Source of the DNA: a virus
IMG/VR virus record: IMGVR_UViG_3300043464_000831
Coordinates: 1 to 35,386 of that record
DNA length: 35,386 nt
Strand: one strand, 5' to 3'
Numbering within the stretch: the first letter of the stretch is position 1; each line of letters begins with the position of its first letter. Positions 1 through 35,386 of the stretch are shown here, piece by piece. Both the position numbers and the translations under genes were made by a program. The notes under the pieces were generated by a model, which was not told where the DNA came from, searched no databases, and saw nothing but the letters and a program-made list of their open reading frames with translations.

Positions 1-16
1 CGGGGGGCCCACGGAC

Positions 17-32
17 GGGGGGGGGGGGGGGG
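17..32. repeat. Poly-G run, left end
   Basis: Sixteen consecutive G residues precede the left copy of the terminal repeat. A matching run of 14 G occurs at 35349-35362 before the right copy. Long G runs are hard to sequence and are also a known artefact of two-colour sequencing chemistry, so length and even existence are uncertain. Confidence 0.8.
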
Positions 33-37
33 CCAAT

Positions 38-57
38 ACTCATGCCAAAGGGCCTAG
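38..57 (+). repeat. Terminal direct repeat, left copy
   Basis: The 20 bases ACTCATGCCAAAGGGCCTAG are identical to 35367-35386, the last 20 bases of the window. Both copies follow a poly-G run by a few bases. The simplest reading is an assembly overlap of a circular or terminally redundant molecule; a true short terminal repeat is the alternative. Confidence 0.85.
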
Positions 58-235
58 AAAAAAAGAGAAATCCTTTGCGTTGCGTGGTGCGTAACCTGTC
101 GATTGAGTCGTTGTGGCCGCCCCACCCGCTGTGGTTGCGGTAGTGTACAAGCGTCCACCTATTGGGCAAGCGTCTGTACGAAGATTCCAGTGCTGTGGTA
201 TTAGTCCTCCCTGCTTCGGCATAGCGGTAGCGTCA

Positions 236-266
236 GTTAGGCTATGGGCTAGCGTCACTTTGTCAA
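236..266 (-). promoter_or_regulatory. Promoter-like element P3 reading toward the left end
   Basis: On the minus strand TTGACA (261-266) is followed by AAGTGACGCTAGCC and then an AT-richer stretch, AGCCTAACT, at about the -10 distance. The same AAGTGACGnTAGCC core follows the TTGACG of the element at 1204-1232, and a diverged form is in the element at 1559-1586. Nothing supported lies downstream before the end of the window, so if it is active it should serve the 35290-33827 genes across a circular junction. The -10 match is poor. Confidence 0.35.
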
Positions 267-406
267 CGGTGGAAAACACCGGCCACGCTGGTCAGCAGTT
301 CCAGCAGATCGTGCAGTGCTCGAGCAGCGGGCGAGTCGGTGCCGAGCTCCTGGCCTAGTCGGACTAGGACGAGCGATTGCAGTGCGGCGTTCCAGCGGCG
401 AGTCAT
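263..406 (-). CDS. Small hypothetical protein, 47 aa
   Basis: A 47-residue frame starts at the ATG at 406 behind a strong AAGGAGG six to seven bases upstream and ends with TGA at 263. It lies 33 bases after the primase-polymerase gene on the same strand, so it probably belongs to the same transcript. The protein looks mainly helical (LQSLVLVRLGQELG, then ALHDLLELLTSVAGVF), with no cysteines and no membrane segment. I recognise no family. The ribosome site and position are the main support. The other frames over this stretch have no comparable start signal. Confidence 0.6.
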   Translation of the reverse strand: MTRRWNAALQSLVLVRLGQELGTDSPAARALHDLLELLTSVAGVFHR

Positions 407-439
407 GGTGGCCCTCCTTGGCCAGAAAATCCTGTGTGC

Positions 440-943
440 TCAGTTGACGATGCCGAGATTCGCCAGCGTCACTATGGCAGGGGCGCACTGCTGCGGAGAA
501 ACGAGCCAGGAATAAGCCCTTCCTGACGGGTGGACTGACGGCGGCAGGACCGACTGTGCTGGTTTGCCTCCGATGCGGATCTCAGCGCCGCCAATCTTTC
601 GCCACCCCATTGCAGGCAAAGCGCCGTGCAGACGAAAAAGACGGTGCTGTCCACGCCCGCTTGCCCATGTTGGCGTTTCAATGTCAAGCAGCCCACGGCC
701 GGCAAGCAGCTGCCTTCCGGCGTCATCGTCGTATTCAACGTCGATCAGGTTGGAGTGGCCCAGCAGCAGGCCGACGTTGAACCCGCCATTGAGCCACTCA
801 CTGATCACGTCGGCAGTTGTGGTGGCAAGCGTGTTCCAGGCGTTGCCTAGAGGCCGCTTGTCGTGTTTGGCTACCCTGACGCACGCCGCGCCGTGGCCCA
901 GCAGGGCAGCCATGTCATCGTCAATCATGTTGAAGGTTGTCAT
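440..943 (-). CDS. Stand-alone primase-polymerase (PrimPol) domain protein
   Basis: The 167-residue protein matches the N-terminal bifunctional primase/polymerase domain of archaeo-eukaryotic primases, which makes primers and extends DNA. Visible motifs in order are an acidic motif LIDVEYD (Asp68, Glu70), a GRGQHRLFR motif around His100, and EIRIGG followed by PPSVHPSG with Tyr144 and Trp146. Such domains usually sit in front of a helicase or PriCT domain; here the protein stops right after the catalytic domain and no helicase gene follows. The ATG at 943 is chosen because AAAAGGA lies about ten bases upstream; a longer in-frame extension to 1063 would overlap the preceding gene completely. 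It probably acts in phage replication start with RecT, the DUF1376 protein and the phage clamp. Family assignment is firm; the in vivo role is inferred. Confidence 0.85.
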   Translation of the reverse strand: MTTFNMIDDDMAALLGHGAACVRVAKHDKRPLGNAWNTLATTTADVISEWLNGGFNVGLLLGHSNLIDVEYDDDAGRQLLAGRGLLDIETPTWASGRGQHRLFRLHGALPAMGWRKIGGAEIRIGGKPAQSVLPPSVHPSGRAYSWLVSPQQCAPAIVTLANLGIVN

Positions 944-962
944 TTGAGTTGTCCTTTTGTTG

Positions 963-1151
963 TTAGGCTGCGGCCTCGAGCTCTCCGCAGAGAGCCAAGA
1001 ACTCAGGAGAGGTAAGGCGACCTTGCAGAATTTTGAAAGCAGCGTCAAAGACCGAGTCAGCACCGTCTCGGAAGTCGTTCATAAGGCTGGTGCAGATGTC
1101 CTGTAGTTGGTCATTGGTCATCGTTTCGAGCTTGTTAGCCAGAGCGTTCAT
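963..1151 (-). CDS. Small acidic hypothetical protein, 62 aa
   Basis: This 62-residue frame has a good ribosome site (AAAAGGGAACGAACG before ATG) and ends 19 bases before the primase-polymerase start. It is the first gene after the promoter-like element at 1204-1232. The sequence is predicted mostly helical and acidic (NDQLQDICTSLMNDFRDGADSV is the richest part, at residues 13-34), with two cysteines and an alanine-rich end. I do not recognise a family. Its place suggests an early gene, perhaps an accessory to replication or a regulator, but nothing in the sequence decides this. Confidence 0.65.
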   Translation of the reverse strand: MNALANKLETMTNDQLQDICTSLMNDFRDGADSVFDAAFKILQGRLTSPEFLALCGELEAAA

Positions 1152-1203
1152 CGTTCGTTCCCTTTTTGCTGGCCGGCGAGTCTCGCTTGCTCGCCACGGG
1201 TGT

Positions 1204-1232
1204 ACTTTAGGCTATCGTCACTTAGGCGTCAA
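1204..1232 (-). promoter_or_regulatory. Promoter P2 for the primase-polymerase operon
   Basis: On the minus strand TTGACG (1227-1232) is separated by exactly 17 bases from TAAAGT (1204-1209). This is a sigma-70-like layout, placed about 50 bases upstream of the start codon at 1151. The spacer contains AAGTGACGATAGCC, shared almost exactly with the element at 236-266. Just upstream, the end of the excisionase-like gene carries a six-base-pair hairpin (1259-1279) that may separate the two transcripts. Confidence 0.5.
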
Positions 1233-1258
1233 GCGGTAGAGAAAAGATTTTTTTGGGG

Positions 1259-1279
1259 GCGTTTCCAGCGGGAAAACGC
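1259..1279 (-). terminator. Weak hairpin after the excisionase-like gene
   Basis: GCGTTT (1259-1264) and AAACGC (1274-1279) form a six-pair stem with a nine-base loop, overlapping the stop codon of the upstream gene. In the direction of transcription it is followed by CCCCC and an A tract rather than a clear U tract, so as an intrinsic terminator it is doubtful. Confidence 0.25.
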
Positions 1280-1542
1280 TACTTCTTCCGCTTGGCCTTC
1301 TTCCGCTTGGCGGCGGGACGCTTGGCGAGGTGCCGCTTGCCAGTGGCCCTGCTGGTCAATGATGACTTCGCCTCAGTGGCGGCAGACTTTGGAATGAGCC
1401 AGACACGTTGGCCGATCCGCTTTGCGCCGGGCAGCTTGCCACGGCCCAGCAGCGTGCGAACCCATGCCTCCGAGCAGCCCATGTGCTCGACGGCCTCAAG
1501 CACCGTGAGGTATTCGCCGCCGTCGAGTGTGTGTGGAGTCAT
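1279..1542 (-). CDS. Excisionase-like helix-turn-helix protein with a lysine/arginine-rich tail
   Basis: The 87-residue protein has a MerR/excisionase-type helix-turn-helix at about residues 11-48 (YLTVLEAVEHMGCSEAWVRTLLGRG, then a short wing ending VWLIP). This pattern is typical of Xis and small DNA-binding regulators. After residue 60 it becomes very basic: 13 of the last 24 residues are Lys or Arg, resembling a histone-like DNA-binding tail. It is divergent from the integrase, with about 190 bases of control sequence between them, which fits a directionality factor or switch regulator. The ATG at 1542 is preferred over 1551 because it leaves room for the GGGATGG purine stretch upstream. 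No CI-type repressor is seen elsewhere, so this protein is one candidate for that job. Confidence 0.75.
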   Translation of the reverse strand: MTPHTLDGGEYLTVLEAVEHMGCSEAWVRTLLGRGKLPGAKRIGQRVWLIPKSAATEAKSSLTSRATGKRHLAKRPAAKRKKAKRKK

Positions 1543-1558
1543 TGCAACCATCCCTGAG

Positions 1559-1586
1559 ATGCTAACGCTATCCGCTACTTCGTCAA
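1559..1586 (-). promoter_or_regulatory. Promoter-like element P1 for the excisionase-like gene
   Basis: On the minus strand TTGACG (1581-1586) and TAGCAT (1559-1564) are 16 bases apart. The spacer holds TAGCGGATAG (1568-1577), which recurs on the opposite strand inside the integrase promoter at 1684-1693. The leader to the ATG at 1542 would be only about ten bases. Confidence 0.4.
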
Positions 1587-1693
1587 ACCGCCAAACTCGC
1601 CTTGCCTGCTGTACTGGAAACGCTGTACAGTAGATTCGCGGCGATTGTGTTAACGGATGGGGTGTAGATTGTACATTTGTACACTATCCGCTA
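1568..1693. promoter_or_regulatory. Repeated operator-like sites in the divergent control region
   Basis: CTATCCGCTA occurs at 1568-1577 and again at 1684-1693, with a weaker reversed form (TAACGGATG) at 1651-1659. A second short palindromic word, TGTAC(A), occurs four times: 1610, 1624, 1670 and 1678; the second and fourth pairs give CTGTAC-GTACAG and two spaced TGTACA copies. Each CTATCCGCTA copy sits between the -35 and -10 of one of the two divergent promoters. These look like binding sites for a repressor, for the excisionase-like protein or for the integrase arms. The assignment to a protein is not decided by the sequence. Confidence 0.5.
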
Positions 1694-1697
1694 GCAT
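1669..1697 (+). promoter_or_regulatory. Integrase promoter
   Basis: TTGTAC (1669-1674) and TAGCAT (1692-1697) are exactly 17 bases apart, 33 bases before the integrase start codon. The -10 hexamer is the same as in the divergent element at 1559-1586. One operator-like CTATCCGCTA and two TGTACA words lie within it, so integrase and excisionase-like genes are probably co-regulated. Confidence 0.45.
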
Positions 1698-1729
1698 CGC
1701 CCTTTTGACCAGAAAAAGGGAGGCGAACG

Positions 1730-2671
1730 ATGACGCTTAGGGAGTTGTTGGTGGATAGGGTGGCACCTCTGAAGGGGTTGTCTGACAGGTCTGTGGAAAT
1801 GTATTTGGCAACCCTGGACAGGTTCCGCGACTACCTTGGGCATGAGCCCACTGTGGACGATCTGGACGATTTGACGGCCGCAAAGTTCCTGCGGTGGCGG
1901 CAGGCCACCCAGCACAGCCGCTACAAGAAGATTTCGCCAGCCTCGCTGGCCAAGGACAGCGCCCACCTCCGCAGCCTGTGGACGTGGCTGGCCAAAAAAC
2001 GCTGGAAACGGTCTGACGGCGAACTGGTTGAGTTCCCCGACTACGCCCGGCCTCGCGTCCCTAAGCCCGTCCCGAAGGCTTTCAGGGCCGAGGAACTCGC
2101 AAGGCTTGTCGATACCGCCCGGCATAGAAAAGGCACCGTAGCGGGCAAGCCAGCGGCTTGGTACTGGGTGACCAAGATTCTGGCGATGTTTCAGACGGGC
2201 GAGCGCATTGGTGCTGTGCTCGAGCTTCGCTGGGAGCAGGTGGATCTGGAGCAGCACACGCTGACGTTCCTGGCTGCCACTCGCAAAGGCCACAGGGAGA
2301 CGATTACGCGGTCGATCACGCCGGAACTGGCCAAGATGCTGGCCATGCAGCAAGGGGCTCCCAGCGAGCGTGTGTGGCCTTGGGTGGAGGATAGGGAGTT
2401 CCTGTCCATCTACGGCAGCCTGCGGGTGCTGTGCCGCACAGCTGGGGTGCCATACCACCCGTTTCATTCAATCCGGAAAAGCACAGCGAGTTATCTGAAA
2501 CGGGCCGGAATCTCAGCCAAGAAACAGCTGGGGCATAGCAGCGAAGAAATGGCCGAAACCCACTATTACGACGAGGAGATTACGGGAAGGGAAAGCAACC
2601 TTGACTACCTGCCAGACATAACGCAGCGGCCGGCAGACAGGCCCGACGCTGGGCCAGGAAAGCCCAGATGA
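1730..2671 (+). CDS. int: Tyrosine recombinase / phage integrase
   Basis: The 313-residue protein has the two-domain build of phage integrases. A SAM-like core-binding domain spans about residues 1-105 and a catalytic domain about 115-285. The catalytic set is visible: Arg159 (GERIG), Lys186 (RKGH), His246-x-x-Arg249 (FHSIRK), His269 (LGHS) and the nucleophile Tyr279 in HYYDE. It would insert and excise the phage at an attachment site. It is the only plus-strand gene, has a good ribosome site (GGGAGG seven bases before ATG), and diverges from the excisionase-like gene. No tRNA gene or obvious attachment core is seen, though the flanking non-coding stretches 1552-1729 and 2672-2736 are candidates. 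The proline-rich end after residue 300 is probably disordered. Confidence 0.95.
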   Translation: MTLRELLVDRVAPLKGLSDRSVEMYLATLDRFRDYLGHEPTVDDLDDLTAAKFLRWRQATQHSRYKKISPASLAKDSAHLRSLWTWLAKKRWKRSDGELVEFPDYARPRVPKPVPKAFRAEELARLVDTARHRKGTVAGKPAAWYWVTKILAMFQTGERIGAVLELRWEQVDLEQHTLTFLAATRKGHRETITRSITPELAKMLAMQQGAPSERVWPWVEDREFLSIYGSLRVLCRTAGVPYHPFHSIRKSTASYLKRAGISAKKQLGHSSEEMAETHYYDEEITGRESNLDYLPDITQRPADRPDAGPGKPR

Positions 2672-2679
2672 CTCGGCAC

Positions 2680-2728
2680 AGGGCGAGCGACGCGGGGAAA
2701 GGGTAAAAACCCGCGCCGCTCAAGCCCT
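2680..2728. terminator. Long imperfect hairpin between convergent genes
   Basis: AGGGC-GAGCG-A-CGCGGG (2680-2696) pairs with CCCGCG-C-CGCTC-AA-GCCCT (2710-2728), with one mismatch, a two-base bulge and a 13-base A-rich loop. It lies between the end of the integrase gene and the end of the long minus-strand gene block. There is no clear U tract on either side, so it may be a bidirectional terminator, an attachment-site arm, or both. Confidence 0.5.
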
Positions 2729-2736
2729 GGCCTAGG

Positions 2737-2943
2737 TCATTCGTAAGAAATCGGCGGCTCGTTTTCTTTCATTGCGTTCGCCACCGCCAGCAGTTGCCAC
2801 TCGGCTTTGAGCCGTTGCACTTCTTGCAACAAGTGAATCACGTAGCCGGCCAGCGTCCCGCTCGTGCCCGTGTACGCACCCGAGAAGCGGCGGGCGGCCT
2901 GCTCCATCGTGGCAAGGTGTTCGGGCGTTAGCGGCTCAGCCAT
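2737..2943 (-). CDS. Small hypothetical protein, last gene of the minus-strand block
   Basis: The 68-residue protein starts at the ATG at 2943, overlapping the stop of the upstream gene by eight bases, and ends just before the hairpin at 2680-2728. It looks helical, with a probable coiled segment at residues 30-50 (YVIHLLQEVQRLKAEWQLL). I recognise no family. The tight overlap with the DUF1599-like gene suggests they are translated together. Confidence 0.6.
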   Translation of the reverse strand: MAEPLTPEHLATMEQAARRFSGAYTGTSGTLAGYVIHLLQEVQRLKAEWQLLAVANAMKENEPPISYE

Positions 2944-3520
2944 TGCGGCCCTCGTCAAAAAGCACGATCGCCAGCAGGCTATACGCCGAGAGATCCAGCA
3001 GCGTGTCACGCACGCCCTCGTGGACTAGCCGGCCGGTGCGGCAGTACGTCTTCAGCCGCTGCACCTTGTCGGCCACTCTGACGAGACAGGCACGCCATGG
3101 CTCGATGCCCACGAACTCAGCGCCCTGGCGGATGTTGGCCAGCGGGTCGCTCTCGCTCCCGTAGTCCTGCGACTTGCTCAGGTGCAGCTGCCGCAACTCG
3201 TCGAGCAGTTCCAAGAACGGCAGCGAGCCGGGCCGCTGCTCGTGCGTGATGCCGTCGCCGGCCAGACGCTCAAGGGCTTCGTCCAGTTCGTCCTGCGTCA
3301 GGCCAGCCCGGTGCAGGTGGTGCTCGTGCAGCAGGTGCTCGATGTATGGCTCATCGACGTGTTGCGTTTCCTCGGTACTTGCATCAAAGCACCTAGGTTC
3401 TGTCGCCGGCTGCGACACGCCATACCACTCCTCATGCGGCTTGCCTGCGGCTTGGTTCTCGCGGCGGATCTGCACGGCAGCACGCAGCAACTCGTTGGCG
3501 TCTTCAATCGTGGTCGTCAT
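2936..3520 (-). CDS. DUF1599/Nmad1-like phage nucleotide-associated protein
   Basis: The C-terminal half of this 194-residue protein (about 105-190) has the pattern of the phage family annotated DUF1599 or nucleotide modification associated domain 1. It shows a KSQDYG start, a central VRVADKVQRLK segment and a closing DTLLDLSAYSLLAIVLFDE helix. These proteins are all-helical and distantly resemble MazG-type nucleotide pyrophosphatases; the acidic residues of the DKVQRL and DTLLDL helices fit a metal site. The N-terminal half is acidic and His-rich (LLHEHHLHRAG) and unfamiliar. The ribosome site is AAGGGA. The start overlaps the phosphoesterase gene by 17 bases. A role in nucleotide pools or DNA modification is inferred from the family only. 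Confidence 0.6.
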   Translation of the reverse strand: MTTTIEDANELLRAAVQIRRENQAAGKPHEEWYGVSQPATEPRCFDASTEETQHVDEPYIEHLLHEHHLHRAGLTQDELDEALERLAGDGITHEQRPGSLPFLELLDELRQLHLSKSQDYGSESDPLANIRQGAEFVGIEPWRACLVRVADKVQRLKTYCRTGRLVHEGVRDTLLDLSAYSLLAIVLFDEGRNG

Positions 3521-4409
3521 TGTCGTCCCTTGGTGAATCGTGGAAGGATGCCCGCAACTCCGTATGATCTACATTCCAACGCAAGAGCATCCACCAACCG
3601 CCAAGCGGTCTTGAGCTCATGCCCTTCTCAACAGCCCACCCGTCGCTCAACGATTCCTGCTTGTAGGCCGCACTTCGCACAAGGTGAATCGGCCGCACCC
3701 GCACAAGCCCCGTAGGCGAGAGCCGTTGCCGGCTGGCCTCAATCAGCGTCCGCTGGTGGACGTGCCCGGCGTGTACGCAGTCAGCGTCCACGTCTGTGAG
3801 ATAGCGGCTGTAGTCAATGACGCCGCGAGTCACCGGGCCACCGCCACCGTAACCGTGGTGGTACCACAATCGGTACAGTGCCGTGTTCGTCTTCCCGGCC
3901 TTGGCCCGAAACATCACCCAGCCCGAGTAGCCAGCGGCCCTGCACTTACTGCCACGCACTCGCAGCTGCTCGACGAGCCTCGTAGTCAAACACGTTTCCA
4001 TCCGTTTCCGCACAGCCGTCTCGTGGTTGCCCGGCGTTATCAGTGCCATCTGCTCGCGGTACGGCTCGAGGTACTCGGCGCACTGCGTAACGATGTCATC
4101 GTAGTAGTTGCCCCTCTGAAACTCTGGCCGCACGTCCCACTTGCCGTTGGAGCGGGGATCGTACTTGCCACCCATCGCATCGAAGTGGTCGCCAATGCTG
4201 AGCACTGCGGCGTTAAGCTCGCGGGCCTTCGTGAGATCCGCCGTGAGCTTCTCGCGGTTGCACTTCACAGAGTCCCAATGCCAATCGCTGGACAGCAGCA
4301 CCCAGAGACGCTGGTTGAAATCAATGCGCGTGACGCTGCCTTCAAGGCTTGTGACGTTCCAGGCGTCGGAAGCGTTCTTGCGGCGGAATGTGCCAGCACT
4401 ACGGCCCAT
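3504..4409 (-). CDS. Calcineurin-like metallophosphoesterase
   Basis: The 301-residue protein shows the full metal-binding signature of the calcineurin-like phosphoesterase fold: Asp42-x-His44 (SSDWHWD), Gly-Asp74 (SIGDHFD), Gly-Asn128-His129-Glu130, His184/185 (WYHHGYGGG) and Gly-His216-x-His218 (HAGHVHQ). It should hydrolyse phosphoester bonds in a nucleotide, nucleic acid or phosphoprotein. In phages this family includes nucleases and phosphatases, and the exact substrate cannot be told. It overlaps both neighbours (by 11 bases with the metallopeptidase gene and 17 with the DUF1599-like gene), so these form a co-translated set placed after the tail genes. Confidence 0.85.
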   Translation of the reverse strand: MGRSAGTFRRKNASDAWNVTSLEGSVTRIDFNQRLWVLLSSDWHWDSVKCNREKLTADLTKARELNAAVLSIGDHFDAMGGKYDPRSNGKWDVRPEFQRGNYYDDIVTQCAEYLEPYREQMALITPGNHETAVRKRMETCLTTRLVEQLRVRGSKCRAAGYSGWVMFRAKAGKTNTALYRLWYHHGYGGGGPVTRGVIDYSRYLTDVDADCVHAGHVHQRTLIEASRQRLSPTGLVRVRPIHLVRSAAYKQESLSDGWAVEKGMSSRPLGGWWMLLRWNVDHTELRASFHDSPRDDNDDHD

Positions 4410-4722
4410 CGTTCACCTCGCGGAAGTTCAACGCATAGAGAACCTTGGCGATATCCTTGCCTGCCTGCTCGACGTGCTCTTCGCTGGCTGTGGGGAATAG
4501 AGCGTGCAGCAACTCGTGGACGATGATGGTTAAGCGATGCCGGCCCTTGAGCCCGCTGTGAATCAAGATGCGTGGACTCTTGGACTTCTGCGAAAACGTG
4601 TAGCCGTACGCCTGGCCCTTAAGGTCCGTGAACCGGACTAGCCACCGCTCGTCGCCGTTCAGCGTGAAATGGTGGTCTGCCACGGCTCGCCCTTTCGCCA
4701 TTAATGGTGGCAGGACTGTCAA
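4399..4722 (-). CDS. Small zinc metallopeptidase-like protein
   Basis: The protein carries a His-Glu-x-x-His motif (VHELLHALFP; His69, Glu70 and His73 counted from the first start), followed eight to nine residues later by SEEHVEQ, which could give the third zinc ligand. This is the layout of small SprT-like or ImmA-like phage peptidases. The first start is a TTG at 4722 overlapping the upstream stop as TTGA; an ATG at 4701 giving 100 residues is the alternative. Neither has a strong Shine-Dalgarno site, so translational coupling is likely. The substrate is unknown. Confidence 0.65.
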   Translation of the reverse strand: MTVLPPLMAKGRAVADHHFTLNGDERWLVRFTDLKGQAYGYTFSQKSKSPRILIHSGLKGRHRLTIIVHELLHALFPTASEEHVEQAGKDIAKVLYALNFREVNDGP

Positions 4723-5159
4723 CCGTTAGACGCCGGGCCCCACTTGCCAACAGGGCATGACTCGCCGGCCCACGATAGCTTGCTGATAAACTTCTTATTG
4801 CGGTTTATCGGGCATCCGCATTTCGTGCATGCGTTGTCCTGATAGTGCTCGCAACCTAGGCAGATGTCGTGCCTTCTCAAAACTTCTTCGTCGCTACACA
4901 TCGGCAAGCCAGCAGAGACGTGGCTGATAGCAGACTTGGCAAAGTTCTTTGCCTTCTGAGCAAAGGAAAGAGGCTCTGTACCACGCACAAAAACAGGGCC
5001 ATTCAAGTCTGCTTCGGTAGGCTTTGGGTACGCAGGATGCAGCGGGTCAACCGTGACTGTGTTGCCGTCCATACTGACAATGCACGCACTGGCCGCGTCA
5101 ACTGTCGTGCCGCGTTGCAAGCAACGCTCTTCAAAATCTGAAAGATTTCCAGTGATCAT
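4719..5159 (-). CDS. Cysteine-rich zinc-binding phage protein of the tail-end module
   Basis: The 146-residue protein ends in a compact cysteine domain (about residues 95-142). It has CLGCEHYQDNACTKCGCPI and then, after a basic linker, ESCPVGKWG. That gives six closely spaced cysteines likely to bind zinc. Similar C-terminal modules are common in phage proteins encoded after the tail genes; their function is not established as far as I know. The N-terminal half contains a VFVRG-type segment and no recognised domain. It overlaps the next upstream cysteine-rich gene by ATGA and the metallopeptidase gene by TTGA. Confidence 0.6.
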   Translation of the reverse strand: MITGNLSDFEERCLQRGTTVDAASACIVSMDGNTVTVDPLHPAYPKPTEADLNGPVFVRGTEPLSFAQKAKNFAKSAISHVSAGLPMCSDEEVLRRHDICLGCEHYQDNACTKCGCPINRNKKFISKLSWAGESCPVGKWGPASNG

Positions 5160-5680
5160 GGGAATGGATTATTGCACTGGCACGTGATGTTGTTTGCCGG
5201 GTCGTTTCTGCCAGGAGCAGTGTCTGGGCATGAAGGCGGGTTGCAAGTAGGAGGCGGCGGGCAATCGCACGCCCCCCCCTGGCGAACGCAACCACTATCC
5301 TTAACCAAATTCAACTCAACGTAAACCTTCTCCCATAAACACTTGTCCTTGAGCCAAACATATACTGCATACTCACTAAAGCCTCTCGCCCAAGAAACTC
5401 TGCAGCACTGATATGACCCAATATCGCAACGAGACTGGGCTGACATGCAATAGCAGCCTGCGTATTTATTTTGTACGTCTTGCGGTGCCGCTGACAGTAG
5501 AAAGGCGCATTGAGAAAAACCTGTGCCGCGAATGCACTGCTGAGTTAGCGAGCGAACAATGGCGCCGCCGCACCATTGTTCCACGCCGCTGTTGGAGTAG
5601 CACCCGCTTCCCTGACAGCCGCCCGTCTGCCCGTTGCAAGAACCACAGTCAACTTGGCCGCAGCATTGGCATGACATCAC
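5156..5680 (-). CDS. Very cysteine-rich protein, probable tail-tip component
   Basis: This 174-residue protein contains 23 cysteines, starting with a dense cluster (SCQCCGQVDCGSC). The middle, hydrophobic and aromatic (SEYAVYVWLKDKCLWEKVYVELNLV), suggests a beta-sheet domain. Near the end are CDCPPPPTCNPPSC and another CQC. There is no signal peptide. The even spread argues for disulfides in a particle exposed outside the cell, or for several zinc sites. It sits directly after the tail proteins and overlaps both neighbours. I know no family that fits. The start is GTG at 5680 or ATG at 5677. Confidence 0.6.
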   Translation of the reverse strand: MMSCQCCGQVDCGSCNGQTGGCQGSGCYSNSGVEQWCGGAIVRSLTQQCIRGTGFSQCAFLLSAAPQDVQNKYAGCYCMSAQSRCDIGSYQCCRVSWARGFSEYAVYVWLKDKCLWEKVYVELNLVKDSGCVRQGGACDCPPPPTCNPPSCPDTAPGRNDPANNITCQCNNPFP

Positions 5681-6279
5681 GGCACCCGCAATCTAAGGTA
5701 CGAGCCCGTTGCCGTCGCGGCGATCAATACCGCCGTCGCAGTGCTAGCAGTGATGCCAGTCACGACATTGCTAGAGCTAGTTGTCTTCGTCACCCCAACC
5801 GTGATGGCACAGGTACTGGTATTCAGTGATGCCGTCACTGATACGTCCGACAGGCTCGTAATCGTTGCGGCCGATGTTGAGACGCCAGTAACGACAACCT
5901 GAGAAGCCGTCTGCGTCACGAATACCGCTGTTGTTGCCTCAAGCTTCGGCACAACCAGCCACCAGTTGGTGCCTTCCTTCCCTACAAGGCAATCCTCGTT
6001 CACATAACCAGAAAGCGTGATTGGCCATGACAGGTTGACCGCGCTTGCAGTCGCTGCGGTCGCTGTTTTGAACGTGACCGTTTTTGTGCTGCCAATCGGC
6101 CACGCACCAGAGAACGTAGCGGCCCGCACTTGCTTTGGGATTCTGTCAAGCCTGTTTCCAAACGTAAGCGGCGACGCAGCTGCCGGCGTGAGCTCGGCCT
6201 GGCGAACGACGCGAGCAACCCGCTCGGCGCTTTCTCGCGTAAACTGCACCGCGTCAAAAGGTTTCTTTTGGCGTGCCAT
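5677..6279 (-). CDS. Putative tail-tip/virion protein, Thr- and Ala-rich
   Basis: The 200-residue protein opens with a basic helical stretch (RESAERVARVVRQAEL) and continues into a long Thr/Ser/Ala/Val-rich region from about residue 60 to 190. That composition is typical of extended beta structure in virion fibres. It lies between the 292-residue tail protein and the cysteine-rich protein, which supports a tail-tip role. Short repeated blocks such as TASTATA and SSSNVVTG hint at a repetitive fold. No family recognised. Confidence 0.6.
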   Translation of the reverse strand: MARQKKPFDAVQFTRESAERVARVVRQAELTPAAASPLTFGNRLDRIPKQVRAATFSGAWPIGSTKTVTFKTATAATASAVNLSWPITLSGYVNEDCLVGKEGTNWWLVVPKLEATTAVFVTQTASQVVVTGVSTSAATITSLSDVSVTASLNTSTCAITVGVTKTTSSSNVVTGITASTATAVLIAATATGSYLRLRVP

Positions 6280-6282
6280 GCG

Positions 6283-7161
6283 TCAGGTTGGCGGCGTTCC
6301 AAAGAGGCCGCCAAAGTCCGCCTCGGAGTTGACGCGGAAGTCATGGATAAACGGGAACGCAGAAGACTGGGCACCTTCTCCGTCTAGTGCGACGGGGTTT
6401 GGGGACGCTACCCACTCGCCATTCTGGAAATCAAAAACCATTGCTCGCCGCTTCTGTCCGCTCGCAGCGTCTATGAAGTTCCAGCCGATGTCAGGTATGC
6501 GTAGGTTCCACTTGCTCTCTCGGTACAGGATCTCGCACGTCGTGGCCCAGTACGTGTAAACGACGTTGTTGTATGACTCAATGGTGTAGGTGGCGTTGAC
6601 GCCAGCGACTTTCCACGAGTGAGCAGGGCAGCCGAAGTAATCGCCGCTGTTGATCTTGTTGGTGGCCTGCATTTGCGACGCAGGAAAGTTGGCGTAGTTC
6701 TTCTTGATCGTGGCCCGAACGATCTGCTCCTCAGTCGTGAGCCCCTCGAAGTAGTCGTTGGCTGAGTTCACCAGCGGCCTGCGTGTCGTGCCGTCCCAGT
6801 AGTAGAACGCTGGCACCTGGGCAGGCTCGGCGGCGAATGTCCACTCGGACGTGCGAGACGTTGGGGCCAGCAAGTCGTTTGCAGTGATCAGCCCGTACTC
6901 GGCAACGACTTGGACGTGGTAGGGCGAGTCAGAAAACCGCTCGGTAATCGATACTTTCCGTAGCCCTAGGAACGCGAACGCAGGATGCGCAGTCCCCCAG
7001 TTGTCGAGCGAAAGAGTTGAGATGATTTCCGCTTCTGTGGGCGGGTTGTTCTCTAGGGTGTTGTCCGCAAGCGTCAGCACGAACGTGCGGGTAGCCGTCG
7101 TGGTGCCACGCACTTCGCCTTCTGTCGTGCGTGCAAGCTCACGCCAGGACTGTATCGGCAT
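6283..7161 (-). CDS. Putative tail protein following the tape measure
   Basis: The 292-residue protein begins one base into the tape measure stop (TAATG) and has the ribosome site GGAGG. It is rich in aromatic residues and looks beta-structured, for example YTIESYNNVVYTYWATTCEILY and KWNLRIPDIGWNFIDAASG. In long-tailed phages the gene right after the tape measure usually encodes the distal tail protein or a tail-tip subunit, and this position is the main basis for the call. I do not recognise a sequence family. Confidence 0.6.
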   Translation of the reverse strand: MPIQSWRELARTTEGEVRGTTTATRTFVLTLADNTLENNPPTEAEIISTLSLDNWGTAHPAFAFLGLRKVSITERFSDSPYHVQVVAEYGLITANDLLAPTSRTSEWTFAAEPAQVPAFYYWDGTTRRPLVNSANDYFEGLTTEEQIVRATIKKNYANFPASQMQATNKINSGDYFGCPAHSWKVAGVNATYTIESYNNVVYTYWATTCEILYRESKWNLRIPDIGWNFIDAASGQKRRAMVFDFQNGEWVASPNPVALDGEGAQSSAFPFIHDFRVNSEADFGGLFGTPPT

Positions 7162-10100
7162 TAGATGCCTCCCACGTCAGCGTAGCCAACGATGGCAACT
7201 GGCTGATTGAAGTAGTTGGCGGACGCCTGTCCGATGCCTAGGGCGATCTTCTCGAGCAGCTTCGTCTGCAGCCGTTGCTGAATCAGTGCGGGATCTTGGG
7301 CAGCCGCTCCCAGCTGCAGCACAAGGTTGGCGCTCTCGGTGTTGCGGATGTCGGCCACCTTGATGGACTGATCGCCAAGCGTGTTGAGCTTACGGAGGCG
7401 TTCTTCCTGACGCTTCGCTTCGGCCTCGGCGGCCTTACGCTGCTCCTCAAAGATCCGGGCCTGCTCTTGGGCGTACTGCTGCTGGGCCTGCTGCTGCTGT
7501 TGCTGGTACGCCTGGACTGCGGCCTGCTGCTGATTTTCGTACTGCTGCTGGCTCTCAATGAGTTGCTGCTGAGTCTGCAGCTGCTTCTCTCGTCCGTTTG
7601 AAATGTCTTGCTCAACAGCCAGAGCATCCTTTAGCAAGTCAATCCGCTGCACGGCAGCCCGAGCGGAGTTCATATCGTTCTGTTCACGGGCAGCCTCAAG
7701 CGATTGCCGCTCAAGAGCAATCCGCTGCTCAATCGCTTCAATATTGAATGCGGCCTGCTGGCGGCGTGCAGCTGCTTGCTCAGCGCCGGCAACTTCCGCC
7801 TGCGTTCTTTGGGCAATGAATTCATTTACACGCTGGTTCGCGTCAACCTGTAGCTGAAACGCCGCGGTCTTTGCTTCCTGCTCTGCCCGCTTCAGTTGCT
7901 CAATCTGAGCCAGCCGCTCCTCAAAGATACTTCGCTGTCTGCTGATCTCCTTTTCGTACACGTCGCTCGAAAGAATGATGCCGTCCCTGGCTTGCTCTTG
8001 AGCCAGGGCCACGCCTTCCTGCAACTTCATCGCCGCTTCGGCACCGGCGTTGCCAAACTCGCCAGCCTTATCAACTAGGCCGGAAATGCTTTCGGCCGTT
8101 TTGCTGAAAGCGGCAGAGAAGCCATCGGAGAAGCCTTGATCAATTGCTGTCTGCTGGTCTTCAAGCTTTGATCGCAGTTGGTCAAGTTGGGCAAGCCGTG
8201 CTGCTGCAGCGTTTGAATCCTCTGTAGCGGATCGTTCTCTTGCGGCAGCAAGTTCTTTCTGTGTTTTTAACTGCTCTCTGGCGACAGATGCAATGTCTGC
8301 CTCAAGCTTTGCAGATTGATCAGACGGCTTCATTAGCTCTTTGACTCTTGCCGCATCAGCCTCCGCCTGCTTTGTAGCGTTTTCTGTGGCCTGCTGGCGC
8401 GATTCATTTTCCTTGTCCAGTTTGCCGTTTAGGTCATCCATGAAGCCGTTCATGATCTGGATCTGATCGGCAGTAAGCCCGCCCTCGTCCGCCATTTTTT
8501 GGAATTGCGCGACGGTATCAGCAGACTGCTGAAAGAGCTTTGAGCCACCGTCTTCGGCCGTCTTGAAGTAGGCTTCAAGACGCTCTCCCGCATCGCCAAG
8601 ATCGGCCTGCACTTTGACTTCTGGGAGTCGCGCGTTCTCAATTTCAGAACGCAGGCCGCTGAGGTACTGCGATGCCGCGCCCTGTCCTGCCTGCTGTGCG
8701 TTGCCGTCGCCGCCGGTGAAGATGCTGTTGAACGTGTTTGCAGCGTTGGCTGCTGCGGCCTCCATCTCGCGGGAGTTTTTCTCTGCTGACTCCTGGGACG
8801 CAGCCGCAAGCCCTGCGCCGAACTGCTCCAAGTCACTGCTGATGTAGCTGCCTATTGACTCAATGATTTTCCCGAACCCAATCAGGAGAGCGTCAATGCC
8901 TAACTGAATCGCGTTAAATGCCGCACGCAGTCCTTCGGATGCCGTCAGCAGCACCTTGCTCACTACGTCAAAGATGTCCGCAGCGTACGAGAATGTTTCG
9001 CTAAGGCTTCCAAAGTTCGCCACGAACTCGTCAAAGACTGCGGCGAAATACTCAGCCCCTTGCAGCAGCACATCAGTGATGGCGTTGGCAATGCCAGTGC
9101 CGCCCTCGCCCTGAGCACCGCTCCAGCTTTCCACAAATTGCAGAAACTGATTGGTCACGTCAGTGACTGCGGGCGCAAGGTTGCCAATCACCTGCCCAAC
9201 GATGCCTTCAATGGTGGCTCGCACCAAGTCGAAGGCGTCGTTCATGTCAGCGACGTTGTTGACCTGCGTCTCGCTGACGATGATGCCGAGCCGCTCAGCC
9301 CTGGCCTTGAGCTCCTCGAGGCTTGCGGCCCCCTCACGGAAGAGCGGTGCCAGGGCAGCACCCTGCTTGCCGAAGATCTCAACCGCAGCAGATGCACGAT
9401 CGGCGGCCGTTGGTAGTTGAGAGATGGCGTTGCCGATGGCCGAGAACTGGTCTTCCGGCGCAAGGGCCCTGAGCTCAGCAACCGAAAGGTTGATTCCTCT
9501 GAGCGACTTGTCGAGCGCGTCGCCAGGTGTGGCCTTCCCGATGTTCACTGCCAACTTCTGAACCGCTGCACCGAACTGCTCGGTATCCACGCCGGCCAGC
9601 TTGGCCGCGAGCGAGTAGCCCTGCAACGCCTCAACGCCGATGCCAGTACGGGCCGAGAAGTCGTTAAGCGTATCGACAGACGTGTTGACGCTTGAGACGA
9701 GCGACGTGACCTCAGATGTCACGCGAGTGAACACGGAGCCAAGAGCCTGCAGTCCGTCAACAATGAGTCTTCCGATTTCGATCTTTGCAAGCAGGCTGAC
9801 GTTTTTATTGAGATTATCAATCCTATCGTCAGCGACCGTTGCTTCCTTTGCTACCCCGTTTAGGTCTTGCTCGGCGCGAGCCGCAGCACGGTTGAACTGG
9901 TCTTGGCTGAGGCGTCCTTCTTGCAGGTGCGTATTTAGCTCCTGCATTTGCCGGTCGTACCGTTCCTGCGGAGTCAGGTTTGCTTCAATGATCCTTCCTG
10001 CTGCGGCGACTGCCTGGGCACGAATCTTTTCGGCCTCAGCAATCTCTAAAGCTGAAGCCTTTTCTATGTCTCCCCTGACTTTATCAATGAAGTCAGAGGC

Positions 10101-10811
10101 TTCTTTTTCTGCCGCTGTCCTTCTTTTTGCAGACTCTTCTGCAGCGGCGGCCAAATCCTTTTCGGCTTGAATGGCCGCTGCATTCTGTCCGCTGAACTCT
10201 GCTCGCGCGCGAGCAGCGGTTTCCTCAGAAATTGCGCCGGCCTTAAGCAGTCTGTCTACGTCCGCCAGCTGCTGCGCCCTGCGTTCTTCTGTAGTCGCAA
10301 ACTGCTCGGCAAGCCTTTGCCCTTGCCCGAGCACTTCAAGGCGTTCTCGCTCAGCCGCAATAGCCTTCGCCTGCGCCTCACTGCCTTCGTAAACAGCCCT
10401 GCCATAAGTCTCTTCAGAGATTGCACCAAGTAGCAAAAGCCTTTCAAGCTCTGCGACAGAGTCTTGACGCTGCTGCTCGGCGCTCGTGTATTTCTTCGTT
10501 ATCTCAGCGGCGCGGGCGTATGCGTCGGCCGTGTTTTTTACTTCTTCCCGTAAAGCAGCAAACTGGTCCGCATACTGCTGAGCGCTTAACCCGCCCTTAA
10601 GCTGTTCCGCTAAATCCGTAAACTTTTGATTTAGAACGGCCTGAGCATCTGCTGCCGATTGGCTGTCTTTCGCCAGCACGTCAAACGCAGACGTGGCCTT
10701 GCTCGCCTGCTTGGCCAGATTCTCAAGCGCCCGCTCAGCCGGCGTCAGGTTTTTCACCACGCCAGAGGCGTCGGCGTTTACCTTCAGCGCGAGTGAGAGG
10801 ATGGTGGCCAT
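7161..10811 (-). CDS. Tail tape measure protein
   Basis: At 1216 residues this is by far the longest protein. It has the typical layout: long helical, Ala/Glu/Gln-rich coiled coils in the first third (repeats of the kind LLLLGAISEETYGRA at about 107 and LLKAGAISEETAARA at about 187), a central domain from about 340 to 700 with hydrophobic segments (for example GLRAAFNAIQLGIDALLIG), and a Gln-rich coiled coil from about 960 to 1150 with runs of QQQQQ. It scaffolds tube length and probably helps DNA delivery. Using the usual 0.15 nm per residue, the tail would be about 180 nm long. It follows the chaperone pair, as expected. Confidence 0.92.
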   Translation of the reverse strand: MATILSLALKVNADASGVVKNLTPAERALENLAKQASKATSAFDVLAKDSQSAADAQAVLNQKFTDLAEQLKGGLSAQQYADQFAALREEVKNTADAYARAAEITKKYTSAEQQRQDSVAELERLLLLGAISEETYGRAVYEGSEAQAKAIAAERERLEVLGQGQRLAEQFATTEERRAQQLADVDRLLKAGAISEETAARARAEFSGQNAAAIQAEKDLAAAAEESAKRRTAAEKEASDFIDKVRGDIEKASALEIAEAEKIRAQAVAAAGRIIEANLTPQERYDRQMQELNTHLQEGRLSQDQFNRAAARAEQDLNGVAKEATVADDRIDNLNKNVSLLAKIEIGRLIVDGLQALGSVFTRVTSEVTSLVSSVNTSVDTLNDFSARTGIGVEALQGYSLAAKLAGVDTEQFGAAVQKLAVNIGKATPGDALDKSLRGINLSVAELRALAPEDQFSAIGNAISQLPTAADRASAAVEIFGKQGAALAPLFREGAASLEELKARAERLGIIVSETQVNNVADMNDAFDLVRATIEGIVGQVIGNLAPAVTDVTNQFLQFVESWSGAQGEGGTGIANAITDVLLQGAEYFAAVFDEFVANFGSLSETFSYAADIFDVVSKVLLTASEGLRAAFNAIQLGIDALLIGFGKIIESIGSYISSDLEQFGAGLAAASQESAEKNSREMEAAAANAANTFNSIFTGGDGNAQQAGQGAASQYLSGLRSEIENARLPEVKVQADLGDAGERLEAYFKTAEDGGSKLFQQSADTVAQFQKMADEGGLTADQIQIMNGFMDDLNGKLDKENESRQQATENATKQAEADAARVKELMKPSDQSAKLEADIASVAREQLKTQKELAAARERSATEDSNAAAARLAQLDQLRSKLEDQQTAIDQGFSDGFSAAFSKTAESISGLVDKAGEFGNAGAEAAMKLQEGVALAQEQARDGIILSSDVYEKEISRQRSIFEERLAQIEQLKRAEQEAKTAAFQLQVDANQRVNEFIAQRTQAEVAGAEQAAARRQQAAFNIEAIEQRIALERQSLEAAREQNDMNSARAAVQRIDLLKDALAVEQDISNGREKQLQTQQQLIESQQQYENQQQAAVQAYQQQQQQAQQQYAQEQARIFEEQRKAAEAEAKRQEERLRKLNTLGDQSIKVADIRNTESANLVLQLGAAAQDPALIQQRLQTKLLEKIALGIGQASANYFNQPVAIVGYADVGGI

Positions 10812-10814
10812 GGC

Positions 10815-11120
10815 TTACTCGGGGAACGCTAGGAGCTTTTGCAGCTCCCGCTTCATCTCGTCTGCGTGCTGGGGTGGTTTCTCAATCGGGTTGAAGTCGT
10901 CCGCTTTCGGTGCCTTGCCTTGCTGGGAGTACGGTGCGAGCACGGCACTCGTCAGCAGGCCCGTCTGCCGCCATGGATCAGGAAGAGCGTGGAAGTGGCG
11001 GGTAAACGCAATCCACTCCGTAAGCTCCTGCGAATCCATGCGGCGAGACAGTTCCCTCACCGTCATTCCCAAGTGACCCGCCAGACGAAACAGGAAACGC
11101 CTCGTCGGGCGGACGCTCAG
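10815..11120 (-). CDS. Tail assembly chaperone, -1 frameshift extension (T-like)
   Basis: This frame has no ribosome site of its own. It is entered by a -1 shift on A-AAA-AAC at 11120-11126, just before the stop of the upstream chaperone gene. It then reads LSVRPTRRFLFRLAGHLGMT and continues VRELSRRMDSQELTEW, a hallmark of lambda gpT-type tail assembly chaperone extensions. A TTG inside (11072) could start an 85-residue version but is unlikely to be used. The frameshifted product from 11491 would be about 225 residues. Both forms should act in tail tube assembly on the tape measure protein and are not expected in the virion. Confidence 0.85.
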   Translation of the reverse strand: MSVRPTRRFLFRLAGHLGMTVRELSRRMDSQELTEWIAFTRHFHALPDPWRQTGLLTSAVLAPYSQQGKAPKADDFNPIEKPPQHADEMKRELQKLLAFPE

Positions 11121-11491
11121 TTTTTTGCGAGTTCCTCCACGTCGGTTTCGGTCATGTTGTTGTGCTTGAGTGCCTTCTCGAAGAGCTTGGACACGATGGC
11201 CGCTGACTTCTTCGCCAGCTGCTCGATGCCAGCCTCGTCAAAGAGACGCTCGCCGCTCTCAGGATGGCACAGACAGCGGGCCAGATACTTCGTGCGGAAG
11301 TTGTCAATGCCCGTCTCTTTCTTGCCCACCCACTCCTTCTCATAGCTGTCCCGCTCTTCCACAGTCATGACGCGAACGCCAAGCACCAACGGCTTGCCGT
11401 CAGCGCCCTTCCACTCACGCACCGTCACCTTAAGAACGGGCAGATCGTCAGCCGCGAGAATCTGGGCAGCAAGTTCTGAAACGCTCAGCAT
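11117..11491 (-). CDS. Tail assembly chaperone, short form (G-like)
   Basis: The 124-residue protein lies between the tail tube genes and the tape measure gene, as gpG does in lambda-like phages. It has a mixed N-terminal domain (VLKVTVREWKGADGKPLVL and VRVMTVEERDSYEK) and a helical end. Its last codons GCA AAA AAC TGA contain the slippery heptamer. The ribosome site is AGGAG eight bases before ATG. In such systems the short form is made in large excess over the frameshifted form; the ratio here cannot be told. Confidence 0.85.
   Translation of the reverse strand: MLSVSELAAQILAADDLPVLKVTVREWKGADGKPLVLGVRVMTVEERDSYEKEWVGKKETGIDNFRTKYLARCLCHPESGERLFDEAGIEQLAKKSAAIVSKLFEKALKHNNMTETDVEELAKN
11120..11126 (-). 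promoter_or_regulatory. Programmed -1 ribosomal frameshift site
   Basis: The minus strand reads A AAA AAC in the zero frame, directly followed by the TGA stop of the short chaperone. This is a canonical X XXY YYZ heptamer. Shifting back one base opens the extension to 10815. The downstream sequence is GC-rich (GCGTCCGCCCGACGAGGCG) and could fold as a stimulator. Confidence 0.88.
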
Positions 11492-11499
11492 GGTTTCTC

Positions 11500-11817
11500 C
11501 TAGCCTTGAACTCGTAGCGTGACTGCGTAGCGCGTCACGTCATTGACCACGCCAGCCATGGTGAACTTCTCAAGCACTGCCTTGCCCGAGTAAGCGAGCC
11601 CGCCACCAGTGATAGTGACTTGCGCACGCTTTCCGTAGTTGGCAGTGGAGATGTTCGCCGTGGCTAGGCACTTCATCTCTATAGTGCCTATGTCAAGCGT
11701 CCACGTACTGGCGCGAGCCAATGGAAGAGCACCGCCGTGAGTTACGGTCAGTTCCGTAACCTCACCGAAGTTCACGCTGTTCCACGTAGCCGTGACGCCC
11801 GCTGAGTAGGTTGCCAT
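11500..11817 (-). CDS. Tail tube-like structural protein
   Basis: The 105-residue protein is Thr/Ala/Gly-rich and beta-structured (AGVTATWNSVNFGEVTELTV; later RYAVTLRVQG). It is preceded by a strong GGAGG and lies directly before the chaperone genes. It resembles small tail tube or tube-related proteins. Together with the next gene upstream it gives two tube-like proteins in a row; which is the major tube subunit is not clear. Confidence 0.55.
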   Translation of the reverse strand: MATYSAGVTATWNSVNFGEVTELTVTHGGALPLARASTWTLDIGTIEMKCLATANISTANYGKRAQVTITGGGLAYSGKAVLEKFTMAGVVNDVTRYAVTLRVQG

Positions 11818-11835
11818 GACGGTCCTCCGTCTGGC

Positions 11836-12234
11836 TTACCGCGCGAGCTTGATCGTCGCCTGGCCTCGGATGGCGTCCTGCGTGGCGAGCGTCAGCGTCG
11901 AGCTCGTGACGGTGCCCGCTTTGCTGCTCACGCCATCGAGTGCCGTACCGCCGATGGTGAGCACAAAAGACCCAGTGCTCTTGTCGGCAATAAAAGTTTT
12001 GCCGATGTAGTCAAACGTGACGCTGCGGCCGGTTTCGCCAGAGGCGGCACCAGCAAGCGGAAGCTCAAGAGTCTTAGCGGTTTCGCCGGCAGTCTGGCCA
12101 AGATGCGAAACGGCAATCTTGTCATCGGCGGCAGTCGGGTCGGTGGCGCTAACAACCACGCTGGTGACGGTGTAGGGGGTGCCGTTGAAGGTCAGGACTG
12201 TGCCCGAGCCATCATGCGGAGTTTCGAAGGCCAT
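11836..12234 (-). CDS. Putative major tail tube protein
   Basis: The 132-residue protein starts MAFETPHDGSGTVLTFNGTP and consists of short beta segments rich in Thr, Ser, Val and Gly, with a central VSHLGQTAGETAKTLELPLAG. The H-L-x-Q-x-x-G-E pattern in the middle resembles that of some siphovirus tail tube proteins. It has a good ribosome site (GGAGA) and lies between the tail terminator and the chaperones, where the major tail protein belongs. Assignment rests on position and general composition. Confidence 0.6.
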   Translation of the reverse strand: MAFETPHDGSGTVLTFNGTPYTVTSVVVSATDPTAADDKIAVSHLGQTAGETAKTLELPLAGAASGETGRSVTFDYIGKTFIADKSTGSFVLTIGGTALDGVSSKAGTVTSSTLTLATQDAIRGQATIKLAR

Positions 12235-12237
12235 CTG

Positions 12238-12654
12238 CTAAGTCTCCTGCCAAAGGATTGAAAACGATTGCGTCACCTGATAAACGGGCGGCAAGTCACC
12301 GCCAGCGAGTTGCACGAAGCCGTCAGACTCGGTTTCGAGGCTCACGTTCCGAACGCTTACGTAGTCTGTCACCTGCCCGCCCCATCCATCCAGAACTGAA
12401 CGGATTCTGTCGGCGGCCTCTCGGGCCTCTTCGTATGTGGTCGAGAACACGTCCACCGCCAACTGCACAGACGTGGCACCTGTCGGGCCCGAGAGCCCTT
12501 GCGAGCGGCTGACGCCCGTGCGTCGCCAGGTGGCAAACGGCAGGGACGCAGACGCCGGTGCGATCACAGGCCAAATACGCTGGCCCAGAATCATGGCCAC
12601 GGCGGGATCTGCAACGAGTGCTCGAGCAGCTGCCTGCTCTGGTGACTTCAGCAC
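12238..12654 (-). CDS. Tail terminator / tail completion protein (DUF3168-like)
   Basis: The 138-residue protein has the order seen in DUF3168 and gp17-type tail completion proteins. It begins with ALVADPAVAMILGQRIWP, then PFATWRR, a GLSGPTGATSVQLAVDVF segment, and a helix TYEEAREAADRIRSVLDGW. These proteins cap the tail tube and join it to the head connector. The start is a GTG with GGAGG upstream. Its neighbours, an HK97 gp10-like protein and tail tube proteins, agree with this. Confidence 0.8.
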   Translation of the reverse strand: MLKSPEQAAARALVADPAVAMILGQRIWPVIAPASASLPFATWRRTGVSRSQGLSGPTGATSVQLAVDVFSTTYEEAREAADRIRSVLDGWGGQVTDYVSVRNVSLETESDGFVQLAGGDLPPVYQVTQSFSILWQET

Positions 12655-12656
12655 GG

Positions 12657-13460
12657 CTAGCCTCCGGCCTGGATGGTGGCACCAGTCACGCTGCCGGTGC
12701 TGGTGTACGTGAGCGCCTCTAAAGCACGCTCTAGCGAAATCCGCAACTCAGACGTGAGCCGCTCAGCCACCTTGCCCTGGTACTCGTTCCAAGTCTTTCG
12801 CAGGGGCGGCTCACCGCTGCCGCCAGGATTCATGGCAGGAATCACGATTGGCGTCTTGGACTTTCGGAAAAACGCATTCGGGTAGGCAGGGTCTGTCTGC
12901 ACTCGCTGGCCGGTCTCTCCCCGTGGAGGGCGAGGCGTCCTCATCATCTTGAACTGCCCCAACTCGCTGTAGGACGATGCGATGTAGGCATTCTGCCCAG
13001 AGACTTGGTGGGCCTTAATGCTGGCGACTTTGCCAGACTTCATCGTTCTCTGGTGGGCCTTCCGTTGGTAGGGCTTGTTTGAGAGCTTGGCAATCACTCG
13101 CTGCTTGGTGCCGAACTCAAGCCACCACTGATGAAACGCACGGTCAGGGCCAGCCTGCACCGTGCCGCCGGCTGCGCTCTTTGATTTGCCTTCGCCTGCC
13201 CTGTTGTAGCCAAGCAAGCCCACAGCAACGCCGCTGTCCTTGTACCTCACGATCTTCATATTCACGGCACGCTTGAGATTGCCAGTAGGCCCTACTGGCG
13301 TGTTCTCTCGCAGCCGCAGCTTTGCCGGTTCCAACGCTTTCTCAAGAGCATCGCCAAGCGTGTCGGCAAGCCCTTGGTTGTCAAAAAGTTTGCCGAGCGA
13401 CTCCTGCAGCCGCAGAAGCTCGGACGTGTCGAGCGAAAGGTTGACGCCAGCAACAGCCAT
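12657..13460 (-). CDS. HK97 gp10-like neck / tail completion protein
   Basis: This 267-residue protein matches the HK97-gp10 pattern. An N-terminal helical region with ALEKALEPAKLRLRENTPVGPTG is followed by beta segments including VGLLGYN and FHQWWLEFGTKQ. The usual family length is about 120-160, so there is an additional basic region (about 130-260) with several RPPRGETGQR- and RKSKTP-like stretches of unknown purpose. It starts directly after the stop of the head-tail joining gene. It probably sits at the head-tail interface. Confidence 0.75.
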   Translation of the reverse strand: MAVAGVNLSLDTSELLRLQESLGKLFDNQGLADTLGDALEKALEPAKLRLRENTPVGPTGNLKRAVNMKIVRYKDSGVAVGLLGYNRAGEGKSKSAAGGTVQAGPDRAFHQWWLEFGTKQRVIAKLSNKPYQRKAHQRTMKSGKVASIKAHQVSGQNAYIASSYSELGQFKMMRTPRPPRGETGQRVQTDPAYPNAFFRKSKTPIVIPAMNPGGSGEPPLRKTWNEYQGKVAERLTSELRISLERALEALTYTSTGSVTGATIQAGG

Positions 13461-13778
13461 CTAGGCGGCCTCCTGGCAGACGAGCTCGTGCTCGCTGCGG
13501 TTGCCGTGCTCGAGCAGGCTCACGATTTCCAGCGTGCGGCCACGCCAGACGATCCGCATGGATTGCGTCAGCCCGTCCAGCCACCGCATGCGGACGCGGT
13601 GCGAAACCTCAATCTGCTGCTGCCCGTACTGCAGAAGTTCGCGGGAAGAAACGCCTTCCACGCTTGCCCATCGCTCAGCGAACGTGGCCCACGACAGCAC
13701 GGTTTCACCGAGGGCGTTCCGAGACTCGGACGCCTGTTGCACCGTCACTCGCTCGCGGAGCTTGCCGGCGTCAATCAT
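13461..13778 (-). CDS. Head-tail joining protein (head closure)
   Basis: The 105-residue protein has the typical start MIDAGKLRERVTVQQ, a central WATFAERWASVEGVSSRELL and an end VWRGRTLEIVSLLEHGNR. That is the pattern of the phage head-tail joining family (PF05521-type, SPP1 gp16-like). It closes the portal channel and makes the docking surface for the tail. It overlaps the upstream gene by ATGA and its position between connector and tail completion genes is standard. Confidence 0.85.
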   Translation of the reverse strand: MIDAGKLRERVTVQQASESRNALGETVLSWATFAERWASVEGVSSRELLQYGQQQIEVSHRVRMRWLDGLTQSMRIVWRGRTLEIVSLLEHGNRSEHELVCQEAA

Positions 13779-14179
13779 GTGCCGTAGAGCACGACGGCGT
13801 AGGTGCCCGTGCTTCCTTGGTTTCCGGTGATTGTGAACTGCCCGGTATCGTCACCACCAACGCAGGAAGCAGCCACGATGCTGTCGTTTGACCTGATGGT
13901 GGCGTTGCCAATCGCCAGACGCTTGAAGCTTCCGCCCGTGCCGTCAAAGCGAAAGACGGCGTAGTTCACTGAGGTAATGGATACGTACTCGCCGTCAGCA
14001 CCACGAAACGAGCCGGTGTGCGTGATTGTTGAGCTCGCCGTGCCCAGCGTCCCAGTGATCACCGCCACCTTGCCAGTGGTGTAGGCTTTTGAGTCCTGCA
14101 GGCTCACCACCTTGAGCGATGCCGTGCCGTCCTTGTCGTGAAACAGCACGTCTACGTTGATTCGTCCTTCAAGGCTCAT
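13775..14179 (-). CDS. Putative virion protein within the head-tail module
   Basis: The 134-residue protein starts at the ATG at 14179 (ATGA overlap with the connector gene) and is Ser/Thr/Gly/Val-rich, ending GSTGTYAVVLYGT. It looks like a beta-sandwich domain, perhaps a decoration or head-fibre protein. The protein at 21633-21989 has a similar composition and closes with GTAGVVMLKS, but I cannot claim homology. A longer frame reaching 14359 exists but has no ribosome site. No family recognised. Confidence 0.6.
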   Translation of the reverse strand: MSLEGRINVDVLFHDKDGTASLKVVSLQDSKAYTTGKVAVITGTLGTASSTITHTGSFRGADGEYVSITSVNYAVFRFDGTGGSFKRLAIGNATIRSNDSIVAASCVGGDDTGQFTITGNQGSTGTYAVVLYGT

Positions 14180-14787
14180 TGGTAGCTGCCCCATTTCTGT
14201 GACGAGAGAAGCGATTCCACAGCAAACTCCAGCGGCTTGCTGATGCTGCCCACGAGCACCGTGCTGCGGCTTTCGTACCAGTGGCCAACCAGCATCAGGC
14301 AGGCGTGGCGAATGGCGGCAGGCACGCTTGAGCCAGCGGCCCCGTAGCCGGCCCACCACGTCACGCTGATGGCGTTGTCATCCATGAGATGCGGCGGCCA
14401 CGTCTGGCCGTACAAAGTCTTCACCGCCCCTGGCGTGCTGCTGCGGTCCACGCGGTAGCTGGCTGTCGAGTAGGTGGCTGTCGTGCCGTTCTCGTAGGTG
14501 AACGTCAGGGCCACCGCCGTGGTCGTGCCGGCCGTCGCCATGGGTGGCCGTGGTAGCTCGATGTCGTGGGTGCCGTCTGGCGGGAACGAGTCAAACCGCA
14601 TCACCCACTGCGTATTGACCAGCGTGCGATCTAGGTACTGCTCGCACCACTCGCGGGCTGCCGTGATCAGCGTGCCGATGTAAGCGTCATCTTCGCTTGT
14701 ATCAACCCGCAGATGGGCCTTAGCTTCCGCGAGCGTGACGGGCTCAACGGCTGGCGGCGTCTGTCGAGTCAGGCTTCGATACTGCAC
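14176..14787 (-). CDS. Head-tail connector / adaptor (HK97 gp6-like)
   Basis: The 203-residue protein begins with the characteristic PVTLAEAKAHLRVDTSEDDAYIGTLITAAREWCEQYLDRTL pattern (about residues 16-57) of gp6/gp15-type adaptors. These form a ring under the portal. A beta-rich insertion follows (about 60-150), then the closing helix PAAIRHACLMLVGHWYESR. The start is a GTG at 14787 with AGAGG upstream. It overlaps the small gene before it by 44 bases. Confidence 0.88.
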   Translation of the reverse strand: MQYRSLTRQTPPAVEPVTLAEAKAHLRVDTSEDDAYIGTLITAAREWCEQYLDRTLVNTQWVMRFDSFPPDGTHDIELPRPPMATAGTTTAVALTFTYENGTTATYSTASYRVDRSSTPGAVKTLYGQTWPPHLMDDNAISVTWWAGYGAAGSSVPAAIRHACLMLVGHWYESRSTVLVGSISKPLEFAVESLLSSQKWGSYQ

Positions 14788-14983
14788 GGCGGCCTCTTCG
14801 CTTTGGGGTGGCGTCTGCGGTTTCTACGTCGTGCTCAAGGGCAGCCGTTTCGATCAGCGACGGCTGGTGGTCTTCCACCGCGACACGCTGAGCGAGCAGC
14901 TGCGTGGTGATGCCGCCAGGAAGCTCAGCCACTTGCCCCTTGCGGTAACCACGCCACGCGCGGGTAAACATAATCTTCGGCAT
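14744..14983 (-). CDS. Small protein of the head module, 79 aa
   Basis: The ATG at 14983 overlaps the stop of the upstream glycosyltransferase-like gene (TAATG). The N-terminal part (MFTRAWRGYRKGQVAELPGG) resembles short phage head-module proteins that begin with a small beta-barrel-like 'KAWRGYKKGDVVEL' pattern. The end (about 55-79) is polar, basic and probably disordered. It overlaps the connector start by 44 bases. Function unknown. Confidence 0.55.
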   Translation of the reverse strand: MPKIMFTRAWRGYRKGQVAELPGGITTQLLAQRVAVEDHQPSLIETAALEHDVETADATPKRRGRRAVSKPDSTDAASR

Positions 14984-15714
14984 TAGCCCACACTCCATGC
15001 AGATTCAGGCGGCTTCCCCGTGTTCGTGAACTCAGTAGTCCACTGGAAAACAGGGGCAGTAAGGTTCTTGCCGGGCCACGTCACCACGTACTCACCATGG
15101 CCCAAAACGACACGCGGCGAGACAAAAACGCGGTTGCCGCTGTCTCGCCAGTTCCGCCACCACCAGATGTCTGGATCGGTGCGGCCGTCGTTCCACCCGC
15201 CTTGCGGGTCTGGCTTGCTCCAGAACCACGGTTTCTTTGTTCTCTTGAGTGCCGCCGTACTGATGACGGTGCAGCCAAAGTGTGCCGTGTCCACTTCCTG
15301 CACGGGTTCTGAAAACCATTCTTTCGGCACCTGCGTGTGCCCATCGTCTGGCGGATTGTCCAGCGTGCCTTTAAGCGTCAGCATCGGGCGGCCGTCTTCA
15401 CGCTTGGTCTGCATGCCAGTGATGGCGTCGCACTGAAACGTCATAGCCATTGCGAATAACTGCTCAACGTCCTGCCTGGTGAAAAACGTGTCGTAGTCAA
15501 TGGCCAGCAGGTACTCGCACGAGTCGATGAACTGCTCCATCACGCGGGTGTTTACCTGATCCCAGAACGCACCAGTGCCCATGGTGGGGCGAATGCCGAG
15601 CGGCATCAGGGCCTGAGCCCACGCGAAGTGGTTGCTGGTGAACGAAAGCCGTGGCATGGAGAGCACGGCCTCCACTCGGATGTCAACTTCGGTGCCACCT
15701 ACCTTGACCAGCAT
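14983..15714 (-). CDS. Glycosyltransferase-like protein in the head module
   Basis: The 243-residue protein has a nucleotide-sugar transferase (GT-A) look. It has a D-x-D metal motif at Asp73-Tyr-Asp75 (YLLAIDYDTFFT), a later DPDIWWWRNWRDSGNRVFV segment and a HFGCTVISTAAL acceptor-side region. It should transfer a sugar to an unknown target. It lies between the major capsid gene and the head-tail connectors, an unusual place that suggests glycosylation of a virion protein. The ATG at 15714 is chosen because GAGG lies just upstream and because starting at 15777 would place the terminator hairpin inside the gene. Confidence 0.65.
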   Translation of the reverse strand: MLVKVGGTEVDIRVEAVLSMPRLSFTSNHFAWAQALMPLGIRPTMGTGAFWDQVNTRVMEQFIDSCEYLLAIDYDTFFTRQDVEQLFAMAMTFQCDAITGMQTKREDGRPMLTLKGTLDNPPDDGHTQVPKEWFSEPVQEVDTAHFGCTVISTAALKRTKKPWFWSKPDPQGGWNDGRTDPDIWWWRNWRDSGNRVFVSPRVVLGHGEYVVTWPGKNLTAPVFQWTTEFTNTGKPPESAWSVG

Positions 15715-15728
15715 GCGTGCCTCAAGAA

Positions 15729-15765
15729 AGAGAGCGGGCGGCCCCGTTGTGGAAGCCGCCCGCTC
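15729..15765 (-). terminator. Terminator hairpin after the major capsid gene
   Basis: GAGCGGGCGGC (15732-15742) and GCCGCCCGCTC (15755-15765) make a perfect 11-pair stem with a 12-base loop. On the minus strand it is followed by TCTTTCTT. It lies 30 bases after the capsid stop and just before the next gene. It probably lowers transcription of later genes relative to capsid, or protects the capsid mRNA 3' end. Confidence 0.75.
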
Positions 15766-15794
15766 AAGATTGCACACTCGTCAAGCCGTCAGGC

Positions 15795-17117
15795 TCACGC
15801 ACCCACGAGGCCGATCATCGGGCCGGCCACGGTGTCGGTGCCCAGGTTCGCGTGCGTGATGGCAACGCGAGCCACTGCCCGAATCACGGTCTGGTCCGAC
15901 AGGAAGTTCACCTGATCGCTGCTGGCGATCTCGATGGCCTGGCGGATGCCGTAGTAGGAACTGTTGGCCATGTTGCCGTACAGCGCCATGATGGCACCCG
16001 TCGAGTCCGCACCGGCCGGCAGGCGGTCGGTGAGGACGACTTCCGAGCCGAGGAACGTCGGACCCATGCCCTGCGACAGACCAACCGAACCGCCCTGGGC
16101 CAAGTCAAGGTTCTGCATGCACGCCGCGAAGAAGAACGGCGAGCAGAACCACTTGGCACCGGCACGTGAGTGCTGCGGAACCCTGGCCATCATGGCCAGC
16201 AGGTTGGCCTTGGTAACCTCGTCGGGCGTGTCACCGGCAGCCGTCACGAGCGAGGCGGCATAGGTGGCAGCAGACGCCGCCAGCAGGCCACCCGTGTAGG
16301 TCGTGACGAGCCCGGCAACCGCTGGGGCGTTGCTGGGGTTGCCGCTCCACGCAGCCTCTTCCACGGCGTTGCTGAGCGTCAGGGCGAGCTCAGCAGCGAT
16401 CCAGTCGGCGATCGACACGATGGAGTCCTGCAGGAGCTCGCTCGCAATCGTCACCGCACCCGTGACCTTCTTCGCAGTCAGAGTGACCTGATTGGAAGTG
16501 GGGTCGCTCGCAGTGATGGCCGAGTTCTCATTGATCCAGTACGCGGTCGCACCGGCCGTCCGTCGCGGGAACAGCAGCACGTCGCTCGGCATGACCACGT
16601 TGGTGGCGTTTTGCGCAAACGCGGAGTACTGGTCAACTAAGCGAATCACGGCCGATGACAACGAATCCGGCACGAATGCAGATCCGGTCGTAGCGCCGGT
16701 CGAGCCCTGGGCACGAGCCTCAACGCCGTGGTCATGGCACCACCGCTTCGCGTCGGCGTCGCCGCTCTTAGCCTTGAACCACATGCCCACCGAGTAGGCG
16801 TCCTTGGCGTTCTCAAACGCACGGAGCCGGCCCGAGAACGGAACCGCTTCGATGCGGGTCTTGTCGCTACGCTCTTCGGTCACTTCGGGGGCCGGCGTGC
16901 AGCGGTCAACCACGCTGCGGAGATTCTTGGCCGACTCAGCCACCGACTTCTCAAAGTCGATCCGCTTGGCCAGCTTGCCGGCCTCGGTGTTCATCGCCTC
17001 GAGTTCAAGATCGCGCTCGGCAATCTTGTCGGCATCGGTACTCTCGATCGCACGCACGGCGTCGATACGGTTGGCGAGGTTAACGGCCTCGTCCTGCAGC
17101 TTCTTGAGGTTGTCCAC
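15795..17117 (-). CDS. Major capsid protein, HK97 fold
   Basis: The 440-residue protein has the standard two-part build. A helical scaffold-like delta domain (about 1-100, VDNLKKLQDEAVNLANRIDA onward) is normally cut off by the prohead protease. A capsid domain follows, with YWINENSAITASDPT, LTAKKVTGAVTIASELLQDS and the closing NFLSDQTVIRAVARVA typical of the HK97 family. The start is the GTG at 17117, which has GGCGGAG upstream; the frame extends further to 17297, but that part overlaps another small gene and looks unlike capsid. It follows portal and protease in the usual order and is followed by a strong hairpin. Confidence 0.93.
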   Translation of the reverse strand: MDNLKKLQDEAVNLANRIDAVRAIESTDADKIAERDLELEAMNTEAGKLAKRIDFEKSVAESAKNLRSVVDRCTPAPEVTEERSDKTRIEAVPFSGRLRAFENAKDAYSVGMWFKAKSGDADAKRWCHDHGVEARAQGSTGATTGSAFVPDSLSSAVIRLVDQYSAFAQNATNVVMPSDVLLFPRRTAGATAYWINENSAITASDPTSNQVTLTAKKVTGAVTIASELLQDSIVSIADWIAAELALTLSNAVEEAAWSGNPSNAPAVAGLVTTYTGGLLAASAATYAASLVTAAGDTPDEVTKANLLAMMARVPQHSRAGAKWFCSPFFFAACMQNLDLAQGGSVGLSQGMGPTFLGSEVVLTDRLPAGADSTGAIMALYGNMANSSYYGIRQAIEIASSDQVNFLSDQTVIRAVARVAITHANLGTDTVAGPMIGLVGA

Positions 17118-17164
17118 GTGGTATATCTCCGCCGGCGGTATTGCCGATGGATTCCACTGTGCCT

Positions 17165-17335
17165 CTAGCGTGCCGGCCTCTTGCAGAACCGGACTTCCGA
17201 ATGTGTTGTTTTTACAAACACGACAGCACGAGCGCCGCATCGCGGGCAACGCAAATACTGTTGACGCTCTTCGCCACACGGGCGAGAGGAACGGCACCGC
17301 AACTTCTCGCCGCAGGTGCAGCGGGCCTCAGACAT
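17165..17335 (-). CDS. Small zinc-ribbon protein between protease and capsid genes
   Basis: A 56-residue frame starts with the ATG at 17335, overlapping the protease stop, and ends at 17165, 48 bases before the capsid start. It begins MSEARCTCGEKLRCR and has Cys6, Cys8, Cys14, Cys20, Cys30, Cys33 and Cys51, including a CPRCGARAVVFV knuckle like those of zinc ribbons. It is basic. An AAGG lies about 12 bases upstream of the ATG. The frame lies in a different phase from the upstream extension of capsid, and its content is much more protein-like. It may be a transcription or assembly factor; the position in the head module is unusual. Confidence 0.65.
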   Translation of the reverse strand: MSEARCTCGEKLRCRSSRPCGEERQQYLRCPRCGARAVVFVKTTHSEVRFCKRPAR

Positions 17336-17972
17336 TCTTCAGCCTTAAGGTGGCAGCCCAGGCGGCGGCGACGCCCCGCAAGGCCGAACGCGAACTAACC
17401 GCCCGAACTGCCGGCTCTTCGGCGGACTGCGATGCAATCCATGCCTCGTATGAACGCATGGCGACGCTGGCAGACGTTGACGGGTACGCAGGCGTAAGCA
17501 CTGGGCCAACGTCATACAGCCCGCTCACCTCGCGGATCTGGCGGATTGCTTGGCCACCGTCGCCAGTGCGGAACGCTTCCCCGTCTTTGCCAACCGTGAA
17601 CGCGAATGAACTGCCAGCCACGTCCTTGCGGGCGATGAGTTCCAGAACGTCGGCACGGCTCACGGGCGGAGTGACCACGTACCGCAGCCCCTTGCTATCG
17701 CTGGAGAGTTCCAGTGTGCCGCTTGAGGTGCGACCGAGCACGATGTTGCTGTCATGGTTGAACAGGGCCACCACGTCCTGCTTGCCACGCTGGCGGCTCA
17801 GCACCTTGTCAAAAGCACCCGGCAGGATTTCTTCCTTGAACCCGCCCAGGTCAAGGCTCATGCGGTTGTAGACGGCGGCGTAGCCGATGATGGCTGCCCG
17901 GCCGTCAGCACGCTGCTCAACGATGAGCTCGTCAGTCTCGTCAAAGGCGAAGTCGCGGCGCTCAAGTTCCAT
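17328..17972 (-). CDS. Prohead protease, HK97 family
   Basis: The 214-residue protein follows the HK97 prohead protease pattern. It has GYAAVYNRMSLDLGGFKEEILPGAF at the N-terminal side, catalytic His73 in ALFNHDSNIVLGRT, and the catalytic serine in AGSSFAFTV (Ser121 or Ser122). It cleaves the capsid delta domain and itself during head maturation. The ATG at 17972 is preferred because CAGGAGG precedes it; it overlaps the portal stop by 11 bases. The C-terminal 40 residues are Ala/Ser-rich and probably a propeptide. Confidence 0.92.
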   Translation of the reverse strand: MELERRDFAFDETDELIVEQRADGRAAIIGYAAVYNRMSLDLGGFKEEILPGAFDKVLSRQRGKQDVVALFNHDSNIVLGRTSSGTLELSSDSKGLRYVVTPPVSRADVLELIARKDVAGSSFAFTVGKDGEAFRTGDGGQAIRQIREVSGLYDVGPVLTPAYPSTSASVAMRSYEAWIASQSAEEPAVRAVSSRSALRGVAAAWAATLRLKNV

Positions 17973-19266
17973 TCGTCGGCACCTCCTGGGCGGTAGTCGT
18001 GTCTTCGGCATCGTCTTCTGGCGTGCCGTCCGATGGCTCGCCCAGCGTGTCCTGCGGCATCGGCTGCGGATCTTGCGGCTGTGGCTCGCCTGCCTTCTCC
18101 AGCGTGGTCATGTTCAGCTGAATGAAGTGCTGATCGCCTTGCGGGCCGATCGGGTTAAGGTTCTCGAGCTCACGAATCTCGTTTACCGTCATCCAGCCGT
18201 TTTGCAGGGCAGAAACGTAGTAGGCAGACCGGCTTGCGTGGTCGCCGCGAAGCAGGCCACTGACGCTGTGCTCTGCGAAATACTTCTCGTCATCTACGAT
18301 CAAGTCACGGCTGATGGCTGCTTCCCACCGCTTGAGGTGAGGCAGCAGGCAGTGCTGCACAAACTCTGTGCCCTGCACTTCGATGTTGTTGAACGTGCTG
18401 CGGTCCAGCATCTGGATCATGTGGGGCGGCACGCGAAACGCCCGGCAGATTTCAACCACTTGAAAAGCCCGGCTCTCAAGCATCTGGGCTGCTTCGTTTG
18501 AGCCGCTGAGCTCGTGGGCCTTCACGCCGTTAGGCAGCACAGCTGTGCGGAAAGCCCGATCGGCACCACGGTGCATCCGCTCCCACTGCTCGCGGAGTCG
18601 CTCGGCCGCCTCAATGGGAATCGGGTTGTCACTCTCCAGCACGATGCCGGGCCGGGCACCGTTTCCGAAGTAGGTGCTGCCGTGTGTCTCAAGGGCTTGG
18701 GCCAGGCCGATGGCGTTCTGGAAAATCTTGTAGGTGGGGATGGCCTTTATGCCGTCCTCGGTCGTGAATCGCAGGGCGAAAATCTGCTCTTGGCTGTAGA
18801 TCGTCTGCTGGCCACTTGGCTCGCGGTACCGATACCGCAGCTTGCCATCAGACAACCGCTCTGCCTCCATGCGGCTGGAGTGCAGCGGCCACAGTTCTGA
18901 CACGGCACCTCGAGCACCTGGGCGGATCTCGGCGTAGCTCGCACCGTAGTGCAGATACATGCCGGTCATCCAATCGCGGAACTCTTGGGCCGTCTGCCAG
19001 GGATTTGGCTGCTGGTGGAGCAGGCGATACACGGGATGGCTCGTGGCCTTCTGTTTCCCGCCGTTGGCCATCCGCTCGTAGATGTGCAGCGGCAGGGCAG
19101 ATACCGCATCCGATATGACACGGATGCAGGCCGTGTAGGCCGAGCACGCCATGGAGTTGTCAGCGTTGACGCGGATGCCGGAAGGCGTGCGGCTGGAACT
19201 CACCTCGGGCCAGTCAATGCCGCGAAGGTCAAACATCTTGAAGTCGGCGGCGGCGTTTTCGCTCAT
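17962..19266 (-). CDS. Portal protein, HK97 family
   Basis: The 434-residue protein has the typical portal course: ACIRVISDAVSALPLHIYER near residue 50, HPVYRLLHQQPNPWQTAQEF near 80, a YLHYGASYAEI segment, EHITT-like FALRFTTEDGI, and later FRVPPHMIQMLDRSTFNNIEVQ. The C-terminal about 60 residues are Pro/Glu/Asp-rich. It forms the dodecameric DNA entry channel. The ATG at 19266 overlaps the terminase stop by ATGA; a longer frame to 19320 lies inside the terminase gene and is not used. Confidence 0.93.
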   Translation of the reverse strand: MSENAAADFKMFDLRGIDWPEVSSSRTPSGIRVNADNSMACSAYTACIRVISDAVSALPLHIYERMANGGKQKATSHPVYRLLHQQPNPWQTAQEFRDWMTGMYLHYGASYAEIRPGARGAVSELWPLHSSRMEAERLSDGKLRYRYREPSGQQTIYSQEQIFALRFTTEDGIKAIPTYKIFQNAIGLAQALETHGSTYFGNGARPGIVLESDNPIPIEAAERLREQWERMHRGADRAFRTAVLPNGVKAHELSGSNEAAQMLESRAFQVVEICRAFRVPPHMIQMLDRSTFNNIEVQGTEFVQHCLLPHLKRWEAAISRDLIVDDEKYFAEHSVSGLLRGDHASRSAYYVSALQNGWMTVNEIRELENLNPIGPQGDQHFIQLNMTTLEKAGEPQPQDPQPMPQDTLGEPSDGTPEDDAEDTTTAQEVPTNGT

Positions 19267-20828
19267 AGAGTCACGATGTCCCAGGACTGTTCCGGCGTGG
19301 CTGCGGTTGCCGTTTGCCACAGCCCGATGGCCATGACCAGCGACACGATGCCGTCTATGCGTTCTGTGCTCTTGGCCTTGCTTGGCTTAATATTTCCGGC
19401 TGCGGAATCTTGCTGAATGGCCACGTTGGCGGCCTGCCAGCTGAGGACGGGGTGCGCTCCGTGTATCAGTTTTCCAGACACGCACCAGTTTTCGAGTTGC
19501 TTTGAGGGCGCTGATAAAGATCCATATCCCTGTCGAAAGTCTGACATGGGCAGCCCGTCGCCTTGCAGTTGTTGGCCGAGTTGCGCCGAGTTCCACGGGT
19601 CTAGGCCGATGCCACGCACCTTGTACTTTGAGCAGATGGCGTTGATGTCTGAACGCACTTGGTCGAAGTCGGTGACGTTGCCATCAGTCATGTTCAGATG
19701 CCCCTGCCGATGCCACGTCAGGTAGGGCACTTTGTCGCGGCGCTCTCTCTGGTGGGCATTGTCGCTCGGTATCCAGAAGTGCGGCTCAATCCAAAACGTG
19801 CCGTCATCAAGCGGGAAGAGCAGCACCAGGGCTGTGGTGTCAAACGTCGTGGCCAAGTCCAACCCGGCCCAGCACTCGCGGCCCGCGAGATCCACCGGAC
19901 AGGGCTTGTCGCCCTGCTGCCAGTGATCCATTCTCAACCACCTAGTTGACTGTTCCGTCCATTGGTTCAAAAAAAGTTGGCGAAAAACATTTTCATACGT
20001 CGGCATCTCAACCGCCCGAGCACACTCGCTCCGCAGGAAGTCCATGCGCACGGAAACGCCGAGGTTTGGATTGGCCTTCTTCCACGTCTCTTCGGCTTTC
20101 CAGTCATCCGCAATGTCGGCGGCATAGATGGCCGGCAGAAACGTCTCGTCTTTGACCGTGCCAGCGGCCACAGCTTCAGCGTATTTCCAAATTTCCCAGC
20201 AGACGCTTTTGCGGTCAAAGCCTGCCGTGGTGAGCGCCACCGTCAGCGGCTGACGCCGAGCACCTTGGCTGCTGAGCATGACTTCCCACATCTCGCGGTT
20301 AGAAACGTGGAGCTCGTCAAAGATGACGCCGTGAGCGGAGAGCCCATGTTGAATACCGGCCTCCGCACTCAACGCCTTGTACGTTCCGTGCGTCGCCTCT
20401 CGCACGATCGCGTTGCGGTACACCTTGAGATGCTGCCTCAGCACTGGCGACTGCTCGACGTAGACGCGGGCCATGTCAAAAACGAGCCGGGCCTGATCGC
20501 GTGAGGCTGCGCAGGAATAGACTTCACAGCCGGGCTCGTTCTCCATCAGCAGCTTGAGTGCGATTCCCGCGCATAAACTGCTCTTTCCATTTTTGCGCGG
20601 AATCGCCAGCAGGCTGGTGCGGACTTTGCGCACGTCGCCATCAGTGGCGAAGAGCTTTCGCACGTAGTCCTGCTGCCACGGCTCAAGCGTGAACGGCTTG
20701 CCGCCGAGCTCGCCCTTGGCGTGCGTCAGGTGCTTGTGGAAGAAACGCACCGCCAGACAGGAGGAGCACTTTTCGCACGGGTGCTCAAGCGAACATTCGG
20801 GCGTCTTCTTCGTCTGCTTGCGGGCCAT
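19263..20828 (-). CDS. terL: Terminase large subunit
   Basis: The 521-residue protein has an ATPase domain with a Walker A-type PRKNGKSS (about 77-84) and Walker B VIFDELH (Asp171, Glu172). It also has an RNase H-like nuclease domain with Asp324 (GLDLATTFD), Asp410 (GIGLDPWN) and Asp492 (RIDGIVS). This is the HK97-type Terminase_1 family and packages DNA into proheads. An odd feature is an N-terminal C-x5-C-x2-C-x2-C cluster (Cys12, 18, 21, 24) that may bind zinc. The gene overlaps the small terminase gene by 44 bases. A TTG at 20834 is an alternative start. Confidence 0.95.
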   Translation of the reverse strand: MARKQTKKTPECSLEHPCEKCSSCLAVRFFHKHLTHAKGELGGKPFTLEPWQQDYVRKLFATDGDVRKVRTSLLAIPRKNGKSSLCAGIALKLLMENEPGCEVYSCAASRDQARLVFDMARVYVEQSPVLRQHLKVYRNAIVREATHGTYKALSAEAGIQHGLSAHGVIFDELHVSNREMWEVMLSSQGARRQPLTVALTTAGFDRKSVCWEIWKYAEAVAAGTVKDETFLPAIYAADIADDWKAEETWKKANPNLGVSVRMDFLRSECARAVEMPTYENVFRQLFLNQWTEQSTRWLRMDHWQQGDKPCPVDLAGRECWAGLDLATTFDTTALVLLFPLDDGTFWIEPHFWIPSDNAHQRERRDKVPYLTWHRQGHLNMTDGNVTDFDQVRSDINAICSKYKVRGIGLDPWNSAQLGQQLQGDGLPMSDFRQGYGSLSAPSKQLENWCVSGKLIHGAHPVLSWQAANVAIQQDSAAGNIKPSKAKSTERIDGIVSLVMAIGLWQTATAATPEQSWDIVTL

Positions 20829-21243
20829 TTTCAACCGCCGAAACGCGGGCCAGCGCCGAGGCCGTCAGGCCGAACTCGGCCGCGAACTTTAGCATCTGGT
20901 TTCTCGCGTCGCGTTTGCGGTTCCACGCCGGGTGATTGCTTACCCTACCCTTATCGTCCATGAACGTGGCCCCGCTGGCCTTGATTTCACGGTCGGCCTC
21001 AATCATGTCCGCGAGCGAATCGCAGTAAGCGGCCAGCGTCTGTTGGTGCCTGGGGCTCATGACCTTGGACGCCTCAAGCATCGGCACGATCCGCTCCCAC
21101 TCTTCGCGGGCGAGATCCGAGAGCCAGTGCGGAGCAGGCGGGATGCCCGGAACCGCGTCTATGCCGGACTTGTGCGGCCCCCTAACCCGAGCACCGCGAA
21201 GCTTAAGCAGCGGTTTAGGCGTCGGCTTGCGGCCCTTGCCCAT
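20785..21243 (-). CDS. terS: Terminase small subunit, P27 family
   Basis: The 152-residue protein starts MGKGRKPTPKPLLKLRG and contains PGIPPAPHWLSDLAREEWERIVPMLEA and LAAYCDSLADMIEADREI. This is the pattern of P27-type small terminases, which recognise phage DNA and hand it to the large subunit. The ATG at 21243 has GGGAG eight bases upstream. It lies between the HNH nuclease and the large terminase, the normal order for cos-type phages. Confidence 0.92.
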   Translation of the reverse strand: MGKGRKPTPKPLLKLRGARVRGPHKSGIDAVPGIPPAPHWLSDLAREEWERIVPMLEASKVMSPRHQQTLAAYCDSLADMIEADREIKASGATFMDDKGRVSNHPAWNRKRDARNQMLKFAAEFGLTASALARVSAVENGPQADEEDARMFA

Positions 21244-21298
21244 GTTGCAAACTCCCAATTTCGGCCCCGCGTATAGAAGCAGGAACTTCTGGTTTTCC

Positions 21299-21631
21299 TC
21301 AGACGGGGGGGTAGGGATCCGAACCGCCCCCCCTCTGCCGCTCAGCGTTGGTCTTTCGGCTGTGGCACGACACGCACCGGGCCGCTCCGTTGGTCACGTC
21401 ATACCGCAGGTCAGGGGCCACACTTACTGGCACTACGTGATCTGCGTGCATGTCACGGCCATGGGCCACACGGCCGCAGTCAACGCATTGCCAGTGGCAT
21501 CGGTTCAGCACCGCCTGCCTCCACGCCTTGTGGGCTGCTGAGCAATAGCCACGGGCTGCCGCGTTGGGCCTGGCCTCTCGCGTGCGAGGGCCAAGACGCA
21601 GCGGCCTATGGCTGGGTATCTTGGTAGGCAC
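21299..21631 (-). CDS. HNH endonuclease
   Basis: The 110-residue protein has an HNH motif with zinc knuckles: CVDCG, then MHADHVVPVS, DVTNGAARCVSCHSRKTNAER. It is encoded directly upstream of the terminase genes. In HK97-like phages this nuclease works with the terminase in cutting at cos, which suggests cohesive-end packaging here. The N-terminal 30 residues are Arg/Pro-rich. Confidence 0.9.
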   Translation of the reverse strand: MPTKIPSHRPLRLGPRTREARPNAAARGYCSAAHKAWRQAVLNRCHWQCVDCGRVAHGRDMHADHVVPVSVAPDLRYDVTNGAARCVSCHSRKTNAERQRGGGSDPYPPV

Positions 21632-21632
21632 G

Positions 21633-21989
21633 TCAGCTCTTCAGCATCACCACGCCAGCGGTGCCCGTGCTGTTGGTGGTGGCCGAGACGATCTTGAGGT
21701 ACTCAACGCCGAATACTTCATCGGGCAGGGCATACGCTCGCCCGTCCGTGCTCGATGCCGACAGAGTCAGGTCAGCCACGCTACCGTCAGACTTATAGAG
21801 TCGGCGGAAGGTTCCGGCCGTGCTGGTGCCAACCCACATCTGGAGCGTGCTGGCGTTCGTGCTCATCGTGCCCAGCGACACTACAGCACCAGCCACATCA
21901 CGCATGTCCAGCGTGGTAGCCGATGCCGTGGCAGTGTGCAGGGTGATGTCAATGTCACGGTTCTTGCGGCTCAGAATGTTGTCGGCCAT
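21633..21989 (-). CDS. Putative virion surface protein, 118 aa
   Basis: The protein is rich in Ser, Thr, Ala and Val and looks entirely beta-structured (VVSLGTMSTNASTLQMWVG; ADLTLSASSTDGRAYALPDE; VEYLKIVSATT). It has a good ribosome site (TAGGAG). It stands between the fibre-like gene and the HNH-terminase cluster. A role as decoration or fibre subunit is a guess from composition and position; no family recognised. Confidence 0.55.
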   Translation of the reverse strand: MADNILSRKNRDIDITLHTATASATTLDMRDVAGAVVSLGTMSTNASTLQMWVGTSTAGTFRRLYKSDGSVADLTLSASSTDGRAYALPDEVFGVEYLKIVSATTNSTGTAGVVMLKS

Positions 21990-22045
21990 GGGTAGCTCCT
22001 AGGTGTGGTTACTGTAAGGGAATCTGCGGGAACTCTTGCAGTCCA

Positions 22046-22363
22046 CTAGCTCACAGAACTAGGGGACTCTGGCAGCAGGGCGACGGCGTCGGCCAGGGGG
22101 ATGACTTCGATCTGCTGCATCATCCCTGGCGTTACAAACGCAAACCCGCCAGCCAGAATCCCGCCTTCGCCTACTTCGCTGAGAACGTCGCCGCAGAGCA
22201 TCCATCGGCCATCAGTGAGTTGCCGACCGGCCGGAACGTGGCGACGGTCGCCGTGCTCCTCCTGCACGTTGTAGAGCAGGACGGCAACGTCGTATGAGTA
22301 GACGAGAGCAAGGTCTTTGCACTCGGCGTAGGGCATCGGGAGCGCGAGGTCGGAGAGTGTCAT
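22046..22363 (-). CDS. Hypothetical protein, 105 aa
   Basis: The ATG at 22363 overlaps the stop of the fibre-like gene by ATGA. The protein is mixed alpha/beta (DLALVYSYDVAVLLYNVQEEHG; then GRWMLCGDVLSEVGEGG) with no membrane segment. The tight coupling to the fibre-like gene suggests a chaperone or partner of that protein, but I recognise no family. A 56-base gap follows before the next gene. Confidence 0.6.
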   Translation of the reverse strand: MTLSDLALPMPYAECKDLALVYSYDVAVLLYNVQEEHGDRRHVPAGRQLTDGRWMLCGDVLSEVGEGGILAGGFAFVTPGMMQQIEVIPLADAVALLPESPSSVS

Positions 22364-23217
22364 GCGGTCCTCGCAAGTGCGGCCTGCAACGCCTGCATGG
22401 CCGTGTTGTATGCCGCTGCCTGCGGTGCCGTCAGGGCAGCCCCGATTGAATACCCAACACAAGCACCTCCGTACCTGTCCACATTCGCTGTCGAACTGGC
22501 TCGGTTAATGCCAAAGATATGAACGTCGGATGATGGAGGCGTTGCTGCGGTAAGAGTTCCAGTGCCATCGCTCACGCCGTTTTTGTAAATCACGCCTCCG
22601 GTTGACGTGTTGTGAACTCCTAGCCAAAAAGCACCTGATGAAACAGATCCGGCAGAAGAAATGGCGGAAGTAGACGCGCCAAACTGAAAAGCAACAGCAC
22701 TCGCGGATACTTGGAAACCCAATACAAAGGCTTGGGAAATACTGGCCGCCGATTCCGACCCCATGAACTGGTCAAAATCTGAATTGACAAAACTTCTGGC
22801 ATAGAAAGCTAAATGCCTGTCGCCTGCTGCAAGCGTGTTTGTAGGAAATCCAGTGTTGAGGTACTTGGTTCTTCCCGTGTTTGTCAGCCCGCCACTCGCC
22901 CCTGTTTCCGCGTAGTCGCCGCTGACAAACGGCCCCACGTTGGTATCTGTGGTCCCGCCGTACTGCGTCCCGCCGAGCGACGGGCCTCGGAACAGCGGCA
23001 CCAGTGCGGCGTTGAGGCCCGTGCCACAGAAAAGATTGAGCCGGAAGAAGCGGTCGCGGATGCCAGCCGATGCGACTGAGCGTGCAAAAGTATCGACGGC
23101 CTTCATCGTCGAAGCCGAAACTGAGCCAGAGTTTGCTACCACGCGGGCACGCCAGTCAGCAGCATCAGGGTGGAATCCGCCGGCCCTAGGCCGAAGCAGT
23201 CTTGCACTCATCGGCAT
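22360..23217 (-). CDS. Putative receptor-binding / fibre protein with jelly-roll-like domain
   Basis: The roughly 285-residue protein has an N-terminal segment with DTFARSVASAGIRDRFFRLNLFCGTGLNAALVPLFRG. A Gly/Ser/Thr-rich domain follows, with features of concanavalin-like (LamG-type) jelly rolls: GDRHLAFYARSF, AFQFGAS, SGAFWLGVHNTSTGGVIYKNG, SDVHIFGINRAS. These folds bind sugars and are common in phage tail fibres. The last residues (PQAAAYNTAMQALQAALA) are helical. The start is ATG at 23217, or possibly 23211. Its placement after the lysis-like genes and away from the tail genes is unusual for a fibre. Confidence 0.6.
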   Translation of the reverse strand: MPMSARLLRPRAGGFHPDAADWRARVVANSGSVSASTMKAVDTFARSVASAGIRDRFFRLNLFCGTGLNAALVPLFRGPSLGGTQYGGTTDTNVGPFVSGDYAETGASGGLTNTGRTKYLNTGFPTNTLAAGDRHLAFYARSFVNSDFDQFMGSESAASISQAFVLGFQVSASAVAFQFGASTSAISSAGSVSSGAFWLGVHNTSTGGVIYKNGVSDGTGTLTAATPPSSDVHIFGINRASSTANVDRYGGACVGYSIGAALTAPQAAAYNTAMQALQAALARTA

Positions 23218-23218
23218 A

Positions 23219-23464
23219 TCAGTTCTCCTGCGGCATTTCGCCGGCTCGGGGCTGCAACGCATACAGCAACCGTGTCTGCTCGCTGACGGCCTTGCTGATC
23301 TCACGCTGCGTCTCGCTCAAACTTTTCACGAAAGCCCTGTGCTCTTCAACAAGAGGCAGCAGAACATCGGCGCGAAGAACCCAGCCGCAGGCAATGGCTA
23401 CCAAGGTGGGAAATCCCCACCGCTCCATAATGCTGTAAAGCGTTTCTTTTGCTTGGTCGGTCAC
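23219..23464 (-). CDS. Small membrane protein with coiled-coil tail
   Basis: The 81-residue protein has one membrane segment near the N-terminus (FPTLVAIACGWVLRADVLLPL, about 18-38). A polar helical tail follows (FVKSLSETQREISKAVSEQTRLL). This layout resembles BhlA/XhlA-type holin-associated proteins. The start is a GTG overlapping the upstream stop as GTGA. Together with the next two upstream genes it probably belongs to the lysis functions, which is inferred from neighbours. Confidence 0.6.
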   Translation of the reverse strand: MTDQAKETLYSIMERWGFPTLVAIACGWVLRADVLLPLVEEHRAFVKSLSETQREISKAVSEQTRLLYALQPRAGEMPQEN

Positions 23465-23778
23465 TGCATCGCCTCCAGCATCTCGCCACGATTATCCAGC
23501 CACCGCTGCACGATTTTCTTGACGATCTCGCTGATGATGGCCGCCAAGATGATGCTGGCGAGAAAGCCCATGCCGTACTCACGCTCCTGGCGTTCAAGAC
23601 GGCGGGCGAAATGCTTGGCCACCACTTCAGTCTGCTTGGCGTCGCACTGGTACAGCACCGGAATGGGCCATTCCCTCAAGGCTCGCTCGACAATGCGGCC
23701 AACACGCTCGCGGCCTAGCAGATGCTTACGCATCGGCAGCGAGTCCCACACGTCCGCAACGAGTTCGTCGCGCGTCAT
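23461..23778 (-). CDS. Small membrane-anchored protein, possible holin-like
   Basis: The 105-residue protein is polar and basic over residues 1-68. It has one hydrophobic segment close to the C-terminus (MGFLASIILAAIISEIVKKIV, about 70-90). It starts with ATG overlapping the lipoprotein stop (ATGA). The C-terminal anchor with a charged remainder could fit a lysis accessory or tail-anchored protein. No family recognised. Confidence 0.55.
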   Translation of the reverse strand: MTRDELVADVWDSLPMRKHLLGRERVGRIVERALREWPIPVLYQCDAKQTEVVAKHFARRLERQEREYGMGFLASIILAAIISEIVKKIVQRWLDNRGEMLEAMQ

Positions 23779-24011
23779 TTCTTGCCCGTTCCTTTGCAGG
23801 TGGGGCAGGTGATTTTGATTTTCCCGTCACCGATGAAGCCATCAACGCAGTTGTCGCACTTGTCGCTGGCCGGCGTCGGTGCGATCTCGTGCCGCAGCTG
23901 CGTCACGATGCGGGCTGTCTCGCAGGCCATGTCAGCGGATACGCCGTGGTCATCAGGCAGCGTGGCCACGCATCCGATCACAACAACGAGCAGGCAGATA
24001 AGAAATCTCAC
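23775..24011 (-). CDS. Predicted lipoprotein with DnaJ-type zinc motif
   Basis: The 78-residue protein starts with a lipoprotein signal (MRFLICLLVVVIGC; lipobox VIGC, lipidated Cys14). It ends with CDNCVDGFIGDGKIKITCPTCKGTGKK-like spacing, that is Cys52-x2-Cys55 and Cys69-x2-Cys72-x-Gly-x-Gly, like DnaJ zinc centres. The GTG start overlaps the peptidase stop (GTGA). In this position a lipoprotein could be an outer-membrane spanin, but the zinc motif is not expected in one. The host would have to make lipoproteins. Confidence 0.65.
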   Translation of the reverse strand: MRFLICLLVVVIGCVATLPDDHGVSADMACETARIVTQLRHEIAPTPASDKCDNCVDGFIGDGKIKITCPTCKGTGKK

Positions 24012-24928
24012 AGCACACCTCGCAGCCAGTTGTCAGGCATCGCCGTTGGCTTAAACCCGCTGTACCCGGCGTAGACGTAGGAGTCACGACCGCTCAGCAT
24101 CTTGGTGGCAACTTCGGCATCGACCCAGAATGAGCACTTACGGACGACATCCGGCATCGTCTCGGGGAAGTGCTTGCCAACCGTGTTGGAGTCGCCCCAC
24201 GAGTTGGCACAAAGCAGGCCAGGACGTTTGCCAAAGCGCACACCGATAAAGCACATCGCATGCCACCAAACGCCACCCGGCTTGCAAAAGCCGTCAGCGT
24301 CTCGGCTCATGCTGAAGCCCTGGCCGCTGCACACGACAACCGGGTAGCCGTTGCTGATGGCTTTCGCCGCCTCAGCAAACGACGTGGCTAGTGTTGTCTC
24401 AGAGCAACGCCTTTCCTTGGCGAACCGCTCAAGCACGTCGGGCACGCCGTTACGGCCCCAGTCGCGTTCCCGCTGACTGCTGTGCTTGTCGAACACAGTG
24501 CCGCCGTAGTCCACGCCGTAGTGCAGGGCACCATAGTCGCGGATGCTCTTGGCTGCGTGGAATCCCGTGCTGCCGTCGCCGCCATTGTTCGACTTCTGCC
24601 CGCGAGCCTCAACCCGGCTGAACCCGTACAGGCTCGCCTCAATCGTGCGGCCGTTCCACGCTTCGGGCTCTTTCCGCCAATGAATGTCACAGGCTGCGAG
24701 CACGTCCACGGCCAGGCTTGCGCCCCAGCCAACGCAACTTCCAACGTTTCCTTGCGAGCCGCGACGCCAGGACGGCATGCACTGAAGCAGGGCCGGGTAC
24801 AGCATGACATCCTGATCAGCGGCCTTGAGGTCTGGGCCAGCTGACGCAAGCGTTGGGTGTGGCAACGTGGCCACGAACGCCTCAGAACCTTCGCGGTCGG
24901 GAACATAGCCCATGCCGTGCTCGGTCAT
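24008..24928 (-). CDS. Papain-like cysteine peptidase (C1A-type fold)
   Basis: The 306-residue protein has the catalytic residues of papain-type peptidases in the right order: Gln59 and Cys65 in GSQGNVGSCVGWGA, His223 in VWWHAMCFIGVR, and Asn242 in CANSWGDS. It has no signal peptide. It lies in a group with small membrane proteins and a lipoprotein, so it might act on the cell envelope during lysis, but phage lysins of this fold are uncommon. It could also process a virion or host protein. The ribosome site GGAGG is strong. Confidence 0.8.
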   Translation of the reverse strand: MTEHGMGYVPDREGSEAFVATLPHPTLASAGPDLKAADQDVMLYPALLQCMPSWRRGSQGNVGSCVGWGASLAVDVLAACDIHWRKEPEAWNGRTIEASLYGFSRVEARGQKSNNGGDGSTGFHAAKSIRDYGALHYGVDYGGTVFDKHSSQRERDWGRNGVPDVLERFAKERRCSETTLATSFAEAAKAISNGYPVVVCSGQGFSMSRDADGFCKPGGVWWHAMCFIGVRFGKRPGLLCANSWGDSNTVGKHFPETMPDVVRKCSFWVDAEVATKMLSGRDSYVYAGYSGFKPTAMPDNWLRGVL

Positions 24929-24931
24929 GGC

Positions 24932-25540
24932 TCAGCCTCCGTTGACGCCGGCCCACGCCACAGCCTTGGCAAAGGCTGCGTAACGGCTTCGCACGTCAGC
25001 CGTGACCGAAACCACGTCCACGCCAATAGCCTGCCCGTAGGCGGCCTCTACGGCCTCCCTGAGCCCTGCCACTGAGCCGGGCGCGTGCTGGCCGATGCGC
25101 CGCCATGCGATTTCAATGGCCAGCGTGGTAAACATCCGCAGCGAGCGAGTATCGGTGAAAACCACTTCGGTGGTCACGGCATCGCCGGCCACGACGGTGG
25201 CGGCCTTGTTCCACGTCTGAGCCCACAGCATCCGGTCGCCCATTGGCAACGCCTTGAGGGACTCGGCCACGGGCCTCACCAGCTGCTGCATCTCCACGCT
25301 CGGAGTCTCCACGTCCACAGTGACGGCAGGAGCCGCCGGAAGCTTGGGCATAGGGATCTGGCCCCATGCAGCCGCGAGAATCAGCAACGCCGCTGCGATT
25401 CTGCCGAGAGTGGAGCGTTCGGCGTAGCAGGCTTCGGCGGCCTGAGAGAGCCAGCCGGCGATTGTTTCCCGATACGGGGCGGCCAGCAGAGCAACTGCCG
25501 CCACCACGGCAGCAAGGCGTATAACGCTGTCATCACTCAA
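24932..25540 (-). CDS. Membrane protein with two segments, possible holin
   Basis: The 202-residue protein starts best at a TTG (25540) with GGAGG seven bases upstream, overlapping the previous stop as TTGA. The N-terminal part has two hydrophobic segments (VIRLAAVVAAVALLAAPYRE, about 6-25, and GRIAAALLILAAAWGQIPMP, about 46-65). A soluble domain with VEMQQLVRPVAESLK and later helices follows (about 75-202). Being just before the peptidase gene, it may be a holin-like or export-associated partner. Longer than usual holins; no family recognised. Confidence 0.6.
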   Translation of the reverse strand: MSDDSVIRLAAVVAAVALLAAPYRETIAGWLSQAAEACYAERSTLGRIAAALLILAAAWGQIPMPKLPAAPAVTVDVETPSVEMQQLVRPVAESLKALPMGDRMLWAQTWNKAATVVAGDAVTTEVVFTDTRSLRMFTTLAIEIAWRRIGQHAPGSVAGLREAVEAAYGQAIGVDVVSVTADVRSRYAAFAKAVAWAGVNGG

Positions 25541-25839
25541 CGGACGGCCTCCACTTGCAGCAGGCACCACCGGACCAAGGCTTCGCCTTGCTTAGTCTTC
25601 AGCAAGTCGCCAAGCAGACGCACCAGCTGGTCATCGGCCTGGGCGTTGGTCTTGGACGCAAGCCACTCCGAAGCCTCGCTGACGATGATGCTTCGCTTGT
25701 ACGGGTCTGTTTCGTTGATGAACCGCTGGCCGTAGCCAATGAGCGGCGACCAAGCCTGCAGCAGGGCGAGTTGCTGCCATATCGTGAGTTTCGATCCGTA
25801 CTGTTCGAGCTCGGCGGGCGTGGCTTCGTATGCAGGCAT
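25537..25839 (-). CDS. Hypothetical protein, 100 aa
   Basis: The protein is helical (ATPAELEQYGSKLTIWQQLALLQAWSPLIGYG; then SEASEWLASKTNAQADDQLVRLLGDLLKT). It has a strong ribosome site (GGAGG) and no membrane segment or cysteine cluster. It lies between two overlapping genes, so the cluster 26491-24008 is probably a single translation unit. No family recognised. Confidence 0.6.
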   Translation of the reverse strand: MPAYEATPAELEQYGSKLTIWQQLALLQAWSPLIGYGQRFINETDPYKRSIIVSEASEWLASKTNAQADDQLVRLLGDLLKTKQGEALVRWCLLQVEAVR

Positions 25840-25841
25840 GG

Positions 25842-26114
25842 CTAGTCCTCCGCTTCTGATTGTGCCTCGCCGTCCTCGTCTCCTTGCAGTGGCGGCGTCA
25901 CGTTGACGATTTCATTCATCCAGTCGTAGGCAGCGTCGTAGGCGCCCTTGGCCTCCTCGTGGGCTTCCTTTCGCTCTAGCCGAAAGGGCTGCTTGAAAAC
26001 CTCCTCATCCAGCAGCTTCCCGTTTCCATCGGTCATGTAGATATAGGCGTACAGCTGCCCGTATTCGATGACGATCCGACGCAGCACGTCCTCTTTGCCT
26101 CGCGGGGCGTTCAC
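25842..26114 (-). CDS. Small acidic hypothetical protein, 90 aa
   Basis: The GTG at 26114 has GGAGG seven bases upstream and overlaps the preceding stop as GTGA, so it is preferred over 26129. The protein has a beta-like N-terminal half (RIVIEYGQLYAYIYMTDGNG) and a helical, acidic end (EDGEAQSEAED). Not recognised. Confidence 0.6.
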   Translation of the reverse strand: MNAPRGKEDVLRRIVIEYGQLYAYIYMTDGNGKLLDEEVFKQPFRLERKEAHEEAKGAYDAAYDWMNEIVNVTPPLQGDEDGEAQSEAED

Positions 26115-26491
26115 GGGCGTTCCTCCCATACGTCACAGTCGCCGTTGTATTCCACGTCGATGTGGGAACGAGTCGCGCTATCAAGCGGTATGCGTTTCAT
26201 GGAGAATGCCTGAGACTTCACAACTCGCCGCTCTTCTTCCACGTCCTTGCTCCACGTCGCCTGGATGCGGATGCACGCCTGCTGAATCTCTGTCGTTGTG
26301 GGATCTCGCTGCCTTAGTGGCTTTGCCCTGAGCTTCCTGTCGTGGCGTCTGGGCAACTCCCAGACCACGGCCAGGCGGATGACCTGATCTCGCGAAATCG
26401 TCCAACGCTCACAGAGTGCCCGCATGGGCATGTGAGTCATCCAGTCTGCGTGGAACGCGGCCACGCTTATGGTTGAGGTGATTCCACGCAT
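26111..26491 (-). CDS. Helix-turn-helix DNA-binding protein
   Basis: The 126-residue protein contains an HTH-like stretch at about residues 22-48 (MRALCERWTISRDQVIRLAVVWELP), followed by a basic part (RRHDRKLRAKPLRQRD). It resembles GcrA-like or terminase-small-like DNA-binding modules. It may regulate the late genes, since it lies between early and lysis/virion genes. It overlaps the glycosyltransferase gene by 25 bases; the ribosome site is weak. Confidence 0.55.
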   Translation of the reverse strand: MRGITSTISVAAFHADWMTHMPMRALCERWTISRDQVIRLAVVWELPRRHDRKLRAKPLRQRDPTTTEIQQACIRIQATWSKDVEEERRVVKSQAFSMKRIPLDSATRSHIDVEYNGDCDVWEERP

Positions 26492-27348
26492 GGCTCAGGC
26501 ATCCAACTCATCAGCATTCGTTGCGACGGGTTTAAATACAGGTGCTGGCCCGTCGCTCGTGAGATGCTCTGATGGAAGGGGACGTGCTCGCAGTCTCTCA
26601 CGCCGTCATACGTTCCCTTGAGATATGCGTCGGTGCGGTAGATCGCCATGCCCCCAAACGCAGACGAGACGAGCACGGGCGGCGAGCCAACAGGCGGCAG
26701 CCATGTGTAGCCGAAGCCCCCGTAGCCGCTCTGGTACGTGTCGAAGTAGCACTCGGCCTGCCCAACGCCACGCAAGGCCCACAAGTCGTAATGGTGCCAC
26801 TGCGGCCCGTGGCCGAAGTCGTACTGAAACAAACTGAAGCTCGCCATGCCGTAGGCACCGGGTAACTCAACGAGCCAGCCGAGCCCGTTCAGCACGCCGT
26901 TGGTGTTCCATCCGCCCCACGCATCCCAATCAATGACGCAAACGTAGTCCGCATCAGCGGAACACGACTTCACCCACCGCTGGCATGAGTCTCGGTATTC
27001 CGCCAAGGCGATCGTGCGACGGCCGGCGAACTCTGAAGTATGCTGCTCGCGCCCGAGAATCTGATAGTGGAACGTGGCCTGCGGCTTCTCGCGGCAGTAG
27101 TCGTGCAGCACTTCCAGCGTGGCGTCAGTGCAGTCGTTGCTCTCAATGTGCAGCGACCACGAGCCGCACAGATCCTGCAGCTGCTCAAGCAGGCCAAGGT
27201 TTTGGGCGAGCCTTACCGCACAGTTTCGGGCCAAGCCCACGAAAGCAACCTTTGAGTTCCGCAGCCGGGCCGCGCCTTCTTCGGCACGCCGGGCGTAGTC
27301 CTGCGTGAAGGGCTCATGCGGCTGCCAGAGACGGGCGGGAATAATCAT
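26467..27348 (-). CDS. Glycosyltransferase, GT-A type
   Basis: The 293-residue protein has a GT-A fold pattern. It shows VAFVGLARNCAVRLAQNL, LHIESNDCTDATLEVLHDY, and a metal-binding Asp140-Trp-Asp142 in YVCVIDWDAWGG. It should transfer a sugar from a nucleotide donor. The ATG at 27348 overlaps the stop of the next glycosyltransferase by ATGA. The pair may modify the host surface, phage DNA or virion proteins; the sequence does not decide. Confidence 0.8.
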   Translation of the reverse strand: MIIPARLWQPHEPFTQDYARRAEEGAARLRNSKVAFVGLARNCAVRLAQNLGLLEQLQDLCGSWSLHIESNDCTDATLEVLHDYCREKPQATFHYQILGREQHTSEFAGRRTIALAEYRDSCQRWVKSCSADADYVCVIDWDAWGGWNTNGVLNGLGWLVELPGAYGMASFSLFQYDFGHGPQWHHYDLWALRGVGQAECYFDTYQSGYGGFGYTWLPPVGSPPVLVSSAFGGMAIYRTDAYLKGTYDGVRDCEHVPFHQSISRATGQHLYLNPSQRMLMSWMPEPCVESPQP

Positions 27349-28115
27349 GCCACCTCCACATAGCAACGCTTGCGGGCCATCGCCTTAATGGTCTCGCGGT
27401 CGAGCCCCGCGTAGTCCATCCACGCCACAGCTTTCATGCCCATCGTGCGGTAATCGTTCTCAGTCCAGTCGGGATTTCTTCCGTAACTTCGCTCGCGAAC
27501 TGTGAGCCCAGCACCCTTGCATTGCACGTAGGTGGCACCGAACAGGCACGCAATGGTGCCATAGCCGACGCTATCCATGAGCGGGCCAAGCGAATCCCAT
27601 CCCATCATCCACAGCCACTGCACCATATCTCGGCGTAGTGACGAGCCTATGCCGCTCTCAATCAGATTAGACGGCCCATAAACTCGTTGCCTCACTTCAC
27701 TGGCGGATTTGTAGCCGTAGAACTCGCTCATGTGCCAGTGAATGAATCGGCCTTGCTCGTCAAAGGCGTCTGCGTCCGTGAACACCACAGGCGAATGAGC
27801 ATTGCGGCGTACGGCTTCAACGGCAGACGGGTAAAGCCAGTCATCGGCAGCCAAGCCGATGACGTGATTGCTTTTTAGCGATAGCCACACATCACGCTGG
27901 GCTGCGTTGTGATCCTTCGATTTCTCAGGATGCCGCACGTACTGCACATGCGGATGGCTCTTCTGCCATTGCTGCACGACGCTGTAAGTGGCGTCAGTGC
28001 TGGCATCGTCCACCACGACAATCTCATCGGCACCGCCAACGCACGCCGAGCCAAGAGCCCGACCAAGTGTGTTGGCCATGTTCCACGTAGGGATGACTAC
28101 GGCCACAGTGCTCAC
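27345..28115 (-). CDS. Family 2 glycosyltransferase
   Basis: The 256-residue protein has the classical GT2 start (VAVVIPTWNMANTLGRAL), the donor-binding VVVDDASTD (Asp36, Asp37) and the metal motif GLAADDWLYP (Asp91, Asp92), followed by VFTDADAFDEQG. The start is GTG, overlapping the resolvase stop as GTGA. It overlaps the second glycosyltransferase, so both enzymes are likely made together. Confidence 0.9.
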   Translation of the reverse strand: MSTVAVVIPTWNMANTLGRALGSACVGGADEIVVVDDASTDATYSVVQQWQKSHPHVQYVRHPEKSKDHNAAQRDVWLSLKSNHVIGLAADDWLYPSAVEAVRRNAHSPVVFTDADAFDEQGRFIHWHMSEFYGYKSASEVRQRVYGPSNLIESGIGSSLRRDMVQWLWMMGWDSLGPLMDSVGYGTIACLFGATYVQCKGAGLTVRERSYGRNPDWTENDYRTMGMKAVAWMDYAGLDRETIKAMARKRCYVEVA

Positions 28116-28513
28116 GATACTCGCACGGTAGTACGCGCCTCCTGGCCGTATGACTTTTCAACCACCAATCGGCCAACCAGAGAGTCATCGCCGATCACGT
28201 CCTGCAGTGCGTCAAGCACCGCCTTGGCGATGTTGTCCACGTCGGGCCTGGGCAGCTTCGGTGCGTCGGCCCTGACGCCAGCTTTTCGCATGTGGGACTT
28301 TGGACGTTGAAACACGGCATCTATCACGACGTTCAGCACCTCGCCGGTTGTCGTAAGCCCGGCACCTCGAGCAGCTGCTGCGATAGCCTCGCGGTACGCA
28401 TGCACTGGGTGCTTGCCTGGGACGTACGCACGGGCGAACCCGCCCGCAGTCGAGACTCGTGGCCTCGGCTGTGGGACGGGCTGCCCTGGTACGGTGAACG
28501 ACACGGCGTGCAT
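28112..28513 (-). CDS. rusA: RusA-like Holliday junction resolvase
   Basis: The 133-residue protein starts SFTVPGQPVPQPRPRV. It has the RusA signature PDVDNIAKAVLDALQDVIGDDSLV (Asp91, Asp93, Asp101 and the DD pair near 109-110), and Lys120 in VVEKSYG. It cuts four-way junctions made during phage recombination and replication. The ATG at 28513 overlaps the preceding stop (TGATG); the long frame to 28663 is the wrong part of another gene. Confidence 0.92.
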   Translation of the reverse strand: MHAVSFTVPGQPVPQPRPRVSTAGGFARAYVPGKHPVHAYREAIAAAARGAGLTTTGEVLNVVIDAVFQRPKSHMRKAGVRADAPKLPRPDVDNIAKAVLDALQDVIGDDSLVGRLVVEKSYGQEARTTVRVS

Positions 28514-28809
28514 CAGCGGTAGCGAATCACCGCGAACCAGCGACGGGCCACGGGCGAGTACGCCACGCCTTCCTCGACGATGACACGCTTCCCGAAGAAG
28601 CAGCAGTTGCGCCGGGCGGCCTCCGGCGTTGAGCCGGTGCCAATGCCCTCGCACTGGCCGCAACTGGAATGCACAAGCGAGCCACGGCGAGCGATCACGA
28701 CGGCGTGATCTTGGGCACTGATGACAGAGCCACGACGAGCCACCACGGTGGTATCGGCGTTGGCAACGGACGCGAACGCCAGGGCGGCGACGAGCAAAAC
28801 GAAACGCAT
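28513..28809 (-). CDS. Secreted small protein with a repeated VxARRGS motif
   Basis: The 98-residue protein has a clear Sec signal peptide (MRFVLLVAALAFASVANA, cut after residue 18). Then come two copies of a short unit (VVARRGS at 22-28 and VVIARRGS at 37-44) and cysteines in SSCGQC and RRNCCFFGKRVI. The ribosome site AGGAGG is very strong. It may be a periplasmic or cell-surface factor such as a superinfection-exclusion protein, but I recognise no family. It is the first gene after a 283-base gap. Confidence 0.65.
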   Translation of the reverse strand: MRFVLLVAALAFASVANADTTVVARRGSVISAQDHAVVIARRGSLVHSSCGQCEGIGTGSTPEAARRNCCFFGKRVIVEEGVAYSPVARRWFAVIRYR

Positions 28810-29092
28810 AGCAGTCCTCCTGTGACTGGGAAACAAATCCACAGCCAGCAGGATGCCAAGCGTGTCAAGGAATCAGGGCCGCCCCACTTGTATGCAAAAG
28901 TGTTCGCTTTTAGTAGTTTTTGACATACGTTCGGGGCTTATGTCGCGGGGCGTGACACGACTGCGAGATATGCAGCAGATAATCCGCGTTAGCGCAACAA
29001 GCCTGCGGCTAGCGGCTGCACGGCGCTGACGGCTTGGAGATATATGGCCAGCGGTGGCGGATATACGGGTCCGCATACTTACTGGTTCTGCG
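28810..29092. other. Gap of 283 bases with an operator-like dyad
   Basis: No gene seen here on either strand. TGTCGCGGGGCGTGACA (28941-28957) is a near-perfect dyad (6 of 7 pairs). A minus-strand TTGACA (28863-28868) lies about 55 bases before the secreted protein start, but I see no good -10 at the right distance. The stretch probably holds a promoter and regulatory sites for the RusA, glycosyltransferase and later genes. Confidence 0.4.
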
Positions 29093-29338
29093 TCACTTTA
29101 CGCGACGCTTCTTCTTGCGGATTGGTTTTGTTTCATCGTGCAGGCGGTTCAACAGTTCACTTACCAGAAGTTGATCGCAGTCAATCGCCCGCATCGGCAC
29201 ACACCTGATCGCATCCAAAAACATACGCACTGTCGCCTTCAGTCGCTTATGTTCCGGCATCTTGTCCAGCCGACCGAAGCGACGAGCCTCTGACGGAGTC
29301 GGAATGAAGGGGTCTTCTTCGTCTTCAAGCGTTCTCAT
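29093..29338 (-). CDS. Hypothetical protein, 81 aa
   Basis: The protein is acidic at the start (TLEDEEDPF), helical in the middle (KRLKATVRMFLDAIRCVPMRAIDCDQLLVSELLNRLHDE) and ends in a basic tail (RKKKRRVK). The ribosome site GAGGTGAG is good. It ends just before the 283-base gap, so it closes the early block. Unrecognised. Confidence 0.6.
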   Translation of the reverse strand: MRTLEDEEDPFIPTPSEARRFGRLDKMPEHKRLKATVRMFLDAIRCVPMRAIDCDQLLVSELLNRLHDETKPIRKKKRRVK

Positions 29339-29421
29339 GTCTCACCTCGTTTGGCGCAGAACCAGCGGATGAAGCGGACGGCTTCGCCGCCGCTTATCCT
29401 GCGTGTTCTGTCACGCCACAC
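29335..29421 (-). CDS. Possible tiny protein, 28 aa
   Basis: A 28-codon frame from a GTG at 29421 overlaps the upstream HTH gene by 11 bases and ends in an ATGA overlap with the next gene, which is how real neighbours here are coupled. The peptide is basic (GEAVRFIRWFCAKRGET at the end). The ribosome site is poor, so it may be only a coupling remnant; a longer overlapping frame reaches 29538 but lies within the HTH gene. Confidence 0.25.
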   Translation of the reverse strand: MWRDRTRRISGGEAVRFIRWFCAKRGET

Positions 29422-29785
29422 CTCTCGGCTGGCAGATCCCGTGACGCCACTTGCTAACCTTGCTTTGCGTGTTGCAAGGCTCCTCTCGCCGCCTGCTGTC
29501 GTAGTGCTTTTCCCTGACCGCCCTAGCCCGCTGCTCAACCCACGGCGACAACGCCAGCCCGTCTAGCGATGCCGCATCGTCCTCGGGCGTCGGTGCCTCA
29601 GGCTCGTCAGCCGGGTGCAGCGTCCTGCGTGGCAACTTGTACCGCTGTGCCCACTTCGTGACGGTGGAACAGGCCACGCCAAACCGCTTGGCAATCTCTG
29701 ACGATGGAACTCCTTCCGCCCACAGTTGGTGCAGCAGCACGACATCCGCCCGCGAGTGGTTGCGTGATACGTCGCTGGCTTTCAT
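29411..29785 (-). CDS. Helix-turn-helix protein
   Basis: The 124-residue protein has a clear helix-turn-helix at about residues 20-50 (WAEGVPSSEIAKRFGVACSTVTKWAQRYKLP), of the resolvase or transposase type. A Pro/Glu/Asp linker and a second helical, basic half with PWVEQRARAVREKHYDSRRRE follow. The ATG overlaps the clamp stop as ATGA and has GGAGG upstream. It may regulate early or middle genes. Confidence 0.7.
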   Translation of the reverse strand: MKASDVSRNHSRADVVLLHQLWAEGVPSSEIAKRFGVACSTVTKWAQRYKLPRRTLHPADEPEAPTPEDDAASLDGLALSPWVEQRARAVREKHYDSRRREEPCNTQSKVSKWRHGICQPRGVA

Positions 29786-30900
29786 GCGTCCTCCGCAAGC
29801 GGCATGATCACGCCCGTGTACGGGCCACAGCGTAGAAGCACGCGGCTCTGTGCGTCCTTCACGTACACGTCAACGTGCGGCTCTTCGTCGGCCGGCAGGT
29901 TCGCTAAGAACTGGGCCAGATACTTAGGGTCCAGCTTCGTTGCCGACGTTGAGCCAGCCGCGATCGTCGGGCAGATCACTTTGCTCTCCCCGTACTCGCT
30001 CGAGCGGCCAACGAGCACCAGCGTGTTGGCCGTCCACGTCAGGCTGATGCCCTTGGACTGCTCGCTGGTGACGATGGCTGCGGACTGCACCGCCTGGAGC
30101 AGCTCCACCACGTCAATCACCGTAGGCTCGCCTTCCGCCTCGCCAACCACGTCACGCCACCGTGGATAGCGGCCGTCCACGAGCCGGCCCGTAATCGTGC
30201 AGCCGTCCAGCGAGAAGCGAACCTCTTTGCCGTTGGACTCAACCTGCACGCTGCCGTCACCCGTGGCCATGCTTGCCACCGTCGCCAGCAACCTGGCCGG
30301 CACGATGGTCTGCGAGGCGTCTACGGCATCGTCACTCTCTGTCTCCACGCACGCCAGCCGGCGGCCGTCCGTGCCAACCCAATGCTGACGCGAACCGTCT
30401 GCGGTTGACTCCACGTCAAGCATCACGCCGCCGAGTGCGTAGCGGCTGGACTCTGTGTCGGTGGCGTACGTCGTGGCCTTAGCGGCCCGGCAGAACTGGT
30501 CCGCAGGCAGGCGGCAGATGGCCTTCAGATCGCCAGCGTCCCACGTCGGGAACTCTGCAGCGTCCTCTGTTGGCAAAGTCCACGAGCCAGAGCCACACTT
30601 CACCGTGACGCTGGACTCGCCAACCTTAAGCACCACCTCGTCGCCGCTTGCGGCCCGCAGAATGGCGCTGAGCCGATGAGCCGGCAGCAGCATGGCGTCG
30701 CTGTGGTAGTCGATCTCGCGGTCTATACGCACCTCGAGATCCGTGCCCGTCAGCAGCCCGTCACCTAGTCGGACGTTGGCCAGGATGGGCTTCGCGTGCC
30801 TTGTCGGGACAGCCCTGAGCACGTCGGCAAGTGCCGCCCTGAGCGTTAAGGTTGCCAGTGTGATTCCAGTCGTTTTCCGTTCCTTCGTTGCAGTTGCCAT
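29782..30900 (-). CDS. dnaN: DnaN-like DNA polymerase sliding clamp
   Basis: The 372-residue protein is full length for a bacterial beta clamp and shows its three-domain course: RAVPTRHAKPILANVRL near residue 30, SSRYALGGVMLDVES near 150, GTDGRRLACVETESD near 175, GRLVDGRYPRWRDVV near 240, and the end YTGVIMPLAED. Clamps ring DNA and tether the replicative polymerase. No polymerase gene is seen, so it should work with the host DNA polymerase III or compete with the host clamp. Its start region overlaps the membrane protein gene by 140 bases. The N-terminal about 15 residues (MATATKERKTTG) extend beyond a usual clamp. Confidence 0.92.
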   Translation of the reverse strand: MATATKERKTTGITLATLTLRAALADVLRAVPTRHAKPILANVRLGDGLLTGTDLEVRIDREIDYHSDAMLLPAHRLSAILRAASGDEVVLKVGESSVTVKCGSGSWTLPTEDAAEFPTWDAGDLKAICRLPADQFCRAAKATTYATDTESSRYALGGVMLDVESTADGSRQHWVGTDGRRLACVETESDDAVDASQTIVPARLLATVASMATGDGSVQVESNGKEVRFSLDGCTITGRLVDGRYPRWRDVVGEAEGEPTVIDVVELLQAVQSAAIVTSEQSKGISLTWTANTLVLVGRSSEYGESKVICPTIAAGSTSATKLDPKYLAQFLANLPADEEPHVDVYVKDAQSRVLLRCGPYTGVIMPLAEDA

Positions 30901-31009
30901 TCCTTTGGCCCTTTCGATTAAGAGATACCCCTACAAGAATCCCGAGAGCGAAAGTGCCCGCGAGAAGTGTTTCGCCTATTGCCAGCCACACGAAATCCGA
31001 GAGCGTCAT
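30761..31009 (-). CDS. Small membrane protein overlapping the clamp gene
   Basis: The 82-residue protein starts with a strong GAGGAGG upstream and overlaps the preceding stop as ATGA. It has one membrane segment (FVWLAIGETLLAGTFALGILVGVSL, about 6-30), then a polar tail. Its last 47 residues are encoded by bases that also encode the clamp N-terminus in another frame, so part of the tail may be of no functional importance. Function unknown. Confidence 0.6.
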   Translation of the reverse strand: MTLSDFVWLAIGETLLAGTFALGILVGVSLNRKGQRNGNCNEGTENDWNHTGNLNAQGGTCRRAQGCPDKAREAHPGQRPTR

Positions 31010-31275
31010 AGACCCTCCTCGTCTTCAAGTAGCGGCCAGCTCTTGGGCTGCTCTTGGGCTTCGATGTGCTCGAAGTAGCACGCCTGCCGCACAAGCCGGG
31101 CCCGCAGTTCGTCGTTCTCGGCCTTCAGCGTCTTGATGGACGCGATGGCAATGCCGATCGTGCGAGCGTTGGCCACGAGTGAGTCATGCATGCTCCAGTT
31201 GTCAGCGTCTTCACTCGCGTGAATGCAGCCACCCTGCAGACGAAGCAAACGCTTGATGAGTTTTTCTGTGGTCAT
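31006..31275 (-). CDS. Hypothetical coiled-coil protein, 89 aa
   Basis: The protein is helical throughout, with a probable coiled coil at about 40-70 (IASIKTLKAENDELRARLVRQACYF). The ATG overlaps the LexA-like gene stop as ATGA, and the end overlaps the membrane protein start. Not recognised. Confidence 0.6.
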   Translation of the reverse strand: MTTEKLIKRLLRLQGGCIHASEDADNWSMHDSLVANARTIGIAIASIKTLKAENDELRARLVRQACYFEHIEAQEQPKSWPLLEDEEGL

Positions 31276-31508
31276 GTTCGCACCCTTATGCCACGTGACT
31301 TGCCCGGCTCGCGTGTGATCCAGCCCTTGCGCTCCAGCTGCTCAAGCATCCCCGTCACAGCGTGCGGCGACTTGTAGGCGAGCCCGGCCGCGATCTCGCG
31401 GACGCTTGGCCCCCACATGCCGGCGGTGCTGGCAATAAACTCGTACGCCCGCTGCTGGCTAGGCGTGAGCGGCAGACGCTCAATGGTGGTGGTGTTCTCT
31501 GGGGTCAT
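31272..31508 (-). CDS. LexA-type winged helix DNA-binding protein without peptidase domain
   Basis: The 78-residue protein matches the LexA N-terminal DNA-binding domain: LTPSQQRAYEFIASTAGMWGPSVREIAAGL, then SPHAVTGMLEQLERKGWITREPGKSRGIRV. The autoproteolytic Ser-Lys domain of LexA is missing. It could bind SOS-like or phage operators and might serve as a repressor that is not removed by RecA. The ATG at 31508 has AAGGAGG upstream and overlaps the DUF1376 gene as ATGA; the longer frame to 31721 is not used. Confidence 0.8.
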   Translation of the reverse strand: MTPENTTTIERLPLTPSQQRAYEFIASTAGMWGPSVREIAAGLAYKSPHAVTGMLEQLERKGWITREPGKSRGIRVRT

Positions 31509-32407
31509 AGGTCTTCCTCCTTGAGTTTCATGGACTGTGCAAGCGCGGACACCGTTCCGCCTGTTCTTTGGTCGCGCCTCCATGCGGCGTACTCCGCATC
31601 CGTAAGACGCTCGTTGGCGTCTCCGCGATAAAATCGACGCTTGGACTGATCCTGCGGCACAGGCAGCGGCTTTGACGCATCCCTGTTCGTGCCGCCCTTG
31701 TCCTGGCAGCGAGACAGCCACCGAACGACAAAGGCACGCCAGTTCCGCTTTCCGGCCTTGCTCGGGTTTGCCTTAAGCCAGGCCGTAGCCTTGGCAAGCT
31801 CTTGCTCAACGACGGCCCCAGGAAACGCTACGGCCCATTCGTGGCGGTCAGCGTCCAGAATGCCCACCCATCCGCCATCGGCCGTCCAAAGAACGACAGA
31901 GGCCGGCTGCGAGCGTTTCCGCCGCTTCGGCGGATCGCTCGTAGCATCCCCATGCGCAGCATGGGGTTCTTTGCTTGGTTCTGGTTCTGTAATTACTTCT
32001 ACCTTTGGTTCTGGTTCTGGTTCTAGATGGCATGGTTTTGTTAATGCGTCCGCATTGCCATCGCATTGCGTTTGCCATCGCTTATTCGCTGCCCTTCTCC
32101 CTGCCTCAGAGCGAGAATCGTGCAAATGTGCCTGCTTTTCACGCTCAGTCTCAAGGCGTGGGTGGCTTAGTCGCTCGCTGTCAGTCCCAGCGTCAAAAAC
32201 TTCAAGGCGTCTACGAATGGCTTTCCAGTCTGCCTGGTCGATGCCGCCAGCAATGCGTCCGCATGCGTTCGCATCGTTGGGCAGGCCGTGGTTGTCCCAG
32301 GCGTAGCACAGCAGCCGAACGTAAGCCCCAAACTGGTGTGGGGTCATGTCCACGCAGCTGCTCACCAAGTCAGACGTATACAGCGGCATCCAGCAGAACT
32401 TTGCCAT
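31505..32407 (-). CDS. DUF1376-containing replication protein
   Basis: The N-terminal about 100 residues (FCWMPLYTSDLVSSCVDMTPHQFGAYVRLLCYAWDNHGLP) follow the DUF1376 pattern of phage replication initiators such as YdaU. A linker with repeated Glu-Pro units (EPEPEPK at about 130 and EPEPSKEP) follows. The basic C-terminal part has KRNWRAFVVRWLSRCQDKGG, like the end of Rep-type proteins. It may bind the phage origin and load the host helicase, which would fit the lack of a phage helicase. The ATG overlaps the upstream gene as TGATG. Confidence 0.75.
   Translation of the reverse strand: MAKFCWMPLYTSDLVSSCVDMTPHQFGAYVRLLCYAWDNHGLPNDANACGRIAGGIDQADWKAIRRRLEVFDAGTDSERLSHPRLETEREKQAHLHDSRSEAGRRAANKRWQTQCDGNADALTKPCHLEPEPEPKVEVITEPEPSKEPHAAHGDATSDPPKRRKRSQPASVVLWTADGGWVGILDADRHEWAVAFPGAVVEQELAKATAWLKANPSKAGKRNWRAFVVRWLSRCQDKGGTNRDASKPLPVPQDQSKRRFYRGDANERLTDAEYAAWRRDQRTGGTVSALAQSMKLKEEDL
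31977..32024 (+). repeat. GGTTCT tandem repeats inside the replication gene
   Basis: GGTTCT occurs twice in tandem at 31977-31988 and three times at 32007-32024. On the coding strand they read AGAACC units encoding Glu-Pro repeats (EPEPEPK and EPEPSK). They may vary in number between phages. Confidence 0.75.
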
Positions 32408-32679
32408 CAGTTCACCTGCACGTTCTTGAGCATCAAATCAACTTCAGTGCATACGTGAAGCCAAACTGCGTCCTTGCGGTCCTTGGTCATCTGATGGCCA
32501 GGCGGGACGTGTGCGGCGGCAAGCTCGATCGCAAGTGCATAGTTCTCAACACGCGACCGCTGCCAAAAAACATTGTCCGCTGGCTTCACTCTTTCGTGAC
32601 GCCTCATCCAGCCTGTCCCGCACGTCCTAACGATTTCTAAAAGCTTCCATTGCGGAAGCATTGCAAATTCTTTGGCCAT
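32407..32679 (-). CDS. Hypothetical protein, 90 aa
   Basis: The protein starts behind AAGGAGG and overlaps the replication gene (TGATG). It is helical (WKLLEIVRTCGTGWMRRHERV; VENYALAIELAAAHV), positively charged in the middle, with no recognised domain. The position just upstream of the replication protein suggests a partner. Confidence 0.6.
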   Translation of the reverse strand: MAKEFAMLPQWKLLEIVRTCGTGWMRRHERVKPADNVFWQRSRVENYALAIELAAAHVPPGHQMTKDRKDAVWLHVCTEVDLMLKNVQVN

Positions 32680-32748
32680 CCGGGCCTCCTTTCCATTCCG
32701 CCCCGCCGCGTCGAAGCGGCGTCGTGCCTATCACGAGGGCGGCTGCGA

Positions 32749-33330
32749 TTAGGCATGGCTGACGGCAGCGTTCTTGAAATGCACTTGCCCTTTACCGTTC
32801 CTAACTTCCAAGTCCACAACAATCGCTGGCTTGCTGTACGTTCCTTGGCCCTGAATACCTCGTTTCGGCCTTGTGCTTGTGCCATTAAGCAACGCCTTCT
32901 TTCTCCGCGCATGCTGCTTCTTGTTCCGCGCGGACTTGCCCTCAAAGGTTTCAGAAGGAACGGGCTTTTTGAGCTCGAAACCTGCAACCGTTGCGACTCG
33001 GTTGCCCTTGTCAAAGTTCTCAATCAGGTCGCGCATCTCACAGGACAACGAAAACCTCTCAACGCGACGCTTCCCGTCGTCTCCGGGCAATTCGACGTAA
33101 GCAACTGACCGCCAAAACAGCACCTTTGTTGCCGCGAACTGCCGCTTGCATGCCTGGGCAAAGACGCAGCAACCTGGGTCTTTTGCCGTCGCGGAATTCA
33201 CGTCTTCCGGCTGAATAAAAACCCGCAAGTCCTTGCGTGCATCAATCACTTCAACGTCGCCCCAGTGACGCTTGATCTCATCAAGCGACCGCGTCTTGCG
33301 GGACGCATTCATTCCCTTTCGTTTTGCCAC
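32749..33330 (-). CDS. Conserved-looking hypothetical protein, 193 aa
   Basis: The start is a GTG at 33330, with AAGGAGG six bases upstream. The middle has PEDVNSATAKDPGCCVFAQACKRQF, a pattern that resembles phage proteins with an 'ITxxDIxxG...CPxAxAxxR' motif. After it come SVAYVEL and MRDLIENFDKG. The end is basic and then beta-structured (SARNKKQHARRKKALLNG; KPAIVVDLEVRNGKGQVHF). Function unknown. Confidence 0.6.
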   Translation of the reverse strand: MAKRKGMNASRKTRSLDEIKRHWGDVEVIDARKDLRVFIQPEDVNSATAKDPGCCVFAQACKRQFAATKVLFWRSVAYVELPGDDGKRRVERFSLSCEMRDLIENFDKGNRVATVAGFELKKPVPSETFEGKSARNKKQHARRKKALLNGTSTRPKRGIQGQGTYSKPAIVVDLEVRNGKGQVHFKNAAVSHA

Positions 33331-33378
33331 TTTTGGCCTCCTTGTGTTTCGCGTCCTTCCACCACTCTCTGCCGCACG

Positions 33379-33708
33379 TCAACGAGACGCCGCAGTTGCT
33401 TTCCAAATCGTCGCCATCCGCCCGCTCGTCGTACGCCTGGTGCCCGCCTCCACGATCAGGCCGCGCCGTGCCAACTCAATCCGCCTTGGCCGCACAGTGC
33501 TCGCGTTCATCTCGAGCTCGCGCGTGATCTCCTCGTCCGTGCTGGGCGTGCGACAGATGAACTCGTAGACGCGCCGCTGCATGGCGTTCAGCGTCTTCGG
33601 CGTCAGCGAGTCGGCAGCAGCGGCCGAGGTGGCCGAGCCGTTCACTGACGGGGCGCGAACCGCGAACAGCGGGCCGGCGTCTGCGTCTGGTATTCCGTAG
33701 TGATTCAT
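33379..33708 (-). CDS. Winged helix DNA-binding protein
   Basis: The 109-residue protein has a Ser/Ala-rich start and a winged helix at about residues 42-105 (NAMQRRVYEFICRTPSTDEEITRELEMNASTVRPRRIELARRGLIVEAG, closing with a beta wing TSGRMATIWKA). The ATG at 33708 is preceded by AAAGGA, which sits in the loop of a small hairpin (33709-33724). This kind of protein is common in phage early regions next to recombination genes and may control them. Confidence 0.75.
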   Translation of the reverse strand: MNHYGIPDADAGPLFAVRAPSVNGSATSAAAADSLTPKTLNAMQRRVYEFICRTPSTDEEITRELEMNASTVRPRRIELARRGLIVEAGTRRTTSGRMATIWKATAASR

Positions 33709-33724
33709 CACAAATCCTTTTGTG
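33709..33724 (-). promoter_or_regulatory. Hairpin with Shine-Dalgarno bases in its loop
   Basis: On the minus strand CACAAA-AGGA-TTTGTG is a perfect six-pair stem with the AGGA of the ribosome site as its four-base loop, touching the start codon at 33708. It is AT-rich and weak, but could tune translation of the winged helix gene. Confidence 0.4.
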
Positions 33725-33826
33725 TATTGGCCCGTTTCGCTGGGCTGCGTCCGGCGTTACTCGCCACCACCGGATGGGCGGCCAATGCGGCCGTAGATAC
33801 TCAGCCTGCTCGCCAATGGCGTGGCG

Positions 33827-34063
33827 TTAGTCGCTGGACTCCGGTGGTGGCACGCAACTGACGGGCGTGTGCCTGACGGTGGGCTCATAGACCTCCAGGC
33901 GGGCAGTGGCATCACGCAGCTGCCGCTGGAACACTTCGGCCAGAAGACGCTCGCGTGCCACGGCGTTGCCCTGGGCCAAAGCCCATGCTGCCATGCGGGG
34001 CAAGTGCATCTGCTCGAGCTTCTCGGCCACAGTCTTGGCGTCGATAACGAGTGGCTCGCTCAT
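33827..34063 (-). CDS. Hypothetical protein, 78 aa
   Basis: The protein is helical (VIDAKTVAEKLEQMHLPRMAAWALAQGNAVARERLLAEVFQRQL) and starts with ATG overlapping the RecT-like stop (ATGA) behind GAGGTG. Its coupling to the annealing protein suggests a partner in recombination; the sequence shows no nuclease motif. Unrecognised. Confidence 0.6.
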   Translation of the reverse strand: MSEPLVIDAKTVAEKLEQMHLPRMAAWALAQGNAVARERLLAEVFQRQLRDATARLEVYEPTVRHTPVSCVPPPESSD

Positions 34064-34914
34064 GCGTGCACCTCGTGCTCGGCGGCCTCGTGCTCAAACG
34101 CCACGCCATCGTCAGAATCGCCCAGCATCTCGGCCCGGTGCAGCATCAGTTGCACGAGTTCGTCGTGCTCGGCTTTCGTGAACCTGCCTTCCGTGAGCCG
34201 CTGAGCCACCAGCGTTCGCAGACGGTTTAACGCCGTGATGCTGTCGGCCTTGCTCACCGCCAGGCGGGCGTTGCCAAGTGCATCACTGGCAGCCGCCGGC
34301 TGATCCGCCTTGAGTTTCACCACGGTGGCCTTGGGCTCGTCGGTGAACTTAGGCCGCACCACCACGGGCTCAGGCTGCGTCGGGTAGTCCTGGGCCTCTT
34401 CGGCCGTCACAAGCCCACGCAGCACGTCAGGGAAGGCGTCACGCAGGGCGAAGCCTCGGGCACGCAGCTGCAGCATCCGCTTGGGGTACTGAGTCCATGG
34501 GCCAGACTTTCCCCACAGCCCAGCACGCTTGGCGTCGGCCACGCTGAACTTGATGGCAGACGGGGCTGGGTAGCCACGCCGCTTTGCAATGCAGGTGGCA
34601 ACCATCTGGTCGCCGTCGCCCTCAACTGCCTCGCTGACAAACTCGCAAACGGACGAGCTCTGCACCAAGGCTAGCGCGGCATCGCCCCAGATGGTTGGCC
34701 GTCCGTTGATTACGGCGATGCACTGTAGAGACTGCATTGGGCCGAGCCCAAGCTCTGCGCCGTGTTGTCCTGCGAGCATGCAAGACTCAGGCTTGTTTTT
34801 GAAATCCTTGGGGGCAAAGTCAGTCTTTGCCACCATTTGCCAGAACCGCCATGCGTCATCGAACGTCTGAAGAGCCAGCCCGCTGGCTCGTTGTGTGCTG
34901 ATTTCCGTGGTCAT
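34060..34914 (-). CDS. recT: RecT-type single-strand annealing protein
   Basis: The 284-residue protein has the RecT/Bet-like pattern: FWQMVAKTDFAPKDFKNKPE near residue 25, GLGPMQSLQCIAVINGRPTIWGDAALALVQ near 57-86, CIAKRRGYP near 110, then GLWGKSGPWTQYPKRMLQLRARGFALRDAFPDVLRGLVTAEE. It anneals single strands in recombination-based phage replication. No partner exonuclease is recognisable. The C-terminal about 80 residues are a linker and an acidic helical tail. The ribosome site is AAAAGGG, and a terminator-like hairpin lies just upstream. Confidence 0.9.
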   Translation of the reverse strand: MTTEISTQRASGLALQTFDDAWRFWQMVAKTDFAPKDFKNKPESCMLAGQHGAELGLGPMQSLQCIAVINGRPTIWGDAALALVQSSSVCEFVSEAVEGDGDQMVATCIAKRRGYPAPSAIKFSVADAKRAGLWGKSGPWTQYPKRMLQLRARGFALRDAFPDVLRGLVTAEEAQDYPTQPEPVVVRPKFTDEPKATVVKLKADQPAAASDALGNARLAVSKADSITALNRLRTLVAQRLTEGRFTKAEHDELVQLMLHRAEMLGDSDDGVAFEHEAAEHEVHA

Positions 34915-34937
34915 CGCGTCCCTTTTCTGCGTTGTTG

Positions 34938-34969
34938 AAAAAAGCCCGCTCTGCGTCCTGCTCGGCGGG
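34938..34969 (-). terminator. Terminator or attenuator upstream of recT
   Basis: On the minus strand CCCGC and GCGGG (34965-34969 with 34945-34949) enclose a 15-base loop and are followed by C and TTTTTT (34938-34943). It comes after the gene at 35048-35290 and before recT, so it should be read through or bypassed to express recT. Two dyads at 34992-35031 lie just upstream. Confidence 0.55.
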
Positions 34970-34991
34970 TGAATCGTGCGTCCCTGCTACT

Positions 34992-35031
34992 GCGGTTCCA
35001 CCGCTCTCCTTCCGCTAAACGGTTCCACCGT
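34992..35031 (-). promoter_or_regulatory. Two tandem perfect dyads with GGA loops
   Basis: GCGGT-TCC-ACCGC (34992-35004) and ACGGT-TCC-ACCGT (35019-35031) are both perfect five-pair dyads with the same three-base centre, 27 bases apart. As minus-strand RNA each forms a stem with GGA in the loop. They could be operators, or RNA sites for an antiterminator or a CsrA-like protein, controlling the terminator 20 bases further on. Confidence 0.6.
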
Positions 35032-35047
35032 CTCGCGGTCCCTTGTT

Positions 35048-35290
35048 TCAGTGCGTGATGTCAGCCATGGGCACGTACACCCAGCTGCCATCTGTGTTCA
35101 CGCAGATCTCGCCGCGTTCGTTCACCCACTCGACTCTTCCGCTCCAGTAGCGGCCAGCAGTCTTGCCGCTGACGAAATCGCCAACAGCGGGCTCAGGCTT
35201 CTTGTGGGCCGGGCTCGGCGTCTGCTCGTGCAGGCCAGCGACGGCTGCGAGGTACTCGTTTTCGGCGGGGCTTGATTCATTCGTGATCAT
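35048..35290 (-). CDS. Hypothetical protein, 80 aa
   Basis: The ATG at 35290 has AAAGGA eight bases upstream. The first half is polar and probably disordered (SSPAENEYLAAVAGLHEQTPSPAHKKPEP). The second half is a small beta domain (AVGDFVSGKTAGRYWSGRVEWVNERGEICVNTDGSWVYVPMADI), like a KOW/SH3-type barrel. The longer frame to 35365 runs into the G-rich end and is not used. It is the first gene after the junction in the right-hand early block. Confidence 0.65.
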   Translation of the reverse strand: MITNESSPAENEYLAAVAGLHEQTPSPAHKKPEPAVGDFVSGKTAGRYWSGRVEWVNERGEICVNTDGSWVYVPMADITH

Positions 35291-35348
35291 CGTGCGATTC
35301 CTTTTGTGTCCCCATGTCCACCACCCGATTTCGTGGGGCAATGTAAAC

Positions 35349-35362
35349 GGGGGGGGGGGGGG
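35349..35362. repeat. Poly-G run, right end
   Basis: Fourteen consecutive G residues precede the right terminal repeat, matching the 16-G run at the left end. Confidence 0.8.
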
Positions 35363-35366
35363 CAAA

Positions 35367-35386
35367 ACTCATGCCAAAGGGCCTAG
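35367..35386 (+). repeat. Terminal direct repeat, right copy
   Basis: Identical to 38-57. See the left copy; together they suggest that the window is a circular or terminally redundant molecule written out with a short overlap. Confidence 0.85.

Follow-up and report, generated by a model that had tools for sequence, protein, structure and literature searches.

A conserved GGA-rich RNA element preceding the annealase genes of environmental phages, a candidate Csr/Rsm-type RNA

Anatomy of the element in the window

What kind of signal is formed by two short dyads lying just ahead of the recT gene of an environmental phage, and what might recognize it? The window, i.e., the whole stretch of DNA analyzed, spans an entire IMG/VR virus record (35,386 bases) and codes for an integrase, a portal protein, a terminase, RecT, RusA, and a phage beta clamp. 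The latter is a DNA polymerase III beta clamp with all three domains (window 29782-30900, minus strand). An earlier note on this DNA had described two dyads with identical loops and a terminator hairpin, and had proposed that they control the recombination genes in cis. On the plus strand, the dyads are GCGGTTCCACCGC (34992-35004) and ACGGTTCCACCGT (35019-35031), with identical loops and starts 27 bases apart. In RNA from the minus strand, which is the recT strand, each forms a 5-bp stem closing a GGA loop, and the fifth stem pair differs compensatorily between the two (G-C versus A-U). The third hairpin (CCCGC...GCGGG, 34969-34945) begins 22 bases further on in the transcript; a C and then T6 (34943-34938) come after it. 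The gene layout confirmed the position ahead of the recombination genes, since the structured RNA sits between the small gene (35290-35048) and recT, all on the minus strand, early in a long one-strand operon. The earlier description was accurate for the twin hairpins and the terminator-like hairpin but omitted the outer stem of H1, the AAGGAG linker, the ANGGAX mini-hairpin, and the 5′ GGA (Table 1).

Table 1. Coordinates of the RNA element and flanking features in the window
Feature	Position	Strand	Basis or remark
RecT-family ssDNA annealing protein	34060..34914	-	Pfam RecT, E = 2.9e-7; PHROG 561, E = 3e-47
recT ribosome binding site AAAAGGGACG, one more GGA	34917..34926	-	Sequence
T6 tract after H3	34938..34943	-	T-run enrichment in relatives
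Whole structured RNA, ~105 nt	34938..35043	-	Covariance model R1 positions 1-101 plus T tract
Hairpin H3, CCCGC/GCGGG, inner GC[AGGAC]GC, terminator-like	34945..34969	-	98.9% of cells paired
Mini-hairpin GC[AGGGAC]GC	34978..34987	-	General form GC[A N GGA X]GC
Hairpin H2, GGA triloop 34999-34997	34991..35005	-	Contains dyad 34992-35004
Linker AAGGAG, 6 nt, H1 to H2	35006..35011	-	GGA in 89/90
Hairpin H1, GGA loop 35026-35024	35012..35038	-	Dyad 35019-35031 plus outer stem; window fold
5′ unpaired GGA, AGGGACC in window	35039..35041	-	GGA in 81/90; relatives mostly AAGGACC
Small upstream gene, SH3/Tudor/KOW-like barrel plus N-terminal helix	35048..35290	-	AlphaFold pLDDT 77

We then compared these features with chance expectation. 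In dinucleotide shuffles of the whole window, twin dyads of the 5-3-5 form with the same loop within 60 bases occurred 0.02 times on average and were observed once in the real sequence. Seven GGA motifs fall within a 110-base stretch, a count reached in 6 of 7,056 windows on either strand (a figure that may include the element itself) and marginal against shuffles of the stretch's own dinucleotides (5.7%). The main support is the conservation of the element across relatives rather than its GGA count.

Covariation and distribution among related phages

Eighty recT relatives were fetched from IMG/VR, and the DNA preceding their start codons was compared. A block of approximately 100 nt recurred upstream of these genes, with variable stems and constant loops. 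In a MAFFT alignment of 23 near-gapless members (A2), which is independent of the covariance model, 96.5% of cells were paired and changes on both sides were seen at 16 of 26 pairs, a result equaled by none of 500 shuffles. The covariance model R1, built from this alignment and then used for searches, gave one match per locus, on the recT strand, at nearly all loci; by cmsearch, the window scored 105.7 bits (E = 3.8e-20; 34943-35043, minus strand), being itself among the training sequences of R1. Among 90 distinct sequences, 93.5% of pair cells were paired and 23 of 26 pairs showed double compensatory changes (408 such cells), counts that refer to sequences and not to evolutionary events and that come from an alignment fitted to R1, hence biased to the structure. 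None of 500 shuffles matched this alignment, and sliding the partners lowered the pairing to 26-38%.

Along the element, the stems diverged but the GGA persisted. All 11 pairs of H1 had changed on both sides, double changes occurred at all 6 pairs of H2 (97% of cells paired) and at 4 of the 5 pairs of H3, and the GGA was retained in the loops of H1 (79/90), H2 (88/90), and H3 (70/90). Although H2 was not formed in the minimum-energy fold of the window alone, relatives of the window do form it and the alignment supports it. Both pairs of the mini-hairpin were formed in all 90 sequences, with the outer pair swapped from G-C to C-G in 9; its GGA was present in 89, and the A two positions before it was kept while the intervening N was truly variable (A, G, C, T). 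The AAGGAG linker or a close variant was found in nearly all of the 90 sequences, the H1-linker-H2 geometry was nearly fixed, and the mean was 7.4 GGA per RNA. In distant members of shorter form, H1 is missing, whereas H2, H3, and the GGA linkers are retained, and ACGGAG is found among their motifs. The dyads were in this way upheld as conserved hairpins with paired changes in relatives and near-invariant GGA loops.

A simple terminator scan missed H3 because its 15-nt loop holds a 2-bp inner stem. However, TTT, TTTT, and TTTTT occurred within 12 nt after H3 in 78, 54, and 22 of the 90 relatives, respectively (background, 7.6, 1.6, and 0.5%), and at 12 to 24 nt beyond H3 in only 5, 1, and 0. 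Given this enrichment of TTTT right after H3, the terminator-like end is a conserved feature, with a T run that is short in many relatives. The distance from the 3′ end of the RNA to the next start codon, counted as the first one preceded by a GGA, was 23 to 56 nt in 90 of 90 sequences. The fold of the RNA, the conservation of its GGA motifs, its terminator-like end, and its fixed place before a gene start are established by these comparisons.

Related contigs with the RNA number well over 100. When a DNA pattern was searched for without reference to recT, at least 120 stretches were obtained, of which 80 (L212-L289, L040, and L049) were checked. Among these listed matches, recT adjoins the RNA in 60 and lies further downstream in 8, including two more distant annealases. 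A Sak4-like AAA ATPase follows the RNA at six of the matches listed (L212, L239, L258, L266, L280, and L289), a second RecT-like protein follows it at two (L236 and L275), and a Bet-like annealase lies one gene after it at L217; at the remaining checked loci listed, the contig ends before the downstream gene. The RNA is therefore not always adjoined by recT, which may be replaced by a Sak4-like, Bet-like, or second RecT-like gene or lie one gene away, and because the RNA is kept when the annealase is swapped or a gene is inserted, it belongs to the locus and not to recT. The proposal of a cis control of recombination genes holds insofar as the element precedes them, but a link to recT alone was too narrow. 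At some loci, the RNA lies approximately 560 to 620 nt upstream, before one inserted gene. This gene, without a Pfam match, separates the RNA from recT at L005, L009, L013, L026, L047, L057, and L073, and the same kind of protein is encoded ahead of the Bet-like gene of L217.

Upstream, the small SH3-like gene directly precedes the RNA in roughly 55 of the 90 loci, and no gene was found directly upstream in 30. When a preceding gene is present, it almost always belongs to this family (x..EYLAAVAG...GDFVSG...W.GR...DITH). The protein matched no Pfam or PHROG family, and its predicted structure gave weak SH3-fold matches, NusG among them. Its candidacy as the RNA-binding partner was not retained, as it offered an SH3-type fold only and no confident relative.

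Homopolymer C/G tracts of 8 to 18 bases were also observed in the noncoding DNA that precedes the RNA or its operon, both in the window (35349-35362) and at 22 related loci. These 23 of 90 loci represent a roughly 10-fold excess over other fetched DNA, with contexts such as GGCAnnnnnTTGC(C)n, and the tracts are possibly a slippage or promoter element.

There is essentially one copy of the RNA per phage, second copies being weak matches except in IMGVR_UViG_3300042453_001089 (54.8 kb; L022 and L275). This record carries two strong copies, each before a different RecT-type gene, and represents a single phage with two such loci or else an artificially joined contig. The 11-mer twin was also considered as a wider element and rejected: it occurs in 13 other IMG/VR stretches with spacings that are all multiples of three, the two that were read (L083 and L089) are tandem repeats, and only L085, which shares a contig with L007, represents the element itself. 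Cultured phage relatives were limited to those with RecT below 60% identity, and none was informative.

Resemblance to Csr/Rsm RNAs and competing explanations

How might such an element act? The best reading, to which we assign a probability of about 0.45, is a phage Csr/Rsm-type RNA that would bind a host CsrA-type protein and end by termination at H3, while transcription escaping this termination would enter the annealase operon. It is favored because the element has the same composition of parts as RsmZ, an RNA of 127 nt with four stem-loops, eight GGA motifs, and a rho-independent terminator (PMC4005645). The phage RNA, at approximately 105 nt, likewise has four hairpins, the last one terminator-like, and seven GGA motifs against the eight of RsmZ. 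More generally, it shares with RsmZ, RsmY, and CsrB a length of approximately 100 to 130 nt, seven or eight GGA motifs in and between hairpins, a terminator-like 3′ hairpin, and a canonical ANGGAX hexaloop on a stem. Several of its GGA motifs lie in hairpin loops and in single-stranded linkers, and at least one ANGGAX loop sits directly on a stem, GC[ANGGAX]GC being found in most sequences. The CsrA-type parallel drawn in the earlier note thus proved stronger than proposed, given some six conserved GGA sites, one of them an ANGGAX hexaloop whose mini-stem covaries, and a conserved 3′ end of terminator-like form.

CsrA/RsmE proteins bind ANGGAX hexaloops on a stem better than loops lacking the N or GGA without a stem, and these better than paired GGA (PMC4005645). 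In the Csr/Rsm-type reading, five to seven GGA motifs would be presented by fixed linkers and by the loops of covarying hairpins and bound by dimers of a putative host partner of the CsrA family, with the ANGGAX mini-hairpin and the AAGGAG linker as the predicted strong sites and the triloops and H3 as weaker ones. H3 and its T run would act as a weak intrinsic terminator ending the transcript, which could then accumulate as a small RNA and draw CsrA off host and phage mRNAs, while the fraction reading through H3 would continue into the annealase operon. The retention of the RNA despite a change of annealase or the insertion of a gene suits a job wider than one gene.

Unlike Csr/Rsm RNAs, however, this RNA occurs in phages and sits in an operon, 23 to 56 nt before a gene, a Y-R pair closes two of its loops, both GGA triloops, it matches no sequence family, and CsrA binding is putative. 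No Rfam match at gathering score was found in the window, and searches of the element region and ten relatives at lax thresholds returned no match either, including none to a Csr/Rsm family. The RNA family itself is thus unrecorded, while its working type (Csr/Rsm) is known. The main difficulties for the Csr/Rsm-type reading are that the H1 and H2 triloops are poor CsrA sites and that the phages are without csrA, none having been found in 35 phage records. GGA in tight or paired contexts is bound weakly by RsmE and RsmN (PMC4005645, PMC3791407), and the loops of H1 and H2 have 3 nt and a closing pair, which is pyrimidine-purine in nearly all H2, and are without the A two positions before GGA. 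Because closed triloops bind weakly, H1 and H2, the most regular parts of the element, are suboptimal as sites for CsrA, and their YGGAR loops may have a different reader. The identical GGA loops, which the earlier note took for the key feature, are thus real but a small part of the element and its least CsrA-like sites (PMC4005645, PMC3791407).

A put- or nut-like leader is possible but rather doubtful. In this reading, the hairpins and linkers would contact RNA polymerase directly or else a protein such as the KOW-like product of the small upstream gene, and transcription of the whole operon would proceed beyond H3 and the terminators after it. HK022 put makes polymerase resistant to terminators via the beta′ zinc-binding domain, has two stem-loops in approximately 70 nt, and lies, as putR, approximately 270 nt from its promoter (PMC9378689). 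The phage element resembles put in having two neighboring hairpins with a constant linker, in a nearly fixed H1-linker-H2 geometry, and in its place early in an operon, but two more hairpins follow, and the element is longer (approximately 105 nt), with four hairpins in all and repeated GGA, and comes from a different phage group, whereas put is known from lambdoid phages. The arrangement between a small gene and a terminator-like hairpin resembles nutR-tR1 of lambda, where nut acts with N and NusG. The conserved loop on a variable stem and the adjacent single-stranded box add to this resemblance, and weak structural matches of the upstream SH3 barrel include NusG; in contrast to lambda, no boxA or boxB was recognized and no N-like basic peptide was found upstream. 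Antitermination would also fit an RNA kept in essentially one copy per phage whichever annealase follows. Against it, the upstream gene is absent next to the RNA in a third of the relatives, no promoter was mapped in the region scanned, and six separate conserved GGA motifs are left unexplained by put, for which we know of no GGA requirement.

Control of translation in cis, with a GGA-binding protein of host or phage on the element also covering the ribosome binding site and repressing the first gene, appears unlikely. The proximity of the next start in 90 of 90 sequences, with a GGA in its ribosome binding site, corresponds to the classical place of CsrA action (PMC4005645), and GGA motifs upstream of and within the ribosome binding site recall CsrA-repressed leaders of the hcnA type. 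Unlike such leaders, however, the phage RNA has a conserved independent fold and a terminator-like end. The distance to the ribosome binding site varies, extra hairpins occur in the gap, and an AAGGA ribosome binding site is ordinary. As the following gene is not constant and the terminator-like hairpin stands between the GGA sites and the ribosome binding site, translational control alone is the less likely explanation.

Shine-Dalgarno mimics docking 30S subunits, as a standby site or a ribosome decoy, are very improbable: AAGGAG is invariant in most sequences and AGGA is repeated, but the mini-hairpin leaves the base before GGA free and keeps the A two before it, i.e., A-N-GGA and not anti-Shine-Dalgarno pairing, the short forms carry ACGGAG, and no conserved start codon follows. 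A leader peptide was considered as well, as the two GTGGAACCG repeats are in frame after AAGGAG (GTG GAA CCG CAG TAG), and was rejected because many relatives have lost this GTG from H2 (GGCGGAGCC). Finally, operators acting as DNA or chance repeats, for which the short palindrome-like form of the dyads would speak, have a negligible probability, since in the 90 sequences both stem sides change in step while the loops stay constant, compensatory changes that exclude ordinary operators as the main explanation, and a scan of the region found no sigma-70 promoter between the dyads.

Likely hosts and significance of the RNA family

In sequenced genomes, the RNA turned up twice in the Phycisphaerales MAG UBA4658, on separate contigs, once before RecT and once before a Bet-like gene; this MAG has two csrA genes, in line with the Csr/Rsm-type reading. 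It was also found on one contig of a Burkholderiaceae MAG, an occurrence that may be a binning error. Planctomycetes are accordingly the likely hosts, and we infer that this phage group probably infects them. A search of 392 genomes of the phylum under strict filters gave no match to the RNA in host chromosomes in general, an empty result that says little. At least one csrA gene was present in only 43 of 119 sampled genomes of the phylum, which weighs against the Csr/Rsm-type reading. A planctomycete CsrA read from L207 (MLVLSRKKDESIVINNDITIVVVEIRGDKVRLGIEAPKDVPVHRREVFEAI) has a canonical appearance, with the VHR stretch present. Five planctomycete genomes (G051, G072, G027, G090, and G108) show an unusually expanded CsrA family, with 9 to 17 csrA-like genes each.

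Phages and plasmids are already known to carry csrA genes (PMC7366521), and no phage RNA decoy of CsrA was found in the open-access literature, nor any description of a phage RNA near recT, a CsrA-titrating phage RNA, or a planctomycete structured RNA of this kind. A broader picture, in which phages of planctomycetes would use a widespread family of Csr/Rsm mimics, with a sponge RNA made from the recombination-operon leader disarming host CsrA in the course of infection by phages with no csrA of their own, is offered tentatively.

Taken together, these results describe a structured RNA family with very strong covariation that occurs throughout one environmental phage group and is tied to the annealase locus irrespective of the type of annealase. 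If bound by CsrA, it would be a phage RNA decoy seizing a global posttranscriptional regulator and would provide a first handle on Csr control in Planctomycetota, for which the literature searched contained no Csr RNA. Should it prove to be an antitermination leader, control of the put/nut type would be extended to a distant phylum. Under either reading, the element is short and directly testable.
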